From Cryobacterium luteum (GTDB lineage Bacteria > Actinomycetota > Actinomycetes > Actinomycetales > Microbacteriaceae), in NCBI RefSeq assembly GCF_900110125.1, contig NZ_FOCN01000007.1, forward strand, positions 1-64,000: a DNA stretch of 64,000 nucleotides. Direction: 5' to 3'. The first letter of the stretch is position 1. Every line of letters starts with the position of its first letter. This document shows, in pieces, positions 1 through 64,000 of the stretch. Made by a program: the position numbers and the translations under genes. The notes under the pieces were generated by a model that saw only the letters and a program-made list of their open reading frames with translations, ran no database searches and was not told the origin of the DNA.

Positions 1-1
1 G

Positions 2-337
2 ACTCTGCCAGAACGCTTGGCTAAGACGTTGACGTGGGATCAGGGAACCGAGCTGGCCCAGCACCGGCAGATCACGCTGGCCACAAAGATGGCTATCTAC
101 TTCTGTGATCCGCATTCGCCGTGGCAGCGAGGCACCAACGAGAACACCAACGGGCTGCTGCGCCAATATTTCCCCAAAGGCACCGACTTATCCGTTCATT
201 CGCCCGAGCGGCTACTCGAAGTCGCTACCGAACTCAACAATCGACCCCGCAAAACACTCGGCGGCATCACACCCACTCAAGCCATGCAACGACTACTGTC
301 AGAGCCAGAAATACCCATCGTTGCGACGACCGGTTGA
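2..337 (+). CDS. IS30-family transposase, C-terminal part (5' end outside window)
   Basis: The reading frame is already open at the window edge and ends at 337. The visible ~111 residues match the end of the IS30 DDE integrase core: TWDQGTEL (second catalytic Asp and its context), then FCDPHSPWQRGTNENTNGLLRQ, in which the third acidic residue is the Glu of NENTNG, then LNNRPRKTLG near the C-terminus. It would cut and join the IS ends. Only the C-terminal third is inside the window, so intactness cannot be judged. It lies just outside the abiE toxin gene and within the presumed island that ends at 2074. Confidence 0.85.
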   Translation, partial: TLPERLAKTLTWDQGTELAQHRQITLATKMAIYFCDPHSPWQRGTNENTNGLLRQYFPKGTDLSVHSPERLLEVATELNNRPRKTLGGITPTQAMQRLLSEPEIPIVATTG

Positions 338-369
338 ATCCGCCGTTCCCCTTGCGGATTTGGATTCAA
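334..369. repeat. Inverted repeat at IS30 right boundary
   Basis: TTGAATCC (334-341) and GGATTCAA (362-369) form a perfect 8-bp inverted repeat immediately after the transposase. The right arm overlaps the stop codon (366-368) of the opposing abiE toxin gene. It may mark the IS end or act as a terminator; the partner IS terminus lies outside the window, so this cannot be settled. Confidence 0.4.
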
Positions 370-1247
370 GGTGTGGCCCAGCGCTGAGTTGACGAATCCC
401 ACGTGTCAACGTCGCCCACGGTGCCGGTGAAAACCGGATCTATGAAGTGGATCACGTCGGCCAGTTGGTTGTCGAATGATTCGAGGCAGATGTCGGTGAG
501 GGCGAGCTTGCGACGCCAGGCTGCCCATTTTGTTTGAGCGACCACTGGCCAGCCTGTCGTGGCGACCGAGACTGAGGTCAGCGGCACTTGGCGGAAATCG
601 GCCACGCGCTGAGCCGCACCGCGGAGCTCACTCGCGCTGAAGTCGTGGGTCAGCGAGAAATTTCGCAGGTCGACGATGTCGCGCCATCGAGTGCTTGTCG
701 TTCCACGGGTCAGCATCGTGACCGCCTTTTCTGCAACAACCATCACCAGCGGATAGCCGAGCATCTCAAATTCGCCACCGAGGATGCGCGGGACAGCCAC
801 CGAACGTGGGGCCAGCCAGATCGGGTCGCCGGTGCTGATGTCCAGATGGAACGACAGCGCGCTCGTGTAGACGTGTGCAAATATCTTGACTCGGAGCCCG
901 GAGTAGTCGTCGCCCTCGCGGATGGCGCGCACCTCGGTGCGTGCCGCGTCAATTGCCAGAGCATCGTCGACGGTGACGGCCGCAACAGCCTCCACGACAG
1001 CGAGCAAATGGGAGGCATCCACCTGAAAGTTGACTGCTTCCATATCGATGTCGCTCGTCGGACGTCGAAGGCGATACGCAGCCAGGAGCACGCCGCCCTT
1101 CAGAACGAAGTCATCCTTATAGATTGTCTGAGCGAGTCGGCTCAGGAAAGCCTCCATGGCGTAGAGGGTGACCGTCTCTGAGACTGCCCGGCCCGAAGCT
1201 CGGGCATACCGTGAGAGCGCGGCATAGAGTTGCGACGCCTGACTCAC
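366..1247 (-). CDS. abiEii: Nucleotidyltransferase toxin, AbiEii/AbiGii family (type IV TA)
   Basis: 293 residues. The N-terminal half carries the nucleotidyltransferase signature: FVLKGG near residues 47-52, followed by LLAAYRL and RPTSDIDM at about 62-69, where the two aspartates should bind metal. AbiEii toxins transfer nucleotides and stop growth, often giving abortive phage defence; the partner antitoxin is a DNA-binding repressor. The start overlaps the antitoxin stop by 4 nt (ATGA), so the genes are translationally coupled. The stop codon falls inside the inverted repeat next to the IS30 element, so the last few residues may have been replaced by the insertion. Length is normal for the family. 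Confidence 0.82.
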   Translation of the reverse strand: MSQASQLYAALSRYARASGRAVSETVTLYAMEAFLSRLAQTIYKDDFVLKGGVLLAAYRLRRPTSDIDMEAVNFQVDASHLLAVVEAVAAVTVDDALAIDAARTEVRAIREGDDYSGLRVKIFAHVYTSALSFHLDISTGDPIWLAPRSVAVPRILGGEFEMLGYPLVMVVAEKAVTMLTRGTTSTRWRDIVDLRNFSLTHDFSASELRGAAQRVADFRQVPLTSVSVATTGWPVVAQTKWAAWRRKLALTDICLESFDNQLADVIHFIDPVFTGTVGDVDTWDSSTQRWATP

Positions 1248-1828
1248 GAGAGCAACTCCAGGGCGTGACGCAACGGACCGCTCGCTCGGGGCAGCTGCCG
1301 GGCGATGTCCAGTAGTGCGGTCGGGTGAGACCCACGTCGGCGCAGCCAGTTCTTCAGCGCTTCCGGAGCGATCTCGTACCCCTCGGACCCGCGCAATCGA
1401 TAGGCATCGACGATGGAACGTTCCGGCGAATACAGGCCAATCGTCGCGTCGGAACCGTCGATGGCCAGCTCGGTGCGCTCGAGCGCGAACGTTGCGACCT
1501 CGAAATGATGCCAGGAAACCGGAGTATCAGTGCGGGGAATTCGAGCACCACGCGGAAGGGCAATATCGATTCGGGCGGGGATAACGTCAACGAGGCCGTG
1601 GTGCGCCAAGGCACTCGACAGGCACATTGTTGCGTCGGGCCTGCGGGTCACGATCTCAATTAGGTCCAAGTTGGCTGGCGGCAGATCGGCACGGCGGTAA
1701 AGCCCTCGGGCAATTCGGTCGATCGTTCCGTTCTCGCTGAGCCGACGCAGGTCTCGTGCCCCCACCCCCGCATCGGTGGCCATGGCGGTGCTGAAGGCGG
1801 CCGCAGGCAGGCTGTCAATCGAATGCAT
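1244..1828 (-). CDS. abiEi: AbiEi-family antitoxin / transcriptional repressor
   Basis: 194 residues. Residues about 19-47 form the winged-helix of AbiEi antitoxins (GVGARDLRRLSENGTIDRIARG), followed by LYRR and the C-terminal domain with CLSSALAHHGL and YSPERSIVDAYRLRG, which is typical of the family. It should neutralise the downstream nucleotidyltransferase without stable complex formation (type IV TA) and repress its own promoter through inverted repeats; a candidate operator is at 1843-1894. It is the first gene of a two-gene operon with a 4-nt overlap. Confidence 0.82.
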   Translation of the reverse strand: MHSIDSLPAAAFSTAMATDAGVGARDLRRLSENGTIDRIARGLYRRADLPPANLDLIEIVTRRPDATMCLSSALAHHGLVDVIPARIDIALPRGARIPRTDTPVSWHHFEVATFALERTELAIDGSDATIGLYSPERSIVDAYRLRGSEGYEIAPEALKNWLRRRGSHPTALLDIARQLPRASGPLRHALELLS

Positions 1829-1842
1829 CCCAACGCCCTTCT

Positions 1843-1894
1843 ACGTGTATTGAAATGTACACACGTAACTTTAGCTGCAAACACTTTTGTACAC
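1843..1894. promoter_or_regulatory. Candidate AbiEi operator/promoter
   Basis: ACGTGT (1843-1848) and ACACGT (1861-1866) are inverted arms, and TGTACAC occurs twice in direct orientation at 1856 and 1888, 32 bp apart (about three helical turns). This sits 15-66 bp upstream of the antitoxin start, where AbiEi proteins are known to bind repeats for autorepression. The assignment is by position and symmetry only. Confidence 0.45.
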
Positions 1895-2050
1895 CAAGGA
1901 ATCAATGCGGCTCCGACACCCCTGCGTGCCCACATTTTGCCCACACTTGAAAAAAATCTGGGTGAATCTCGACGCCTCACTGTGACCCAAAAACGTTGAA
2001 ATCACGCGGGTTTTGACCACATCGGCGACGCTGACCGGTCGATTATTGGA

Positions 2051-2074
2051 GTTCGAATCCCTCCAGGGGCACCA
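2051..2074 (+). other. tRNA 3'-end duplication (candidate att site)
   Basis: GTTCGAATCC followed by CTCCAGGGGCACCA reads exactly as tRNA positions 53-76: TTCGAAT loop, 3' T-stem strand, seven acceptor bases, discriminator A and encoded CCA. No D-arm or anticodon arm precedes it and the 5' T-stem strand does not pair, so it is not a tRNA gene. This is the usual footprint of a tyrosine-integrase island inserted in a tRNA gene. The intact tRNA should lie to the left, beyond the window. Confidence 0.6.
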
Positions 2075-2140
2075 GGCACGTCGGAATCATGCTTGTCGGT
2101 TCAGTGCAGCCACCAGGGATACCGTGCGCCCGGCGAGGGC
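2075..2140. other. Intergenic, no recognised feature
   Basis: No coding region or structured element is recognised between the tRNA-like fragment and the small minus-strand ORF. Together with 1895-2050 this makes a long spacer at the island edge; the segment at 1930-1975 is AT-richer than its surroundings. Confidence 0.3.
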
Positions 2141-2296
2141 TCAAGAATCCCCGGGCAACTGCACCGCGATTGGAGCGGTCTCCGGATCGGAGACAGCCGC
2201 GGTGGACTCGTGCGTAAGGTGGTGCAGCTCACCGTAGAGGTGCAGGGCGGACTCTTGTTTCAAGCGCTCCCACGTGGCGTTCGATACGTGCTTCAC
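2141..2296 (-). CDS. Small hypothetical protein (51 aa)
   Basis: GTG start at 2296 with GGAG nine bases upstream; an in-frame stop lies just before the start, so it cannot be longer. The product begins VKHVSNATWERLKQESALH, continues with a Tyr/His-containing helix and ends in an Ala/Pro-rich tail. It contains an amphipathic helix and no membrane segment, and codon third positions are GC-rich as in neighbouring genes. No family is recognised. It could be a relic or chance frame in this sparse region. Confidence 0.3.
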   Translation of the reverse strand: MKHVSNATWERLKQESALHLYGELHHLTHESTAAVSDPETAPIAVQLPGDS

Positions 2297-2530
2297 AGTT
2301 CAGCGCTCCGTTCATTTCCCCCTGAGGGCGCACAGACAGCCTATCGTCGACCGGGACTGCAGATTCGTGGACCAGGTCGGTCGCTGCGTGATCGGCTGGT
2401 CTTGAGAACGACGGCGCAAGCCGCAGACGTGCCAGTGCCGTCGTGACGATAGTGAAATGAGAAGAAATCAACTAATCTGGAGGTGCCGTCCCGGACGCTG
2501 ACTGCACACGACTCAACTTGGGGGTTCGCG
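2297..2530. other. Intergenic, probable promoter region of the sigma-2 gene
   Basis: No convincing gene in either strand. The stretch at 2447-2480 (ATAGTGAAATGAGAAGAAAT and following) is locally AT-rich and would be a plausible place for the promoter of the gene starting at 2531; no clear -35/-10 pair is assigned. Confidence 0.25.
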
Positions 2531-2905
2531 ATGCGCGCACGTAGTCAACCAACCCGAGCAGACCGCCCCGCGGACGTCGAAGTAAACACCGAAATCGGCG
2601 TCAGGACCAGCGAAATCAACGCTTGGACAGCCGCCGTTGAAACCCTTCTGCAATGTTCCGCCCGCGGCAATCGAACGGCGTTTGCACAGCTCTACGACAT
2701 GATGGCCGTACCGGTTTACGCGGTCATCCTGACGCGGGCCACGAACGGCCCGCAGGCTGAACGGCTGCTGCTCGAAGTTTTCCTTGGCCTCTGGGAGCGT
2801 TGCCCCCTCTATCCGCAGGGCAGCCGGAGCGCCGTACCCTGGATCCTCGCCTATGCCGAACAAACGGCGGACTACGACGAACTTTTACCGCTGCGGCCAA
2901 TGTGA
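2531..2905 (+). CDS. Sigma-70 region 2-only protein (truncated ECF-like)
   Basis: 124 residues from ATG 2531, chosen because a G-rich ribosome site lies eight bases upstream (a GTG at 2483 is also possible). From about residue 38 the protein follows ECF sigma region 2: LLQCSARGNRTAFAQLYD, then EVFLGLWERCP and WILAYAEQ. It lines up with the SigK encoded at 58799 (LLGRVAHGDQAAFGELYD, EIFLEIWQ, WILTMAH). It stops right after region 2 and has no region 4, so it cannot read a -35 element the normal way. It may be a decayed gene, a core-polymerase competitor or part of a split sigma factor. Confidence 0.55.
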   Translation: MRARSQPTRADRPADVEVNTEIGVRTSEINAWTAAVETLLQCSARGNRTAFAQLYDMMAVPVYAVILTRATNGPQAERLLLEVFLGLWERCPLYPQGSRSAVPWILAYAEQTADYDELLPLRPM

Positions 2906-3087
2906 CCGCAGCGAACACGCCCGCGCACAGCAGCACGATCAGAGCAGCGGAGGCAGGAACGCGTTTCAGGAAGATTCCTCACGCAGATGTTACGCCCGGC
3001 GGCGGTGTTCACCAGCATGTAACCCGAGAGTTCTAGACTGGTCCTTTCGCGGCGTGTCAGGCGGCCACGACCTGAACGAGGAGTCGT

Positions 3088-6000
3088 GTGAGCGAGCACC
3101 AACACAGTCCAGTGGGCGCCCAGGCTGTACTCGCGGCGGGCCACCTGGCCAGGCCGGCCCGCACCCTGGCCGACATCCTTGCGGCAACCGCGGCGCAGCA
3201 TCCGGATGCCTTGGCCTTGGAAGATGCGGTCGGCACGATCAGCTACCGCGGCCTGCTGCGGCGCGTGCAGGCGCAGGCGACCGCACTGAGCCTGGCTGGC
3301 GTGCGCCGCGGCGATACCGTGGGCATTCGCATTCCGTCTGGCACTCGCGACCTGTACGTATCGATTCTGGCCACCGTGTTCGTCGGGGCCGCCTACGTTC
3401 CGGTTGACGCCGACGACCCGGAGGAACGCGCCCGGCTGGTCTTCTCCGAGGCACACGTGGTCGGCATTATCGGCGAGAACGGCATTTTCGCACTGCGTGA
3501 CGGGCTCGACGTGCAGTCTGTGCGCTCGCGCAGCATCGAACAATACGACGACCCGGCGCTCGTCTTTCCGCACGGCAACATTCCGACCCCCGACGACGAC
3601 GCCTGGGTCATCTTCACCTCCGGATCGACCGGCGTCCCTAAGGGCGTCGCCGTAACCCACCGCTCAGCGGCCGCGTTCGTCGACGCCGAGGCCGGCCTGT
3701 TTCTGCGCGCCGAACCGATCGGCACCGGCGACCGGGTGCTCGCCGGCCTGTCGGTGGCCTTCGATGCGAGCTGTGAAGAGATGTGGCTGGCCTGGCGCAA
3801 CGGAGCCTGCCTCGTGCCGGCCCCGCGTTCCCTCGTGCGCAGCGGCGCCGATCTCGGCCCCTGGCTGATCGCGCACGGCATCACCGTGGTCTCGACCGTG
3901 CCGACCCTCGCCGCCCTGTGGCCGCAAGAATCGCTTGAAGCGGTGCGCCTGCTGATCTTCGGCGGCGAGGCCTGCCCGCCAGAACTGGTCGCCCGCATCG
4001 CGACTCGCGGCCGCGAAGTATGGAACACCTACGGACCGACCGAAGCCACCGTGGTGGCCTGCGGCGCCCTCGTCGACGGCGTCGGCGAGATGCGTATCGG
4101 CCTGCCGCTGGACGGCTGGGACCTCGCCGTCGTCGACACGGCCGGCGAGCGGGTCGCCGAGGGAGCGACCGGCGAGCTTATCATCGGCGGCGTCGGCCTG
4201 GCCCGCTACCTCGATGCCGCCAAGGACGCCGAAAAATATGCGCCGCATCCGCAGCTCGGCTGGGACCGGGCCTACCGCAGCGGCGACCTCGTGCGGTTCG
4301 ACCGGGCCGGCCTGGTCTTCGCCGGCCGCGCCGACGACCAGGTGAAGCTCGGCGGCCGACGCATCGAGCTCGGTGAAGTGGATGCCGCTCTCAACACCCT
4401 TCCCGGGGTGGCCGGCGGCGCCGCCGTGGTGCAGACTACCTCGGCCGGCAACCAGATTCTGGTCGGCTACATTGCCCTCACCACCGCGCCATTCGACCGG
4501 AAGGCCGCGATCGCCCGGCTGCGCGAGGAGCTGCCGGCCGCGCTCGTTCCGTTGCTCGCCATCGTCGACGCCCTGCCGACTCGAACCTCTGGCAAAGTCG
4601 ACCGGGCGGCGCTGCCGTGGCCGCTTCCCGCGTCAGCGCCCGGTGCAGGCGACGACGCCGCGCCGCTGTCACCGACGGCGGCGTGGCTGGCCGAGGCGTG
4701 GGCATCCATTTTGGGGGTGCCGGTCACCGGGCCCGACGACGACTTCTTCGCCCAGGGCGGCGGCTCGCTCTCAGCGGCGCAGTTCGTGTCGGCCGTGCGC
4801 GCCCGCCACCCGGAAACGACCGTCGCCGACCTCTACGACCACCCGCGCATCGGGTCGCTCGCCGAGGAACTCGACGCCCGCACCCCCGTCACACCGCCCG
4901 TGGTGCGACAGGTGCTGCCGACCCCGGCTCGCAGCCAGTTCGCACAGACCGTGCTCGGCATTCCGCTGCACGTGCTGAGCGGCGCGCGCTGGCTGGTGTA
5001 TCTCGCCATTGCCAACAACCTGCTGAGCCTGGCCGGCGCGAGCTTCGCCCCGACGCTGTCGTGGTGGTGGGTAGCGCTTGGGTTTGCCCTGTTCGTGACG
5101 CCGCCCGGCAAGATGCTCATCGCCGTGATCGCGGCCCGGCTGCTGCTGCACGACGTGCTTCCCGGAAACTACCCGCGCGGCGGATCCGTGCACCTGCGGT
5201 TGTGGCTGGCCGAGCAGATCGCGCTGCTCGTCGACGCCGCGAGCCTGGCCGGCGCGCCCTGGATCAGCTACTACGCCAGAGCCCTCGGCGCCCAGATCGG
5301 CCCCGACGTCGACCTGCACTCGCTGCCGCCGGTGACCGGCCTGCTCACCATCGGCGCCCAGGCTTCGATCGAACCGGAGGTCGACCTGGCCGGTCACTGG
5401 ATCGACGGTGATGTGCTGCGCATCGGTCACCTGCACGTTGGAGCGGATGCCCGTATCGGCTCCCGCAGCACCCTGCTCGGCGGCACCCACGTGGGCAACG
5501 GCGCTGAGGTTGAACCCGGTGCCGCTGTCTCCTCGCGCGTGCCGGCGGGGGAGCGGTGGGCCGGTTCCCCGGCGCGCCGGGTGGGTTCAGCCCGTCGCCC
5601 ATGGCCGGCCGAACGGCCTGCACGGGCCAGCCGCTGGCTCGGCGCTTTCGCCGCTGGCTCGGTCGCGATGACGGCCATCCCCACGATCGCCCTCGTGCTC
5701 GGCGCGGTGATCGTCGGCGCGGTCGTCGGCGATGCCGACAGCCTCGGGGTCGCCGTGTTGCGCGCCGCCCTGATCATGCCGGTCGCCGTGATCGCCGGCG
5801 GGCTCGCTTACGCCTTGCTCGTGATCGCTTTCGTGCGCGCCCTCAGCGTGGGTCTGCGCGAGGGCTTCTACCCGGTGCGCAGCCGCATCGGCTGGCAGGT
5901 GTGGATGACCGAACGCATTCTCGACGGCGCACGCACGGTGCTGTTTCCGGTGTACGCGAGCCTGCTCACGCCCACCTGGCTGCGGTTGCTCGGCGCCAAG

Positions 6001-7029
6001 GTCGGTGCCGACGTGGAGGCGTCGACCGTGCTGCTGCTGCCCTCGCTCACCACTATCGCGCCCGCCGCGTTTCTTGCCGATGACACCATGGTCGCCTGCT
6101 ACGAACTCGGCGGCGGCTGGATGCACATCGGCCCGGCCAAGGTGGGCCGCCGGGCTTTTCTCGGCAACAGCGGCATGGCCGGACCCGGCCGCACCGTTCC
6201 CCGCAACGGTCTCGTCGCGGTGCTCTCGTCGACGCCGCGCAAAGCGAAGCGCGGGTCGAGCTGGCTCGGCAACCCGCCCGCGCGACTGCGCCGCAAAGAA
6301 ACGGATGCCGACGACTCCCGCACGTTCCACCCTCCCGTGCGTCTGAAAGTAGCGCGGTCGTTGTGGGAGCTGCTGCGCATCGTGGCCGGCTTCACCACCG
6401 CCTGGATCGCGCTGCTCGTGCTCGCGGTGCTTGACCTGCTCTGGTTGCAGCTCGGCCTCGGCGCAGCGATCGCGCTGTCGGGCGTGGTCATGCTCGCTGC
6501 CGGCGCGGTCGCTGCCGGGGTCACGACGGTGGTCAAGTGGACGCTGGTCGGGCGCATCGACGCGTCGGAGCATCCGCTCTGGTCGTCGTTCATCTGGCGC
6601 AACGAGGTCTCGGACAGTTTCGTCGAAATGGTAGCCCGCCCCTGGTTCGCCGAGAAAGCATCGGGCACGCCGGCGCTCGCCGTCTGGCTGCGCACCCTCG
6701 GCGCCAGGGTGGGAAAGGGCGTCTGGTGCGAAACGTACTGGCTGCCCGAAGCCGACCTGGTGCGGCTCGGCGCAGGCAGCACGGTGAACCGCGGCTGCGT
6801 GGTGCAAACGCACCTGTTTCACGATCGCATCATGCAGCTCGACGCGGTCGAGCTCGCCGAGGGAGCGACGCTCGGGCCGAACGGCGTCATTCTGCCGGCG
6901 GCGTCGATCGATGCGGGAGCGACCGTCGGCCCGGGCTCGCTTGTGATGCGCGGCGAACGGGTACCGACCGGGTCGCTCTGGTCGGGTAACCCGATCACGC
7001 CGTGGCACCAGCCGCCGTGGACCCGCTAG
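3088..7029 (+). CDS. Pls/PosA-family non-ribosomal peptide synthetase (predicted lysine homopolymer synthetase)
   Basis: 1313 residues, one A-T module plus a large membrane C-terminus, as in epsilon-poly-L-lysine synthetase (about 1.3 kb residues in known members). A domain: IFTSGSTGVPKG at 175-186, NTYGPTE at 313-319, YRSGDL, and the A10 Lys in TSGKVD at 503. Carrier domain: GGGSL with the phosphopantetheine serine at 560. After about 620 come several hydrophobic segments alternating with hexapeptide-repeat stretches, the three tandem C-terminal domains that replace condensation and thioesterase domains in this family. By-eye extraction of pocket residues gives D226, A227, E230, then S, I, G, T, V, V and K503, close to the lysine code I know for bacitracin synthetase (DAESIG...). 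GTG start with GAGGAG at 3078. An M1 peptidase follows after 18 nt and a PPTase is nearby. Confidence 0.9.
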   Translation: MSEHQHSPVGAQAVLAAGHLARPARTLADILAATAAQHPDALALEDAVGTISYRGLLRRVQAQATALSLAGVRRGDTVGIRIPSGTRDLYVSILATVFVGAAYVPVDADDPEERARLVFSEAHVVGIIGENGIFALRDGLDVQSVRSRSIEQYDDPALVFPHGNIPTPDDDAWVIFTSGSTGVPKGVAVTHRSAAAFVDAEAGLFLRAEPIGTGDRVLAGLSVAFDASCEEMWLAWRNGACLVPAPRSLVRSGADLGPWLIAHGITVVSTVPTLAALWPQESLEAVRLLIFGGEACPPELVARIATRGREVWNTYGPTEATVVACGALVDGVGEMRIGLPLDGWDLAVVDTAGERVAEGATGELIIGGVGLARYLDAAKDAEKYAPHPQLGWDRAYRSGDLVRFDRAGLVFAGRADDQVKLGGRRIELGEVDAALNTLPGVAGGAAVVQTTSAGNQILVGYIALTTAPFDRKAAIARLREELPAALVPLLAIVDALPTRTSGKVDRAALPWPLPASAPGAGDDAAPLSPTAAWLAEAWASILGVPVTGPDDDFFAQGGGSLSAAQFVSAVRARHPETTVADLYDHPRIGSLAEELDARTPVTPPVVRQVLPTPARSQFAQTVLGIPLHVLSGARWLVYLAIANNLLSLAGASFAPTLSWWWVALGFALFVTPPGKMLIAVIAARLLLHDVLPGNYPRGGSVHLRLWLAEQIALLVDAASLAGAPWISYYARALGAQIGPDVDLHSLPPVTGLLTIGAQASIEPEVDLAGHWIDGDVLRIGHLHVGADARIGSRSTLLGGTHVGNGAEVEPGAAVSSRVPAGERWAGSPARRVGSARRPWPAERPARASRWLGAFAAGSVAMTAIPTIALVLGAVIVGAVVGDADSLGVAVLRAALIMPVAVIAGGLAYALLVIAFVRALSVGLREGFYPVRSRIGWQVWMTERILDGARTVLFPVYASLLTPTWLRLLGAKVGADVEASTVLLLPSLTTIAPAAFLADDTMVACYELGGGWMHIGPAKVGRRAFLGNSGMAGPGRTVPRNGLVAVLSSTPRKAKRGSSWLGNPPARLRRKETDADDSRTFHPPVRLKVARSLWELLRIVAGFTTAWIALLVLAVLDLLWLQLGLGAAIALSGVVMLAAGAVAAGVTTVVKWTLVGRIDASEHPLWSSFIWRNEVSDSFVEMVARPWFAEKASGTPALAVWLRTLGARVGKGVWCETYWLPEADLVRLGAGSTVNRGCVVQTHLFHDRIMQLDAVELAEGATLGPNGVILPAASIDAGATVGPGSLVMRGERVPTGSLWSGNPITPWHQPPWTR

Positions 7030-7047
7030 GCGTGGAATAGTAAAGCA

Positions 7048-8376
7048 ATGGCCCAGACTGTGCAGACGACCTTCGGTTCGGCCAGCGCCGGCGACCCCTA
7101 CATTCCCACCGGTGGAAACGGTGGCTACCTCGCCGAACACTACGACCTGAGCCTGGACTATCGGGTGGCCACCAACCGGTTGAACGCGACCGCGACCATC
7201 ACCGCGCGGGCCTTGATGCGTCTCGACCGGTTCAGCCTTGATTTCGCCGGGCTGAGCATGGAGAAGGTGACGGTGAACGGCGCGCGCCCCAGCAAGGTCA
7301 CCCACAACGCCCGCAAACTCGTGATTTCGCTCGGCATTCCGGTGGAAGCCGGGGCGACGTTCAAGGTGGTGGTGCGCTATCGCGGGGCGCCGCATCCGGT
7401 GCATAGTGCCTGGGGCGACGTCGGCTGGGAAGAACTCGACGACGGCGTGCTCGTCTCCGGGCAGCCGTGCGGTGCGGCCTCGTGGTTTCCGTGTAACGAT
7501 CACCCCAGCAACAAAGCCAGCTACCGCATCACGATCGCCTGCGAATCGGGGTACACCGTGGTGTCGAACGGGGTGTTGTCGAACCGATCGAGCCGGTCGG
7601 GCCGCACCAGTTGGACCTTCGACGTGCGCGAGCCGATGGCGACCTACCTCGCCACCGTGCTGATCGGTCGCTACCGCCGCCGCGACCTGGCCGCCGTTCC
7701 CGTGGCCCACAGCCTGTACTTTCCGGCCCGGCTGGCGACCCGCGTCGGCACCGACTTCGCCCGCCTGACCGAGATGATCACGTTTTTCGCCGACCGGTTC
7801 GGGCCGTATCCGTTCCCCTCGTACTCGGTCGTGGTCACCGACGACGAGCTGGAGATTCCGCTCGAGGCGCACGGCCTCGCTGTGTTCGGCAGCAACCACG
7901 TGGACGGCAACCACGGCGAAGACCGGCTGATCGCCCACGAACTGGCCCATCAGTGGTACGGCAACAGCCTCACCGTGGCCCGGTGGCAGGATATCTGGCT
8001 GCAGGAGGGCTTCGCCTGCTACGCCGAATGGCTATGGGAGGAGCAGCGCGGCGGGCGCACCGTCGACCAGCTCGCCGCCCTGCACCGGGGCAAGATCCAG
8101 GCGCTGCCCCGTGACATCGTGGTCGGCGACCCCGGCCCGCACGACCTCTTCGACGACCGGGTCTACAAGCGCGGTGCGCTCGCCCTGCACGCTATCCGCC
8201 GCTCGCTCGGTGACGAGGCGTTTTTCGCTGCCTTGCGCGCCTACACCGCTGCCCGGCGGCACGGGCACGTGTCGACCGACGACTTCGTGCAGTTCTTCGC
8301 CGAACACACCGGCAGCCGCGCAATCGGTGGTTTCGTCGCCCGCTGGGTGCAGCAGAGCGCGCTGCCGAGCCTCTGA
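7048..8376 (+). CDS. M1-family zinc metallopeptidase
   Basis: 442 residues. The M1 zinc site is complete: HELAH at 297-301 and Glu320 exactly 18 residues later in DIWLQEGFACYAEW. The N-terminal beta domain shows ASWFPCNDHPSNKASY. The usual GAMEN substrate-binding motif is replaced by IPLEAHGLAVFG, so the N-terminus-recognition site is atypical. No signal peptide is visible; the protein is probably cytoplasmic. It starts 18 nt after the synthetase, so they are likely cotranscribed. Peptidases of this type are known to degrade poly-lysine in producers; a role in trimming or self-protection here is inference. Confidence 0.85.
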   Translation: MAQTVQTTFGSASAGDPYIPTGGNGGYLAEHYDLSLDYRVATNRLNATATITARALMRLDRFSLDFAGLSMEKVTVNGARPSKVTHNARKLVISLGIPVEAGATFKVVVRYRGAPHPVHSAWGDVGWEELDDGVLVSGQPCGAASWFPCNDHPSNKASYRITIACESGYTVVSNGVLSNRSSRSGRTSWTFDVREPMATYLATVLIGRYRRRDLAAVPVAHSLYFPARLATRVGTDFARLTEMITFFADRFGPYPFPSYSVVVTDDELEIPLEAHGLAVFGSNHVDGNHGEDRLIAHELAHQWYGNSLTVARWQDIWLQEGFACYAEWLWEEQRGGRTVDQLAALHRGKIQALPRDIVVGDPGPHDLFDDRVYKRGALALHAIRRSLGDEAFFAALRAYTAARRHGHVSTDDFVQFFAEHTGSRAIGGFVARWVQQSALPSL

Positions 8377-8543
8377 GCGCTCAGCACGAGAGGTGCGCTG
8401 CGCCCGGGGCGCTCTGGGGTGCCGAGATGCGCTACGCGGGAGTTGGCGACTTGGGATAGCCTCTGGCCTCCACAAAACCCGGGACTTGACACCTCACACG
8501 CAGCGGCGCACCTCCCGCGCGGCGTGAAACGGATGGCCCGGCT
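8377..8543. other. Intergenic between convergent genes
   Basis: 167 bp between the M1 peptidase stop and the phosphopantetheinyl transferase stop. GC-rich with short inverted segments around 8381-8420 but no clean stem with a T-run; no gene seen. Confidence 0.3.
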
Positions 8544-9266
8544 TCACGGTTCGCGGCGCAGCTTGACCGTGGGCGCCGTCGAGCTGAGTACGGCCACCGT
8601 GCCGACCAGGCCGGGGCCCGCATCGAAGTTCGCCATGTACACCTGGCCGAGATCGAGGGTCGCACCCGGCCAGCCCAGCAGAACGGATGCTCCGGCCCCA
8701 ACCCCGGCTCCGCCCCCAACCCTTGTTTCGGCTCCGCCCCCAGTCCCCACTCCGGCGTCGGCTCCGGCTTCAGTCCCAACCCCGGCTCCGGAGCCTGTCG
8801 CACCCGAGTCGAACCCCACGGTCAGCTCCCGCGGATCCACCGTCAACCCCTCACCCGAGAGTTTGAGCAGCGCTTCCTTCGCTGTCCAATGGATCGCGCG
8901 GGCGTGGTCGCGGTTGGCGGCGGGCAACGACGCCAGGGTTGCGCGTTCGGCGTCGTTGAACGCGACGTCGTCGAACCCGGCGCGGCTGACCGCGCTGACC
9001 GTCTCAATGTCGACGCCGATCGGCCCGACCAGCGACACCGCCACGACCGCTATTGGGCCGGCGCGGCTCAGGCTCACGAAGGTGCCCGGCGGCGTCAGCA
9101 CCCGGGGTCGGCCGTGCGGGCCGCCGCATCGTTCACAGCGTTGTTCGATGGTGATCGTGGCGAGGTCAACGGCGCAGGCCCGGGCGACCGCGGCGGCGAG
9201 CCGTAGGCGGTCGCTCTGGGGGAGCGGCGCTCGCGGTGCCAGACCGAGGAAGACATCCGTTTGCAT
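8544..9266 (-). CDS. 4'-phosphopantetheinyl transferase (Sfp type)
   Basis: About 240 residues. Signature motifs are GPIGVDIE (Mg-binding Asp and Glu) and WTAKEALLKLSGEG, the two halves of the Sfp active site. It transfers phosphopantetheine from CoA to a carrier-domain serine; the obvious client is Ser560 of the synthetase encoded at 3088. ATG 9266 is preferred, with AAGGG just upstream; GTG 9269 is the alternative. Odd feature: behind the KEALLK motif the protein carries a Gly/Ala-rich low-complexity insert of about 40 residues (GSGAGVG, GTEAGADAG, GGGAGVGAG) encoded by an irregular tandem repeat. The gene converges on the peptidase and diverges from corA. Confidence 0.85.
   Translation of the reverse strand: MQTDVFLGLAPRAPLPQSDRLRLAAAVARACAVDLATITIEQRCERCGGPHGRPRVLTPPGTFVSLSRAGPIAVVAVSLVGPIGVDIETVSAVSRAGFDDVAFNDAERATLASLPAANRDHARAIHWTAKEALLKLSGEGLTVDPRELTVGFDSGATGSGAGVGTEAGADAGVGTGGGAETRVGGGAGVGAGASVLLGWPGATLDLGQVYMANFDAGPGLVGTVAVLSSTAPTVKLRREP
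8691..8800. repeat. Degenerate 18-bp tandem repeat inside the PPTase gene
   Basis: About six irregular copies of a CCGGCTCCGCCCCCAACC-like unit on the plus strand, in frame with the PPTase on the minus strand, producing the Gly-Ala-Val-rich insert. Such repeats expand by slippage, so length may differ between strains. Confidence 0.6.
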
Positions 9267-9330
9267 CACCCTTGAACGTTACCGGGCACCCCGCGCGGGT
9301 GACACACTGGAATATCGAGTAAGGAGAGCC

Positions 9331-10347
9331 ATGGCGCTGGTGGACAACGCGGTCTATGTAGACGGGCACCGGGTGGCGACGCCGCCGAGCCTCGACGAGA
9401 CCTTCGAAGTGATGAAACAGAAGAAGGGCTTCGGCTGGATCGGCCTGTACCGGCCGAGCGAGGAGGAAGTGCGGGCGGTCGCCACCGAATTCAGCCTGCA
9501 CCATTTGGCCGTGGAAGACGCGCTGGCGGGTCACCAGAGGTCGAAAATCGAGCGGTACGGCGACATTCTGTTTGTGGTGCTGCGCCCGGCCCGTTATATG
9601 GACGACGAGGAACGCGTCGAGTTCGGTGAGCTCCACGTGTTCGTCGGTCCGGATTTCGTCGTGACCATTCGCCATGCAGAATCGCCTAACCTCGCGCTGG
9701 TGCGGGAGCGCATGGAACAGACGCCGCACCTGCTCGCCCTCGGCCCGGAAGCCGTGCTGTACGCGATTCTCGACCAGGTCGTCGACGAGTACGGACCGGT
9801 CGTCGCCGGCCTGGAGAACGACATCGACGAAATCGAAGACCAGTTGTTCGACGGCGACCCGGAGGTCTCCCGTCGCATCTACGCCCTGTCGCGCGAGGTG
9901 ATCGAGTTTCAGCGGGCTACGCAGCCGCTCGTGAACATGTTCGAGGCCATGCAGCGCGGCTTCGACAAGTACAACGTGGATCTGGAACTGCACCGGCACC
10001 TGCGTGACGTGCTCGACCACACCCTGCGGGTCGTGGAGCGAGGCGACGCGTTTCGGCAGCTGCTGCAGAACGCCCTCACCGTGCACAGCACCCTGGTCGG
10101 CCAGCGGCAGAACGACGAGATGCGGCACCTGTCGGAGACCAGCCTGGCGCAGAGTGAAGAGGTCAAGAAGATCTCAAGCTGGGCCGCCATTCTGTTCGCT
10201 CCGACGCTGGTCGGCACCATTTACGGCATGAATTTTGACCACATGCCCGAGCTGCACTGGACCCTGGGCTACCCCTTTGCCCTCAGCCTGATGATCGCGA
10301 TGGGTGTCAGCCTGTACGTGGTGTTCAAACGAAGGGACTGGCTGTGA
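9331..10347 (+). CDS. corA: CorA-family magnesium/cobalt transport protein
   Basis: 338 residues from ATG 9331, with AAGGAG at 9321-9326; the frame is open far upstream but that part lies under the PPTase gene and is not coding. The long cytoplasmic helical domain (EDQLFDGDPEVSRRIYALSR region) is followed by two membrane helices. The selectivity motif YGMNFDHMPEL sits between them, and the C-terminus is a basic KRRDWL as in most CorA proteins. Divalent cation channel in the inner membrane, working as a pentamer. Stands alone between the synthetase locus and the helicase-like gene. Confidence 0.92.
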   Translation: MALVDNAVYVDGHRVATPPSLDETFEVMKQKKGFGWIGLYRPSEEEVRAVATEFSLHHLAVEDALAGHQRSKIERYGDILFVVLRPARYMDDEERVEFGELHVFVGPDFVVTIRHAESPNLALVRERMEQTPHLLALGPEAVLYAILDQVVDEYGPVVAGLENDIDEIEDQLFDGDPEVSRRIYALSREVIEFQRATQPLVNMFEAMQRGFDKYNVDLELHRHLRDVLDHTLRVVERGDAFRQLLQNALTVHSTLVGQRQNDEMRHLSETSLAQSEEVKKISSWAAILFAPTLVGTIYGMNFDHMPELHWTLGYPFALSLMIAMGVSLYVVFKRRDWL

Positions 10348-10426
10348 ACCGCGAGATTGGAGCGCAAACGCGCGAAACCCCGACCGCCTCAGCGGAAACC
10401 GGTGGTTTGCCAATTAGGGTATCCCT

Positions 10427-13400
10427 GTGTGGCACCTCGATAGAAAACAAGACGACGACGACGTGCTTTCCAAGTACCTGGACGTCACTCCCGTCGACCC
10501 GCAAAACGTGACCAGTCCCCACAACCTCAGTCTGGGCGACCCGACGTTTACCGCCGGCAACATCGCCGAGCCGGTCTGGCAGCGCTGGCGCGACGAACTC
10601 GTCGCGCTCGGCGGTCGCTCCCCGCTGCTGCACTTCACCGACGAAGCCCGCACCCGCATCGAGCTCAGCGCCACCCATCCCGGCGGCCTGCCGCAGTTCA
10701 TCATCGGCAAGACCACGTTGCTGTCCAACCTCATTCGCGACGAACTCGCTCTGCGCAACGCCCGCCTGGCGGCGAACGAGATCACCCAGAAGGGCATCGA
10801 ACTGCGCTCCATGCGCGGCATCGAATCGGTCAACCTCGCCATCGGCCTCGCCGAGTGGCGCTATCAAGACGTTGACTACAGCGCCCCGGTGCTGCTGCGC
10901 CCCCTCGCGATCCGTCGCTACGGCCGCGACTACGAACTCAAGCTCAAGGGCCAGCCGTTCCTCAACCCGGAACTTGCCCGCGCCCTGAAAGACCAGTTTC
11001 AGATCGTGCTCGACGCCGATGCCTTCGTGGCGCTCGCCGTCACCAACGGCGCGTTCAAGCCGCAGCCGGTTATCGACCGCCTGCGTGGCCTGACCTCGCA
11101 CCTGCCGTGGTTCAACGTCGTTCCCCGCCTCGTCGTCTCGTCGTTCGCCTCCTGCGGCCCGGCGCTCGCCGCCGACGCGTCGAACCTCGACCACCCGGTG
11201 CTGGACGCCGTCGCCGGCAACATGACCGCCAAGCGCAACATCGAGACCGCCTACAACCCCGTGGTTCCGATCGGGCAGGACGCCCGCCCACCGGCCACCG
11301 ACACGCTGCTCGGCGATGCTGACCCCGAACAGGAGAACGTCGTCGCGCAGATCGCGGCAGGCAACTCCCTCGTCGTGAAGACGCTGCCCGGAACCGGCGG
11401 CACCCAGACCATCGTCAACGCGATCGGCTCGCTCGTCGCCCAGCACAAGCGGGTGCTCGTGGTGAGCGCCCGCCGATCAAGCCTGGACGGCATCCACGGC
11501 CGGCTCGTGCAGGTGGGCCTGCCCGGCATCGCCGTGACCCCGCGCACCCTGCGCCGCGACCTGATCCAGTCGATCACCCGCAACGAGAAAGCGGCCCAGC
11601 CGCGGGTCGGCGACGTCGACGACGCCCTCGTGCGGCTGCGCAAGGTGCTGCTCGACTACCGGTCTGCGCTCACCCGCCGCGACTCGGCGCTCGGAGTCTC
11701 GGTGCTCGACGCGCTGGGCGAACTCGCCCGGCTCGCCCAGCTGCCCGAGCCGCCGTCGACGACCGCCCGCCTCGACCGGCACGCCCTCGAACTGCTCGCT
11801 CATTCCCGTTCGGCCGCCGCCAACACCCTGATCAAGGCCGCCATTCTCGGCGAATTCCGCTACGGCCCCGGCGACTCGCCCTGGTATGGCGCATCGTTCA
11901 CCTCCACAGCGGATGCCTCCAACTCGCACCAGCTCGCCAAACGCATCAACCAGATCGAACTGCCGAGGCTGCTCGAACGCGCCAACGGCCTGATCGGCCA
12001 GACCCGGCTGCGCCCGTTCGAGACGATCAATGAACTCGGCATCTACCTGCGTCTGCTGCTGGACATTCGCGAAACCCTCGACAAATTCCAGCCCGGCGTC
12101 TACGACCGGTCACTCACCGAGCTGATCGCTGCCACCTCGTCGCGCCGCGAATCGTCCGAGATGAGCTCGGCCAGTCGCCGGAGGCTGCGGAAGCTCGCCG
12201 AGGAATATCAGCGCCCCGGCGTGCGCGTCACCGACATGAACGAGAGCCTGCGCCGCATTCAGAGCCAGCGCACGCTCTGGCAGCGCTACGCGGCCGCCGG
12301 CGTTACTCCCGAGGTGCCGGTCGGCATCAACGATGTGCACGTCGCCTTCCAGCGCGTCTCGGAAGACCTCGGCCTGCTCGACATCCCGCTCGGCACCACC
12401 GGAACGCCGCGCGTGCTGGCTGGGCGCCAGATCGGCGAGCTCGCCTCGATGATCTCCGGCCTCGCCGCCGAGAGCGAGGTGCTCGCCAACCTGCACGAGC
12501 GCACCGCGCTGCTGGCGACGCTGCGCGAGCACAACCTCGACCCGCTCATGACCGACCTGTCCCAGCGCCACGTGTCGGAGGAGAACGTCGCCGCCGAGCT
12601 CGAACTCGCCTGGTGGCAGTCTGTGCTCGAAATCATGCTCGCGAGCGACCGGGCCCTGCTGGGCGCCAACACCCAGGTACTGGACCGCCTCGAGGCCGAT
12701 TTCAAACTCGTTGACGAGGCGCACGCATCCGCTAGCGGCAAGCTGCTGGCCTGGCTGCTCGCTGAAACCTGGAAGATCGGTGTCGTAGATTTTCCCGAGG
12801 AAGCCGACCAGCTGCGCCGCCTGCTGCGGGCCGACCGGGCCACCCCGGCCCGGCTCAACGAGGTTGCCCCGCACCTGGGCCGTGTGCTCGCGCCGGTCTG
12901 GCTCGCTTCGCCCTACGAAATCGCCGGGATCAGCGACCAGATCACCTTCGACACCGTGCTGCTCGTCGACGCCGGCGCGACCACCCTCGCCGAAAACGTC
13001 GGCGCGATTCGTCGCGGCCGTCAGATCGTGGCGTTCGGCGATCCGGTCACCCAGACCCCGTCAGCGTTCGAAACCGGAATCGCCGCCTCAGGGGAGGCCG
13101 CGGTTGCGCCCGATGTGTCGGTCGATGCCCTGCACGCTGACTCCGCTCTGGCCCGACTGGGCGAGCTGCTGCCCACGCTCACGCTCACCCGCAGCTACCG
13201 GGCCGGCGGCGAAGACCTCGCCGAACTCGTCAATCATCGTTTCTACGGCGGACGCATCGACTCCCTGCCCTGGGCCGGAAGCTTTCTTGGCCATGGCAGC
13301 CTCACCATCAACTATGTGGCCGGCGGTCGCGGCATGCCCGACGCCGACAGCGGTGCCATCGAGAGCGTTGACGCTGAGGTCGTCAAGGTCGTCGACCTCG

Positions 13401-14212
13401 TGCTCGACCACGCCTCCAAACGCCCGCGGGAATCGCTCATGGTGATCACCGCGAGCACCCGGCACGCCGTGCGCGTGCAGCAGGCCGTGCTCGTCGCGTT
13501 CGCCAAGCGCACAGACCTCTCGGACTTCATCCTGAAAGACCGCAGCGAACCGTTCACCGTGCTCACCCTCGAGCAGGCCGTGGCGCAGAGCCGCGACCGG
13601 GTCATCTTCTCGATCGGCTACGGCCGCACCCCGCACGGACGCCTGCTGTCGAACTTCGGTTCACTCGGCGAGCCGGGCGGCGAACGCCTGCTCGCGATCG
13701 GCATGACCCGGGCCCGACGTGCCCTCGACATCGTCTCCTGCTTTCGTCCAGCCGACATCGACGAGGACCGCCAGCGTCACGGCATCCTCGCGCTCTCGCA
13801 GGTGCTCAGCGAGACCGAAGCTCGCCGTGACGAAGTGCAGGTTCCCGACGCGAGCGAGGCAATGCTGGTCGACCTTGGTGGTCGCCTCGAAAAGCTCGGC
13901 CTCACCGTGCGCCTCGGCCACCGCGGCAAGCTCGCCCTCGCCGCCTCCTACGGCACCCGCGCCATCGTCGTCGAAACGGATGCCGTCATCAATCGTGCGA
14001 GCCTGCGCGAGTCGCTGCGACTGCGGCCCGAAGTGCTGCGCCGTTTGGGCTGGCACTACCTGCGCGTGCACAGCTTCGAACTGTTCAGCAACCCCGACGC
14101 CGTCGCGGCACGCGTGGCCGCGATCGCCGGCGTTCCCCAAGCGCATGCCGCCCCCCGCGCCTTCGCCAGCGGTGACGCTCCCACGATCGCCCCGAAACGA
14201 CCCGGAGCGTGA
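10427..14212 (+). CDS. SF1 helicase-like / DUF4011-type ATPase with C-terminal endonuclease-like domain
   Basis: 1261 residues, GTG start. The N-terminal third resembles DUF4011-type leader domains. The P-loop region reads LPGTGGTQT at 320-328, lacking the lysine of GxGKT. The motif II region reads VLLVDAGATT, lacking the DE pair. Later motifs are recognisable: LTRSYRAGGEDLAELVN and GMTRARRALDIV (motif VI-like). The last 80 residues (RGKLALAASYGTRAIVVETD, then RLGWHYLRVHSFELF) resemble the VSR-type nuclease domain appended to many actinobacterial DUF4011 proteins, but the first catalytic Asp is not evident. It may be a structural or pseudo-enzyme. The downstream small gene overlaps by 4 nt. 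Confidence 0.7.
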   Translation: MWHLDRKQDDDDVLSKYLDVTPVDPQNVTSPHNLSLGDPTFTAGNIAEPVWQRWRDELVALGGRSPLLHFTDEARTRIELSATHPGGLPQFIIGKTTLLSNLIRDELALRNARLAANEITQKGIELRSMRGIESVNLAIGLAEWRYQDVDYSAPVLLRPLAIRRYGRDYELKLKGQPFLNPELARALKDQFQIVLDADAFVALAVTNGAFKPQPVIDRLRGLTSHLPWFNVVPRLVVSSFASCGPALAADASNLDHPVLDAVAGNMTAKRNIETAYNPVVPIGQDARPPATDTLLGDADPEQENVVAQIAAGNSLVVKTLPGTGGTQTIVNAIGSLVAQHKRVLVVSARRSSLDGIHGRLVQVGLPGIAVTPRTLRRDLIQSITRNEKAAQPRVGDVDDALVRLRKVLLDYRSALTRRDSALGVSVLDALGELARLAQLPEPPSTTARLDRHALELLAHSRSAAANTLIKAAILGEFRYGPGDSPWYGASFTSTADASNSHQLAKRINQIELPRLLERANGLIGQTRLRPFETINELGIYLRLLLDIRETLDKFQPGVYDRSLTELIAATSSRRESSEMSSASRRRLRKLAEEYQRPGVRVTDMNESLRRIQSQRTLWQRYAAAGVTPEVPVGINDVHVAFQRVSEDLGLLDIPLGTTGTPRVLAGRQIGELASMISGLAAESEVLANLHERTALLATLREHNLDPLMTDLSQRHVSEENVAAELELAWWQSVLEIMLASDRALLGANTQVLDRLEADFKLVDEAHASASGKLLAWLLAETWKIGVVDFPEEADQLRRLLRADRATPARLNEVAPHLGRVLAPVWLASPYEIAGISDQITFDTVLLVDAGATTLAENVGAIRRGRQIVAFGDPVTQTPSAFETGIAASGEAAVAPDVSVDALHADSALARLGELLPTLTLTRSYRAGGEDLAELVNHRFYGGRIDSLPWAGSFLGHGSLTINYVAGGRGMPDADSGAIESVDAEVVKVVDLVLDHASKRPRESLMVITASTRHAVRVQQAVLVAFAKRTDLSDFILKDRSEPFTVLTLEQAVAQSRDRVIFSIGYGRTPHGRLLSNFGSLGEPGGERLLAIGMTRARRALDIVSCFRPADIDEDRQRHGILALSQVLSETEARRDEVQVPDASEAMLVDLGGRLEKLGLTVRLGHRGKLALAASYGTRAIVVETDAVINRASLRESLRLRPEVLRRLGWHYLRVHSFELFSNPDAVAARVAAIAGVPQAHAAPRAFASGDAPTIAPKRPGA

Positions 14213-14424
14213 GCGCCGACGACACACCGCGCCTCGGTACGGAGCGTCAGCCGATCGTGAAAGCTGCGGGTAGGGCGCGGCGCGCCAGGCTGCTGCCGGC
14301 ACCGGATACCGATCCGAATCCGCACCCGCCGGTGCTGCGCGAAGACGGCGGAGTGGCCCACACCGGCAGCGCGCCGAGCGCGAACGACGCCCAACTGCGG
14401 CAGGATCGCCCGCCGCACTGGTAG
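14209..14424 (+). CDS. Small hypothetical protein coupled to helicase-like gene
   Basis: 71 residues, GTG start overlapping the preceding stop by 4 nt (GTGA), hence translationally coupled. Hydrophilic, Arg/Pro-rich middle, and C-terminal LRQDRPPHW, an ending I recognise from short hypothetical proteins of Microbacteriaceae. No membrane segment or known domain. Function unknown; co-translation suggests it works with the large protein upstream. Confidence 0.55.
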   Translation: MSADDTPRLGTERQPIVKAAGRARRARLLPAPDTDPNPHPPVLREDGGVAHTGSAPSANDAQLRQDRPPHW

Positions 14425-14427
14425 TTG

Positions 14428-14856
14428 CTAGTGCTTGGGACCCTGCTCGGCAGTGGCAGACTTGGCGAGCAGGTCCCGGATCTCGGTGAGCAGATCGAGT
14501 TCGGTCGTGGGATCGGGCACCACGGCGGAGGAGACGCCAGCGGAGCGGCGACGATCCTGGGCTTCCTTAAGTTTGTTCAGCGGCAGCACGATCACGAAAT
14601 AGACGACGGCCGCGATCAGCAGAAAGTTGATCAGCGCGCCGATGACCACTCCGAACGCGATGTAGCCATCACCGGGCAGGGGCACGCGCAGGGCGCCAGC
14701 CAGCGAATCGGCGCTGAAGATAGCGGCGATGAGCGGGTTGAAGATGCTCGTGACGATGGCGGTGACCAGCGCGGTGAACGCCGTGCCGATGACGACAGCG
14801 ACGGCGAGGTCGATGACGTTGCCGCGCATGATGAATTCTTTGAAACCGTTGATCAC
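14428..14856 (-). CDS. mscL: Large-conductance mechanosensitive channel
   Basis: 142 residues from GTG 14856, chosen because GGAG lies six bases upstream and the product then begins VINGFKEFIMRGNVIDLAVAV as in other MscL proteins; an in-frame ATG at 14904 would add an atypical leader. TM1 is the GNVIDLAVAVVIGTAF segment and TM2 is FLLIAAVVYFVIVLPLNKL, followed by a cytoplasmic C-terminal helix ending in LLTEIRDLLAK. Opens under membrane tension to release solutes during hypo-osmotic shock. Transcribed away from the helicase-like gene. Confidence 0.93.
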   Translation of the reverse strand: MINGFKEFIMRGNVIDLAVAVVIGTAFTALVTAIVTSIFNPLIAAIFSADSLAGALRVPLPGDGYIAFGVVIGALINFLLIAAVVYFVIVLPLNKLKEAQDRRRSAGVSSAVVPDPTTELDLLTEIRDLLAKSATAEQGPKH

Positions 14857-14908
14857 AGGGTGCTCCAATCGAATGACTTGAGAGACCGTCTTGGTCAGCG
14901 CCATGCGT

Positions 14909-15253
14909 CTAAGACGCCTTTGCGGCCGGAACCGAAGACGAGGAGGACGAGGTCTCCTTCTTGGCGGGGGTGCTCTCGGACTTCTTCTCGGCGGGTTTGC
15001 TCGCCGCCGAGGTGGTCTTGTCGGCAGGCTTTTCGCTCGCCTTACGGTCGAGGTTGGGGTTGGAACGCTTCGACTCCGACTTGGAGTCGTTGCTGTAGAA
15101 ACCGGAGCCGCTGAAGGTCACGCCGATCGACGAGAAGACCTTGCGCAGCTTTCCCTGGCAGGTGGGGCACACCGTGAGCGAATGGTCGGTGAAGGCCTGC
15201 TGGATGTCGAAGGCGGTGTCGCACTCGGTGCAACGATAAGAGTAGGTAGGCAC
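14909..15253 (-). CDS. FmdB-family zinc ribbon protein
   Basis: 114 residues from GTG 15253 with GGAG upstream; the product starts (M)PTYSYRCTECDTAFD, the standard FmdB beginning. Zinc ribbon cysteines are CTEC and CPTC, followed by RKVFSSIGVTFSGSGFY. The C-terminal half is a Lys/Ser/Ala-rich disordered tail. Function of the family is not established; it is commonly beside mscL and 5-formyl-THF cyclo-ligase in actinobacteria, as here. Confidence 0.88.
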   Translation of the reverse strand: MPTYSYRCTECDTAFDIQQAFTDHSLTVCPTCQGKLRKVFSSIGVTFSGSGFYSNDSKSESKRSNPNLDRKASEKPADKTTSAASKPAEKKSESTPAKKETSSSSSSVPAAKAS

Positions 15254-15360
15254 TGCATCTCCAGCTGGTTGAGCCGACAGGCAAACGCCTGCCAAGACTA
15301 AGGTTAGGCGCGCTCAGGCCTCCGCAGGTTCAGAACCGGGGTCGCCGGCAGTGAAAACGG

Positions 15361-15939
15361 TCAGAAAGCGATGATTCGGGTCGGCGTGACTAGGCCGTTG
15401 ACCGGCTGGTCGTGCACCTCGCGCGGAACTTCCTCGAGGAATTCGCTGTCGTAGACGACGGCGTACACCGGCGGGCATTTTTCCATCGAGCCGAGGGTCT
15501 TGTCGAAGTAGCCGCGACCCCAGCCCATGCGCAGGCCTGATTCGTCGACGGCCGCCGCCGGAACAATGATGAGGTCGACGTCGTTGATGGCGATGGGCCC
15601 GAGTAGTGTTCCCACCGCTTCCGGCATGCCGGAGATCCCGGTGAATTCCTCATCTCCCGTGCCGACGGTCCAATCGAGCAGGCCGTCCTCGCGCGAAATA
15701 GGAAACAGAATACGGATGCCCTCTGCCGTAGCCCAGTTGAGAAAGGGTCGGGTATCGGGTTCGTTGCGGGCCGACAGGTAGCAGGAGATCGACCGCGCTG
15801 ACAGGTCAAGAACAAGGCTTTGCAGGTTTTGCGTGAAGCCCGCTGTGGCCGATTCGCGTTCCGACGAGGTCAGGTTCTGGCGGCGTTCGCGTAATTCCGC
15901 TCTCAGCGCACGCTTTCGATGAGCTATGTCGGAGTCCAT
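15361..15939 (-). CDS. 5-formyltetrahydrofolate cyclo-ligase
   Basis: 192 residues. Converts 5-formyl-THF to methenyl-THF with ATP. Recognised by the N-terminal basic helix (IAHRKRALRAELRERRQNL), the middle LIIVPAAAVDESGLRMGWGRGYFDK nucleotide/folate-binding signature, and C-terminal VYAVVYDSEFLEEVP and HDQPVNGLVTP. Start ATG 15939 is used; ATG 15948 would add three residues, and neither has a strong ribosome site. Divergent from galU with only about 30 bp between them, so the two promoters must be compact or one transcript leaderless. Confidence 0.9.
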   Translation of the reverse strand: MDSDIAHRKRALRAELRERRQNLTSSERESATAGFTQNLQSLVLDLSARSISCYLSARNEPDTRPFLNWATAEGIRILFPISREDGLLDWTVGTGDEEFTGISGMPEAVGTLLGPIAINDVDLIIVPAAAVDESGLRMGWGRGYFDKTLGSMEKCPPVYAVVYDSEFLEEVPREVHDQPVNGLVTPTRIIAF

Positions 15940-15973
15940 ATAAGGCATCCTACTTGCCACTAACCTAGTGCCC

Positions 15974-16867
15974 ATGGGTACCCCGATAACTAAAGCCGTC
16001 ATTCCCGCAGCTGGACTCGGAACACGCTTCCTCCCAGCGACCAAGGCCATGCCGAAGGAGATGCTCCCCGTCGTTGACAAGCCGGCCATTCAGTACGTCG
16101 TCGAGGAAGCCGTCGCGGCCGGCCTCAGCGATGTCCTGATGGTTACCGGGCGCAACAAGAACGCCCTGGAGAACCACTTCGACCGCATGACCGAGCTCGA
16201 GGCGATGCTGGAACGCAAGGGCGACCAGACCCGGCTCGCCAAGGTACGCGAATCCAACGAGCTCGCCGACATCCACTATGTGCGCCAGGGCGACCCGCGC
16301 GGGCTCGGTCACGCTGTGCTGCGCGCGCGCATGCACGTGGGCAACGAGCCGTTCGCGGTGCTGCTCGGTGACGACATCATCGACGCCCGCGACCCCCTGC
16401 TGACCCGCATGCTCGAGGAGCAGGTCAAGCGCGGCGCCAGCATCGTGGCGCTGCTCGAGGTCGATCCCGCACAGATTCACATGTACGGCGCGGCCGCGGT
16501 CGAAGCCACCGACGACCCTGACGTCGTGCGCATCACCGGCCTGGTCGAGAAGCCCAGCACCGAAGACGCCCCATCCAATCTTGCCATCATCGGTCGCTAC
16601 GTGTTGCGGCCTGAAGTTTTCGATATTCTGGAACACACGGCGCCCGGCAAGGGCAACGAGATTCAGCTGACCGATGCACTGCAGGAGATGGCTGTAAACC
16701 CGGAGTCCACCGGCGGCGTGTTCGGCCTCATCTTTCGGGGGCGTCGCTACGACACCGGCGACCGGCTCGACTATATCAAGGCCATCGTCCAGCTCGCCGT
16801 CGATCGTGACGATCTCGGTGCCGACCTCAAACCGTGGCTGCACGAATTCGTCGCCACACTCGACTAG
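15974..16867 (+). CDS. galU: UTP-glucose-1-phosphate uridylyltransferase
   Basis: 297 residues. Makes UDP-glucose from UTP and glucose-1-phosphate. N-terminus KAVIPAAGLGTRFLPATKA is the nucleotide-binding signature; MPKEMLPVVDKPAIQYVVEEA follows, and VEKP plus the RYVL and IQLTDAL motifs are present. UDP-glucose is the substrate of the Ugd encoded at 61675. A TAACCT hexamer ends eight bases before ATG 15974, so a leaderless transcript is possible (inference); GTG 15968 is the alternative start. Confidence 0.93.
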   Translation: MGTPITKAVIPAAGLGTRFLPATKAMPKEMLPVVDKPAIQYVVEEAVAAGLSDVLMVTGRNKNALENHFDRMTELEAMLERKGDQTRLAKVRESNELADIHYVRQGDPRGLGHAVLRARMHVGNEPFAVLLGDDIIDARDPLLTRMLEEQVKRGASIVALLEVDPAQIHMYGAAAVEATDDPDVVRITGLVEKPSTEDAPSNLAIIGRYVLRPEVFDILEHTAPGKGNEIQLTDALQEMAVNPESTGGVFGLIFRGRRYDTGDRLDYIKAIVQLAVDRDDLGADLKPWLHEFVATLD

Positions 16868-16934
16868 CGCCGCACCAGTCCACAACGCAGCCCAGCCCCA
16901 CCGGGCTTTTCAGACCACGACAGACAGGCGAACC

Positions 16935-17594
16935 GTGCCGATCGCAATTCCGACCCTCCGCGAGGGGGCAGTCACCCTGCGTCCCATCCGACTGCGCGAT
17001 TCGCGCGCGCTCGAGGGCGAACTGCTGGCGAACCGCTCGTGGTTGCGCAAATGGGAGGCGACCAACCCCTACGCGCCGATGTCGTTCGATACCCGCGCGA
17101 GCATCCGTAGCCTGTTGACCCATTCGCGTTCGGGCAACGGCCTGCCATTCATCGTGGAACAGGACGGTGAGCTGGCCGGCCAGCTGAACGTGTCGTCGAT
17201 CACCTGGGGGTCACTGTCGTCGGCCACTATCGGGTATTGGGTGAGCGAAAGGTTCGCGGGCCTGTCGGTCACGCCGACGGCCGTGGCGCTCGCGACCGAC
17301 TACTGCTTCTACCAGCTCGGCTTGCATCGCATGGAGATCTGCATCCGCCCCGAGAACAAGGCGAGCCTGCGCGTCGTCGAAAAGCTCGGTTTTCGCTACG
17401 AGGGACTGCGCCGCCGCTACATCCATATCAACGGTGACTGGCGCGACCACTTCTGCTTCGGCCTCGTGGCTGAGGAACTCACTCAGGGCGTCCTGCGCCG
17501 CTGGCACGAGGGCCTGGTCCCAGCGGATGCCGCGAGCGTCACCGCGGCAGATCTGGAGTCGGCGGCGCATCCGGTGCGTGTCATCACCCGATGA
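16935..17594 (+). CDS. GNAT N-acetyltransferase, RimJ/RimL type
   Basis: 219 residues from GTG 16935; the open frame upstream runs back into galU and is not used. Core signatures are VTLRPIRLRDS at the N-terminus, IGYWVSERFAGLSVTP in place of the usual acetyl-CoA loop, and LHRMEICIRPENKASLRVVEKLGFR, typical of RimJ-like enzymes that acetylate protein N-termini. In many actinobacteria this gene sits between galU (plus a MoeA-like glp gene) and sepX/glpR; here it follows galU directly. Confidence 0.85.
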   Translation: MPIAIPTLREGAVTLRPIRLRDSRALEGELLANRSWLRKWEATNPYAPMSFDTRASIRSLLTHSRSGNGLPFIVEQDGELAGQLNVSSITWGSLSSATIGYWVSERFAGLSVTPTAVALATDYCFYQLGLHRMEICIRPENKASLRVVEKLGFRYEGLRRRYIHINGDWRDHFCFGLVAEELTQGVLRRWHEGLVPADAASVTAADLESAAHPVRVITR

Positions 17595-17666
17595 CCAAGG
17601 CGTTATTCCCTGTTCGGGGGCGGAATCAGCGTATTAACTTGGGTGACACACCGAGAGTAATCAGCC

Positions 17667-18632
17667 GTGGATGCACCAGCGCCTCTTACCGTTGTCAACA
17701 TGAGTAGTGAGGCATTGGGTGGCGGGGTCATGGTGGCGGTGGCCGCTGTGCTCTGGGTTGCCTATCTGATGCCCACCTGGTCGCGCCGCAAGCAGTATCA
17801 GGCGACCGAAAGAAATGCGGTTCGATTGCAGCAGACACTGCGCATTCTGGCGGAAACCGCCGAGGTTCCGCAGCAGGTGCGTCTCGAGGCGACCGCCCGC
17901 ACCGTGGCCGAGCAGCAGCGTGTTCTGGCCCGGGTCGAACAGGATGCCCGGGCTGAAGCGCAGGCGGTAGCGGATGCCGCCACGTCGGTGCGTCGCGCTG
18001 CCGCAGCGGTGGCCGCGGCAGCCGCGCCGCGCGTACCGGAATCGCCGATGACCAAGCTGCGCCGTCTGCGCCGTTTCCGCGGCCTGGTCTCGCTGATCCT
18101 GCTGGCCGGTTTCGTTCTGGTCGTCGCCGGGATCGCTCCCGCCCTCGCCGGCTCGTTCACCGCGCTGGTCGGCGGCGGGGTCGTCATGGTCGCCGCCTTC
18201 GGAATTCTCGGACGACTGGCCACGGTCGCCCGGTCGGCCCGGATCGTTCGGGTGGATGCCCCGGTGGAGCTGCCCGTGCTCATGGGGCAGCCCTTCGAGC
18301 CCGTGCACTTGGAAGCGACTCCCGTCGCGCCGGCAACCTGGACGCCGCAGCCGGTGCCGCGCGCGCTGCACCTTTCGCGCGGATCCATTGCGCAGACGGC
18401 GATGGCCTCGGTCGAAGCGGCCAACCAGCTGCGCAAGGCCGCCGCCGAGGCGGAGGTCGCTCGTCGGGCCGCCGCGCTCGCCGAGGACGCCAATCGGGCG
18501 GTCACGCCGATCGCGCGCCCCGCAGCAGCGGCAGTAGCTCCGAACCGATTCGCGTCGATGGGCATCGTCGGGGAGACCAGCCCAGGCATGACCGACCTCG
18601 ACGCCGTGCTGCGACGTCGTCGCGCCGTCTAA
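17667..18632 (+). CDS. SepX/GlpR-like membrane protein (divisome-associated)
   Basis: 321 residues from GTG 17667 (GAGAG nine bases upstream); ATG 17700 is an alternative that gives the more usual short N-terminus. The protein begins with a membrane helix (GVMVAVAAVLWVAYLMP), then a basic WSRRKQY stop, a long Ala-rich coiled-coil, and a pair of hydrophobic segments near the centre. This architecture and the galU-GNAT context match SepX of Streptomyces and GlpR of Corynebacterium, which link the membrane to FtsZ or to the MoeA-like Glp. The assignment rests on architecture and synteny rather than a diagnostic motif. Confidence 0.6.
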   Translation: MDAPAPLTVVNMSSEALGGGVMVAVAAVLWVAYLMPTWSRRKQYQATERNAVRLQQTLRILAETAEVPQQVRLEATARTVAEQQRVLARVEQDARAEAQAVADAATSVRRAAAAVAAAAAPRVPESPMTKLRRLRRFRGLVSLILLAGFVLVVAGIAPALAGSFTALVGGGVVMVAAFGILGRLATVARSARIVRVDAPVELPVLMGQPFEPVHLEATPVAPATWTPQPVPRALHLSRGSIAQTAMASVEAANQLRKAAAEAEVARRAAALAEDANRAVTPIARPAAAAVAPNRFASMGIVGETSPGMTDLDAVLRRRRAV

Positions 18633-18697
18633 TTCGGGCCTCGGGCGCGAAGCGTCGAAACTGGCGGCCGTGCCGTGATATTCTTCAAAGGCAGTTT

Positions 18698-18770
18698 GGG
18701 GCTTTGGCGCAGTTGGTAGCGCGTCTCGTTCGCAATGAGAAGGTCAGGAGTTCGAATCTCCTAAGCTCCA
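18698..18770 (+). tRNA. tRNA-Ala (anticodon CGC)
   Basis: All arms fold: acceptor GGGGCTT with AAGCTCC (one G-U), D stem GCGC/GCGC, anticodon stem TCTCG/TGAGA with loop TTCGCAA giving anticodon CGC, T stem AGGAG/CTCCT with loop TTCGAAT. Discriminator is A; CCA is not encoded. Reads GCG alanine codons. Confidence 0.95.
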
Positions 18771-18783
18771 CTCGCACTGGAAG

Positions 18784-18811
18784 AAAAGTCCCGGCCTCGG
18801 CCGGGACTTTT
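18784..18811 (+). terminator. Intrinsic terminator after tRNA-Ala
   Basis: AAAAGTCCCGGCC / GGCCGGGACTTTT, a perfect 13-bp stem with a two-base loop and a T-run on both strands. It terminates the tRNA and, in reverse, could serve the IclR gene ending at 18840. Confidence 0.9.
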
Positions 18812-18839
18812 CTCGTTTCCGGGCTCCTCGCGGCCGAGG

Positions 18840-19646
18840 CTAGTTGATCGGGGGGCGCTGCAGCGTCTGGGTGATGCGACTGGCCTCGTCGAGCAGCAAC
18901 TGGCCGAGCACCTTCTGCCGCTCCGGCTTGAACCGCGGTTCGATGCCGGTGAGCGAGAGCGCCCAGCCGGGGCGGCCGCTGCGGTCGAAGATCGCCGCCC
19001 CCATGCCCCAGCTGCCCTCCAGAATGAGCCCGGGGTTCACGGCATAACCGGTTTCCCGGGTGCGCTCGAGATTGGCGCGGATGCTGGCAGGGGAGTGCTG
19101 AGGACCCCAGCGCGCCGCGAATGCGTCCGCATCGGTGTCGGCCGACACGGTGTCGCCGAGCAGGGCATCCACTTCGGTGTCGGGCAGGTAGGCCAGAATG
19201 GCCAGTCCAGCGGATGCGACCCCCAGCGGAAATCGCACCCCCTCGTGCAGCACGAAGGAGCGGATGGGGAAGCTGCCCTCTTCACGGAGCAGGCACACGG
19301 TTTCGGCGCCGCGGCGGATGGAGAGGAACGCACTTTCGCCGGTCTCCTCGGCGAGGCGCACGAGGCTCGGCCGGGCGAGCTCCTCGATCGGGTAGCGGGC
19401 GGCGGCGACGGTTCCCATGACGAACACCTCGGGACCGTAGTGCCAGGTGCGGCGCACGGCATCGTGGTCGAGCAGGCCCTCGGCGGCGAGTGAGCTGAGC
19501 AGCCGGTGCACGGTGGGCCGGGTCAGGCCGGAGTCCCGCACGATCTCGGCGAGCGGTGTGCCGGCCGGGTTGCGCCCCACGAGGCGCAGCAGCAGGGCGA
19601 TGCGGGCGACGACCTGGGCGCCCTGCACGTGCTGGGTCAGCGGCAC
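18840..19646 (-). CDS. IclR-family transcriptional regulator
   Basis: 268 residues. N-terminal helix-turn-helix (GTPLAEIVRDSGLTRPTVHRLL) and the IclR effector domain with LAEETGESAFLSIRRGAETVCL and GYAVNPGLILEGSWGMGAAIFD. Divergent from the CoA-transferase genes at 19863 and probably controls them; two matching palindromes lie in the intergenic region. The effector may be a keto acid or CoA-pathway intermediate (inference). Confidence 0.9.
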   Translation of the reverse strand: MPLTQHVQGAQVVARIALLLRLVGRNPAGTPLAEIVRDSGLTRPTVHRLLSSLAAEGLLDHDAVRRTWHYGPEVFVMGTVAAARYPIEELARPSLVRLAEETGESAFLSIRRGAETVCLLREEGSFPIRSFVLHEGVRFPLGVASAGLAILAYLPDTEVDALLGDTVSADTDADAFAARWGPQHSPASIRANLERTRETGYAVNPGLILEGSWGMGAAIFDRSGRPGWALSLTGIEPRFKPERQKVLGQLLLDEASRITQTLQRPPIN

Positions 19647-19713
19647 CGGCTGGCTGCTGCGTGACTTACGGCTCCCCGCGGTGGCTGAACGATCATCCGT
19701 TTTCTTGCCTTCT

Positions 19714-19838
19714 GTCCATATTGTGGATGATTTGCAGCCTAGTGTTCATGAGGTGGAATCACAAGAAAGTGGCAATTGACAGGGCTCTGACGGGCTGAAT
19801 ACGATGACGTAACGAGCCGAAGTCCACAAGATGGACAG
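19714..19838. promoter_or_regulatory. Paired IclR operator candidates
   Basis: GTCCATATTGTGGAT (19714-19728) and GTCCACAAGATGGAC (19824-19838) share the half-sites GTCCA and TGGAC/T with a five-base spacer. The second is a perfect inverted repeat 25 bp upstream of the CoA-transferase start; the first lies 68 bp upstream of the regulator start. Two similar sites between divergent genes suit co-repression and autoregulation. Confidence 0.6.
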
Positions 19839-19862
19839 GCTTACACTCAGCGAGGAGATAAC

Positions 19863-20579
19863 ATGCCCAAGGTACAGACCAGCGCGAGAGAGGCGCTGCA
19901 CGATGTTCTGCACGACGGGATGGTGCTCGCGGTCGGCGGATTCGGGCTCAGCGGAATTCCGGCCGATCTCATTGACGCGGTGCGGGCATCCGGTGTGAAA
20001 GATCTCACTGTCGTGTCCAACAATATGGGCGTCGACGGCAAGGGCCTGGGTGTGCTGCTCGAAGCCGGGCAGGTGCGCAAGGTCATCGCCTCGTACGTCG
20101 GCGAGAACAAGCTGTTCGCCGAGCAGTTTCTGGCCGGCGTGCTCGAGGTCGAGTTCAGCCCTCAGGGCACCCTCGCCGAGCGACTGCGCGCCGGCGGCGC
20201 CGGCATTCCCGCTTTTTACACCAAGACCGGCGTCGGCACGCTGATCGCCGACGGCAAACCGCTCGCCGACTTCGACGGCGAAACGTACCTGCAGGAGCGC
20301 GGCATCGTCGCCGACGTCGCGCTGGTCAAAGCCTGGCGGGCTGACACCCTTGGCAATCTCGAATACCGCTTCACCGCCCGCAACTTCAACCCGGTCGTGG
20401 CGACCGCCGGGCGCATAACGATCGCCGAGGCCGAGGTGATCGTCGAACCCGGGGATATCGATCCAAATCACGTGATCACCCCGGGGGTCTACGTGCAGCG
20501 CCTGATCCAGGCCTCGGCCCGGGTCAAGGACATCGAACAGCGCACCGTGCGCAGCCGGCCCGTGCTGGCCAGAGCTTAA
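19863..20579 (+). CDS. scoA: 3-oxoacid CoA-transferase, subunit A
   Basis: 238 residues. Alpha subunit of succinyl-CoA:3-ketoacid CoA-transferase: [17 protein letters not shown] near the N-terminus, [21 protein letters not shown], then [19 protein letters not shown] (CoA-contacting loop). Activates acetoacetate or another 3-keto acid with CoA from succinyl-CoA. GAGGAGA ribosome site upstream; subunit B follows 11 nt later. It is a paralogue of the pcaI product encoded at 45458. Confidence 0.92.
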
Positions 20580-20590
20580 GGAGACTCACC

Positions 20591-21241
20591 ATGGCTTGGA
20601 CCAGAGACGAAATGGCCGCGATCGCGGCGCAGGAACTGCACGACGGCGACTACGTGAACCTCGGCATTGGCATTCCGACGCTCGTTGCCAACAACTTGCC
20701 GGAGGATATTCGAGTGACCCTGCAGAGCGAGAACGGGCTGCTGGGCATGGGACCGTTCCCGTGGGAGGGCGAGGAAGACGCCGACCTGATCAACGCCGGC
20801 AAACAGACCGTCACCGTGCTGCCGGGGGGATCGATCTTCGATTCTGCGACCTCGTTCGGGATGATCCGCGGTGGTCACGTGAAGGTCGCCATTCTCGGTG
20901 CCATGCAGGTCTCCGGCCTCGGCGACCTCGCCAACTGGACCATCCCCGGCAAAATGGTCAAGGGCATGGGCGGCGCTATGGACCTCGTCGCGGGCACCCC
21001 GCGCGTGGTCGTGCTCACCGAGCACGTGGCCAAGGACGGCACCCCGAAGATCGTCACCGAGTGCACCCTGCCGCTGACCGGGGTGCGGGTCGTCGACCGC
21101 ATCATCAGCGACATTGCCGTTTTCGACGTGACGCCGACCGGCTTGGTGCTGCGCCAGCGCGCCCCCGGCGTGAGCCTGCAAGATGTTGAGGACACTACAG
21201 AGGCCGCATTCACGGTCTCGGAGCTGGCCCCCACCCGCTAA
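20591..21241 (+). CDS. scoB: 3-oxoacid CoA-transferase, subunit B
   Basis: 216 residues. Beta subunit: [16 protein letters not shown], then [10 protein letters not shown], whose glutamate forms the glutamyl-CoA intermediate, and [17 protein letters not shown] ribosome site. Ends at the base of a very strong hairpin (21241-21300). With scoA it forms a two-gene operon facing the IclR regulator; with no ketothiolase beside it the pathway context is unclear, and it could assist the beta-ketoadipate transferase or serve ketone-body use. Confidence 0.92.
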
Positions 21242-21300
21242 AGCGGATGCCGCGGCGCGGCCAGGCCCGGCCCGGCGGGGCCGCGCCGCGGCATCCGCTT
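21241..21300. terminator. 22-bp perfect-stem hairpin after scoB
   Basis: Arms 21241-21262 and 21279-21300 are perfect reverse complements beginning AAGCGGATGCCGCGG, with a 16-base loop. The left arm starts inside the scoB stop codon. No long T-run follows in plus direction beyond CTT, so it may be a processing or repeat element as well as a terminator; both arms contain the genome-wide GCGGATGCC motif. Confidence 0.7.
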
Positions 21301-21345
21301 GCGCGAGTGTTCGAGCCTGTCGGCGGCACCCGCCATACTGGGTGC

Positions 21346-22806
21346 ATGTCGGACCCGATCGGTGCGCGCGCGTGGCGGCGAAGCCCGGTGCTGTCGGTGC
21401 GCGTGCGCATCCTGGCCGCGATCCTGCTCGTGACGGCGGCCGGGCTGGCCATTGCGGGAACGACCGCCTACGCGGTGCAGCGTGAACGCACGCTGAGCGA
21501 GATCGATTCGGTGCTCACCGACACCGTCGACGACGTGCGCATCGTGGCCGCCGACTCCCCAGCCACCGACCTGCGCGGCGTGTTGCGCGCCGTCATCGCC
21601 GGGGTACGCCCGGCAACCAATGAGAGCACGCTGGCCGTCATCGACGGTGTGGCGGCATTGGAACCGCGCGCGGTCGACTTTCGGCTGGTTGATGACGCGC
21701 TCGTGCAGCGCAGCGAGGCCGAAACGGCCGCGGACGACGTCGTGCTCGGCACTGGCACAGCCTCGGGCCGGCTGCTGCGCTACGTTTTCGTGCCGGTTTC
21801 CGTCGACGGCGACCCGGCGCAGGGCACGTTCATTGCCGCCTTCGACCTCAACGCCGAACTGAAGTCCGTTTCCGACGCCTCCCGCACCTATCTGCTCGTG
21901 GGGCTGGTGACCCTGATCGTCGTCGGGCTGGTCGGCTGGGTCGTGGCCGGTCGACTATTGCGCCCCATTCGCGCGCTGCGCGAGGCCGCCGCGCGCATCA
22001 CCGCGTCGGATGTGAGCGAACGCATCCCGGTTGTCGGTCACGACGACGTCTCGGCGTTGACGTCGACCGTGAACGATATGCTCGATCGCCTGCAGGGCGC
22101 GCTCACCGGGCAGCGCCGGCTGCTCGACGATGTCGGACACGAGTTGAAAACGCCCATCACCATCGTGCGCGGGCATCTTGAGCTGATGAACCCCGCCAGC
22201 ACGGCCGATGTGGTGGCCACCCGCGATCTCGCGATCGATGAACTCGACCGGATGGGCGGGCTTGTGCGGGATATCTCGGCGCTCGCCCAGGTGGAACGGT
22301 CAGCCCTCGCGAACCGCGGCCCCACCGACATTCCCGCGCTCGTGGAGCGGGTGCGGCTGAAAGCGGCGGCGCTGTCGGCGCACCGCTGGGTCATCTCGGC
22401 GACGGCCGACGTGGTCGTGCCCGTGGACGCCGACAAACTCACCCAGGCGTTGCTGCAACTCGCGGCCAACGCGGTCAGCCACGGGGCCCCGACCGGAGTG
22501 ATCGAGCTGGGTAGTGCCCTCACCACGGATGTCGCCGGCCGGCCCCGGCTGCAGCTCTGGGTGAGCGATCACGGGCCGGGTATCAGTGACGATCTGCTGC
22601 CGCGCGTCTTCGATCGGTTTCAGCGCGGAACCCGCGGACGCGGGCCGGCCGGCTCCGGCCTCGGCCTGGCGATCGTGGCGGCCATTGCCGCCGGGCACCA
22701 TGGAGTGGCCGTGGTCAGCACGACTCCCGGCGGCGGCGCGACCTTCACGATCGACCTTCCCATCGATGCGACTGCGTCCCCCGACCCGAAGGACATCCGC
22801 TCGTGA
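21346..22806 (+). CDS. Two-component sensor histidine kinase
   Basis: 486 residues from ATG 21346. TM1 (VRILAAILLVTAAGLAIAGTTAY), an extracytoplasmic domain of about 130 residues, TM2 (YLLVGLVTLIVVGLVGWVVAG), HAMP, then the HisKA H-box DDVGHELKTPI with His265, and the ATPase motifs (DHGPGISDDLLPRVFDRF, GSGLGLAIV). Autophosphorylates and passes phosphate to the response regulator whose start overlaps this stop by 4 nt. The partner lacks the usual Asp, which makes the output of this kinase puzzling. Confidence 0.93.
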   Translation: MSDPIGARAWRRSPVLSVRVRILAAILLVTAAGLAIAGTTAYAVQRERTLSEIDSVLTDTVDDVRIVAADSPATDLRGVLRAVIAGVRPATNESTLAVIDGVAALEPRAVDFRLVDDALVQRSEAETAADDVVLGTGTASGRLLRYVFVPVSVDGDPAQGTFIAAFDLNAELKSVSDASRTYLLVGLVTLIVVGLVGWVVAGRLLRPIRALREAAARITASDVSERIPVVGHDDVSALTSTVNDMLDRLQGALTGQRRLLDDVGHELKTPITIVRGHLELMNPASTADVVATRDLAIDELDRMGGLVRDISALAQVERSALANRGPTDIPALVERVRLKAAALSAHRWVISATADVVVPVDADKLTQALLQLAANAVSHGAPTGVIELGSALTTDVAGRPRLQLWVSDHGPGISDDLLPRVFDRFQRGTRGRGPAGSGLGLAIVAAIAAGHHGVAVVSTTPGGGATFTIDLPIDATASPDPKDIRS

Positions 22807-23459
22807 GCCGCATTCTGATCGCCGAAGATGAAGACCGCATCGCCAGTTTCGTGGAGAAGGGGCTCGTCGCCGCCGGCTTCGCCACCGTCGTGGTGGGTAC
22901 CGGAGCGGATGCCCTCGACTACGCGATAACCGGCGGGTTCGATCTGCTGATCCTGAACATCGGGCTGCCTGGGATCGACGGCTACGAGGTGCTGCGGCAG
23001 CTGCGGGCCGACGGGTCGGAACTACCCGTGATTGTGCTGACGGCCAGGGACTCGGCCGACGACACCCTCGCGAGCCTCGAGGGCGGCGCCAACGACTACA
23101 TGTCGAAGCCGTTTCGATTCGACGAGCTGTTGGCGCGGGTGCGACTGCGTATGGTGGAGGCCCCCCGGGCGACGAACACCGTGCTCAGCGTCGACGGGCT
23201 GCAACTCGACCTGCGCACCCGCCGGGCCACGGTGGGGAGCCGGCAGGTCGACCTCTCGGCCCGAGAATTCGCGCTCGCCGAGGAATTTCTGCGCCACCCC
23301 GACCAGGTTCTGAGCCGCGAACAGCTGCTCAGCCGGGTCTGGGGCTACGATTTCGATCCCGGGTCGAACGTGGTCGACGTCTACGTGGGCTATCTGCGCG
23401 CCAAATTCGGTGCTGACCGCATCGAGACGGTACGCGGAATGGGCTACCGACTCAGCTGA
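22803..23459 (+). CDS. OmpR/PhoB-family response regulator with Asn at the phospho-acceptor site
   Basis: 218 residues. Receiver domain with acidic pocket (AEDED, residues 7-11), Thr80 and Lys102 conserved, but the acceptor position reads ILNIGLPGIDG, Asn52 (codon AAC at 22956) instead of Asp. C-terminal winged helix of OmpR type (LSAREFALAEEFLRHP, VWGYDFDPGSNVVDVYVGYLR). The regulator therefore probably cannot be phosphorylated normally and may be constitutively set, deamidated to Asp, or regulated by another cue. Overlaps the kinase gene by 4 nt, so the pair is still cotranslated. Confidence 0.9.
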   Translation: MSRILIAEDEDRIASFVEKGLVAAGFATVVVGTGADALDYAITGGFDLLILNIGLPGIDGYEVLRQLRADGSELPVIVLTARDSADDTLASLEGGANDYMSKPFRFDELLARVRLRMVEAPRATNTVLSVDGLQLDLRTRRATVGSRQVDLSAREFALAEEFLRHPDQVLSREQLLSRVWGYDFDPGSNVVDVYVGYLRAKFGADRIETVRGMGYRLS

Positions 23460-23469
23460 GTCGATAGCC
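23442..23469. terminator. Palindrome spanning response-regulator stop
   Basis: GGCTACCGACTCAG (23442-23455) pairs with CTGAGTCGATAGCC (23456-23469), 13 of 14 positions. It covers the stop codon of the plus-strand gene and lies 21 bp from the stop of the converging gene, so it is a likely bidirectional terminator, although the T-run is poor. Confidence 0.5.
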
Positions 23470-23489
23470 CCTTCGTGGCGGCGGCCTGG

Positions 23490-24020
23490 CTACTCGTGAG
23501 CGCTGCCGTGGCCGGAGTCGTCGCTGCCATCGTGGCCGCTGTCATCGCTGCCCGAGTTGTCGTCGCTCGACGTGTCGCTGCCCGAGTTGCTGGTGTCCGA
23601 GTCGTCGTGACCGGAGTTGCTTCCGCGGCCGGAGGTGCTGGAGTCGTCGATCGTGACCGCGTTCCCGGGGCCGGAGTTGCTGTCGACACGGCCGTCGCTG
23701 TCATCGGGGGCGTCGTTCACATCGTCGGCACCCTGGCCGGAACCGATGCGGCCGTCGCTGTCGTCGGGGGCGTCGTTCACATCGTTGCTCATGGAGTCAT
23801 CGGCCTGGTCGTCGATGCCATGGCCGGAGCCGACGCGGCCGTCGCTGTCGTCGGGAGTGTTGGGCAGATTGGTGGCAGCCGGGGTGCTGCTGGAGATGCT
23901 GGTCGGGGCCAGGAGGGTCGGGCCGGGGTTCGCCTGGGCGGCAATCACGCCGACCGACATCAAGCCGGCGAGGCCGAGGGTTGCGAGGGTGAGGGTGCGC
24001 TTCTTCGTCAGCTGAAACAT
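23490..24020 (-). CDS. Secreted Asp/Ser/Gly-rich repeat protein
   Basis: 176 residues. Signal peptide MFQLTKKRTLTLATLGLAGL with AQA cleavage region near 29. The rest is disordered and acidic: three copies of an APDDSDGR-type unit (NTPDDSDGRVGSG, NDAPDDSDGRIGSG, NDAPDDSDGRVDSN), then an Asp/Ser/His/Gly tail. It resembles calcium-binding or elastic linkers in composition, but no family is recognised. Located convergent to the two-component genes and downstream of another exported low-complexity protein; a target of that system is a reasonable guess. Confidence 0.65.
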   Translation of the reverse strand: MFQLTKKRTLTLATLGLAGLMSVGVIAAQANPGPTLLAPTSISSSTPAATNLPNTPDDSDGRVGSGHGIDDQADDSMSNDVNDAPDDSDGRIGSGQGADDVNDAPDDSDGRVDSNSGPGNAVTIDDSSTSGRGSNSGHDDSDTSNSGSDTSSDDNSGSDDSGHDGSDDSGHGSAHE

Positions 24021-24146
24021 GGGGTGCCCTTTCGTTGGCGCCGAGCGAGCGGCGGATGGATTCCGTGGCGTCTATCGCCACAGGATCAATCAACCGCACG
24101 CCGATAAGACCGGCAGGAGAAGTGCATGAGAGCACTCTCATGGGCT

Positions 24147-24527
24147 TCAGCCGCCGCTGCCCGAACTTCCGGACCCGCCGCTCGACCCGGAGCCGCCGGA
24201 ATCGTCCGCGCCCGTGTCGTCGTCGTGACCGGGGGTGTCGCCGCCGTGATCGTCCACGATGACGGGGTCCGGGGCGGGAACGACTTCGGGGCTCGTGCTC
24301 GGCGCCGTGCCGGTCGGTTCAGGGCTCGGCGTGGGCGTCGCCGTCGCAGTGGATGCCCCGCCCGGCTGCTGCACCGACACGGCCGGCACCCCGATGGGTC
24401 GCCCCGGCTGCTCCGCGATAGCGAGCGATCCAGCGAGCGTCGAAGCGATGGCCACGAGCACAACGGCTCCGACGCCCGCGCCCACGATCCAGACCAGCGC
24501 CCGAGCCCAGCTGTTGCGCACGTTCAT
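24147..24527 (-). CDS. Membrane-anchored Pro/Thr/Asp-rich protein
   Basis: 126 residues from ATG 24527 (GGGAGG five bases upstream). One N-terminal membrane helix (ALVWIVGAGVGAVVLVAIAS) followed by a low-complexity extracellular tail: TPTPSPEPTGTAPSTSP, then Asp/His/Gly-rich and finally GSSG repeats. No known domain. Same strand as and 126 bp upstream of the secreted Asp-rich gene, with which it shares composition, so the two probably act together at the cell surface. Confidence 0.6.
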   Translation of the reverse strand: MNVRNSWARALVWIVGAGVGAVVLVAIASTLAGSLAIAEQPGRPIGVPAVSVQQPGGASTATATPTPSPEPTGTAPSTSPEVVPAPDPVIVDDHGGDTPGHDDDTGADDSGGSGSSGGSGSSGSGG

Positions 24528-24654
24528 GATGCCTCCCGATCCACAAGCCGTGCCCCAGTGTGGGCCGCACGGGTGAGACCCAGGCAAGGCCCGCGTGAGA
24601 AGTCTCTTAGGTTTGAATCAGCTCTCGCGTACCCTACCTGGACCAACGGAACTG

Positions 24655-25032
24655 CTACGTTTCGTTGGGAATCGCTGTGCTCGGGTTTGACTTGCTTCGA
24701 GCAGCGAACTTTGGGAAGGCGCGGCTCAACATGCTCAACCAATTCGGCACGATTTCGAACCGTTCCAGAGCCCAGACCAGACGTGTGGCCACCCAGAACC
24801 AAATGAAGGCAACCGGCGCAGTGAGGAACGGTGCCACGGTCGGCCACCGCCAGATTTGACCGGCCAGAAAGCCCAACCAGACCCGTGCGCTGCAGGCTCC
24901 GAGCCATACAAAGAATGCGCCAAAGAGCCAGATGGGAGCACGAGCGGCCAGAGACAGCCGGGCTCGAATTAAGGCGGCATTTACCTCGAGAAGGCTTTCG
25001 ACCTGAGCATCACGAAAGATCTCGGGGTGGAA
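24655..25032 (-). pseudogene. 5'-truncated membrane protein remnant
   Basis: An open frame of 125 codons starts directly after a TAA at 25033-25035 and has no ATG or GTG; the first TTG is far inside at 24876. The translation shows a soluble helix (EIFRDAQVESLLEVNAAL) and two or three hydrophobic segments (WLFGAFFVWLGAC, APFLTAPVAFIWFWVATRL), which reads like real membrane protein sequence. Either the N-terminus was lost or a non-standard start is used. No family recognised. Confidence 0.4.
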
Positions 25033-25113
25033 TTACCGAGTTGATTCGAGTCCGTCAACGATTGTCGCGATACGCATACAGATGACATTTCTTGTAGCGA
25101 TGCAAAATTCTGG

Positions 25114-25530
25114 CTAAAGTGCGCGCATTCGGTTGTTGCGCGGGTTGTGTTCCACTTCGGCCAGGCCGAGAGCTTCGAGCAATGGTGGAACATACATGCC
25201 GAAGCGTCCGCGGAAGCCTTTCTTGAGGCCGTACCAGCCCCCGACCGGGTTGATCTCTGAGCGGCCCCAAGCCTCGACGGTGTCGGGTTTGGCCTCCTTC
25301 TTCTCGTCGGCAGCGCCCAACTCCACCCAGTCGCCGTTCTCTTTGAGCATGGCGTGCAGATCTTTTACAGAGCTCAGCCGGTAGGACAGCGTGGTCGACC
25401 CCACCTTGCAGATGAGCGCCGGGGGACTGGCTGCCTCATCGCGATACATGAGGTACTCCGACGATCCCGGCGGGGTGCACAGCACCCACGGGTCGTCCTT
25501 GGTGCCGGTTCCAATGCACGTGTTGGACAT
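25114..25530 (-). CDS. Conserved hypothetical protein (138 aa)
   Basis: 138 residues from ATG 25530 with GGAGAC upstream. Compact soluble protein: GTGTKDDPWVLCTPPGSSEY at the start, ALICKVGSTTLSYRL, a middle segment with VEAWGRS and NPVGGWYGLKKGFRGRFGMY, and the C-terminus GLAEVEHNPRNNRMRAL. I recognise near-identical short proteins annotated only as hypothetical in actinobacteria. No catalytic motif is evident. Faces a MarR gene across an intergenic inverted repeat. Confidence 0.75.
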   Translation of the reverse strand: MSNTCIGTGTKDDPWVLCTPPGSSEYLMYRDEAASPPALICKVGSTTLSYRLSSVKDLHAMLKENGDWVELGAADEKKEAKPDTVEAWGRSEINPVGGWYGLKKGFRGRFGMYVPPLLEALGLAEVEHNPRNNRMRAL

Positions 25531-25634
25531 GTCCGTCTCCTGTCGATGTGGGCTCTCAGCCGGTTCATCATGGCTTGTCGTGGGTCGAATTGCTATGGGA
25601 GGAGCGCATCGGGCAGGTGTGCCTCCCCTCCCGG

Positions 25635-25729
25635 CGCATAACTCCTGCTATTTCTGGAGCCTGCCGGGAACTTCCGCGTGATTCCGCGAAACATTTATGA
25701 CGATCGCACAAATTGCAGGAGTTACGCGC
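25635..25729. repeat. Long-range inverted repeat
   Basis: GCGCATAACTCCTGC (25635-25649) and GCAGGAGTTACGCGC (25715-25729) are complementary at 14 of 15 positions around a 65-bp spacer. It lies upstream of the hypothetical gene at 25530 and 35 bp past the MarR stop. Could be a two-site operator or a remnant of a palindromic mobile element. Confidence 0.45.
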
Positions 25730-25763
25730 GCAGGCGGGACTAAGGCGAGCAAGCGGGCAGTCG

Positions 25764-26372
25764 TCAGGGGGCGGGCTCGAAGGCGATGCGGCGCAGCAGG
25801 GAGCGCAGCTGCTCGCGTTCGGCGGGGCTGAGCCCCTGCAAGGAGCGATCTTCCGCCGCCTGAATGACGGCGCGCGCCTGCCGATAGAGCAGCAGGCCCG
25901 CCGTGGTCGCCACGATCACCTTGGAGCGGCGATCCCGGGGATCCTGCTCGCGGGTGACCGCGCCGAGATTCTCCAAATGGTCGACCAGAGCCACGATCTG
26001 GCTCGGATCGAGGCTGAGAAATCCGGCGAGCTCGCGCTGAGACGGGTTCTGGCCGCTGCAAGCCAGCGACAGCACTGAATACGAGCGCACCCGCAGATCG
26101 AGCTCGGCGAGCATGGTGTTCGCCCGGCCGGAGCCGACGGAGCGGGCCCGCGCGGTCATGAACTCGATCTCATTGGCCAGATCGGTATCGCGCAGGCGGT
26201 CCGGGTCGCGCAGGCGGTCGGTGGTCAGATCGACCGCGTCTGTTCCCGTCGTTGGGGCGGTGGATCCGCCGGCAGGCTCACCGATTATCCCCGCGAGCGG
26301 CATTGCGTCAGTGCCAACAGCACGCGGAACTACGGGCACTTTCACGACCGGAACAGACTCTGTCATTTCCAT
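25764..26372 (-). CDS. phdR: MarR-family regulator (PhdR-like)
   Basis: 202 residues. The first 65 are Pro/Ala/Thr-rich and probably disordered; the MarR core follows (LDLRVRSYSVLSLAC, SQRELAGFLSLDPSQIVALVDHLENLGAVTREQDPRDRRSKVI, the DNA-recognition helix and wing). Divergent from SDR, TIM-barrel hydrolase, acyl-CoA dehydrogenase and MaoC genes. That is the order of the phenylpropanoid (phd) operon of Corynebacterium glutamicum, where the MarR protein PhdR represses until hydroxycinnamoyl-CoA appears. Gene name assigned by synteny. Confidence 0.7.
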   Translation of the reverse strand: MEMTESVPVVKVPVVPRAVGTDAMPLAGIIGEPAGGSTAPTTGTDAVDLTTDRLRDPDRLRDTDLANEIEFMTARARSVGSGRANTMLAELDLRVRSYSVLSLACSGQNPSQRELAGFLSLDPSQIVALVDHLENLGAVTREQDPRDRRSKVIVATTAGLLLYRQARAVIQAAEDRSLQGLSPAEREQLRSLLRRIAFEPAP

Positions 26373-26380
26373 AGAATAAA

Positions 26381-26421
26381 CCCTACCAAATTAGTTGACA
26401 TTTTCAACGGTATAGGTTTTC
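26381..26421. promoter_or_regulatory. MarR operator candidate between phdR and phdB
   Basis: GTTGACATTTTCAAC (26394-26408) is a perfect 5-5-5 inverted repeat, and symmetric flanks (CCCTACC on the left, GGTATAGG on the right) extend it. The TTGACA inside it may double as a -35 element toward phdB, which would explain repression. Confidence 0.6.
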
Positions 26422-26479
26422 ATTAGTTTTACCGCACGGCAACCCGTGGCACTGATGCCACAGCGAATGAGGAGTCACC

Positions 26480-27421
26480 ATGACGTTGACCAGCAAGACG
26501 TTGACCGGCAAGGTCGCCATCGTCACCGGCAGTGGCCGCGGCCTCGGACTGGCCTACGCGCAGGAATTGGCGCGGCAGGGAGCATCCGTTGTGATCAACG
26601 ATGTCGACCAGCTGATCGCTGATGACGCCGTCGCGAGCATCGTCACTGAGGGCGGCCAGGCCGTTGCCGTCGTCGCCCCGGTGGGGTCGACCGCCACCGC
26701 GCAGCAGCTCGTCGCCCAGGCCGTCGAAAGTTTCGGCCGTCTCGACATTCTCGTCACCAACGCCGGCGTGCTGCGCGACACCGTGGTCTGGAAGATGACC
26801 GACGACGACTTCGACACCGTCATCAACGTGCACCTGCGCGGCACGTTCACCTGCGTGCGTGAGGCGGCCATCCGCTTTCGCGAGCAGGGCGAGGGCGGCC
26901 GCATCATCTGCATCGGCTCGCCCACCGGCCAGCGCGGCAACTTCGGCCAGACCAACTATGCCGCAGCGAAGGCCGGCATCGTGGGCATGGTGCGCACCTG
27001 GTCGATGGAATTGGCCCGCGCCAACGTCACCGTCAACGCTGTCGTTCCCGTCGCGGCGACCGCGATGACTGACACGGTTCCCTTCTTCAAGGCCTTCAAC
27101 GATGCTGCCGCGCGCGGCGAGACCATGCCGCCCTTCGCCCGCCGGGTGCTTGGCTATGGCACCCCGCAGGACGTCGCCGGCGTCGTCGGGTTTCTCGCCT
27201 CCGACGCTGCGGCCGGCATCACCGGGCAGGTCGTCGGTTCCGGCGGCGACCGGGTGCAGCTGTGGTCGCACCCTGAGGTCGTCGCGACCGCGTTCGAAAC
27301 CGGCGGTTGGACCGTCGAGTCCCTCAGCGAAGACTTTTCCTCCCTGTTCGGCGACAAACTGCAGAGCGTCGGCGAGAAGCTGCCCGAGCTGCCCGCCGAA
27401 CTTCAGCCCGTCGCCAAGTAA
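26480..27421 (+). CDS. phdB: SDR dehydrogenase (PhdB-like, 3-hydroxyacyl-CoA step)
   Basis: 313 residues. Rossmann motif VTGSGRGLGLAYA, NAGV in the NNAG position, catalytic Ser (GSPTGQ) and YAAAK (Tyr and Lys). About 60 residues longer than a typical FabG. GAGGAG ribosome site. Predicted to oxidise the 3-hydroxyl of a hydroxyphenyl-3-hydroxypropionyl-CoA during side-chain shortening. The stop abuts the next start directly, so the genes are in one operon. Confidence 0.75.
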   Translation: MTLTSKTLTGKVAIVTGSGRGLGLAYAQELARQGASVVINDVDQLIADDAVASIVTEGGQAVAVVAPVGSTATAQQLVAQAVESFGRLDILVTNAGVLRDTVVWKMTDDDFDTVINVHLRGTFTCVREAAIRFREQGEGGRIICIGSPTGQRGNFGQTNYAAAKAGIVGMVRTWSMELARANVTVNAVVPVAATAMTDTVPFFKAFNDAAARGETMPPFARRVLGYGTPQDVAGVVGFLASDAAAGITGQVVGSGGDRVQLWSHPEVVATAFETGGWTVESLSEDFSSLFGDKLQSVGEKLPELPAELQPVAK

Positions 27422-28306
27422 ATGGTCTACGAACTCGGCCTGAACGTTGCGGCGCTCACGGCCATCGACACGCACGTGCACATCGAGGTCGGCGACGACG
27501 GGCGCAACGCCCTGCCGCAGCCGCTCGTCGACGCCGCGAGCAAATATTTCAAAACGGATGCCCCGCGCCCCGGCCTCGACGAAATCGCCGACCTGTACCG
27601 TGCACGCAGCATGGCCGCGGTCGTGTTCACCGTCGATGCCTCCCGCAACCTGAATCACCCGCCGAACAGCAGTGAAGAGATAGCGATCGGCGCCGCGCGC
27701 AACAATGACGTACTCATTCCGTTCGGCTCGGTCGACCCCACCCGGGGAGCGGATGCCGTCACCCAGGCCCGTCGCCTGGCCCATGATTTCGGAGTGCGCG
27801 GCTTCAAATTCCACCCCACCGTGCAGAACTTCAACCCGAGCGACGAGCAGTTCTACCCGCTCTGGGCGGCGCTGCAAAACCTCGGCCTGCCCGCCCTGTT
27901 CCACACCGGGCAGACCGGGATCGGCTCGGGCCTGCCCGGCGGCTTCGGCCTCAAACTCGGGCTGTCCAACCCCATGCTGCTCGACAACGTCGCCGCCGAC
28001 TTTCCCGAACTGTCGATCATCATGGCGCACCCGAGCGTGCCGTGGCAGGACGAAGCCCTCGCCGTGGCCACCCACAAAGAGAACGTCTACATCGACCTCT
28101 CGGGCTGGTCACCCAAGTACTTCCCCGAGAACCTCGTGCGCCAGGCCAACTCCTTTCTCCAAGACAAGGTGCTGTTCGGCAGTGACTTTCCACTGATCAG
28201 CCCCGACCGCTGGCTCAAGGACTTCGCCGACCTGAACCTCAAAGACAGCGTGCGGCCGAAAATTCTCAAGGACAACGCGGTGCGCCTGCTCGGACTCACG
28301 GCATGA
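27422..28306 (+). CDS. phdC: Amidohydrolase-family TIM-barrel hydrolase (PhdC-like)
   Basis: 294 residues. Metal site of the amidohydrolase-2 family: DTHVH (His18, His20), GFKFHPT, IMAHPS, and the terminal GSDFP aspartate. Family members decarboxylate or hydrolyse aromatic intermediates. In the phd operon of C. glutamicum the equivalent is thought to cleave the beta-keto phenylpropanoid thioester or release the aromatic acid (role inferred). Starts one base after the SDR stop and overlaps the following gene by 4 nt. Confidence 0.72.
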   Translation: MVYELGLNVAALTAIDTHVHIEVGDDGRNALPQPLVDAASKYFKTDAPRPGLDEIADLYRARSMAAVVFTVDASRNLNHPPNSSEEIAIGAARNNDVLIPFGSVDPTRGADAVTQARRLAHDFGVRGFKFHPTVQNFNPSDEQFYPLWAALQNLGLPALFHTGQTGIGSGLPGGFGLKLGLSNPMLLDNVAADFPELSIIMAHPSVPWQDEALAVATHKENVYIDLSGWSPKYFPENLVRQANSFLQDKVLFGSDFPLISPDRWLKDFADLNLKDSVRPKILKDNAVRLLGLTA

Positions 28307-29454
28307 CCGCCTTCTATCCGAGCGACCAGTTCGGCTACTCCACGCAGCTCACCGACAGCGAACTCGAGGTGCTTGCCCGACTGCGCGCGGTGCTCGACAC
28401 CGACGTGCAGCCGCTTCTCGCCGACCATTGGGAGGCGGGCGAGTTTCCATTCGAGATCGTGCCGAAACTCGTCGACCTAAACCTGATGAACCAGGGCACC
28501 AGCGCGCTCTACGGTGGCTTTCGCAATTTCGAACTGGCCCGCACCGACGCATCCGTCGCCACGTTCTACAACGCGCAGTCCGGACTATTTCGCACCACGG
28601 TCAACCTGGGCGGCAGCCCGGAACAGGTGGCCGCGCTCGATGCGAAAATCCAAAGCTTCGACTACACCGGGGTGTTCGCGCTGACCGAACCCGAGCACGG
28701 CTCCGACATCGCCGGCGGGCTCGCCACGACCGCCCGTCGCACCGGCGACAGCTGGGTGCTCAACGGGCAGAAGCGCTGGATCGGCGGCGCCTCGAGCGCC
28801 GACGTGCTCGCCGTCTTCGCCCGCGACGAGGCCGACGGGCAGGTGAAGGCCTTTCTGGTACCGACGGATGCCCCCGGCGTCGGCCTGCGCAAGATCCACC
28901 GCAAGACCAGCCTGCGCATCATGCAGAACGCCGACATCGACCTCATTGACGTGCAGGTGGCCGAGGCAGACCGGCTGCAGCGCATCAACTCGTTCAAGGA
29001 CGTCGCCGCCCTGCTGCGGTCGATGCGCTCCGACGTGGCCTGGATCGCAACCGGCCTGCAGGCCGGCGCCTACGAAGCCGCCCTGCGCTATGTGAAGACC
29101 CGCGAGCAGTTCGGCAAGCCGATCGCCGCTTTTGCGCTCACCCAGCAGAAGCTTGCCACCATGCTCGGCAACGTCACCGCGTCGCTCGGCATGGTCGTGC
29201 GGCTCACCCAGCAGCAGGAGGCCGGGCTGTTCACCGAGGAGAACTCGGCCCTCGCGAAGATGTTCTGCTGCGAGCGGATGCGCCACACGGTCGCGTTGGC
29301 CCGCGAGGTCGTCGGCGGCAACGGCATCACCCTCGACACCGATGTCGCCCGCTTTCATGCCGATGCCGAAGCCGTGTACTCCTACGAGGGTACTCACGAG
29401 ATCAACAGCCTCATCGTCGGCCGTGCTGTCACCGGGCACAGCGCGTTCATCTAA
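28303..29454 (+). CDS. phdD: Acyl-CoA dehydrogenase (PhdD-like)
   Basis: 383 residues. Glutaryl-CoA-dehydrogenase-like sequence: FALTEPEHGSDIAGG (FAD/substrate loop), WVLNGQKRWIGG, REQFGKPIAAFALTQQKLA, and the C-terminal YEGTHEINSLIVGRAVTG, where the catalytic Glu sits in YEGT. Would introduce the double bond in dihydro-hydroxycinnamoyl-CoA, letting dihydroferulate-type substrates enter the pathway. ATGA overlap with the upstream gene. A second, related copy is encoded at 49334-50557. Confidence 0.8.
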   Translation: MTAFYPSDQFGYSTQLTDSELEVLARLRAVLDTDVQPLLADHWEAGEFPFEIVPKLVDLNLMNQGTSALYGGFRNFELARTDASVATFYNAQSGLFRTTVNLGGSPEQVAALDAKIQSFDYTGVFALTEPEHGSDIAGGLATTARRTGDSWVLNGQKRWIGGASSADVLAVFARDEADGQVKAFLVPTDAPGVGLRKIHRKTSLRIMQNADIDLIDVQVAEADRLQRINSFKDVAALLRSMRSDVAWIATGLQAGAYEAALRYVKTREQFGKPIAAFALTQQKLATMLGNVTASLGMVVRLTQQQEAGLFTEENSALAKMFCCERMRHTVALAREVVGGNGITLDTDVARFHADAEAVYSYEGTHEINSLIVGRAVTGHSAFI

Positions 29455-29481
29455 CCAACCTATCTATCCACAAGGAGCATC

Positions 29482-29937
29482 ATGAGCACCATCGTCACCA
29501 CCTTCGCGCAACTGCCCGGCCTGGCCGGCACCGACCTCGGCTACACCGACTACATCGAGGTCGACCAGACCCAGATCGACACCTTTGCCGACGCCACTGA
29601 CGACCACCAGTGGCTGCACGTTGACCCTGTCAAGGCCAAGGACGGCCCGTTCGGCACGACCGTTGCGCACGGCTTTCTCACCCTGTCGCTCGCGATCCCG
29701 TTCTGGACCGAACTGCTCGACGTGACCGACGTGACCACCAAGGTCAACTATGGCCTCGACAAGGTGCGCTTTCCGGCACCCGTCACCGTCGGCTCGAAGA
29801 TCCGCATGCACGCCACCATCGCGACGGTCATCGAGATCGCCGGCGGCGTGCAGCTCGGCGTCGACCAGACCATCGAGATCGAGGGCGGCACCAAACCAGC
29901 CGTCGTCGCGCACTCGCTGTACCGCTTTTACGTATGA
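29482..29937 (+). CDS. phdE: MaoC-like enoyl-CoA hydratase (PhdE-like)
   Basis: 151 residues, a single hot-dog domain. The R-hydratase signature is present: FADATDDHQWLHVD with catalytic Asp and His, followed by GPFGTTVAHGFLTLSL. Would hydrate hydroxycinnamoyl-CoA to the 3-hydroxy thioester that the SDR at 26480 oxidises. Ribosome site AAGGAG. Fourth gene of the phd operon. Confidence 0.8.
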   Translation: MSTIVTTFAQLPGLAGTDLGYTDYIEVDQTQIDTFADATDDHQWLHVDPVKAKDGPFGTTVAHGFLTLSLAIPFWTELLDVTDVTTKVNYGLDKVRFPAPVTVGSKIRMHATIATVIEIAGGVQLGVDQTIEIEGGTKPAVVAHSLYRFYV

Positions 29938-29987
29938 CCGTACCCCCGCTGTTCTGCGCAACACCCAACCCTCAAGGAAGAGGAACC

Positions 29988-30986
29988 ATGTTTCACAGCA
30001 ACCTGACCCGCGTTCGCACCGTCTCCGGCCTGGCCGGCCTGGCCATCGTCGCCCTGGCCCTCTCCGGCTGCGCCGCTGAGGCCCCCGCCGCCGACACGAC
30101 GGCAGACACCGCCACGGGCGAGCTGACCACCGTGACGGTGGGCGTGCTCGCCATCGCCCCCTCCGTGGCGATGCAGTACGGCATCGATGAGGGCATCTTT
30201 GAAAAGCACGGCCTCGACGTGCAGCTGCAGACCGGCCAGGGCGGCGCCGCGATGCTGCCGGCCGTGTACGCCGGCAGCATGGACTTCGCCATCGGCAACC
30301 CGCTCTCGGTCATGGTCGCCGTCGACAAGGGCCTCGAGATGCAGATCGTCACCGGGTACAGCAACTCCAAGGCCGAGGGCGACGACATCAACGGTGTCGT
30401 CGTGCGCACCGACTCGGGCATCGACAGCTTCGCCGACCTCGAAGACCAGACCGTCTCGGTCAACGCGGTCAGCACCCAGGGCGACCTCACCATTAAGGAG
30501 AGCGCCGAGATCGACGGCGCAGACTCGTCGCTGATCAACTTCAACGAGATGCCGTTTCCCGACATGGAGGCCCAGCTCGCCGCCGGCAACACCGACGCCA
30601 TCTGGCTGCCCGAGCCGTTCCTGAGCAAGGCGCTGGCCAGCAGCGACTTCAAACTCATCGGCTACCCGAACCAGCAAGCCCTCCCCGGCCTGCCCACCAT
30701 GGTCACCTTCACGAGTGCCAAGTACGCCACCGCCAACGCTGACACCCTCGCGAAGTTCCGGGAGGCCGTCGACGAGACCCTCGCCGCCGCCGAGGCCAAC
30801 CTCGACGACGTGCGCGCCACCCTGCCCGCCTTCATGGGAATGGACACGGGAGTCGCCGAGAACATGAAGATGGAGACCTTCAACGGTGACGTGCCCGCCG
30901 ACGTGCTCGCCGACCTCGGCGACCTCATGCAGAAGTATGAGATTGTGACGAAGGCGCCCAACGTCTCTGCCATGATCGCAAGCTAG
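29988..30986 (+). CDS. ABC transporter substrate-binding lipoprotein (NMT1/SsuA type)
   Basis: 332 residues from ATG 29988 (AAGGAAGAGG upstream). Signal peptide with lipobox LALSGC, lipidated at Cys25. Mature part has TVGVLAIAPSVAMQYGIDEGIF and GGAAMLPAVYAG, typical of nitrate/sulfonate/aromatic-acid binding proteins. It lacks its own permease and ATPase; those lie at 35567-38008 with a second, similar binding protein. Position inside the phd operon predicts a phenylpropanoid or aromatic acid ligand (inference). Confidence 0.82.
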   Translation: MFHSNLTRVRTVSGLAGLAIVALALSGCAAEAPAADTTADTATGELTTVTVGVLAIAPSVAMQYGIDEGIFEKHGLDVQLQTGQGGAAMLPAVYAGSMDFAIGNPLSVMVAVDKGLEMQIVTGYSNSKAEGDDINGVVVRTDSGIDSFADLEDQTVSVNAVSTQGDLTIKESAEIDGADSSLINFNEMPFPDMEAQLAAGNTDAIWLPEPFLSKALASSDFKLIGYPNQQALPGLPTMVTFTSAKYATANADTLAKFREAVDETLAAAEANLDDVRATLPAFMGMDTGVAENMKMETFNGDVPADVLADLGDLMQKYEIVTKAPNVSAMIAS

Positions 30987-30991
30987 CCATT

Positions 30992-31028
30992 CAGGGGTGT
31001 GCTCGGTAGTACGGTGAGCACACCCCTG
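30992..31028. terminator. Hairpin after the binding-protein gene
   Basis: CAGGGGTGTGCTC (30992-31004) and GAGCACACCCCTG (31016-31028), a perfect 13-bp stem with an 11-base loop, six bases after the stop. There is no T-run, so it may partly terminate or stabilise the upstream mRNA and lower expression of the ligase gene. Confidence 0.7.
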
Positions 31029-31084
31029 ACCCACCCCGTGTCAGTGTCTCTGCCTGCGGAGACGTGTGAAAGGTACATGCAACG

Positions 31085-32638
31085 ATGCATAACCAAGGTC
31101 TCGGTTCCTGGATCCACCGCCGACGCATCAAGTCGGCCGACCAGACGGCGCTGATCAGCGGCGACGATCGCCTCAGCTACGGCGAGTTCGCCGAGCGGGT
31201 TGACCGCTTGGCGAACGCCTTCGATGCGCGCGGCATCCGTTCGGGTGATCGGGTGGCCTATCTGGGCGAGAATCATCCGGCGTTTCTTGAGACGCTCTTC
31301 GCCTGCGGGGTGCTCGGTGCCATCTTCGTGCCGCTCAACACCCGCTTGGCCGCCCCCGAGATCGCCTTCGCCCTCACCGATTCCGGCAGCCGAATCCTCG
31401 TGCACGCGGCAAGCCTGACCGACCTGGCCGTGCGCGGATCGGCCGGCACACAGGTCGTGCAGCGCATTCGGGTAGCGGATGCCGCGGTGCCCACCGCTGA
31501 CACCGGCCCGACCGGTCTGCTCGTGGAAAACCTCGACGAGGTGATTCTCGGCGCCCCCGCCACGCACCGCGACGAGAACGTCAGCCTCGACGACCCCGCC
31601 CTCATTCTGTACACCTCCGGCACGACCGGCCAGCCCAAGGGGGCCCTGCTCACCCACGGCAATATGACCTGGAACAGTTTCAACGTGCTCGTCGACTACG
31701 ACTTCGTCAGCAGCGACGTCGCCCTCATGATCGCGCCGATGTTCCACGTCGCCTCGCTCGGCATGGGGGTGCTGCCGACGCTGCTCAAGGGCGGATCCGT
31801 CGTGCTCGAGCCCCGGTTCGAGCCGGGCCGCACCCTGCACCTGATCGAACAGCATCACGCCACCGTGATCAGCGGCGTGCCCACGACCTACCAGCTTCTG
31901 TGCGAGCACCCGAACTGGGAGTCGACCGACATCAGCTCGCTGCAAAAGCTCACCTGCGGTGGTTCGGCGGTGCCGGTGCGGGTGCTCGAGGCCTACGAGA
32001 AGCGCGGGCTGTCCTTCTCCGGCGGGTACGGCCTCACCGAGACCGCGCCCGGCGCCACAAGTCTCGCCCCGCACAAATCCCGCGAGAAGGCCGGGTCGGC
32101 CGGGCTGCCGCACTTCTTCACCGACGTGCGCATCGTCGACGAGACCGGCACCGAAGTACCCGACGGCGAGGTCGGCGAGATTCAGATCTCCGGCCCCAAC
32201 GTCATCCGTGAGTACTGGAACCGGGCAGAGGCCACCGCCGACAGCTACGCCGGAAACGTCTGGTTTCGCTCCGGCGACATGGGCTACACCGACGAACACG
32301 GCTACCTGTTCATCTCCGACCGGCTGAAGGACATGATCATCTCCGGCGGCGAGAACATCTACCCGGCCGAGATCGAGCTGGCCATCGCCGAACTCGAAGC
32401 GGTCTCGAGCGTCGCCGTGATCGGGGTACCCGACGAGAAGTGGGGCGAGGTGCCCTGCGCTGTCGTCACCGTGCGCGATGGCTTCACCCTCGAGACTGAC
32501 GACATCCAGGCGCACCTGGGCGACCGGCTCGCCCGCTACAAAATTCCTAAACGTGTCGTGATCGTCGCCGAGATGCCGCGTACCGCGAGCGGCAAGATCC
32601 GCAAGGCCGACCTGCGCCGTGCCCACGCGGTGACGTGA
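31085..32638 (+). CDS. phdA: AMP-forming acyl-CoA ligase (PhdA-like, hydroxycinnamate-CoA ligase)
   Basis: 517 residues. ANL superfamily: LILYTSGTTGQPKGALLTH (P-loop), YGLTETAPG (A5), WFRSGDMGYTDEHGYL and DRLKDMIISGGENIYPAEIE, and the catalytic Lys in RTASGKIRKADL. Activates a carboxylate as the CoA thioester. Synteny points to ferulate, p-coumarate or caffeate as substrate; general fatty acids cannot be excluded. Follows the operon after a hairpin at 30992-31028. Confidence 0.78.
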   Translation: MHNQGLGSWIHRRRIKSADQTALISGDDRLSYGEFAERVDRLANAFDARGIRSGDRVAYLGENHPAFLETLFACGVLGAIFVPLNTRLAAPEIAFALTDSGSRILVHAASLTDLAVRGSAGTQVVQRIRVADAAVPTADTGPTGLLVENLDEVILGAPATHRDENVSLDDPALILYTSGTTGQPKGALLTHGNMTWNSFNVLVDYDFVSSDVALMIAPMFHVASLGMGVLPTLLKGGSVVLEPRFEPGRTLHLIEQHHATVISGVPTTYQLLCEHPNWESTDISSLQKLTCGGSAVPVRVLEAYEKRGLSFSGGYGLTETAPGATSLAPHKSREKAGSAGLPHFFTDVRIVDETGTEVPDGEVGEIQISGPNVIREYWNRAEATADSYAGNVWFRSGDMGYTDEHGYLFISDRLKDMIISGGENIYPAEIELAIAELEAVSSVAVIGVPDEKWGEVPCAVVTVRDGFTLETDDIQAHLGDRLARYKIPKRVVIVAEMPRTASGKIRKADLRRAHAVT

Positions 32639-32657
32639 GCGCCGGTCAGGCCGGCGC
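32639..32657. terminator. Short convergent hairpin between phdA and vanR
   Basis: GCGCCGG (32639-32645) pairs with CCGGCGC (32651-32657) around five bases, in the gap between converging stops. It overlaps the last codon of the PadR gene. Confidence 0.45.
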
Positions 32658-33263
32658 CGCGGCATCCGTTCTGGTGGGGTCGCCGCCGTTGAGCTGGTCA
32701 ACGAGCGCGAGCCCCCGCTCAGCCCACTCGATCTCGTGCTCGGCCCGCGCAATCAGCCCTTCGTAGGTGTAGCGCTTGTAGGCGCGGATGGCGGCGTGCT
32801 CGCTTGCCGGCGCGTGGGCGAGGCGTTTTTCGAGCATGGCGCTCGTTCCGGTGTCGATCTCGCGCACCTTCTCGAGCCATTCGTCCCGCCGCTCCGCGTA
32901 GTTCGCCCGATGCGCGCGCAGCTGCGCGCGCGCCGCGTCGGGCTCGGCCCACTCGAGGTAGGCGGCCCTGAGGTGCGCCGGGTCGCGCTCCCGGGTGTAG
33001 CTGAGCGGCTCGTTCATCCAGGCGCGAAAGGCAGTCAGGCCGGCCGCGGTCACGTGGTACTCGCGCTTCTTGCCGCGCGGCCCCCAGGGGACTTCGGTGC
33101 CGACGAGCAGCCCGTCGGCCTCCATGCGGCGCAGTTCCGGGTAAATCTGCGAGTCGGGGGCATGCCAGACATGCGAAACGGATGCCTGAAACGCTTTGGA
33201 CAGGTCGTAGCCGGTCATCGGTGTCACGGTGAGCAGCGCCAGCAGGGCGTGTCGGAGGCTCAT
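32646..33263 (-). CDS. vanR: PadR-family regulator (VanR-like)
   Basis: 205 residues. N-terminal PadR winged helix (LRHALLALLTVTPMTGYDLSKAF, QIYPELRRMEADGLL, GPRGKKREYHVT), followed by the long C-terminal dimerisation helices of the PadR/Vir subfamily (ERRDEWLEKVREID). Divergent from vanA. VanR of Corynebacterium glutamicum is a PadR-type repressor of vanABK released by vanillate, which fits this arrangement; a symmetrical site lies between the genes. Confidence 0.8.
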   Translation of the reverse strand: MSLRHALLALLTVTPMTGYDLSKAFQASVSHVWHAPDSQIYPELRRMEADGLLVGTEVPWGPRGKKREYHVTAAGLTAFRAWMNEPLSYTRERDPAHLRAAYLEWAEPDAARAQLRAHRANYAERRDEWLEKVREIDTGTSAMLEKRLAHAPASEHAAIRAYKRYTYEGLIARAEHEIEWAERGLALVDQLNGGDPTRTDAAAPA

Positions 33264-33299
33264 CAGGTTCTCCTCTCGGCCTTGTGAGTGACTACCAGC

Positions 33300-33340
33300 A
33301 TAGATAGTCTGGACCAGCGCGAACTATCTATGGGGATAGT
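33300..33340. promoter_or_regulatory. VanR operator candidate
   Basis: ATAGATAGT (33300-33308) and ACTATCTAT (33323-33331) form a perfect 9-bp inverted repeat with a 14-bp spacer; an extra half-site GATAGT follows at 33335. This lies 20-60 bp upstream of vanA and just upstream of vanR, where a PadR dimer would block both promoters. Confidence 0.7.
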
Positions 33341-33360
33341 TAGCTGACCGGAGGTTCTCA

Positions 33361-34482
33361 ATGACGATTATCCAGACCAAGAGTTCGACCACCAACAAGG
33401 TGCTCAACTACCCCCTGAACGCCTGGTACGTTGCCGCCTGGGACCACGAGGTCACCCGCAAGCTGATCTCCCGCAAGGTCGCCGACAAGCCGCTCGCAAT
33501 TTACCGCACCGAAGACGGCCGGCCCGTCGCGCTCGCCGACGCCTGCTGGCACCGCCTCGCCCCACTCTCTCAGGGCAAGGTGCTCGCCAAAGACGAGATC
33601 CAGTGCCCGTACCACGGCATCGTTTACAACTCAGCTGGCCGCTGCGTCTCGATGCCCGCCCAGGAGACCATCAACCCGAGCGCGACGGTGCCGTCCTACC
33701 CGGTCGTCGAACGCCACCGCTTTCTCTGGGTCTGGCTCGGCGATGCCACGCTCGCCAACCCCGACACCATCCCCGACATGCACCAGATGGACCACCCCGA
33801 GTGGGCGGGTGACGGCCTGACCATTCCAGTCACCTGCAACTACCAGCTCGTGCTCGACAACCTGATGGACCTGACTCACGAAGAATTCGTGCACGGATCG
33901 AGCATCGGCCAGGCCGAGCTGAGCGAATCCGACTTCGAGGTCACCCACGACGACACCACCGTCACGGTCTCGCGTTGGATGCGGGGCATCGACGCCCCGC
34001 CGTTCTGGCTGAAGAACATGCGGGACAAGTTTCCTGGTTTCACCGGCAAGGTCGACCGGTGGCAAATCATCCACTTTGAAGCGCCCTCCACCATCAACAT
34101 CGATGTCGGAGTGGCTAAGGCCGGCACCGGAGCGCCGGAAGGCGACCGCAGCCAGGGCGTCAACGGCTACGTCATGAACACGATCACCCCCGAAACGGCA
34201 CGCAGTGCCCACTACTTCTGGGCATTCATGCGCAACTACCGTCTGGAAAGCCAGCTGATCACCTCGCAGCTGCGCGCCGGAGTCTCCGGCGTGTTCAAGG
34301 AAGACGAGGACATGCTCCTGGCCCAGCAGACCGCCATAGACGCCAACCCCGACTACGAGTTCTACAACCTCAACATCGACGCCGGTGGTCTGTGGGTGCG
34401 GCGCCTCATTGAGCGGATGCTCGAGGCCGAAGGCCGCACGGTCTCCGCCGGCCGCGCCGGCCGTGTTCGCGTCACCGACTAG
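33361..34482 (+). CDS. vanA: Vanillate O-demethylase, Rieske oxygenase subunit
   Basis: 373 residues. Rieske centre Cys62-Trp-His64 and Cys82-Pro-Tyr-His85, then the mononuclear iron site around DNLMDLTHEEFVHGSS. N-terminal YPLNAWYVAAWDHEV is typical of VanA. Hydroxylates the methoxy group of vanillate, giving protocatechuate and formaldehyde with electrons from VanB. The product feeds PcaGH encoded at 41328. vanB follows after 12 nt. GGAGG ribosome site. Confidence 0.9.
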   Translation: MTIIQTKSSTTNKVLNYPLNAWYVAAWDHEVTRKLISRKVADKPLAIYRTEDGRPVALADACWHRLAPLSQGKVLAKDEIQCPYHGIVYNSAGRCVSMPAQETINPSATVPSYPVVERHRFLWVWLGDATLANPDTIPDMHQMDHPEWAGDGLTIPVTCNYQLVLDNLMDLTHEEFVHGSSIGQAELSESDFEVTHDDTTVTVSRWMRGIDAPPFWLKNMRDKFPGFTGKVDRWQIIHFEAPSTINIDVGVAKAGTGAPEGDRSQGVNGYVMNTITPETARSAHYFWAFMRNYRLESQLITSQLRAGVSGVFKEDEDMLLAQQTAIDANPDYEFYNLNIDAGGLWVRRLIERMLEAEGRTVSAGRAGRVRVTD

Positions 34483-34494
34483 GCGGGCCCGATC

Positions 34495-35506
34495 ATGGCA
34501 GCAACCAACATTGAGGTCTGGCAGCAGGCGACGGTCATCGAGACCGTGGCCGTCGCCAGCAATATCCAGCGCATCGTGCTCGCACCGTCACTGCCGAAAC
34601 GAGCCGAACCCGGGTCGCACCTCGACCTGTTCGTCACGATCGCCGGCGAACGGCACAAGCGCTCGTATTCCGTCGTCGACTCCACCGAAGACGGCTCCCG
34701 GCTGGCGATCAGCGTGCTGCAGGTGCCGCTGTCCCGCGGCGGCTCGATCTTCATGCACTCTGTGCGGCCGGGCGACACGCTCGAGATCACCCAGCCGCTG
34801 CAGAATTTTCCGCTGCGCATCGGCGCGCCCCGCTACGTGCTGCTGGCCGGCGGCATCGGCGTGACGGCGATCGTCAATATGGCGCGGGTGCTGAAAAACC
34901 TCGGGGCGAACTACACGCTCGTCTACGCGGCGCGCAGCCGCGAGCGCATGGCTTTCCTGCCCGAGCTGCTCGCGCTGCACGGCGACAACCTGCGGGTGCA
35001 CATCGACGATGAGGGCACCGAATTGTCGGTGGCTGAGCTGGTCGGCAGCGTCGACCCGCTCGCCGAACTCTACATGTGCGGGCCGATCCGCCTGATGGAT
35101 GCCGTGCGTCGCGCCTGGCGTGAACGCAAGCTCAACGACCCGAACCTGCGGGTTCGAGACCTTCGGCAACAGCGGCTGGTACAACCCGGAGGAGTTCATC
35201 GTTCGGGTGCCGCGCCTCGGCGTGGAAGCGCGCGTGCCGGCGGGCCGCTCGATGCTCGAAGCCCTCGAAGATGCCGGCGTCGAGATGATGTTCGACTGCC
35301 GCAAGGGGGAGTGCGGCCTGTGTGAGGTCAAGGTGCTCGCGCTTCAGGGCGCCATCGACCACCGCGACGTGTTCTACAGCGAACGCCAGCAGCACGCCGC
35401 CGCCAAGATGTGCTGCTGCGTCTCCCGCGCCGTCACGTCGCCCACCGGCCTGCAAGCGGATTCCGCGCGCGGCGGCCCGGCGATCGTCACGATCGCCGTC
35501 TCCTAG
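34495..35506 (+). pseudogene. vanB: Vanillate O-demethylase reductase subunit, single-base frameshift
   Basis: Read across two frames the protein is full length (about 336 residues). The flavin/NAD part is in frame 34495-35148 (HKRSYSVVD for flavin, LAGGIGVTAI for NAD). The ferredoxin part is in another frame to 35506 (FETFGNSGWYNPEEF, then DCRKGECGLCEV with the 2Fe-2S cysteines and KMCCCVS). The junction is CTGCGGGTTCGAG at about 35146: one G too many in the run 35150-35152 would restore LRFETFG. Either a real loss of VanB, or a homopolymer sequencing error; both halves are otherwise well conserved, which favours a very recent event or an error. Confidence 0.8.
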
Positions 35507-35519
35507 CGTTCACAACGAA

Positions 35520-35552
35520 CGGATGCCCCGGCGAGCTTCGCCGGGGCATCCG
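35520..35552. terminator. Strong hairpin between vanB and the ABC operon
   Basis: CGGATGCCCCGGCGA / TCGCCGGGGCATCCG, a perfect 15-bp stem with a three-base loop, between converging genes. No T-run on either side, as often in actinobacteria. Built on the GCATCCG motif. Confidence 0.8.
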
Positions 35553-35566
35553 CGTGGTGGTCTGGG

Positions 35567-36445
35567 CTACTTGAGCGAAGCCTTGCGCTGCGCGGTGATC
35601 TGTTCGGTGACCGGGCCGAGCTTGGCGCGCTGGATCTCGGCGTACACGTGCGAGCGCAGCTCCATGAAACGGGGGAGGGCGCGAGTGTTGAGCTGGTCGC
35701 GCTCGGCCGGCAGGTCGATTTTGAGGTCTTCCTGCACGACGGTCGGTGAACTCGACAGCACGATGACGCGTTCGCCGAGGTACACGGACTCGTCGATGTC
35801 GTGGGTGACGAACAGAATCGTCACGCCGAGCTGCTTCCAGATGGTGCGGATGAGGTCTTCGAGGTCGGCGCGAGTCTGCGCGTCGACGGCCGCGAAGGGC
35901 TCATCCATGAGCAGCACCTGCGGGCGGTAGGCGACGGCGCGGGCGATCGCAACACGCTGCTGCATGCCGCCGGACAGCTGCCAGGGGTAGCTCTTGGGCA
36001 CATGGTCGAGTCCGACCGATTTGAGGGCGGCGTCGACGAGCGCGGCGCGTTCGGCTTTGGGAACCTTTTGGTTCTTCAGCGGTAGTTCCACGTTGGCGCG
36101 CACGGTCATCCAGGGAAAGAGGCTGCGGCCGTATTCCTGAAAGACGACGGCCATAGATTTGGGCGGGCCGGTGACCTTGCTGCCGTTCAGCTCGACGGTG
36201 CCGCTGGTCTGTTCCATCAGCCCGGAAATGCATTTGAGCAGAGTGGTCTTTCCCGAGCCGGAGGGTCCGACGAGGCAGACCAGTTCGCCCTCGGCGAGGT
36301 CGAAGGTGAGGTCGCGCACGGCCTCGACCTCCCCGCCGGGCACCTTGTAAATCTTCTGCAGGCCGCGCACCGAGAGCATCGGCACGGCCTGGATTGGCTG
36401 GAGGGGCTGTACGGGCTGGTTCATGGTGGTCTCGCTAACTGTCAT
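35567..36445 (-). CDS. ABC transporter ATP-binding protein (SsuB/TauB type)
   Basis: 292 residues. Walker A GPSGSGKTTLLKC, Q-loop VVFQEYGRSLFPW, signature LSGGMQQRVAIARA, Walker B VLLMDEPFAAVDAQTR, H-loop FVTHDIDES. Member of the nitrate/sulfonate/taurine/aromatic importer group. Energises the two permeases upstream in the same operon; overlaps the preceding permease stop by 11 nt. Context (between vanAB and pob/pca genes) suggests uptake of an aromatic acid. Confidence 0.9.
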   Translation of the reverse strand: MTVSETTMNQPVQPLQPIQAVPMLSVRGLQKIYKVPGGEVEAVRDLTFDLAEGELVCLVGPSGSGKTTLLKCISGLMEQTSGTVELNGSKVTGPPKSMAVVFQEYGRSLFPWMTVRANVELPLKNQKVPKAERAALVDAALKSVGLDHVPKSYPWQLSGGMQQRVAIARAVAYRPQVLLMDEPFAAVDAQTRADLEDLIRTIWKQLGVTILFVTHDIDESVYLGERVIVLSSSPTVVQEDLKIDLPAERDQLNTRALPRFMELRSHVYAEIQRAKLGPVTEQITAQRKASLK

Positions 36446-37208
36446 GAGTGATTTCCTTCAGACCGTGGTACCAGTGCAGTACCCGTCGTTCGACGAATTG
36501 GAAGATGATGGCCAGCCCCAGGCCGATCAGGCCGAGCACGACGATGCCGCTCCACATTTCGGGGATGGCGAAGTTGCGTTGGAACTGCACGATGGTGAAG
36601 CCGAGGCCCGAGGAGGAGGCGAACATCTCGCTGATCACCATGAGAATCAGGCCGATCGACAGCGACTGACGCACACCGGCCATGATCTGCGGTGTCACTG
36701 CGGGAAGAACGAAGTAGCGGATGCGGGCGAAGCCGCGGATGCCGTAGCTGCGGCAGCTGTCACTGAGCACCGAGTCGACGGCGCGCACACCCTCGACGGT
36801 GTTGAGCAGCACCGGCCAGATGGCACCGGAGATGATGACGGCCACCTTCATACTGTCGTTGACGCCGATGAGCAGCATGAGCAGCGGCACGAGCACCGGC
36901 GGCGGGATGGCGCGAAAGAATTCGAGCAGGGGTTCGAGCAGGTTGCGCAGCCAGCGGGTGGAGCCGATGAGCAGCCCGAGCACGATGCCGAGGCCTATCG
37001 CGAAGAACAGGCCCACCGCGAGACGGCCGAGGCTCGGCAGTACGTCGTCGACGAAGCGCTCACCGATCCAGGTGGTCCACAGGGTCTGGGCGAGTTCGAT
37101 GGGTTTGGGCACGAAGAAGTTCGTGGAGCCGAACGAGAGCGCGTACCAGAGCGCGATGAGCAGAATGGGCAGGCCGAAGAAATAAGCGATGCGTTTGAGG
37201 GGGCTCAC
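36435..37208 (-). CDS. ABC transporter permease (SsuC type)
   Basis: 257 residues, about six membrane helices. Contains the BPD_transp_1 coupling segment: EFFRAIPPPVLVPLLMLLIG, and DSCRSYGIRGFARIRYFVLP in the EAA-loop position. Pairs with the neighbouring permease (4-nt overlap) to form a heterodimeric channel with the ATPase encoded at 35567. Confidence 0.88.
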   Translation of the reverse strand: MSPLKRIAYFFGLPILLIALWYALSFGSTNFFVPKPIELAQTLWTTWIGERFVDDVLPSLGRLAVGLFFAIGLGIVLGLLIGSTRWLRNLLEPLLEFFRAIPPPVLVPLLMLLIGVNDSMKVAVIISGAIWPVLLNTVEGVRAVDSVLSDSCRSYGIRGFARIRYFVLPAVTPQIMAGVRQSLSIGLILMVISEMFASSSGLGFTIVQFQRNFAIPEMWSGIVVLGLIGLGLAIIFQFVERRVLHWYHGLKEITHDS

Positions 37209-38008
37209 AGGACGACCTCTCCTCTCACGGAGGGATGCCAGGAGAGCACCCGTTTTTCAATGATTCGGGCACCGAGGTTGATGAGCACGCCGATCATGCC
37301 GGTGGCGAGCACGAGGGCGTACATCGAGGAGATGGCGCCGCCGGACTGGGTGAGCGCGATCTGCTTGCCGAGGCCGGGGGTTCCGATGATGAGTTCGGCG
37401 GTGATCGCCAAAATCAGGGCGACCGCTGCGGCCAAGCGCAGTCCGGTCATCAGGTAGGGCAGGGCGGTGGGCCAGATCACGTAGCGCACCCGGGCGAGGG
37501 GCCCGAGGCCGTAACTCTTGGCGGTGTCGTTGGCGACGGCATCCACATCAGCGATGCCGTACAGCAGCTGAAGCAGCACCTGCCAGAACGAGGCGTAGAC
37601 CACGAGCAGCAGGGTTGACTCGATGCTGGTGCCGAAGATCAGCACCGCGAGCGGAATGAGAGCGACCGAGGGGATCGGGCGCAAAAACTCGATGGTGGTG
37701 TGGGTGGCGCGGCGCAGAAACCGGCTGGAGCCGATGATGAGGCCCACGACGATCGCAGCGACCGTGGCGATGACCAGGCCCAGGGCCCAGCTCGTCATCG
37801 TGTCGGCGACGTCTTTCCAGAATGCCGCCTCGGTCAGGTACTGGCCGAGGCGCCCGAGCACCTCGCTCGCCGGCGGCAGGTAGCGGTCGCTGACCAGGCC
37901 GAGGCGGGGAGTGGCTTCCCAGATCAGAAAGAACAGGATGATTCCGCCGATGCCCAGGCCCAAAGCTTTCGCTTTCGGCCCGGCAGCGGCACTACGTTGG
38001 TTTCTCAT
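37205..38008 (-). CDS. ABC transporter permease (SsuC type)
   Basis: 267 residues with a cytoplasmic basic N-terminus and six predicted helices. EAA-loop region NDTAKSYGLGPLARVRYVIWP; EFLRPIPSVALIPLAVLIFG marks the conserved core. Second half of the heterodimeric permease. Starts 52 bp after the binding-protein gene stop on the same strand, so all four genes form one operon. Confidence 0.88.
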   Translation of the reverse strand: MRNQRSAAAGPKAKALGLGIGGIILFFLIWEATPRLGLVSDRYLPPASEVLGRLGQYLTEAAFWKDVADTMTSWALGLVIATVAAIVVGLIIGSSRFLRRATHTTIEFLRPIPSVALIPLAVLIFGTSIESTLLLVVYASFWQVLLQLLYGIADVDAVANDTAKSYGLGPLARVRYVIWPTALPYLMTGLRLAAAVALILAITAELIIGTPGLGKQIALTQSGGAISSMYALVLATGMIGVLINLGARIIEKRVLSWHPSVRGEVVL

Positions 38009-38060
38009 ACTGGCAAGCCACTTCCTCGTGGTCGGTGCGATTCAAACGGATGCGGCGCGG

Positions 38061-39023
38061 TTACGGCAGGAAGGTGCTCACGTCGGGTGCGGTCTCGACC
38101 ACGCCGTACTTGAGGGCCGCTTCGCCGAGCGCGGTGACGGCGTCCACGTTGAACTCGGTCGGAAACTTGGGCAGCACGATCTTCGCGAGCACCTCGGGCG
38201 GGGTTGCGGTGTAGGTCGCGATGATCGCACGAACGGCGTCGGGGTTGGCCTCGGCATATTCGAGCGACTTGGTCATTGCGGCCTGAAACTTGGTGACGAG
38301 TTCCGGGTCGCCCTCAACGGTTGCTGCTGAGGAGAAGTAGGCGGCGACGTCGAGGTTGAGGTCGAAGTCGGCGTACCCGTAGGAGATGACGCGCTGGCCG
38401 CTCTCGATCGCGGCGGTGACGAAGGGTTCAACAACGAAGGCCGCGTCGACCTGGCCGTTTTCGACGGCCGCACTGGCATCCGGAAAGGGAATCTCCACGA
38501 AGGAAATCGACGAAGAGTCGCCGCCGAGCCGATCGATCGAGGCCCGCATGACCGTGTCGACGATGTTGTTCAGGCTGTTGCCCGAGACGGTCTTACCGTC
38601 GAGGTCGGCGAGCGTTTCGACCGGGGAGTCGCCCTTGACGATGACGGCGCCGAAGTCGCTCTCAACATCGCCGGTCGAGGCGACGGCCGAGTTGACGACC
38701 TTCAACGGCAGGCCCTTGTCGTTGGCGACCATGAGCGAGACCAGGTTGCTGAAACCGAACTGGTAGTCGCCGGTGACGACCGCGGGCACGATCGCGGCGC
38801 CGCCGGTGGCGGTTTCAATGGTGAGGTCGAGGCCCTCATCTTCGAAGAAGCCCTGCTCGAGGCCCAGGTAGAGGGGAGCGGTATCGGCGATGGGGATGAC
38901 GCCCACAGTGACGGGCGTCAGCACGTCACTGCCAGCGGGGGCAGCGGTGTCGGTGCCGGCCGAGCAGGCGCTGAGGGCGAGAACGGATGCCGCGGCAAGT
39001 CCGATCACGTGCAATTTCTTCAT
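38061..39023 (-). CDS. ABC transporter substrate-binding lipoprotein
   Basis: 320 residues. Signal peptide with lipobox LALSAC (Cys20). Mature domain TVGVIPIADTAPLYLGLEQGFF, TGGAAIVPAVVTGDYQFGFSN, typical NMT1/SsuA fold. Clearly related to the binding protein encoded at 29988 (VGVLAIAPSVAMQYGIDEGIF, GGAAMLPAVYAG). First gene of the transporter operon, divergent from the IclR regulator, so probably controlled by it together with the pob/pca genes. Confidence 0.88.
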   Translation of the reverse strand: MKKLHVIGLAAASVLALSACSAGTDTAAPAGSDVLTPVTVGVIPIADTAPLYLGLEQGFFEDEGLDLTIETATGGAAIVPAVVTGDYQFGFSNLVSLMVANDKGLPLKVVNSAVASTGDVESDFGAVIVKGDSPVETLADLDGKTVSGNSLNNIVDTVMRASIDRLGGDSSSISFVEIPFPDASAAVENGQVDAAFVVEPFVTAAIESGQRVISYGYADFDLNLDVAAYFSSAATVEGDPELVTKFQAAMTKSLEYAEANPDAVRAIIATYTATPPEVLAKIVLPKFPTEFNVDAVTALGEAALKYGVVETAPDVSTFLP

Positions 39024-39088
39024 GTCACTCCATTGTGGGTCGGTGCGGGTCGTGCTGCTGTGGCGCTGGGGCCTCTATCCGTGACAAC

Positions 39089-39173
39089 GTCAATTGTTGA
39101 CAGGGAAAGATTTGTTCTTGGGAGACTACCCACTCATTTTCCCATGCAAAGACATGCTTCCATCCAGTGGAAG
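39089..39173. promoter_or_regulatory. IclR-type operators upstream of regulator and ABC operon
   Basis: GTCAATTGTTGAC (39089-39101) is an inverted repeat with a three-base centre. CTTCCATCCAGTGGAAG (39157-39173) is a perfect 6-5-6 inverted repeat. A close copy of the second lies at 40041 before pobA, so it is the better candidate for the regulator encoded at 39205. Confidence 0.6.
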
Positions 39174-39204
39174 TTCTGGGCTGATCGCGGTAGCGTGGCC
39201 GGTT

Positions 39205-40017
39205 ATGAGCGGAAAACCAGCACAGAAGCGCGTGAGCGCCGGCGTCGCGGCCGTCGACGATCGTTCCGTCGCGGCTCGACTCTTCGCCATTCTCGACGCC
39301 TTCGCCGCTCCGGCCGGGGCGACTTCGCTCACACTGACCCTCACGGCCATCGCTCAGCGGGCCGGCCTCCCGCTCTCGACCACGCACCGGCTCGTGGCCG
39401 AGTGGGTGGGGTGGGGCGGTCTGAGCAAGCACGAGAATGGCCAGTACTCGCTCGGCATGAAGCTCTGGGAACTCGGCGTGCAGACCCCCACGGCCCGCAA
39501 CCTGCGCACCATTGCCCTGCCCTACCTTGAAGACCTCTACGAGACGACGCGCGAGCACGTGCACCTCGCCATTCTCGACGGCCGTGATGCCCTGTACCTG
39601 GAAAAGCTCTCGGGCCACCACGCCGTGCGCTTGATCTCCCGGGTCGGAGCGCGCCTGCCACTGCACTCCACCGGGGTTGGCCTGGTGCTGCTCGCCTATG
39701 CCCCCTCCGACGTGGTGCAGCAGTATCTCGCGACCAGCCTGCAGCGCTTTCTGCCGCGAACGGTCACCGAGCCCGAGGCGGTGCGCAAGCGTCTCGCCGA
39801 GATTCGCCTGCTCGGCCTCGCCCGAATGTCCGAGGAGATGACCGCCGGCTCAAGCTCGATCGCCGCCCCGATTCGCGACCGCACCGGCCAGGTCGTGGCG
39901 GCGGTCTCAATCGTGACCCGCACCACCGACACCATCGATGCGGAGCAGGAGCGGGCGGTTCGGGTGGCCGCCCAGGGCGTCAGCCGGGCGCTCGGTTATC
40001 GCCGGGCTCAGCAGTGA
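39205..40017 (+). CDS. IclR-family regulator of the pob/pca genes (PcaR/PobR type)
   Basis: 270 residues from ATG 39205; a TAGCGT hexamer ends eight bases before it, so the mRNA could be leaderless. HTH: SLTLTLTAIAQRAGLPLSTTHRLVAEW. Effector domain: LEDLYETTREHVHLAILDGRDALYLEKLSG, RLPLHSTGVGLVLLAY, and AAPIRDRTGQVVAAVSIV. IclR members PcaR, PcaU and PobR control these pathways in other bacteria, sensing protocatechuate, beta-ketoadipate or 4-hydroxybenzoate. It lies between the ABC operon and pobA. Confidence 0.85.
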   Translation: MSGKPAQKRVSAGVAAVDDRSVAARLFAILDAFAAPAGATSLTLTLTAIAQRAGLPLSTTHRLVAEWVGWGGLSKHENGQYSLGMKLWELGVQTPTARNLRTIALPYLEDLYETTREHVHLAILDGRDALYLEKLSGHHAVRLISRVGARLPLHSTGVGLVLLAYAPSDVVQQYLATSLQRFLPRTVTEPEAVRKRLAEIRLLGLARMSEEMTAGSSSIAAPIRDRTGQVVAAVSIVTRTTDTIDAEQERAVRVAAQGVSRALGYRRAQQ

Positions 40018-40040
40018 GCTGAATCGACATATTGTCAACA

Positions 40041-40057
40041 CTTTCACTGAGTGGAAG
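40041..40057. promoter_or_regulatory. IclR operator upstream of pobA
   Basis: CTTTCACTGAGTGGAAG, 5 of 6 half-site bases symmetric, matches the site at 39157-39173 (CTTYCA, five bases, TGGAAG). It lies 72 bp before the pobA start and just after the regulator stop. Confidence 0.6.
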
Positions 40058-40128
40058 ACGTGCACCGGGGAGCTGACCGGCGCAGCACACTGATCCCACA
40101 CCCCCTGTCATCGTCGCTAGGAGAACCT

Positions 40129-41310
40129 GTGCCCCACGAAACCACCCGCGTCGCTATTATCGGCGCCGGTCCCGCCGGTCTTCTCCTCAGCTGGGCCCTG
40201 CAGGGCGCCGGCATCAACTCGATCGTCGTCGAAAACCGTTCGCAGGACTACGTGCTGGGCCGCATCCGCGCCGGCGTCCTGGAACAGGGCTCGGTCGAAA
40301 CGCTGACCCGTCTCGGGGTCGGTGACCGACTCGCATCCGAGGGATTGCAGCACGACGGCATCTACCTGCAGTACGCCGGCGAGCGCCACAACGTGAACTT
40401 CAACGAACTGATCGGCCGCACCGTCACCGTCTACGGCCAGCAGCAGGTCGTAAAAGACCTCGTCACCGCACACGAACAGGCCGGATCGACCATCTACTAC
40501 GAAGCCTCCGACGTGGCCGTCGACGGCCTGTTGACCAAAAACCCGAGCGTCACCTTCGTGCACGACGGAGAACGGCACACCATCGACGCCGACTTCGTGG
40601 TGGGCGCCGACGGTTTTCACGGTATCTGCCGTGCGTCGATCCCCTCCGAAGAAATCACACTCTTCGACCGCAGCTACCCCTACGCCTGGCTCGGCATCCT
40701 CGCCGACGTCGCACCGTCCTCCGACGAGCTCGTCTATGCCCTGCACGAAGACGGATTCGCCATGCTCTCGATGCGCTCTCCCGCGGTGTCCCGCCTGTAC
40801 CTGCAGGTTGACCCCGCCGACGAGATCACGAACTGGTCAGACGACCGCATCTGGGAGGCCCTTCACACCCGCCTCGGCACCCCCGGCTGGAGCCTGGCCG
40901 AAGGCCCGATCACCGACAAATCGATCACCCCGATGCGCAGCTTCGTCGCCTCGCGCCTCGCCTACGGCAACCTGTTTTTGGTCGGCGACGCCGGCCACAT
41001 CGTGCCGCCGACCGGCGCTAAAGGCCTGAACTCCGCCATCTCCGACGTCACAGAGCTCGCGGCGGCCCTCACCGCCTTCTACGCCGACGACGAATCCCTC
41101 CTCGCCGGTTACAGCGAGAGCGCGCTGGCCCGGCAGTGGCGGGTGCAGCAGTTCTCCCGCTGGATGACCGAGATGCTGCACACCAGCCCCGGCGACCTGC
41201 AGACCGGCGCCTTCGACTATCGCAGCCAGCTCGGCCAGCTCGACTACCTCACCCATTCATTACTCGCCCAGCGCATGCTCGCCGAGCAGTACACCGGCCT
41301 CAAGCTCTAA
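40129..41310 (+). CDS. pobA: 4-hydroxybenzoate 3-monooxygenase
   Basis: 393 residues from GTG 40129 with AGGAG ten bases upstream. FAD-binding AIIGAGPAGLLLSWAL, the middle DG motif FVVGADGFHGICR, and LVGDAGHIVPPTGAKGLNSAI, all diagnostic for PobA. Converts 4-hydroxybenzoate to protocatechuate with NAD(P)H and oxygen. 4-hydroxybenzoate is what the phd enzymes would make from p-coumarate. First gene of the pca operon; pcaH begins 17 nt after its stop. Confidence 0.95.
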   Translation: MPHETTRVAIIGAGPAGLLLSWALQGAGINSIVVENRSQDYVLGRIRAGVLEQGSVETLTRLGVGDRLASEGLQHDGIYLQYAGERHNVNFNELIGRTVTVYGQQQVVKDLVTAHEQAGSTIYYEASDVAVDGLLTKNPSVTFVHDGERHTIDADFVVGADGFHGICRASIPSEEITLFDRSYPYAWLGILADVAPSSDELVYALHEDGFAMLSMRSPAVSRLYLQVDPADEITNWSDDRIWEALHTRLGTPGWSLAEGPITDKSITPMRSFVASRLAYGNLFLVGDAGHIVPPTGAKGLNSAISDVTELAAALTAFYADDESLLAGYSESALARQWRVQQFSRWMTEMLHTSPGDLQTGAFDYRSQLGQLDYLTHSLLAQRMLAEQYTGLKL

Positions 41311-41327
41311 CCCGGATCGAGGAGACC

Positions 41328-42131
41328 ATGACCCAGCAGACCACACCGCGCCGCGGCACCGGCCCGGCCAGCCAGAATGAGATCACCGCCGAGATCGAAG
41401 CGATCGAAACGGATGCCGCAGCCCGCGTCGCCGCCGGCGCCCCGCCCGAACTGCAGCCGCGCCGCGACTACCCGCCGTACCGCAGTTCCCTGCTGCGCCA
41501 CCCCACCCACGAGCTCGTGCGCGTCGACCCGGAAGAGGTTGAGCGGGTCTCGCCCGCCTTCGGCCACACCGACGTCAACGTGCTCGAAAGCGACCTCACC
41601 ATTCAGCACGCCGGCGAACCGATCGGCGAACGCATGACCGTGAGCGGCCGCGTGCTCGACGGCGAGGGCCGCCCGGTGCGACACCAGCTGATCGAGCTGT
41701 GGCAGGCCAACGCCGGCGGACGCTACGTGCACAAACGCGACCAGCACCCGGCTCCGCTCGACCCCAATTTCACCGGGGTCGGCCGCGCCATCACCGGGGA
41801 CAACGGCGAGTACTCGTTCACCACGATCAAGCCCGGACCTTACCCGTGGAAGAACCACATGAACGCGTGGCGACCCGCGCACATCCACTTTTCGCTGTTC
41901 GGCACCGCCTTCACGCAGCGGCTGATCACGCAGATGTACTTTCCCGGCGACCCTCTGTTCGCGCTCGACCCGATCTACCAATCCATAGCGGATGCCGATG
42001 CGCGCGCCCGACTGGTCGGGCAGTACGACCACAGCCTGAGCGTGCCCGAATTCTCGCTCGGCTACCGCTGGGACATCGTGCTCACCGGACCCAAATCAAC
42101 CTGGATGGAAAGCGAAGACGCCGATGAGTGA
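41328..42131 (+). CDS. pcaH: Protocatechuate 3,4-dioxygenase beta subunit
   Basis: 267 residues from ATG 41328 (GAGGAG upstream). Intradiol dioxygenase domain with the ferric ligands in GGRYVHKRD/PGPYPWKN (Tyr) and RPAHIHF (two His). The first 40 residues are an extra acidic leader. Opens protocatechuate to 3-carboxy-cis,cis-muconate together with PcaG. Overlaps pcaG by 8 nt. Confidence 0.95.
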   Translation: MTQQTTPRRGTGPASQNEITAEIEAIETDAAARVAAGAPPELQPRRDYPPYRSSLLRHPTHELVRVDPEEVERVSPAFGHTDVNVLESDLTIQHAGEPIGERMTVSGRVLDGEGRPVRHQLIELWQANAGGRYVHKRDQHPAPLDPNFTGVGRAITGDNGEYSFTTIKPGPYPWKNHMNAWRPAHIHFSLFGTAFTQRLITQMYFPGDPLFALDPIYQSIADADARARLVGQYDHSLSVPEFSLGYRWDIVLTGPKSTWMESEDADE

Positions 42132-42699
42132 GCCCACACCTGCCCTCCAGACCCCGTCACAGACCGTCGGCCCGTTCTACGGTTACGCGCTGCCCTATGC
42201 CGGCGGGCCCGAGCTGGTTCCCGGGTACCATCCCCGCGCCATCCGCTTTCACGGCACCGTCACCGACGGCGCCAATGAGCCGATCCTCGACGCCCTGCTC
42301 GAGATCTGGCAGGCCGACGAGAGCGGCGCGCTCGTGCGAGAACTCGGCAGCCTCGACCGCGATGGCTTCACCTTCACCGGATTCGGCCGCTGCGCGACCA
42401 CGATCGCCGGGCACTACACCTTCACGACGCTTAAGCCGGGGGCGGCCGGCACGGCGGCACCGTACATTCTGGTGACCGTGTTCGCCCGCGGAGTCACCCA
42501 TCATCTGTTCACCCGCGCCTACTTCGCCGAAGACGCCGCGCTGCACGAGGCCGACGCCGTGCTCAGCAGCCTGCCGGCCGACCGCCGCGACACGCTCATC
42601 TGCGTCTCCGAAGGAATCGTCGGTGGCGCCGAATCGTACCGTTTCGACATTCGTGTGCAGGGCGAGAACGAGACCGTCTTCCTGGATTTCGATGCCTGA
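42124..42699 (+). CDS. pcaG: Protocatechuate 3,4-dioxygenase alpha subunit
   Basis: 191 residues. Intradiol fold without the iron ligands, as in other alpha subunits: QTVGPFYGYALPY at the start, ILDALLEIWQADESG, and a C-terminal VFARGVTHHLFTRAYF and YRFDIRVQGENETVFLDF. Completes the active-site entrance of PcaH. Overlaps both neighbours (pcaH by 8 nt, pcaB by 8 nt). Confidence 0.95.
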   Translation: MSEPTPALQTPSQTVGPFYGYALPYAGGPELVPGYHPRAIRFHGTVTDGANEPILDALLEIWQADESGALVRELGSLDRDGFTFTGFGRCATTIAGHYTFTTLKPGAAGTAAPYILVTVFARGVTHHLFTRAYFAEDAALHEADAVLSSLPADRRDTLICVSEGIVGGAESYRFDIRVQGENETVFLDFDA

Positions 42700-44179
42700 G
42701 CACACCTTTGACGCCGGGCTGCTCAACCCGCTCAGCCACGGCACCCGCGAATGCGAGCTGACCAGCGATCAGGCCTGGCTGCAGGCCATGGTCGACGCCG
42801 AACTCGCGCTCACCCGGGCGCTCATCGATGCGGGCGTGGCCCCCGAGTGGATGCTCACCGTCTGCGACGCACTCGCCGACGCGAGCCAGTTCGACCTCGG
42901 TGCGATCGCCGCCGAGGCGCGCGGCGGCGGCAACCCGGTGATTCCGTTTGTGAAGCACCTCGGTCGGGCGGCCGAAAGGATGCGCGCCGGAGCCTCCGAT
43001 CATCTTCACGTCGGCGCGACCAGTCAGGACATTCTCGACACGGCCGCCATGATCGTGGCCCGCCGGGTGACCGGCGAACTCATCCACCAGCTCGATGCCC
43101 TCGGTACTACCCTCGCCGACCTCGCCGACGAACATCGCGGCACCGTGATGAGCGGCCGCACCCTCGGCCAGCAGGCTTCGCCGACGAGCTTCGGTTTCGT
43201 TGCGGCCGGCTGGCTCGATGCCGTGCTGCTCATCGTCACCCGACTGGACGGTATTGCCGACACCCTGCCGGTGCAACTCGGCGGAGCGGTCGGCAACCTG
43301 GCCGTGCTCACCGAAATCGCCCGGGCTCGGCGCAGCGACGTGGTGGCCGCCGACGTTCTGCGGGTCGTGCTGGAGCGCTTCGCCCACCATGCAGGCCTGG
43401 TCGTGCCGCGCCTCAGCTGGCACACGAACCGGGTCGTGATCTCCGAACTCGCCTCCGTGCTCGCCGCCGCAACCGGTGTCGCCGGCACCATCGCCCTCGA
43501 CGTGTCGGTGCTGTCCCGCACCGAGATCGCCGAGGTCAGCGAACGCCTCGCCCCCGGCCAGGGCGGATCCAGCGCCATGCCGCACAAGCGCAACCCCGTC
43601 TCAGCCGTACTGATCACGGCGGCGGCGTTGCAGACGCCGGGTCTCGCATCCACTTTGTATGGCAGCATGCTGGCCGAAGACCAGCGTCCGAGCGGAGCGT
43701 GGCACGCGGAATGGCAGTCGCTGCGGGTGCTCGAACGGCTCACGATCTCGGCGGTGACCGGTGTGGCGTCGCTCGCTGCCCGCCTCGACGTCGACCGAGA
43801 CCGCATGCGGGCCAACCTCGACCTCACCGACGGGCTCGTGTTCAGCGAGCGGGTCACCACCATTCTGGCCGAATCCGTCGGGAAAACCACCGCTTTCGCG
43901 CTCGTGGAACGCGCCTCGCAGGAGGCATACGAGACGAACCGGCCGCTGCAGGTCGTGCTCGCGAGCGTGCTTATCGCCGAGGGCTGCAGCGACGCGCTGC
44001 GCGCTCAGATCTGGGCCACGTTCAACTATGAGGGCGAACCGGGCCAGTCGGCGGCCGGCATCGAGCGCGTCGTGCGTGAATTTCGCCGGCGAGCGGATGC
44101 CGCGAAGCGAGCAGTGTCGGTGGCAGACGATATCGTCGAAGCAGACGCCCCTTCGGCCAACGACGTGAGGATTTCATGA
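42692..44179 (+). CDS. pcaB: 3-carboxy-cis,cis-muconate cycloisomerase
   Basis: 495 residues from ATG 42692. Fumarase/aspartase superfamily: the catalytic signature GGSSAMPHKRNPVS, HVGATSQDILDTA near residue 110 and TVMSGRTLGQQASPTSFG. Turns 3-carboxymuconate into gamma-carboxymuconolactone. The length includes the long C-terminal domain seen in actinobacterial PcaB. Overlaps the fusion gene pcaL by 4 nt. Confidence 0.94.
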   Translation: MPEHTFDAGLLNPLSHGTRECELTSDQAWLQAMVDAELALTRALIDAGVAPEWMLTVCDALADASQFDLGAIAAEARGGGNPVIPFVKHLGRAAERMRAGASDHLHVGATSQDILDTAAMIVARRVTGELIHQLDALGTTLADLADEHRGTVMSGRTLGQQASPTSFGFVAAGWLDAVLLIVTRLDGIADTLPVQLGGAVGNLAVLTEIARARRSDVVAADVLRVVLERFAHHAGLVVPRLSWHTNRVVISELASVLAAATGVAGTIALDVSVLSRTEIAEVSERLAPGQGGSSAMPHKRNPVSAVLITAAALQTPGLASTLYGSMLAEDQRPSGAWHAEWQSLRVLERLTISAVTGVASLAARLDVDRDRMRANLDLTDGLVFSERVTTILAESVGKTTAFALVERASQEAYETNRPLQVVLASVLIAEGCSDALRAQIWATFNYEGEPGQSAAGIERVVREFRRRADAAKRAVSVADDIVEADAPSANDVRIS

Positions 44180-45444
44180 GCCAGCCCGTGTTGCTCTGCA
44201 CCGTCGAGCCGGCGCGAAACGGCAACCCCAACGCGCCGCTCATCGTGCTCGGGCCCTCGCTCGGCACCACCACCGATCTCTGGGTGAGCGTCGTTCCCGC
44301 GCTCGCCGAGGCCCACCGGGTGCTCTGCTTCAACCTGCCCGGGCACGGATTCAGCCCGCGCGCGACTGAGGCGTTCACGATTGAAGAGGTCGCCGACGCC
44401 GTGGTCGGCCTGGTCGACTCGCTGTCTGTCGAGACCTTTGTCTACGCCGGCATCTCGCTCGGCGGCGCCATCGGACTCGCCCTCGCCGTGAACCACCCCG
44501 ATCGCCTCACGAGCCTCGCCGTGCTCTGCTCCGGTGCGAAGATCGGCACGTTTGACGCCTGGACCGACCGTGCCGCCGGCGTGCGCGCGAGCGGCACCCC
44601 CTCGCTGATAGCCGGCAGTGCGGCCCGCTGGTTCGCGCCCGACTTTCTCAGCCGCAACCCCAAGGCCGGCGCCCACGCGCTCAACCAGCTGCTCGATATC
44701 GACGACGAATCGTACGCACTCGCCTGCGAAGCGCTCGCCGTCTTCGACCAATCCGAGGCCCTCAGCAGCATTCGCACGCCCGTGTTGTGCGTCTCCGGCG
44801 AGTTCGACGAGGTGACCCCCACGGCGCATCTACACCAGCTGGCCGCGCGCATTCCTGGGGCGACCACGGCCGTGATCCTGGGCGCCGCGCATCTGCCATC
44901 GCTGGAGCGCCCGGCTGAGGTCGGCGCACTGCTGAACGAGTGGATCGCCGGGGCCGGGGCTGCGGGTGTGGGTGCGGCTGCGGCCTCGCAGCCGGGCGAT
45001 GCGGCAGAGCCGCTGTCGGCGCAGCGCACCGCGGCATCCGCTTACGCCGACGGCATGGTTGTGCGCCGCGCGGTGCTCGGCGACACGCACGTCGACGCGG
45101 CAACCGCCGCGATCACGCCCGAGACCGCCGTGTTCCAGGACTTCATCACCCGCTACGCCTGGGGCGAGATCTGGACCAGGCCGGGTCTCGACCGGCGCAC
45201 CCGCAGTTTTCTCACCATTGCCGCGCTCGTCACCGGCGGGCATGAGGGCGAGCTGGCGATGCACGTGCGGGCCGCGCTGACAATCGGGCTGACCCGTGCC
45301 GAGATCAGCGAGGCCATTCTGCACACCGCCATCTACGCGGGCGTTCCCGCCGCCAATGCCGCGTTCGCCGTGGCCCGGCACACCTTCGCCGGGCTCGATG
45401 CAGCTTCGAACACTCCCGACGACTCCACCATCCGGCCCAGCTGA
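44176..45444 (+). CDS. pcaL: Fused beta-ketoadipate enol-lactone hydrolase / 4-carboxymuconolactone decarboxylase
   Basis: 422 residues. N-terminal alpha/beta hydrolase (PcaD part, about 1-260) with nucleophile Ser94 in GISLGG and a final His in GAAHLPSLE. After an Ala-rich linker comes the CMD domain (PcaC part, about 290-405) with FITRYAWGEIWTRPGLDRR, IAALVTGGHEGELAMHV and ILHTAIYAGVPAANAAF. The fusion carries out two consecutive steps and is known as PcaL in Rhodococcus and Streptomyces. Confidence 0.95.
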   Translation: MSQPVLLCTVEPARNGNPNAPLIVLGPSLGTTTDLWVSVVPALAEAHRVLCFNLPGHGFSPRATEAFTIEEVADAVVGLVDSLSVETFVYAGISLGGAIGLALAVNHPDRLTSLAVLCSGAKIGTFDAWTDRAAGVRASGTPSLIAGSAARWFAPDFLSRNPKAGAHALNQLLDIDDESYALACEALAVFDQSEALSSIRTPVLCVSGEFDEVTPTAHLHQLAARIPGATTAVILGAAHLPSLERPAEVGALLNEWIAGAGAAGVGAAAASQPGDAAEPLSAQRTAASAYADGMVVRRAVLGDTHVDAATAAITPETAVFQDFITRYAWGEIWTRPGLDRRTRSFLTIAALVTGGHEGELAMHVRAALTIGLTRAEISEAILHTAIYAGVPAANAAFAVARHTFAGLDAASNTPDDSTIRPS

Positions 45445-45457
45445 AGGACCTCGCATT

Positions 45458-46252
45458 ATGGACAAGACCTATCCCTCCGCTGCGGCTGCCGTCGCCGATA
45501 TTCCCGATGGTGCTTCGCTCGCCGTTGGCGGGTTCGGCCTGGTCGGTGTGCCGATCGTGCTTATTCGGGCGTTGCTCGCGCTCGGCAGTAGCAACCTGCA
45601 CGTCGCGTCGAACAACTGCGGCGTCGATGGGTGGGGGCTGGGCGAGTTGCTTCGCGAGGGTCGGATCAGTCGGGTGATCGCGTCTTATATCGGTGAGAAC
45701 AAGGACTTCGCGCGCCGGTATCTTGGCGGTGAACTCGAGGTCGAGCTCACGCCGCAGGGCACCCTGGCCGAGCGGTTGCGCGCCGGTGGCACCGGAATTC
45801 CGGCGTTCTTCACGGCAAGTGGTGTGGGCACGATGGTCGCCGACGGTGGCCTGCCGTGGCGCTACGGCCCCGACGGCGAGGTGACGGTGTCGAGCCCGCC
45901 GAAGGAGACCCGGCGCTTTTCCTCGCTCGGCAGTGAGAAGGAATACGTGCTGGAAGAGGCCATCGTCACCGACTACGCCCTGGTGCGCGCGAAGAAGGGT
46001 GACCGTCACGGCAACCTCGTGTTCGAGAAATCGGCGCGTAACTTCAACCCGGTGGCCGGGATGGCCGGCCGCATCACCATCGCCGAGGTCGACGAGTTGG
46101 TTGAACCGGGCCAGATCGACCCGGACGAGGTGCACCTCGCCGGCATCTATGTGAACCGCATCGTGCAGTTGGGTGCGGTGGACGCGGCAGATTTGCCGAT
46201 TGAGAAGACCACGACGCGGCCGCGGCCGTCGTCTGAATTTGGAGCGAACTGA
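45458..46252 (+). CDS. pcaI: 3-oxoadipate CoA-transferase, subunit A
   Basis: 264 residues from ATG 45458. [59 protein letters not shown] as in class I CoA-transferase alpha subunits. Longer than the paralogous subunit encoded at 19863 by an insertion around [19 protein letters not shown]. Its stop and the pcaJ start share a base (TGATG), so subunits are made in equal amounts. Confidence 0.92.
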
Positions 46253-46926
46253 TGGCCCTCACCCGCAACGAAATGGCGGCCCGCGCCGCCCAGGAACTCG
46301 CCCCGGATTCGTATGTCAATTTGGGCATCGGCCTGCCGACGCTCATCCCGAACTTTCTGCCCGAGGGCGTGCACGTGGTGCTGCACTCCGAGAATGGGGT
46401 GCTCGGCGTGGGCCCCTACCCCTGGGAGGGTGAAGCCGACCCCAAGCTGATCAACGCCGGGAAAGAGACCGTCACTGTCAACCCCGGGGCGGCGTATTTC
46501 GATTCGGCGCAGAGCTTTGGCATGATTCGTGGCGGGCTCATCGACGTGGCCGTGCTCGGCGCGATGCAGGTGAGCGTGGTCGGTGACATCGCCAATTGGG
46601 CGGTGCCGGGCAAGATGATCAAGGGCATGGGCGGTGCGATGGACCTCGTGCACGGCGCCGACACCGTCATCGTGGTGATGGAGCACGTGACCAAGTCCGG
46701 CGAGTTCAAGATCAAGAAGGTCTGTGACCTGCCGCTCACCGGTAAGGCCGTCGTCACGCGCATCATCACCGACCTGGCCGTGATCGATGTCACCCCGGAG
46801 GGCCTGGTGCTGCGTGAGGTTGCGCCCGGCGTCACCGTCGACGAGGTACAGCACGCCACCGAGGCGACCCTGCTCGTGCCGAGCCCGCCGACTACCATCA
46901 CGACTCTGATCGGCGCCGGCGCATGA
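46252..46926 (+). CDS. pcaJ: 3-oxoadipate CoA-transferase, subunit B
   Basis: 224 residues. [20 protein letters not shown], then [13 protein letters not shown] with the catalytic Glu and [14 protein letters not shown]. With PcaI it moves CoA from succinyl-CoA to beta-ketoadipate, giving beta-ketoadipyl-CoA for PcaF. Close homologue of the subunit encoded at 20591. Confidence 0.92.
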
Positions 46927-46984
46927 CGCTGTCCGCGCTGCCCGGGGCTATCCTGACCACCACGATCGTTATCGGAGTCACCGC

Positions 46985-48208
46985 ATGACCGCGACCGCGC
47001 TGCGTCAGGTCGTTATTTGTGAACCGCTCCGCACGCCGATCGGCCGCTTCGGCGGCGCGTTCAAGACGGTCGCGCCGGCCGACCTCGCCGCGACCGTTAT
47101 CGCCGCGCTCATGGACCGCACCGGCCTCGACGGTGCCGTCGTCGACGATGTTATCTTCGGCCAGGCTTACCCTTCGGCGGAGGCTGCGCCGGTCGCTCGG
47201 GTCGCCGCCCTCAATGCGGGGTTGCCCGTCACAGTCGGCGGGGTGCAGGTCGACCGCCGCTGCGGCAGTGGCCTGCAGGCCGTCCTCGACGCGGCGATGC
47301 AGGTGCAGACCGGGGTGAGTGATCTGGTGATCGCCGGCGGTGTCGACGTCATGAGTCAGGCCCCGCTGTACACGGTCGATTCCCGCTGGGGCCTGGCCGG
47401 AACGGCCGGCGTGCTGCTGCGCGACGCCCTCGGTCGCGGCCGGGAAACCGCTGGTGGACGAAACTATCCGGTGCCGGGCGGCATGCTCGAAACCGCTGAG
47501 AACCTGCGCCGCGACTACAACCTCGACCGGGTCGAACAAGACGCCCTCGCCGTGGAATCCCAGCGCCGTGCCCTCGCCGCCGTCGCCGACGGGTGCTTTC
47601 TCGAGGAGATCGTGCCGGTCACCGTGCCCGGCCGCAAGGGTCCCGTCGTGGTCTCGGTCGATGAAACCCCGCGCGAAACCACCCTCGAGGCCCTCGCCGG
47701 TCTCAAACCGATCATGGGCAAAGCGGATGCCGCCGCCACCGTCACCGCCGGCAACGCCAGCGGGCAGAACGACGCCGCAGCCGCGTGCATCGTCACCACC
47801 CCGGAGCGCGCCGCCGAACTCGGCCTGACCCCGCTGGTTCGGCTGGTCTCCTGGGCGCGGGCCGGCGTCGAACCCTCGCGCATGGGCCTTGGCCCGGTGC
47901 CCGCCACGAAGCTCGCGCTCGAGCGGGCCGGCCTCGGTCTCGCCGACATGGATCTGATCGAGCTCAACGAGGCGTTCGCCGCGCAGGTGCTCGCCGTCAC
48001 CCGGGAGTGGAACTTCACCCCGGAAGACTGGGCCCGCACCAACGTCAACGGTTCCGGCATCAGCCTCGGCCACCCGGTCGGCGCCACCGGCGCCCGCATC
48101 CTCGCCACCGCGAGCCGCCACCTGCAGCGCACCGGCGGCCGTTACCTCCTCGAAACCATGTGCATCGGCGGCGGTCAGGGACTCGCGGCCGTCTTCGAAC
48201 GCGCCTAA
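46985..48208 (+). CDS. pcaF: Beta-ketoadipyl-CoA thiolase
   Basis: 407 residues. Thiolase with nucleophilic Cys in DRRCGSGLQAV (about residue 93), NVNGSGISLGHPVGATGAR (active-site His) and ETMCIGGGQG (general-base Cys). Cleaves beta-ketoadipyl-CoA to succinyl-CoA and acetyl-CoA, the end of the pathway. It starts 58 bp after pcaJ and closes the operon. pcaF rather than a general thiolase is inferred from context. Confidence 0.92.
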   Translation: MTATALRQVVICEPLRTPIGRFGGAFKTVAPADLAATVIAALMDRTGLDGAVVDDVIFGQAYPSAEAAPVARVAALNAGLPVTVGGVQVDRRCGSGLQAVLDAAMQVQTGVSDLVIAGGVDVMSQAPLYTVDSRWGLAGTAGVLLRDALGRGRETAGGRNYPVPGGMLETAENLRRDYNLDRVEQDALAVESQRRALAAVADGCFLEEIVPVTVPGRKGPVVVSVDETPRETTLEALAGLKPIMGKADAAATVTAGNASGQNDAAAACIVTTPERAAELGLTPLVRLVSWARAGVEPSRMGLGPVPATKLALERAGLGLADMDLIELNEAFAAQVLAVTREWNFTPEDWARTNVNGSGISLGHPVGATGARILATASRHLQRTGGRYLLETMCIGGGQGLAAVFERA

Positions 48209-48224
48209 CGGCATCCGCTTCGCC

Positions 48225-48278
48225 GAGGTGTGAGTTTGGGTGCGAAATTCGCTGAAAATTGCCCCAGACTCACACCTC
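48225..48278. repeat. Palindromic repeat element, copy 1
   Basis: GAGGTGTGAGT (48225-48235) and ACTCACACCTC (48268-48278), perfect 11-bp arms around 32 bases with GGG/CCC just inside. Same ends as the elements at 49253 and 50901. Confidence 0.7.
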
Positions 48279-48353
48279 ACTGAGCGGATGGCTACCAGCG
48301 GGCGCCGCGGGCGGCCAGCGCGGTGCGCAGACTCGCGGCTTCCCGCAGCGAGC

Positions 48354-49183
48354 GGCAGCCGCGTCGTCGCCATCGGCGAAGGCGTCACCGAGATCAAGGT
48401 GGGCGACCGCGTTGGCAACGCCTGGCTGTGGAGCGCCTGCGGCACCTGCCAGTACTGCCGCACCGGCTGGGAAACGCTGTGCGAGTCGCAGATCAACGGT
48501 GGCTACAGCGTCGACGGATCCTTCGGTGAGTACATGATCGTCGACGCCAGGTTCGCCGTTCCGTTGCCCCAGGATGCCGACCCGGTCGACATCGCGCCCA
48601 TCCTGTGCGCCGGCGTCACCGTCTACAAGGGGCTCAAGATGACCGAGGCCATCGCCGGCCAGTGGGTCGTCGTCTCCGGCATCGGCGGACTCGGCCACAT
48701 CGCCGTGCAGTACGCCAAGGCCATGGGCTTTCGCGTGGTGGCGGTCGACGTCGCCGACGACAAGCTCGCCCTCGCCACCACGCACGGCGCCGAGATCGTC
48801 ATCAATGCGCTCCACGAGAACCCGGTCGAGGTCATCCAGGCCAAGACCGGCGGCGCCCACGGCGTGCTCGTCACCGCCGTGCACCCGGCCGCCTTCGGCC
48901 AGGCCATCGGCATGACCCGCCGCGGCGGCACCATCGTCTTCAACGGCCTGCCGGCCGGCGACTTTCCGGCGCCCATCTTCGATATCGTGCTCAAGGGCCT
49001 GACCATTCGCGGCTCCATCGTGGGAACCCGCCAAGACATGGAGGAAGCCCTCGCCTTCTGCAACCGCGGCGAGATCCACCCCACCGTCTCCAGCCGCACG
49101 CCCGGCGAAGTCAACACCGTGCTCGACGAGATGCGCCACGGCAAGATCGACGGCCGCGTCGTCATCCAGTACTATCGCACCAG
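48354..49183 (+). pseudogene. Zinc alcohol dehydrogenase (AdhA-type), N-terminally truncated
   Basis: Homology begins abruptly at SRVVAIGEGVTEIKVGDRVG and runs to DGRVVIQYY. The structural-zinc cysteines (CGTCQYCRTGWETLC), the CAGVTVYKGLK segment and the NAD Rossmann motif GIGGLGHIAVQYA are present. The first ~70 residues with the catalytic-zinc Cys and His are missing. The frame also runs past the normal end to 49394 with no natural stop. Nothing resembling the lost part is found nearby. The fragment is bracketed by palindromic repeats at 48225 and 49253, so a repeat-mediated rearrangement is plausible. Confidence 0.75.
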
Positions 49184-49252
49184 TAAAACGGATGCCCGGA
49201 GTCGCCTGTCGAGGCGGCCCCGGGCATCCGTTTCCTGCGTCGCGGAATCTCG

Positions 49253-49299
49253 CCGAGCCGTGAGTTTCAGCCCGAAACGCGTCGAAACCCACGCCTCGG
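49253..49299. repeat. Palindromic repeat element, copy 2 (diverged)
   Basis: CCGAGCCGTGAGT (49253-49265) and ACCCACGCCTCGG (49287-49299), 11 of 13 positions complementary, inner TTTC/GAAA also pairs. A degenerate copy of the element at 50901. Confidence 0.6.
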
Positions 49300-49333
49300 C
49301 GACTGCGGGGGGCATCCGTTTCGGCGCGACCTG

Positions 49334-50557
49334 CTATTGGAACGCGGAGATGCCGGTGATGGCGCGGCCGACGACGAGGGTGTTGATCTCGTAGCTACCC
49401 TCGTAGGTGTAAAGCGCTTCGGCGTCGGCGAAGACGCGGGCCATGCCATAGTCGGTGGAGATTCCGTTGCCGCCGAGCACCGAGCGGCCGAGCGCGACGG
49501 ATTCGCGCATGCGGGCGCTCGAGGAGGCCTTGGCCATGGCGGCGTGCTCGGGCCGCAGCGTGCCGGCCTGCTGTAGTTGGGCGATGCGCACCATCGTGCC
49601 CAGCGACGACGTCGCGTTCTCGAGGATGCGCACGAGCTTCTCCTGCACGAGCTGGAACGACGCGATGGGCTTGCCGAACTGCTGGCGTTCGAGGGCGTAG
49701 CGCAGGGCGTAGTCGTAGGCGGCGAATTGCAGTCCGACGGTCTGCCAGCCTACCCAGACTCGGGAGTTGGTGAGCAGCCGGTTGGTGTCGCGAAAGCTCG
49801 TGGCTCCCGGCAGCCGGTCGCGTTCGGCGACCACGACATTGTCGAGGGTGATGGTGGCGTTCTGCACGATGCGCAGGGCGATCTTGTTCTCGATCTTTTC
49901 GGCCGTGAACCCGGCCAGGGCTGAGCTGACGATGAAGCCCTTGATCTGGTCGTCGGCGGTGTCGCGCGCCCAGACGAGTACGTTCGCGGCGAAGGTTCCG
50001 CTGCCGATCCAACGTTTGACGCCGTTCAGGATCCAGGAATCGCCGGAGCGGCTGGCGGTCGTCTCCATGTTGCGGGAGACGTCGGAGCCGTGCTCCGGTT
50101 CGGTGAGCGCGAAGGCGCCGATCTTGCGCAGCGAGACGGCGTCGGCCAGATACCGTTCGCGCTGGTCATCGGTGCCGAGCTGGGCGATGGCCGCCGCGAA
50201 CAGACCGCTGTGCACGCCGACGAAGGTAGAGATCGAAGCATCAACACGGGACAGCTCGACGGTCATGAACCCGTGCAGCAGAAAGTTGTCACCGCGCGCG
50301 CACAGGTCGACGAGGTTGAGGGCGGTGAGCACGGGGATGATCTCGAACGGAAAAGTGGCGTTGTTCCAGTGCTCGGCCACGACCGGGCGCACGTCACGCT
50401 CGAACACCTCACGGGCAGTCGCCACAAGCTGCTGTTCCTCGGGGGTGAGCAGGTCCTGGTAGGAGAAGAAATCGGCGGTCGGCCCGGTGAAGAATTCGGG
50501 GGCGGGGGCATCCGCTGCGCGGTTCTCGACCGGGGTGTTGTCGACGACGATGCTCAT
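49334..50557 (-). CDS. Acyl-CoA dehydrogenase (glutaryl-CoA dehydrogenase-like)
   Basis: 407 residues from ATG 50557. FALTEPEHGSDVSRN, WILNGVKRWIGSG, RQQFGKPIASFQLVQEKLV and the C-terminal YEGSYEINTLVVGRAITG with the catalytic Glu. Strongly similar in length and motifs to the PhdD-like enzyme encoded at 28303. The long open frame upstream is the shadow of the AlaX gene and is not used. Located after the pca operon; probably acts on another aromatic or dicarboxylic CoA ester. Confidence 0.88.
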   Translation of the reverse strand: MSIVVDNTPVENRAADAPAPEFFTGPTADFFSYQDLLTPEEQQLVATAREVFERDVRPVVAEHWNNATFPFEIIPVLTALNLVDLCARGDNFLLHGFMTVELSRVDASISTFVGVHSGLFAAAIAQLGTDDQRERYLADAVSLRKIGAFALTEPEHGSDVSRNMETTASRSGDSWILNGVKRWIGSGTFAANVLVWARDTADDQIKGFIVSSALAGFTAEKIENKIALRIVQNATITLDNVVVAERDRLPGATSFRDTNRLLTNSRVWVGWQTVGLQFAAYDYALRYALERQQFGKPIASFQLVQEKLVRILENATSSLGTMVRIAQLQQAGTLRPEHAAMAKASSSARMRESVALGRSVLGGNGISTDYGMARVFADAEALYTYEGSYEINTLVVGRAITGISAFQ

Positions 50558-50985
50558 GGGGGTGGTCCTCTCTGACCGGGTACCCCTGAATTCTGCGCCA
50601 GTACGCGGAATTGCGCAATCTATTGCGCCACAACCGTGCAGATTGCCCGAACGGATGGCGATTGGCACGCGCAGCCTGCTCGTTCTGCGATGCCGGGCAG
50701 CACGCGTCACCGGGAGCTGGCGACCCGGCCCGTCGCTGGCGTTTCGATGTGCGGATACACGTGTCGGTGGCGGTGTCTGCCCTGGGAGCAGCCACAGACA
50801 TCGGCTCGAGGGTCGGGTGCCGTTCATGGAACCGGCGCTGCGGCTGGGCACGTCCCAGACCGAGCAGCCGCCTCGGATGCTGCCCCGTGAGAGCGCGTGA
50901 CCGAGGTGTGAGTGTGACGCCCGTTTAAACGATTCAACGTCGCGAGACTCACACCTCGGCGCAGCGCGGCCCGCAGCGCGGCCTT
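50558..50985. other. Intergenic region with operator-like repeats
   Basis: 428 bp without a credible gene. ATTGCGCAAT (50610-50619) is a perfect palindrome and ATTGCGC repeats at 50622-50628, about 55 bp before the acyl-CoA dehydrogenase start, so a regulator site is likely. The third palindromic repeat element is at 50901-50959. No sequence at 50640-50890 is recognised. Confidence 0.5.
50901..50959. repeat. Palindromic repeat element, copy 3
   Basis: CCGAGGTGTGAGT (50901-50913) and ACTCACACCTCGG (50947-50959), perfect 13-bp arms with a 33-base interior. The longest and most regular of three copies. Confidence 0.75.
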
Positions 50986-51855
50986 TCAGCGCGAGGCGGA
51001 GGCGTTCATGGTCAGCACGTCGGTGCCGTCCTGGTCGTGCAGGGCCAGCGTTACCGTCACGACACCGAGCGTGCCGAGAGATGTCACGTGGGTGCCGCCG
51101 CAGGGGATGCGCGCGCTCGCGCCGGGCAGCTCGCACACCCAGTAGCGGCGGTCGGTCAGCCGGTCGCCATCGCGGTCGACGCGCACCCCGGCATCTGTTT
51201 CGATCCAGCCGGTGAGGGTGGCGTTGACGGTCGCTTCGATCGAGGCGAGCGCCTTGGCCAGGCCCTCGACCGCGAAGCCCTTCTTGCGCAAGGACTTGCC
51301 GAGCCGGTAGGTGTCGACGGAGGCGTTCGGCCCGATCAGGGATTCGTCGATGGCGAGGCCATCGAAGTCGGGGCGGCCGAGCGCGTCGGGGCGTACCTCT
51401 TTCTTCCAGCGGTCGGCGAGGGCGGCGTTGAGCGCGAGCGAGGCGAGGTGGCAGCCGGTGTGTCCGGCGCTCGTGGAATCCCGCAGGCCCTCGTCGACCT
51501 CGACGGTGACGGTGTCGCCGGCCGACAGCCCGGCCGCATCGACCACGTGCACCACGACGAAGGCCCAGCCGGGCGTTCCCTTGGCCACCGGAATATCGAC
51601 GCCGATGTACAACGCCGATCCGTCGGTCGCTCCCACGATGGCGTCCTCGACCGGCCAGAAGGCAGCGCCGTGGTGCAGCAGCGCCAGGTCGGGTCCCTGG
51701 TCGGGCCAGCCGGCATCGACCGGATGCACGCAGGTCGCGTCGAGCAGTACGGCCGAGCGTCCGTCGCCCAGCGGCATGGAATGCAGCACGGTCGCCTGGG
51801 TGTCGACGGCGCCGCCCGGGTAGAGCACGCGGGTGTCTTCGGTGGGCAGGGTCAT
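50986..51855 (-). CDS. Alanyl-tRNA editing protein (AlaX type)
   Basis: 289 residues. Homologous to the editing and C-terminal part of alanyl-tRNA synthetase: STSAGHTGCHLASLAL (HxxxH zinc site) and IPCGGTHVTSLG (third ligand Cys and His). Hydrolyses Ser-tRNA(Ala) or Gly-tRNA(Ala). The N-terminal domain shows VLYPGGAVDTQATVLH. Free-standing, no operon partner evident. The upstream spacer runs to 51951. Confidence 0.85.
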   Translation of the reverse strand: MTLPTEDTRVLYPGGAVDTQATVLHSMPLGDGRSAVLLDATCVHPVDAGWPDQGPDLALLHHGAAFWPVEDAIVGATDGSALYIGVDIPVAKGTPGWAFVVVHVVDAAGLSAGDTVTVEVDEGLRDSTSAGHTGCHLASLALNAALADRWKKEVRPDALGRPDFDGLAIDESLIGPNASVDTYRLGKSLRKKGFAVEGLAKALASIEATVNATLTGWIETDAGVRVDRDGDRLTDRRYWVCELPGASARIPCGGTHVTSLGTLGVVTVTLALHDQDGTDVLTMNASASR

Positions 51856-51951
51856 GGCTGGTCCTTTCTATGCGGCCGGGCGGCGAAACGGATGCGGTCA
51901 GCCCGGCGGTTGCGCCGCCACCCGTGGCGAATCCACCGGTCACGCCGTGGC

Positions 51952-51992
51952 GCGCGAGAAAAAAGGGTGCCGCCACGATCGTGGCGGCACCC
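51952..51992 (-). terminator. Intrinsic terminator of the Lys-rich gene
   Basis: GGGTGCCGCCACGA / TCGTGGCGGCACCC is a 28-bp perfect palindrome (51965-51992). On the minus strand it is followed by TTTTTT. Classical terminator for the small gene 52010-52132. Confidence 0.92.
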
Positions 51993-52009
51993 CGTGCGCT
52001 GGTTGGAAC

Positions 52010-52132
52010 CTAGCTCTTGCGGGCCCGAGAAGCGGTCTCTTCAGACTTCGCCTTCTTGTCGGCCCTCTTTTCCTTGAGGGACTTGTCGGCAACCTTCTTG
52101 GTTGCATCCTTTTTCGGTGATTTGTCAGCCAT
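52010..52132 (-). CDS. Small Lys/Ala-rich protein (40 aa)
   Basis: 40 residues: MADKSPKKDATKKVADKSL, then a second Lys/Glu-rich helix ending RARKS. ATG 52132 has GGAG nine bases upstream, and a strong terminator follows the stop, so it is a real transcription unit. Very basic with alternating Lys/Asp/Glu; could bind nucleic acid. I know similar short proteins only as hypothetical. Confidence 0.65.
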   Translation of the reverse strand: MADKSPKKDATKKVADKSLKEKRADKKAKSEETASRARKS

Positions 52133-52334
52133 TGTGTACTCCTTCGCGCCGAGCCGTGGGGCCCCGTCACCTTGAGAATACGCGGGTTTGCCGCAAACGT
52201 CATCTTGCACGACCGACCGGGCGCCCCGAACCGGTCACCCCGGCCAACCCGGCTCGACGAGCCCTGTGCACGGCTGCCGGTGTGCCGTATGCTGTCGCTG
52301 CATTGAACCCCTACCTCGTTGAAAGGTCACCGTC

Positions 52335-52580
52335 ATGAGCCATAGCGCCACCTACCGGGCAGTACTCTTTGGACCGAACCCGATCGCCGCCGGAACCGAG
52401 GTGGAGCTGGAATACATCGACGGCGAATACCAGGACGTGATCGTGCTCGAGGCGGTCGAAGACACCGAAACGATCAGTCGCACCTACAAGCGCGGTCGCG
52501 AGACCGAGGAACCCATCCCGTACCGCTTCGTCGAGGAAGACGTGGCCGAGGACGAGGGCGAGGCTGACGTTCCCAACTGA
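52335..52580 (+). CDS. Conserved hypothetical protein (81 aa)
   Basis: 81 residues, start ATG 52335 with GAAAGG upstream. Begins SHSATYRAVLFGPNPIAAG, then a strand-rich core (VELEYIDGEYQDVIVLEAVED), YKRGRETEEPIPYRF and an acidic tail VAEDEGEADVPN. Short beta-rich protein of actinobacteria without assigned function. Its stop is followed by a GCATCCG/CGGATGC hairpin. Confidence 0.65.
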   Translation: MSHSATYRAVLFGPNPIAAGTEVELEYIDGEYQDVIVLEAVEDTETISRTYKRGRETEEPIPYRFVEEDVAEDEGEADVPN

Positions 52581-52585
52581 CCGGC

Positions 52586-52615
52586 GGCGGCATCCGTTTC
52601 AGAGCGGATGCAGCC
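52586..52615. terminator. Hairpin between converging genes
   Basis: GCATCCG (52590-52596) pairs with CGGATGC (52605-52611), with GGC/GCC flanks extending the stem across one mismatch. It lies between the stops at 52580 and 52626. Confidence 0.55.
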
Positions 52616-52625
52616 ACCCCGGATT

Positions 52626-53972
52626 CTAAATTCGCTTGGTGGAGTCGCGGCCGAGCCGCACCGGCAGGGCCATCAGTGGTCCCACGAAGCGGCGCTGCAG
52701 CCGGCGGGCCGGACCCCAGACGATCTGCACGACGTACTGCGACAGCAGCGCACCGGCAGCGAGGGCCATCGCGATGCCTGCTGCGGTCAGCAGTGAGAGC
52801 AGCCCGTTGATGTCGCCCTCGGAGAGTTTGAGCAGCCCACGAAACAGGGTGAGCCCGGGAACGAGCGGCACCAGGGCCGTGACCATGATCACGAGCGGGG
52901 GAGTGCGCACCATGCGCGCGGCAACCGCCGCGAGCAGGCCGACGCCGAGGGCGCTCGCCGCCGACGCCCAGACCAGGCCGAAACCTCCCGCAATCCCCGC
53001 GACGAACAGAAATTCGGCGAGGGCGCCCAGCACGCAGACCACCCAGACGGCCCGCCAGGGAACCTGCACGGCGAGCGCGAACCCGATCACGATCACGACG
53101 GCGGCCACGAGCAGCACCGGCAGCACGGCGAGAGTCACGATCGGGTTCGCATCGATCTCGAGCATGAGGCCGAATCGGGCGAGGAACAGCGCGGAGCCGG
53201 ACACTCCGCTGACCAGGCCGGCCGTGATCAGCAGCGCTTCCACCAGCCGCGCCGTGCCGGTGAGATAGAACCCCGACAGCGTGTCATGCACGGCGCCGAA
53301 GGTGGTCACACCGGCGAGAAGCATGATGATGGTCGCCACGATCACCAGGGAGGGGTTCGCGGTGGGGTCGATCACCCCGACGATCGCGGCGACGATCGGG
53401 CCGATCGCGCCGCCGACAACGGTTTGGTAGAACAGCGGGACCTGGCGGTGATCGAGCACCGACGTGATCCAGTCGATGATCCAGGTCGCCACGAACGCGG
53501 CGATGATCACCGTCGGTCCGGCGCCGATCAGAATGGCGGCGCCCGTACCGACCAGACTCCAGCCGATGCGCCGCCACTGCCGGGGCACCTGCGGCTTAGA
53601 GCTGACGATGGTCGCCAGAATCTTGCGGGCCTCGTTCACGTCGATCGGTTTCTCGATGATGTCCGCGATCAGCTCCGAGGTAGCAGTGAGCTTGGAGTAG
53701 TCGAGCGTGCGGTATTTCACATTGCGGCTGCGGATGATCGACTCGTGCGTCACCGCGTCTTCCTGCGTGAGCGTGATCGTCGTATGGGTGATGTTGGCGT
53801 CGGTGCCTTTGAGCCCGTAGGCGCGGGTGAGCGCGATCATGGCGGCGGTCGCATCTTCGGCACCGGCTCCGGCGGTGAAGATAACCTCGGCGAGGCGCAT
53901 CGTGAGGTCGAGAACAGATCGGGTGTAGCCGGAATGGTCGAGGGTGATGGCGGTGGTTTTGCTGAAACTCAT
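52626..53972 (-). CDS. thrE: Threonine/serine exporter, ThrE family
   Basis: 448 residues. N-terminal soluble ThrE domain (LTMRLAEVIFTAGAGAEDATAAMIALTRAYGL), then about ten membrane helices (ThrE plus the second small-exporter domain fused in one chain, as in C. glutamicum ThrE). Exports threonine and serine, driven by proton motive force. The upstream acyl-CoA dehydrogenase-like gene overlaps its start by 4 nt. Confidence 0.88.
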   Translation of the reverse strand: MSFSKTTAITLDHSGYTRSVLDLTMRLAEVIFTAGAGAEDATAAMIALTRAYGLKGTDANITHTTITLTQEDAVTHESIIRSRNVKYRTLDYSKLTATSELIADIIEKPIDVNEARKILATIVSSKPQVPRQWRRIGWSLVGTGAAILIGAGPTVIIAAFVATWIIDWITSVLDHRQVPLFYQTVVGGAIGPIVAAIVGVIDPTANPSLVIVATIIMLLAGVTTFGAVHDTLSGFYLTGTARLVEALLITAGLVSGVSGSALFLARFGLMLEIDANPIVTLAVLPVLLVAAVVIVIGFALAVQVPWRAVWVVCVLGALAEFLFVAGIAGGFGLVWASAASALGVGLLAAVAARMVRTPPLVIMVTALVPLVPGLTLFRGLLKLSEGDINGLLSLLTAAGIAMALAAGALLSQYVVQIVWGPARRLQRRFVGPLMALPVRLGRDSTKRI

Positions 53973-55210
53973 GAGGTCTGCACGTCCAGAGGGCCCAAAA
54001 CGGATGCTGCGGCGGTCGCGTGCGCGGAATCCGCGTCGGAGGGGTGGAAGAAACCGGCGAGCACATCGCGGTAGAGCCGCCCGAGTTCGGACGTCGCGCC
54101 GTAGGCGGCGCCGCCGGCAACCTGCACGGCGGTGTCGACAACGAACTTGGCGTTCTGCGTGGCCCGATATTTGAGCCCGGAGAGCTGGGCGAACCAGGCC
54201 GGCCCGACGGTGAAGGACCGGTCGTCGACAGCGCGGGCGAGAGCGTCGATCTGCGGGTAGATGCCGTCCATCGCAATGACAAGGTCGCCGACCCGCCAGC
54301 GCGCCACGGGATCCTGCGCGTGCATGCGCCCGTCGTTCTTCAGCGAGGTGCGCCGGTTCGCGCCCAGGGCGGCGAGTTCGAGGGCGCGCGCTCCGATGCC
54401 GGTGTACACGGCGCTGAGCAGAATCTCAAAGTTGGCAAAGATTCCGGCCACGAGCGGGTCGCCGTTCGGGCCGACCGGCAGCCGCCGCACGACCCGGTCG
54501 GGACGGGCCAGGGCGCGCTCGAGCACGGTGCTCTGGCTCTGGCTGGCGCGCATGCCGAGGGTGTTCCAGTCGTCTTTGGAGCGGATGCCGGCATCCGCTT
54601 TCTCGAGAAACGCCCAGACGATCGCCGGGGCGTCCGGGTTCGACGAGTCAAGGCCGAGGGTGCCCAGTCGGGTCCAGGCGGGCGAGAGCGAGGTGAAAAC
54701 CTTGGTGCCGGTGAACCGGTAGCCGCCATCGGGCTGCGGGCAGGCATCCGTTTGAGAACCGAACAGCACCAGGTCGTTGCCGGGTTCGCTCACGCCGAAG
54801 GCGAAGATTTCGCCTTGGCCGGCCTCCTCGAGCAGAAAATCGAGGGAGTGGTCGCCCTGCGCGTGCAGGCTCGCGGCGACGGCGGTCCAGATCAGGTGCA
54901 TGTTCACGGCGAGGGCGGTGGCCGGTGCGTGCGCGGCGAGCAGGGTCTGGTCACGCACGGTCTGCGCCAGGGTGCGGCCGAGTCCGCCGAACCGGGTCGG
55001 TACCAGGGCGCGCAGGTAACCGGCCGCGACGAGTTCGGCCAGGTCCTCGGTGCAGAACGCGTTATCCCGGTCGTATTCCGCGGCTCTCGAGCGGATGCCG
55101 GCCAGCAGCTGCGCCGACAGCAGCGGCTTGTTTTGGTCGGTGGCGGGTGCAGAAATGGGCGCTGCCGGAGAGGTTTCGGGCAGGGCTATCGCAGGGAGGA
55201 ACTCGGTCAC
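53969..55210 (-). CDS. Acyl-CoA dehydrogenase family protein
   Basis: 413 residues. ELVAAGYLRALVPTRFGGLG, FAFGVSEPGNDLVLFG, GTKVFTSLSPAWTRLG and NTLGMRASQS are of the flavin monooxygenase/acyl-CoA dehydrogenase subgroup (DszC/HpaA-like members share this layout). The C-terminal QVAGGAAYGATSELGRLYRDV lacks an obvious catalytic Glu loop. Substrate not predictable. Overlaps thrE by 4 nt. Confidence 0.8.
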   Translation of the reverse strand: MTEFLPAIALPETSPAAPISAPATDQNKPLLSAQLLAGIRSRAAEYDRDNAFCTEDLAELVAAGYLRALVPTRFGGLGRTLAQTVRDQTLLAAHAPATALAVNMHLIWTAVAASLHAQGDHSLDFLLEEAGQGEIFAFGVSEPGNDLVLFGSQTDACPQPDGGYRFTGTKVFTSLSPAWTRLGTLGLDSSNPDAPAIVWAFLEKADAGIRSKDDWNTLGMRASQSQSTVLERALARPDRVVRRLPVGPNGDPLVAGIFANFEILLSAVYTGIGARALELAALGANRRTSLKNDGRMHAQDPVARWRVGDLVIAMDGIYPQIDALARAVDDRSFTVGPAWFAQLSGLKYRATQNAKFVVDTAVQVAGGAAYGATSELGRLYRDVLAGFFHPSDADSAHATAAASVLGPLDVQTS

Positions 55211-55220
55211 ACCGACAAGC

Positions 55221-56078
55221 CTATGCAGCCTTACGACGCCGCGCGAACAGCCGCACGATCAAAAGCACAATTGCCCCGAAAATCGCCAGGACCACCAGCC
55301 AGGGCAGGGCCACTCCGAGGCCGATCAGCAGGCCACCGAGCGCGGTCACGAGCGCCGTCCAACCGGCAATGATGCCGGTCCAAAAGTTGTCAGGGCCGCC
55401 GGCGGCGACGGTGCCCTCCGAAACCAGTTCGAGCTGCACCGTGGAATAGTCGATCTGGTCGGAAAGGAAGTCGCGCTGGGACTGCAGGCTTTCCAGCTCG
55501 CCCTGCCGGCTCGACAAGGCACTTTCGATGCTGATCAGGTCGGCCGTCGTGGTGGCCGACGCCATCAGGGCCAGAAGCCGGTCGACCGAGGTGGTCAGCG
55601 CGGTGATGCGAGCGTCAAGGTCCTGGCTCTGCTGCGTGACGTCCTGGGCGGTGAGCGAGACGAAATTGACCCGGCCGAGTTTCTTGAGTTCGGCGATGGT
55701 GTGGTCGAGTTCGTCGGACGGAATGCGCAGGGTGAGGGTCGCGCTCGCCGACTGAATGTCAGTGACCGGGTTTTCGCTGCGACTGTCGACCCGGCCGCCG
55801 GCCTGTTCGGTGATGGTACGGGCCGATTCGCTCGCGGCGACCGGGTCGGCGGCGGTGATCGACATGGATCCGGTGGTGATGACATCCCGGTTGGACGTGT
55901 TGACGTCGCCGGTGGTGCCGGTGACCGAATTGTCGGGGGTGCCCTCCGCCGGAACGACACCGTCCGACACGCGCCCTCCGGACGAGTCGGTGCTCACCGA
56001 GCCGGAGCTGTTTGCCGTGCAGCCAGCCAGCAGCACGGCCGTCAGCAGCACCGCGATCACACCCCAGGTTTGTCTCAT
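55221..56078 (-). CDS. DUF4349-domain lipoprotein
   Basis: 285 residues. Signal peptide and lipobox TAVLLAGC (Cys20), Ser/Gly-rich linker, DUF4349 domain (ITEQAGGRVDSRSENPVTD, ATLTLRIPSDELDHTI, LKKLGRVNFVSLTAQDVT) with coiled-coil, and one C-terminal membrane helix with a basic RLFARRRKAA tail. Cell-envelope protein of unknown function. Monocistronic. Confidence 0.85.
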   Translation of the reverse strand: MRQTWGVIAVLLTAVLLAGCTANSSGSVSTDSSGGRVSDGVVPAEGTPDNSVTGTTGDVNTSNRDVITTGSMSITAADPVAASESARTITEQAGGRVDSRSENPVTDIQSASATLTLRIPSDELDHTIAELKKLGRVNFVSLTAQDVTQQSQDLDARITALTTSVDRLLALMASATTTADLISIESALSSRQGELESLQSQRDFLSDQIDYSTVQLELVSEGTVAAGGPDNFWTGIIAGWTALVTALGGLLIGLGVALPWLVVLAIFGAIVLLIVRLFARRRKAA

Positions 56079-56221
56079 GCCTTACTGTATGAGCGCGCCG
56101 ACGGCGCACACTGGAGGCAGTCTGGGAGTCGGATCACAATTAGGACTCGACGTCTGCCCCCCGAAGTATGGTCGTGGAGTCGGCCGTTCAACCCGACTGC
56201 ACACACGATCAGGAGGACAAC

Positions 56222-56443
56222 ATGGGATTCGTAGACGATGCCAAGGATGCACTCGACGCCACCGGTAAGAAGATCGGCCGGGCGGTAGACGACGCCAAGG
56301 ACCGCATCGAAGACCGGGCCGATGAGGCCAAGGCCGATGCCAAGGTGAAGAAGGCCGAGGGTGAGGTCAAGCACGCCGAAGCCGAGCGCAACGCGACCGA
56401 GGCCAAGAATGATTTCAAGGCCACCCTGCGCGACGATAATTAG
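56222..56443 (+). CDS. Small amphipathic-helix stress-type protein (73 aa)
   Basis: 73 residues from ATG 56222 (GGAGGAC upstream). Almost entirely Ala/Lys/Asp/Glu helix with 11-residue periodicity: DDAKDALDATGKKIGRAVD, DAKDRIEDRADEAKADAKV, as in CsbD/LEA-like or YtxH-type stress proteins. No membrane anchor. The alpha/beta hydrolase follows 3 nt later. Function inferred only from composition. Confidence 0.65.
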   Translation: MGFVDDAKDALDATGKKIGRAVDDAKDRIEDRADEAKADAKVKKAEGEVKHAEAERNATEAKNDFKATLRDDN

Positions 56444-56446
56444 CCT

Positions 56447-57286
56447 ATGACCTGGTGGGCGAAGCGGATGCGCAGAATGCGTCGGCCTCGCCCACCGCTG
56501 TTGCACGTGGCAACGGATGCCGGAACCGGCCCGGTCGTGATCCTCGTGCACGGCATCGCCTCGTCGTCGGTCACCTTCTACGAGGTGATCCCGCTGCTCA
56601 CCCCCAACCACCGGGTGATCGCCGTCGACATCCTCGGGTTCGGGCAGTCGCCGGCGCCGGACGGGTGCGAATACCGGCTGGAGGATCACGTCGGGGCGCT
56701 GGCCACGACCATCCGCTCGTTGAAGCTGCGGGAGCCGTTCGTGCTGGTCGGGCATTCGCTCGGCAGCCTGATCAGTACCCGCTACGCCACCATGGAACGG
56801 CACGGCCCTGTTGCGACGTTCTGGCGCCGGCTGAGCGGTCGCGGCACGGTGTCGCGCATGGTGCTCGTGGGGCCGCCGGTCTACGTCTCGCCGAGCGATA
56901 TCGGTGACCCCCGGGTCAAGGCGCGGGTGAGCGCCTACCTGCGCGCCTACGATTTTCTGCGCGCCAACAAGGAGTTCACGATGGCCAACGTCGCCTTCCT
57001 GTCGCGGCTGCTGCCCAAGGGCATCTTCGAGCTGACCGAGAAGACCTGGACTCCTTTCATCAAGTCGATGGAACACTGCATCGAATCGCAGACCGTGGTG
57101 AGTGATATTGCGAGCCTCACCGTTCCGGTCGACGTGATCTACGGCGCGCTCGACGCGTTCATCGCGCAGGGCAGCCTGACCATCATCGAGCGGATGCGCC
57201 ACGTCACCATGCACCGCGTCGAGGCCAACGACCACATCATTCGCCGGCGGTTGGCGCGGGTGCTCGTGAAGGTCATCGACAGCTGA
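56447..57286 (+). CDS. Alpha/beta hydrolase
   Basis: 279 residues. VVILVHGIASSSVTFYEV (oxyanion segment), nucleophile in VLVGHSLGSLIS, and the catalytic His probably in MHRVEANDHIIRRR, preceded by the Asp in YGALDAFIAQG. The N-terminus is basic without signal peptide. Substrate unknown; it may be cotranscribed with the small helix protein. Confidence 0.85.
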   Translation: MTWWAKRMRRMRRPRPPLLHVATDAGTGPVVILVHGIASSSVTFYEVIPLLTPNHRVIAVDILGFGQSPAPDGCEYRLEDHVGALATTIRSLKLREPFVLVGHSLGSLISTRYATMERHGPVATFWRRLSGRGTVSRMVLVGPPVYVSPSDIGDPRVKARVSAYLRAYDFLRANKEFTMANVAFLSRLLPKGIFELTEKTWTPFIKSMEHCIESQTVVSDIASLTVPVDVIYGALDAFIAQGSLTIIERMRHVTMHRVEANDHIIRRRLARVLVKVIDS

Positions 57287-57358
57287 ATGCGGGGCGCCCG
57301 GGGTGCCGACGGCCGCGGGTCGAGCCTGGGCCGGCATCCGTTGCGGCGTGCCGGGTCG

Positions 57359-58309
57359 TTACGCAGTCGGGTAGGTCACGCCGGTGAGCTGCTCGGACAT
57401 CGACCAGAGGCGGCGGGCATCCGCTTCGTTGAGTGAGCGCGGCGGAAGCCGAGCCGGCGCGGGGGCGCCGGTGAGTTCGCCGAACCCGCCGGGACCGTAA
57501 TAGCCGCCGCCGGCCGCTGCCGGGCTCGTCGCCGCGTAGAGCGCGGGCAGGATTCCCTGGTCGACCTGCTGCCACATCCAGCCGATGCGATGTGAGGCCT
57601 TGTTCGCGGCCAGAAAGACCCGCGCCGACGCTCCCTTGTGGGTGGGGCCGGTGATCTGCAGGTTCGTAACGGTCGCGCCGGGATGCGCGGCGACACTGCG
57701 CACGCCCCAGCCGCCGACGACGCTGCGCCGGTTGAGTTCGCGGGCGAACATGAGTGTGGCCAGCTTGGAAAGTGCGTAGGCACGGTGCGGCCGGTAGCGC
57801 AGGCTCTGCAGGTCGTCGAAATCGAGGCGTCCGGTGCGGGCGATGAGGCTGGAGAGGCTGACGACCCGGCTTGAGGTGGCCTCGCGCAGCAGGGGCAGCA
57901 GGTGGGCGGTGAGGGCGAAGTGCCCGAGGTGGTTGGTGCCGAACTGCAGCTCACAGCCATCCTCGGTCTCGTCGCGCACCGGCGGCATCATCAGGCCGGC
58001 GTTGTTGAGCAGAATGTCGATCGGGCGCCCCTCGGTCGTGAGTTCCTCACCGAATCCGGCGATGCTCGACAGGGAGGCCAGATCGAGATGACGGATGCTC
58101 AGGGTCGCCTCCGGGATCTGCTCGCGCAGGCGTTTGACGGCCTCGACCCCCTTCTGTTCGTTGCGCACGGCGAGGATGACCTCCGCGCCGGCCCGGGCGA
58201 GTCGGCCGGTGAGACCGTAGCCGAGACCGCTGTTGGCACCGGTGACGACCGCGAGCCTGCCGTGCAGGTCGGGAACATCAATGTCGGGGAGAAGTTTGCT
58301 CGTGATCAT
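57359..58309 (-). CDS. SDR oxidoreductase (retinol dehydrogenase-like)
   Basis: 316 residues. [11 protein letters not shown] (NADP-binding), [17 protein letters not shown], the catalytic Ser (VVSLSSL) and YALSKLA. The C-terminal part is that of the WWOX/retinol dehydrogenase-like bacterial SDRs ([24 protein letters not shown]). Convergent with the hydrolase gene. Substrate unknown. Confidence 0.85.
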
Positions 58310-58798
58310 GGGTCTCCCGTTTGTCGTGGAGTTCTATCCAACCCGTTCAGACGGCGGAAGTCACGCGGTGGCCCGGCCGCCGGGCGGATTCACGGGCGGC
58401 TTTTCGGGCGGCTTTTCGAGCGGCCGACGATGGCAATGGCGGCGATTTCATGGCGCGCGGGAGTTGCGCCGGTGCGCGCGAGGCGCAGCTCCGGCGCACT
58501 GGCGCAGGTCCAGCCGTCGCGTAGAGCGGGAGTGCGCCGACGGCGAACATTCGACGCCGACCGCCCCGCTCGAATACACTGGAGTCTGGTCGGGCCGCAG
58601 TAATCCCGGGTTCCATTATTCGCCGCTTCGAGCGGCCTCGCGCCGAGAGGTGCTCTGCGGCCCGGCCTTCTGCATTCCAAGCGCTGGCGCGCTCAAGTCC
58701 GGCAACAGGCATCCGTTTGAGCGTAAAATCTGGCCGCGCGACCAATCCGTTACCGACTTCGCACCGAACCCTAGTCATGGAACGGGACGAGACCTGAC
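58310..58798. other. Intergenic upstream of sigK
   Basis: 489 bp without a gene. GGGCGGCTTTTC is directly repeated at about 58394-58418. The AT-richer stretch at 58720-58735 lies 60-80 bp before sigK and is a plausible promoter site, but no -35/-10 pair is assigned. Confidence 0.35.
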
Positions 58799-59395
58799 AT
58801 GCTAGATCTCATGACTGTTGAATCCGCCGGAGACCTTTCGCCGGCAGCCCCTGCCACCAAGGAGGAGCTGCTCGGTCGAGTAGCCCACGGCGACCAAGCG
58901 GCCTTCGGAGAACTGTATGACCAGATCGCCCCGCGGGTGCTTGGCCTGGTCAAGCGTCTGCTCATCGATCACGCCCAGTCGGAAGAAGTGACCCAGGAGA
59001 TCTTCCTGGAGATCTGGCAGTCGGCGTCGCGGTATGAGTCGACGCGTGGTGGTGCGAGCACCTGGATCCTCACCATGGCGCACCGGCGAGCGGTCGACCG
59101 AATTCGGTCGTCGCAGGCTGGACGTGACCGCGATACCAAAATCGGAATCCGTGACCTGGCCGTTGCCTACGATCACGTGGCCGAATCCGTTGAAGTACGA
59201 ATCGAACATGAAAGGGTGGAGAGGGCGATGACTCGATTGACTCAGCTGCAGCGTCAGGCTGTGAGCCTCGCGTATTACGGCGGGTTCAGTCACAGCGAGG
59301 TCGCCGACATGCTCCACATTCCTTTGGGCACCGTGAAAACGCGGCTCCGCGACGGACTCATCCGCCTGCGCGACGAACTGGGCGTGGCATCATGA
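58799..59395 (+). CDS. sigK: RNA polymerase ECF sigma factor SigK
   Basis: 198 residues. Region 2: LLGRVAHGDQAAFGELYDQ, EVTQEIFLEIWQSA, WILTMAHRRAVDRIR. Region 4: RLTQLQRQAVSLAYYGGF, SHSEVADMLHIPLGTVKTRLRDGL. The arrangement sigK-rskA with ATGA overlap is typical; SigK is released when RskA is cleaved. ATG 58799 or 58811 could be the start. SigK of mycobacteria responds to redox state; no sensor motif is visible here. Confidence 0.92.
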   Translation: MLDLMTVESAGDLSPAAPATKEELLGRVAHGDQAAFGELYDQIAPRVLGLVKRLLIDHAQSEEVTQEIFLEIWQSASRYESTRGGASTWILTMAHRRAVDRIRSSQAGRDRDTKIGIRDLAVAYDHVAESVEVRIEHERVERAMTRLTQLQRQAVSLAYYGGFSHSEVADMLHIPLGTVKTRLRDGLIRLRDELGVAS

Positions 59396-60330
59396 CCGAG
59401 CACAACGAAACCCATCCGGCCGACCTCGCCGGAGCCTACGCCCTGCACGCCCTCGACGCCCAGGACACCGCAGCCTTCGAGGCGCACCTCGCCGACTCCG
59501 AGCGGGCGCGCATCGAAGCCGCCGAGCTGAACGACACCGCGGTGGCCCTCGGCCTCGCCGTGGCACCCGTGCAGCCTTCCAGTGCGCTCAAGACCAACCT
59601 CATGTCGCTGCTCGCGTCGACCCCCCAGCTTCCGCCGCTTCCGCGGGCCGCTGCCACAACGGATGCTCCCGCCTCCGCTCCCGGCGCGGCTGCCGTTGTT
59701 TCCCCGGTCGCGGCCGCTCCCACCGGGCCGTCGACACCCTCGGCGATGCCGGGGGACGGCGCGTCGACGGGGACCGCGCCGACCGGTGCATCCCGACCGG
59801 TCGCGGGTATTCGCTCTGCTGACTCGTCTGGCGCCGGCCGTTCATCGGCTACCGAGCGGGCGCAGGCGCGCTGGTTCAAGCGTCCGGCACAGTTCATGCT
59901 GGCTGCGGCGGCCGCCGCAGCGCTGTTCGTGGGCGGAACTTTCCTCGGTCAGACGCTCAACGGCAACCAGTTCGAGTCGCAGCAGGCCGCGAGTCTCGCG
60001 CAGATCAACGCAGCCGATGATTCGCAACGCGCCGCGACGACCACCGCCGACGGCCAGGAAGCCACCCTGGTCTGGTCGAACAAGCTCGGAATATCCGCGC
60101 TGCTGGTCGACAACCTGCCCGTGCTGCCCAGCGACCAGGACTACCAGCTGTGGTACATCAACGGCGAGGGTGCGGTCTCGGCCGGAACCTTCGACTCGAG
60201 CGGCGACGGAACCGCCTGGCGCGTGCTCGACGGCACGATGCACGCCGGCGACCAGGTCGGCGTCACCGTGGAGCCCAACGGCGGATCCGACCAGCCCACG
60301 ACCAACCCGATCGTCGCCTTCCAGAGCTAG
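59392..60330 (+). CDS. rskA: Anti-sigma-K factor RskA
   Basis: 312 residues. N-terminal sigma-binding domain (HPADLAGAYALHALDAQDTAAFEAHLAD), a long Ala/Pro/Ser linker, one membrane helix (FMLAAAAAAALFVGGTFLG) and the periplasmic RskA domain (WSNKLGISALLVDNLPVLP, YQLWYINGEGAVSAGTF). Holds SigK at the membrane; regulated proteolysis frees it. The linker is roughly twice the usual length, with low-complexity TGPSTPSAMPGDG-type sequence. Confidence 0.92.
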   Translation: MTEHNETHPADLAGAYALHALDAQDTAAFEAHLADSERARIEAAELNDTAVALGLAVAPVQPSSALKTNLMSLLASTPQLPPLPRAAATTDAPASAPGAAAVVSPVAAAPTGPSTPSAMPGDGASTGTAPTGASRPVAGIRSADSSGAGRSSATERAQARWFKRPAQFMLAAAAAAALFVGGTFLGQTLNGNQFESQQAASLAQINAADDSQRAATTTADGQEATLVWSNKLGISALLVDNLPVLPSDQDYQLWYINGEGAVSAGTFDSSGDGTAWRVLDGTMHAGDQVGVTVEPNGGSDQPTTNPIVAFQS

Positions 60331-60443
60331 CCCTTCGGCCGTTCGCGCTGCGGTTGCGGCCGCACGGCGCTGGGGCGGGCGGCGATTCGGGCGGGGCGGC
60401 CGCATCCGCTCGTGCGAAGCGCATGCCCCAGTAGGCTCAGGGC

Positions 60444-61331
60444 ATGAGACTGCCCTTCACGCTGCTGATCGACCCCGTGCCCGCCGACTCGCTGCAGCAC
60501 GACTTCGCCGACACCTTCCACGAGATGGATTCCTCGGCGCCTGCCCTGCGCGTCGGGGAGCTGAGCACCCAGCGCGGTGACGGCATCTTTGAAACCCTGG
60601 CCGTCGTCAACGGGCACCCGCAGGAGGTTGAGCCGCACATCAGCCGGCTGCGCAACTCTGCGCGCATCTGCGAGTTGCCGGTGCCGAATGCCGAGCAGTG
60701 GCGGGCTGCGATCGCCTACGCCGTATCGCGCATTCCGCAGCGCGGCGAGATCGCCCTCAAATTCGTGCTCAGCCGCGGCGTCGAGCACGGCCCCGCGCCC
60801 ACCGCCTGGCTGCACGCTGCCGCGGCGGCGGACTTCAGTGCGGTGCGGGCGGACGGCGTGCGCGTGATCACCCTCGACCGTGGCTATCCGCGCGGCGTCG
60901 CCGAGAAGGCGCCCTGGCTGCTGATGGGCGCGAAAACGCTCAGCTACGCCGTGAACATGGCGGCGATTCGTGAGGCCCACCGACGCGGCGCCGATGACAC
61001 CATCTTTCTCACCACCGACGGCTTCGTCATGGAGGGCCCAACTTCGAGCGTCGTGCTGCGCATCGCGGGGGAGTACGTGACTCCCGCGCCGAGCGGCGCG
61101 ATTTTACACGGCACCACGCAGCAGAGCATGTTCGACTACCTGCGCGCGCAGGGCGCCTCCGTCGACTACCGCGACGTCACCGTCGACGAACTTCGCCGAG
61201 CGGATGCCGTCTGGCTCGTCTCCAGCGTGCGCCTGGCCGTCTCCGTGGTCGCCCTCGACGGCTCTGATTTTCCGGCAGATCAGGCGCTGACCGACGCCCT
61301 GAACACCTACCTGCTGGCCCGCACGGCCTAG
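60444..61331 (+). CDS. pabC: Aminotransferase class IV, aminodeoxychorismate lyase type
   Basis: 295 residues. GDGIFETLAVVNGHPQEVEPHISRL at the N-terminus, the PLP lysine in LLMGAKTLSYAVNM (about residue 170), and TTDGFVMEGPTSSVVL. Releases 4-aminobenzoate from aminodeoxychorismate for folate synthesis. A branched-chain or D-amino-acid aminotransferase cannot be excluded from motifs alone. Monocistronic. Confidence 0.82.
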   Translation: MRLPFTLLIDPVPADSLQHDFADTFHEMDSSAPALRVGELSTQRGDGIFETLAVVNGHPQEVEPHISRLRNSARICELPVPNAEQWRAAIAYAVSRIPQRGEIALKFVLSRGVEHGPAPTAWLHAAAAADFSAVRADGVRVITLDRGYPRGVAEKAPWLLMGAKTLSYAVNMAAIREAHRRGADDTIFLTTDGFVMEGPTSSVVLRIAGEYVTPAPSGAILHGTTQQSMFDYLRAQGASVDYRDVTVDELRRADAVWLVSSVRLAVSVVALDGSDFPADQALTDALNTYLLARTA

Positions 61332-61674
61332 GCGGGCGCGGCATCCGCTGGTGCGTCAGTGCGGAAAATCGGCCAGAAACCGGGCAAATCGGTGCCGAAC
61401 CATGGCGGACTGTGAAATTGTCCGCTGCCCCGTACGCCCGGCGCCCAACCGAGCCCTCGTGCCGCCTCGTGCCGCCGAGCCGCCGGGCCCACCCTATGAA
61501 ACCGGGCCCGCGTTAGATCATGGGCCCACTTCCCGGGCCCGGGCCCGGGAAGCCGCGTGGCGCCGAAACCGGGCGGCGGGAAAGTGGGGGACGCGAGCGG
61601 GGAATCCGCTTAACCGGCCCGAATTGGGCCGAACTGCCGCGCCCACTAGGCTCTGGGATGACCGAGAGGAATAA
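61332..61674. other. Intergenic GGGCCC-rich spacer upstream of ugd
   Basis: 343 bp without a gene. GGGCCC occurs repeatedly from 61485 onward, including the 24-bp perfect palindrome CTTCCCGGGCCC/GGGCCCGGGAAG at 61529-61552. A second GGGCCC-rich spacer follows ugd (63010-63105). Confidence 0.5.
61529..61552. repeat. 24-bp perfect palindrome
   Basis: CTTCCCGGGCCC joined to its exact reverse complement without a loop, 123 bp before the ugd start. Could be a regulator site or a cruciform-forming sequence. Confidence 0.6.
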
Positions 61675-62985
61675 ATGAGAATTTCTGTCATTGGATGCGG
61701 CTACCTGGGAGCCGTTCACGCGTCGGCCATGGCCGAGCTGGGACACGACGTCGTTGGAATCGACGTCGACGCGGCCAAGATCGCCCAACTTGCCATCGGC
61801 AAGCCCCCCTTCTTCGAACCCGGACTTCCCGAGGTTCTGACCTCGGCCATGAGTAGTGGTCGCCTGCGGTTCAGCACGGACATAGCGGATGCCGCCGGCT
61901 CGCAGGTGCACTTCATCGCCGTCGGTACTCCGCAGAAGCCCGGCAGCTACAGTGCCGACCTGCGTTACGTGGATGCGTCGATCGAGTCGCTCATCCCGCA
62001 TCTGGCCGACGGTGACCTTGTCGTCGGCAAGAGCACGGTGCCGGTGGGAACCGCCGCGCGCCTCGCCGACCTGATCGAGGCCGGCAGCGGCGCGTCGCTG
62101 GCCTGGAACCCCGAATTTTTGCGCGAGGGATTCGCCGTGCAGGACACCATTAGCCCTGACCGTCTCGTCTACGGGGTGGCGCCCGGCGCTCAAGGCGAGC
62201 ACGCCACCGCGCTGCTCAACCAGATCTACGCCACGGCCCTCGCCGCCGACACCCCTCTGGTCATCACCGACTACGCCACCGCCGAGCTCGTCAAGGTCGC
62301 CGCCAACGCGTTTCTCGCCACCAAGATCAGCTTTATCAACGCCATGGCTGAGATCGCCGAGGTCACCGGCGCCGACGTGACCCAGCTGGCGGATGCCATC
62401 GGCTACGACGGCCGCATCGGCCGCCGTTTCCTGGGTGCCGGCGTCGGTTTCGGCGGCGGATGCCTGCCGAAGGATATTCGTGCCTTCACCGCGCGCGCCG
62501 AAGAGCTGGGGCGCGGTGAGTCCGTGGCCTTCCTCAAGGAGATCGACAAGATCAACCTGCGACGCCGCCAGCGGGTCGTCGACCTCACCGTGGGAGCGCT
62601 CGGCGACTCGGTTTATAACGCCAAGGTCGCGGTGCTCGGCCTGAGTTTCAAGCCGCACTCCGACGACGTGCGCGACTCGCCGGCGCTCGACGTTGCCGTG
62701 CAGTTGCGCGGCCTGGGCGCCGAGGTGGTGGCGACCGACCCGCAGGCCATCGAGAACTCGCGGGCGCGGCATCCGCAGCTGCAGTATTCGTCGTCGCTCG
62801 AAGACACCCTGCGGGGAGCGGATGCCGTCGTGCTCGTCACCGAGTGGCCGGAGTTTCGGCACCTCGACCCAGTTTGGGCCGGCGCGCTCGTGCGCACCAA
62901 GACCGTGGTCGACGGCCGCAACGCCCTCGACCCCGCCGTCTGGCGTGCCGCCGGCTGGACCTACCACGGGCTCGGGCGCCCCTAG
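61675..62985 (+). CDS. ugd: UDP-glucose 6-dehydrogenase
   Basis: 436 residues. NAD motif VIGCGYLGAVHA, KSTVPVGTAARL, the second signature NPEFLREGFAVQDT, and the catalytic Cys in GVGFGGGCLPKDIRAF (about residue 263). Oxidises UDP-glucose (product of GalU encoded at 15974) to UDP-glucuronate for cell-wall or exopolysaccharide. Start ATG 61675 follows GAGAGGAATAA. Flanked on both sides by GGGCCC-rich spacers. Confidence 0.93.
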   Translation: MRISVIGCGYLGAVHASAMAELGHDVVGIDVDAAKIAQLAIGKPPFFEPGLPEVLTSAMSSGRLRFSTDIADAAGSQVHFIAVGTPQKPGSYSADLRYVDASIESLIPHLADGDLVVGKSTVPVGTAARLADLIEAGSGASLAWNPEFLREGFAVQDTISPDRLVYGVAPGAQGEHATALLNQIYATALAADTPLVITDYATAELVKVAANAFLATKISFINAMAEIAEVTGADVTQLADAIGYDGRIGRRFLGAGVGFGGGCLPKDIRAFTARAEELGRGESVAFLKEIDKINLRRRQRVVDLTVGALGDSVYNAKVAVLGLSFKPHSDDVRDSPALDVAVQLRGLGAEVVATDPQAIENSRARHPQLQYSSSLEDTLRGADAVVLVTEWPEFRHLDPVWAGALVRTKTVVDGRNALDPAVWRAAGWTYHGLGRP

Positions 62986-63136
62986 CCCGGGTCTCGTATC
63001 CACCTGCGGGGCCTGTGGACGGGGCCCGGAGCAGTGCTTTCCGGGCCCACCTTCGGCAACCGGGCACAGTCTCTTAACGGGACCCACGGACGGGGCCGGG
63101 GCCCGTCCGAGCTGTACCCGACTTAGACTCGTATCA

Positions 63137-63892
63137 ATGGGGCTTCGGGGAGTGCTCATCGTGGCCCTCGCCGCCGCTGCGGCCTGGGGCGTGCACCTCG
63201 CCATACCGGGTATCCCCGGCTCACGCCGGCCGTCGTGCTCGGAATCGTCGTCGGACAGATCCCGGCCGCACGGCCAATGCTCGCCGGAACCCTTGCGCGC
63301 CCGGCCTGGCCGTCACCGCGAAACCGTTCATGCAGCTCGGGATCGTGCTGCTCGGCCTCACACTCAGCCTGGTCGACATCATGGCGCTCGGTTGGGTGAC
63401 CGTGCGCGAGCACCGTCGCCATCGTGCTCCTCACCTTCGCGGGCACCCTCGGGCTCGGCCGCTGGTTCGGGCTGCCCGGGCATGAGCCCCTACTCATAGC
63501 CACCGGATTCAGCATCTGTGGCGCCTCAGCGATCGGTGCCATGAGCGGGGTCGTCAAGGCCAGGGACGACGAAACTGCCACGCCGATCGCCTTGGTGACC
63601 CTGTGCGGAACCCTCGCGATCGCCGTGCTGCCGCTGCTGTGGCATCCGCTCGGCCTGAGCGCCCTGCAGTTCGGCCACTGGGTCGGCGCCGGCGTGCACG
63701 ACGTTGGCCAGGTTGTCGCAATTGCGCAGATCGCCGGGTCGACCGTGCTGGCCGTGGCCCTCGTCGTCAAACTCCCCCGGTGCAGAACGCAGCAGCGCAG
63801 ATCCGCTGACTCAGCCACCGGCATCCGCCCTCACCGGCGCGGTTGTGACGGTTGGGTAAACAACCGTGGGCGAGTTTGCCTCAATAGCTGAG
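63137..63892 (+). pseudogene. YeiH-family (UPF0324) transporter, multiply frameshifted
   Basis: The ancestral frame is split over at least three frames. MGLRGVLIVALAAAAAWGVH and IPGIPG start in one; TPAVVLGIVVGQIPAARPML and KPFMQLGIVLLGLTLSLVDI follow in another; LLTFAGTLGLGRWFGLPGHE, TGFSICGASAIGAMSGVVKA and GAGVHDVGQVVAIAQIAGS are in a third. These are the conserved helices and GAGVHDVGQV signature of the YeiH putative sulfate exporters. The C-terminal quarter is missing after VVKLPR. The number of lesions makes sequencing error unlikely; it is a decayed gene. Confidence 0.8.
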
Positions 63893-63971
63893 ATTACGTC
63901 ATAATCGCAGGACGTGCCCGAATGTCGGGCCGAACAGGTACCAGTTCCGAAACCCGAGTCGGAGGCTATAC

Positions 63972-64000
63972 ATGTCCGTTCAGTCCGTCCTGGAACGCCA
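63972..64000 (+). CDS. Start of a gene cut by the window edge
   Basis: ATG 63972 with GGAGG eight bases upstream gives MSVQSVLER before the window ends. Too short to identify. The 80 bp before it are AT-richer than the surroundings and probably contain its promoter. Confidence 0.5.

What the first reader, a model, noticed from the sequence alone, without database searches (positions are those of the whole stretch)
3088..9266. Candidate cationic homopolymer (poly-lysine-type) biosynthesis locus in a non-Streptomyces actinobacterium
A 1313-residue A-T-membrane synthetase of the Pls/PosA family, an M1 peptidase 18 nt behind it and a Sfp-type PPTase form a compact set that could make, prime and degrade an isopeptide homopolymer. 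By-eye pocket residues D-A-E-S-I-G-T-V-V-K resemble the bacitracin lysine code I know, so the monomer may be lysine or a close relative. Family and architecture are seen; substrate and product are inference.
Basis: partly seen in the sequence, partly recalled or inferred. Interest (0 to 1): 0.85.

Follow-up and report, generated by a model that had tools for sequence, protein, structure and literature searches.

The report
Cryobacterium poly-lysine synthetase gene cluster
This looks like an ordinary epsilon-poly-lysine synthetase gene with its companion degrading enzyme, a pair already known from other actinobacteria; the one fresh point is that in this family of bacteria a third gene, the likely enzyme that switches the synthetase on, nearly always travels with it.

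Summary
The window (genus Cryobacterium, inferred from protein matches) encodes a complete Pls-type synthetase (3088-7029), an M1 peptidase 18 nt downstream (7048-8376) and a convergent Sfp-type PPTase (8544-9269, minus strand). The A domain's best solved relative is the epsilon-poly-L-lysine synthase domain 7WEW (603 bits; PosA 204). The pocket DAESIGTVVK is identical in 81 of 81 sequences compared, and 7WEW reads the same by eye. The terminal domain scores 725-727 bits against TIGR02353 (cut-off 423.1) and models as three repeats. Lysine and epsilon-PL are thus well supported; the product is untested. Novelty is low: Jiang et al. 2021 (PMC8117764) showed a pls-peptidase operon in Corynebacterium variabile, proved its product by heterologous expression, and found pls homologs in eight coryneform genera including Microbacterium. 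Not found in my literature searches: the PPTase link. In 199 genomes of the window's family, 80 of 80 with a TIGR02353 gene also carry a PPTase of the linked type (10 of 119 without do), within 12 kb in 74 of 80. In the window's genome Pls has the only carrier domain detected in a large protein. The PPTase is probably Pls's dedicated activator. Verdict: new member of a known kind.

The parts
3088..7029 (+). pls: A-T-terminal-domain epsilon-poly-L-lysine synthetase (predicted), 1313 aa
3088..4632 (+). adenylation domain (residues 1-515), code DAESIGTVVK
   Evidence: matches 7WEW over residues 11-515 at 603 bits; code in 81 of 81 sequences
4684..4869 (+). thiolation (carrier) domain, GGGS serine present
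   Evidence: PF00550; sequence
4942..6996 (+). TIGR02353 terminal domain: three repeats of a helix pair plus a region read as left-handed beta-helix
   Evidence: 727.3 bits; AlphaFold2 model of residues 603-1313, mean pLDDT 81.9, pTM 0.86; single-repeat matches to hexapeptide acyltransferases
7048..8376 (+). M1 metallopeptidase, 442 aa, probable PldII-type poly-lysine-degrading enzyme
   Evidence: PF01433 and PF17900; HExxH + E + Y + amine-binding-type E in 81 of 81; downstream of pls in 80 of 80 loci
8544..9269 (-). Sfp-type phosphopantetheinyl transferase, convergent with pls-M1
   Evidence: PF01648; co-occurrence with TIGR02353 in 80 of 80 family genomes

Best explanation
The locus makes epsilon-poly-L-lysine. 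The A domain activates L-lysine as its adenylate. The PPTase adds phosphopantetheine to the T domain, which then holds lysine as a thioester. The membrane-embedded terminal domain (three beta-helix units on six membrane helices) repeatedly joins the epsilon-amine of one lysine to the alpha-carboxyl of the next and lets the chain out of the cell. The M1 peptidase, probably co-transcribed, trims or destroys polymer, protecting the cell or limiting accumulation. Shown here: the domains, pocket identity, catalytic residues, conserved linkage and PPTase co-occurrence. Inferred from studied relatives: lysine use, isopeptide chemistry, export and degradation. Inferred only from my genomics: that this PPTase is dedicated to Pls.
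For: A domain best hit is 7WEW 'Epsilon-poly-L-lysine synthase', 602.8 bits. The code is identical in the window and all 80 relatives aligned; the 7WEW letters, read by eye at the same columns, give the same ten. TIGR02353 724.7-727.3 bits over a 423.1 cut-off. No condensation or thioesterase domain in the Pfam scan at E 0.001. M1 downstream of pls in 80 of 80 loci. PPTase in 80 of 80 TIGR02353-bearing and 10 of 119 TIGR02353-lacking family genomes. The own genome has only two PF00550 matches, Pls and a 96-aa frame. Published: C. variabile Pls, with the same architecture and an adjacent peptidase, makes epsilon-PL in S. coelicolor (PMC8117764, parts 1 and 2 of 4 read).
Against: No product, transcript or enzyme assay. 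C. variabile itself, and C. glutamicum expressing its gene, gave no detectable epsilon-PL (PMC8117764), so a sound gene may be silent. The pocket may admit shorter diamino acids: in PosA, M218A raises lysine use nearly ten-fold but barely reduces ornithine use (PMC10522769). The M1 protein shows no evident signal peptide and no convincing membrane helix by hydropathy, whereas S. albulus PldII is reported outside the membrane (PMC9223678). The PPTase evolves faster than its neighbours, is absent from the fetched flank of the close relative Lacisediminihabitans (L006), lies more than 700 kb from pls in two family genomes, and occurs without pls in ten, two of which have a single PF00550 match.
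Confidence: 0.88

Rival explanations
1. A Pls-family enzyme that polymerises a related diamino acid (ornithine, diaminobutyrate, diaminopropionate or beta-lysine) rather than lysine.
For: The family makes several such polymers, and pocket position 2 alone shifts preference (PMC10522769, passages).
Against: All ten code letters agree with the S. albulus Pls A domain 7WEW. PosA has DMEHNGTVSK and the epsilon-poly-beta-lysine enzyme DGESISVVNK. A-domain score 603 bits to Pls against 204 to PosA 8G95. [quoted passage not shown]
Confidence: 0.07
2. A silent or decayed locus: the genes remain but no polymer is made in this strain.
For: C. variabile, with a gene that works when moved, gave no epsilon-PL and no detectable Pls protein (PMC8117764). 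No sigma-70 promoter-like site was found in 2200-9500.
Against: Purifying selection on pls and M1 (dN/dS 0.08-0.12), intact catalytic motifs, and all three genes kept in the three same-genus loci examined. The promoter scan covers only a sigma-70 consensus and is weak evidence.
Confidence: 0.1
3. The M1 peptidase and PPTase are neighbours by chance and serve general housekeeping.
For: M1 aminopeptidases are common; the PPTase is on the other strand, so not in the pls operon; it is missing near pls in 45 of 80 relative loci.
Against: M1 downstream in 80 of 80 loci. PPTase presence tracks TIGR02353 in 80 of 80 family genomes and sits within 12 kb in 74 of 80. In 17 of 20 TIGR02353-bearing genomes tested the only PF00550 matches are the Pls frame and one other.
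Confidence: 0.04

Closest known systems
Pls, epsilon-poly-L-lysine synthetase of Streptomyces albulus (A domain 7WEW)
   Same: A-T-terminal-domain architecture; same ten pocket letters; degrading peptidase gene directly downstream
   Different: 18-nt gap between pls and the peptidase gene instead of the 4-bp overlap reported for S. albulus (PMC4361855). A PPTase is linked here; whether one is linked in S. albulus was not checked
Pls of Corynebacterium variabile (PMC8117764)
   Same: non-Streptomyces actinobacterium, same domains, pls-peptidase operon; pockets of the coryneform proteins reported there as identical or highly similar to Pls
   Different: product proven there by heterologous expression, not here; the main text of that paper has no occurrence of 'phosphopantetheinyl'
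[quoted passage not shown] albulus
   Same: aminopeptidase-type enzyme encoded directly behind pls
   Different: PldII is reported outside the membrane (PMC9223678); no export signal was seen here; sequences not compared directly
PosA, delta-poly-L-ornithine synthetase of Acinetobacter baumannii (8G95-8G98)
   Same: same NCBIfam family (TIGR02353, 'Pls/PosA family'); conserved Asp and Glu in the pocket
   Different: Met at pocket position 2 instead of Ala; single-gene operon (PMC10522769); much lower score to this A domain

Membership tests
Pls (epsilon-poly-L-lysine synthetase) | single A and T domain without condensation or thioesterase domain | tested here: met
   Pfam finds only AMP-binding, PP-binding and Hexapep at E 0.001
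Pls (epsilon-poly-L-lysine synthetase) | lysine-type pocket as in S. albulus Pls | tested here: met
   DAESIGTVVK in 81 of 81; 7WEW alignment read by eye. The mapping of the ten positions is recalled from PheA; spacing agrees within one residue with the PosA positions printed in PMC10522769. No specificity predictor was run
Pls (epsilon-poly-L-lysine synthetase) | three tandem terminal domains with six membrane helices | tested here: met
   TIGR02353 over cut-off; model shows three repeats of a long helix pair plus strand-rich region. The plain hydropathy scan picked out only about four of the six helices and two false ones
Pls (epsilon-poly-L-lysine synthetase) | degrading peptidase gene in operon with pls | tested here: met
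   18 nt downstream, same strand; same order in 80 of 80 loci, within 150 nt in 75. Co-transcription itself not tested
Pls (epsilon-poly-L-lysine synthetase) | makes epsilon-linked poly-L-lysine | not testable with these tools
   needs expression and mass spectrometry
PldII | zinc aminopeptidase catalytic residues | tested here: met
   HExxH, third zinc Glu, Tyr and amine-binding-type Glu in 81 of 81; residue roles recalled from the M1 family
PldII | located outside the cell membrane | tested here: inconclusive
   no evident signal peptide and one weak hydrophobic stretch by hydropathy; no dedicated predictor available
PldII | sequence orthology to S. albulus PldII | not tested
   the S. albulus sequence was not among my fetched records
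PosA | Met at pocket position 2, ornithine preference | tested here: not met
   Ala227 at that position; substrate preference itself not testable
Sfp-type PPTase | ACPS-superfamily domain with the GxDxE and WxxKEAxxK motifs | tested here: met
   PF01648; G85, D87, E89, W128, E132, A133, K136 invariant and K131 nearly so among 15 PPTases aligned, 14 of the 35 linked ones plus the window; motif names recalled

The most novel reading that the evidence does not exclude
In Microbacteriaceae and related Micrococcales, epsilon-poly-lysine synthesis is a three-gene module (pls, pldII-like M1 peptidase, dedicated Sfp-type PPTase). The PPTase usually has Pls as its only large-enzyme client and is gained and lost with it, which would explain how lineages with no other carrier-domain megaenzyme can use Pls, and why pls moved alone into a host lacking a suitable PPTase might stay inactive.
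Probability: 0.7. Interest if true: 0.35.

Novelty: new member of a known kind. Interest (0 to 1): 0.22.

Why it matters
It adds Cryobacterium, and two in five of the genomes sampled in its family (80 of 199), to the predicted makers of a commercial food preservative. It also suggests a testable reason, not found in my literature searches, why heterologous Pls expression may need a matching PPTase. The basic discovery, Pls outside Streptomyces, is already published.

Tried and rejected
PosA/ornithine reading: rejected on pocket and score. Promoter and terminator scan of 2200-9500: nothing above shuffles (0 promoters against mean 0.3; 2 terminators, both minus strand, against mean 3.5). Upstream sigma-region-2-like ORF (2483-2905) as a pls regulator: found in 2 of 3 same-genus loci (L088, L090) and in none of the 80 relative loci at E 1e-5 (best chance hit E 1.5), whose upstream flanks are 7 kb at most. 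It lies about 1 kb from pls in L088 with another ORF between, so no link to pls is claimed. Sequence search of the PDB with the terminal domain gave only weak hexapeptide-fold matches (best E 1.5e-5), and Foldseek only partial matches (TMq at most 0.16 in the 50 rows shown of 390), so no solved whole-domain structure was found. The protein search with the M1 gave Cryobacterium names for the closest named entries but no PldII label among the 120 listed of 7854 (names are cut short there). Literature: 'Cryobacterium' with 'poly-lysine' gave 0 papers; 'polylysine', 'Microbacteriaceae', 'nonribosomal' together gave 0; any two of 'phosphopantetheinyl transferase', 'poly-L-lysine synthetase', 'Pls' gave 70, of which 15 were listed, none about a pls-linked PPTase by title or abstract start; the one S. 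albulus paper listed there with the PPTase term uses it once, for a genome-wide enrichment (PMC4361855). The other papers in the listings were seen as listings only. In the co-occurrence survey, the first look scored only 14 candidates in most genomes, so PPTase absences are less sure than presences.

Full report
What is there. One search gives three intact reading frames: pls 3088-7029 (+, 1313 aa), an M1 peptidase 7048-8376 (+, 442 aa) with an 18-nt gap, and a PPTase 8544-9269 (-, 241 aa) facing them. Pfam and NCBIfam assign AMP-binding, PP-binding and Hexapep plus TIGR02353 'Pls/PosA family non-ribosomal peptide synthetase' (724.7 bits against 423.1), Peptidase_M1 with M1_N, and ACPS. The own-genome search puts the TIGR02353 match at 727.3 bits; two other matches in that genome are weak (50 and 28 bits) and below the cut-off. 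The genome is most likely Cryobacterium: the closest named M1 relatives are Cryobacterium proteins, one of them on a contig of the same length (517842) as that of the same-genus genome G193, and the best named Pls locus is Cryobacterium sp. 1639 at 75% identity.

Substrate. The best solved relative is the A domain of epsilon-poly-L-lysine synthase, 7WEW (602.8 bits). PosA, deposited as 8G95-8G98 (PMC10522769), scores 204.4 bits at best. The ten pocket residues are D226 A227 E230 S269 I290 G292 T314 V322 V323 K503, and the same ten letters appear in all 81 sequences aligned, the window plus 80 relatives. The 80 are close relatives (59-75% identity), so the match shows conservation within this clade rather than independent proof. 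Reading the 7WEW row at those columns by eye gives the same letters. The position mapping is recalled from PheA; its spacing agrees within one residue with the PosA positions in PMC10522769. That paper assigns alanine at position 2 to lysine-using enzymes (passages). No specificity predictor was available.

Polymerising domain. A 28-sequence alignment (A2; 28 of the 80 references prepared) gave a model of residues 603-1313 with mean pLDDT 81.9 and pTM 0.86. It shows three repeats of a long helix pair followed by a strand-rich region, which I read as left-handed beta-helices. Sequence and fold searches match parts of it to serine and galactoside acetyltransferases and gamma-carbonic anhydrases. 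This agrees with the six helices and three left-handed beta-helices modelled for PosA (PMC10522769). Parts of the first strand-rich region have pLDDT under 50, and hydropathy alone found only about four of the six helices.

Peptidase. An M1 gene lies downstream of pls on the same strand in 80 of 80 relative loci: within 150 nt in 75, and at 598-2194 nt in L034, L044, L055, L061 and L062. Those loci are the 80 best of 592 confirmed relatives, themselves a capped list, so the survey covers close relatives only. HExxH, the third zinc ligand, the catalytic Tyr and the amine-binding-type Glu (mostly in an IPxEAxG-like motif rather than GxMEN) are present in 81 of 81. In S. albulus the gene behind pls, pldII, encodes the major epsilon-PL-degrading enzyme (PMC9223678, PMC4361855, passages). 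I did not compare the two sequences.

PPTase. A PPTase-like ORF lies in the fetched flank of 35 of 80 loci: downstream in 34 (33 on the minus strand; L073 on the plus strand by its match) and upstream in one, L049. Sorting the record titles by order from recalled taxonomy, that is 35 of 40 Micrococcales and 0 of 40 others. The five Micrococcales without one are L006, L032, L043, L057 and L065; L032's contig ends soon after the M1 gene, and several loci of other orders also have short downstream flanks. In 199 genomes of the window's family, its own included, 80 carry a TIGR02353 gene over the cut-off (one, G076, in two pieces; pockets not read) and 90 carry a PPTase matching an alignment of pls-linked PPTases: 80 of 80 with and 10 of 119 without (Fisher p 6e-45; genomes are related, so this overstates independence). 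In 74 of 80 the two lie within 12 kb; in four they are on different contigs, and in two more than 700 kb apart. Because the query was built from pls-linked PPTases, I repeated the count with the general Pfam ACPS model: two or more matches in 62 of 80 with and 15 of 119 without (p 6e-21), weaker but in the same direction. The window's genome has two PF00550 carriers, Pls and one in a 96-aa frame, and two ACPS-family matches. Of 20 pls-bearing genomes tested, 17 have exactly two PF00550 matches, one being the Pls frame; the others have 3, 3 and 7. Of the 10 genomes with PPTase but no pls, 8 have more than one carrier and 2 have one; of 10 with neither, 7 have one and 3 have two. This fits a PPTase dedicated to Pls and kept elsewhere mainly where another carrier protein exists.

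Selection. Against two same-genus loci, dN/dS is 0.081 and 0.095 for pls, 0.100 and 0.121 for M1, and 0.317 and 0.249 for the PPTase.

What is known. Jiang et al. 2021 (PMC8117764; [quoted passage not shown] variabile, proved epsilon-PL by expression in S. [quoted passage not shown] The present locus is the same kind of thing in Cryobacterium. PPTase linkage is not mentioned in the text I read and was not found by the searches; most subscription papers are not in that library.

Verdict. Observation confirmed and interpretation supported; ordinary by kind, with one modest new genomic inference.

Noticed in passing
window 2051-2074; L092 1450-1524 and 1752-2849: The 24-nt 3' end of tRNA-Arg(CCT) occurs twice in the genome: as a bare fragment here and in a whole tRNA gene on contig C54 beside a tyrosine-recombinase-like ORF (recombinase by eye). 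Same-genus L088 has an intact tRNA-Arg upstream of pls. This may be the far end of a tRNA-inserted island, about 1 kb upstream of pls, with pls outside it; the two contigs were not shown to join.
   Followed up: partly
window 366-1828 (-): AbiEi/AbiEii pair (type IV toxin-antitoxin, listed as phage defence in PADLOC) on the presumed island side of the tRNA fragment.
   Followed up: partly
window 2483-2905 (+): A 140-aa ORF that matches only the N-terminal half of ECF sigma factor models (SigK 8e-11), also present as a short ORF in same-genus L088 and L090 (131 and 132 aa) but not found in L089 or the 80 other relative loci; dN/dS 0.13-0.36. A free-standing sigma2-like protein or a relic.
   Followed up: partly
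L088 13494-14321 and L090 3808-4382: A reading frame with a possible secreted-phosphoesterase look (by eye), whole in L088 and apparently split in L090, lies between the sigma-like ORF and pls; nearly 800 bp of this interval in L088 have no counterpart in the window.
   Followed up: no
window 8696-8786: Imperfect 24/30-bp tandem repeats inside the PPTase gene encode a Gly/Ala-rich insert longer than anything at that place in the 14 other PPTases aligned.
   Followed up: partly
window 10427-14212 (+): 1261-aa protein matching PADLOC candidate PDC-S37 (303 bits) and Hhe (118 bits); found beside pls in 2 of 80 relative loci (L004 Cryobacterium, L006 Lacisediminihabitans) and in all three same-genus loci.
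   Followed up: no
G071, G134, G187: Three same-family genomes, all of one genus (g72), carry two nearly full-length TIGR02353 matches each, with the PPTase within 12 kb of the lower-scoring copy only; their pockets were not read.
   Followed up: no
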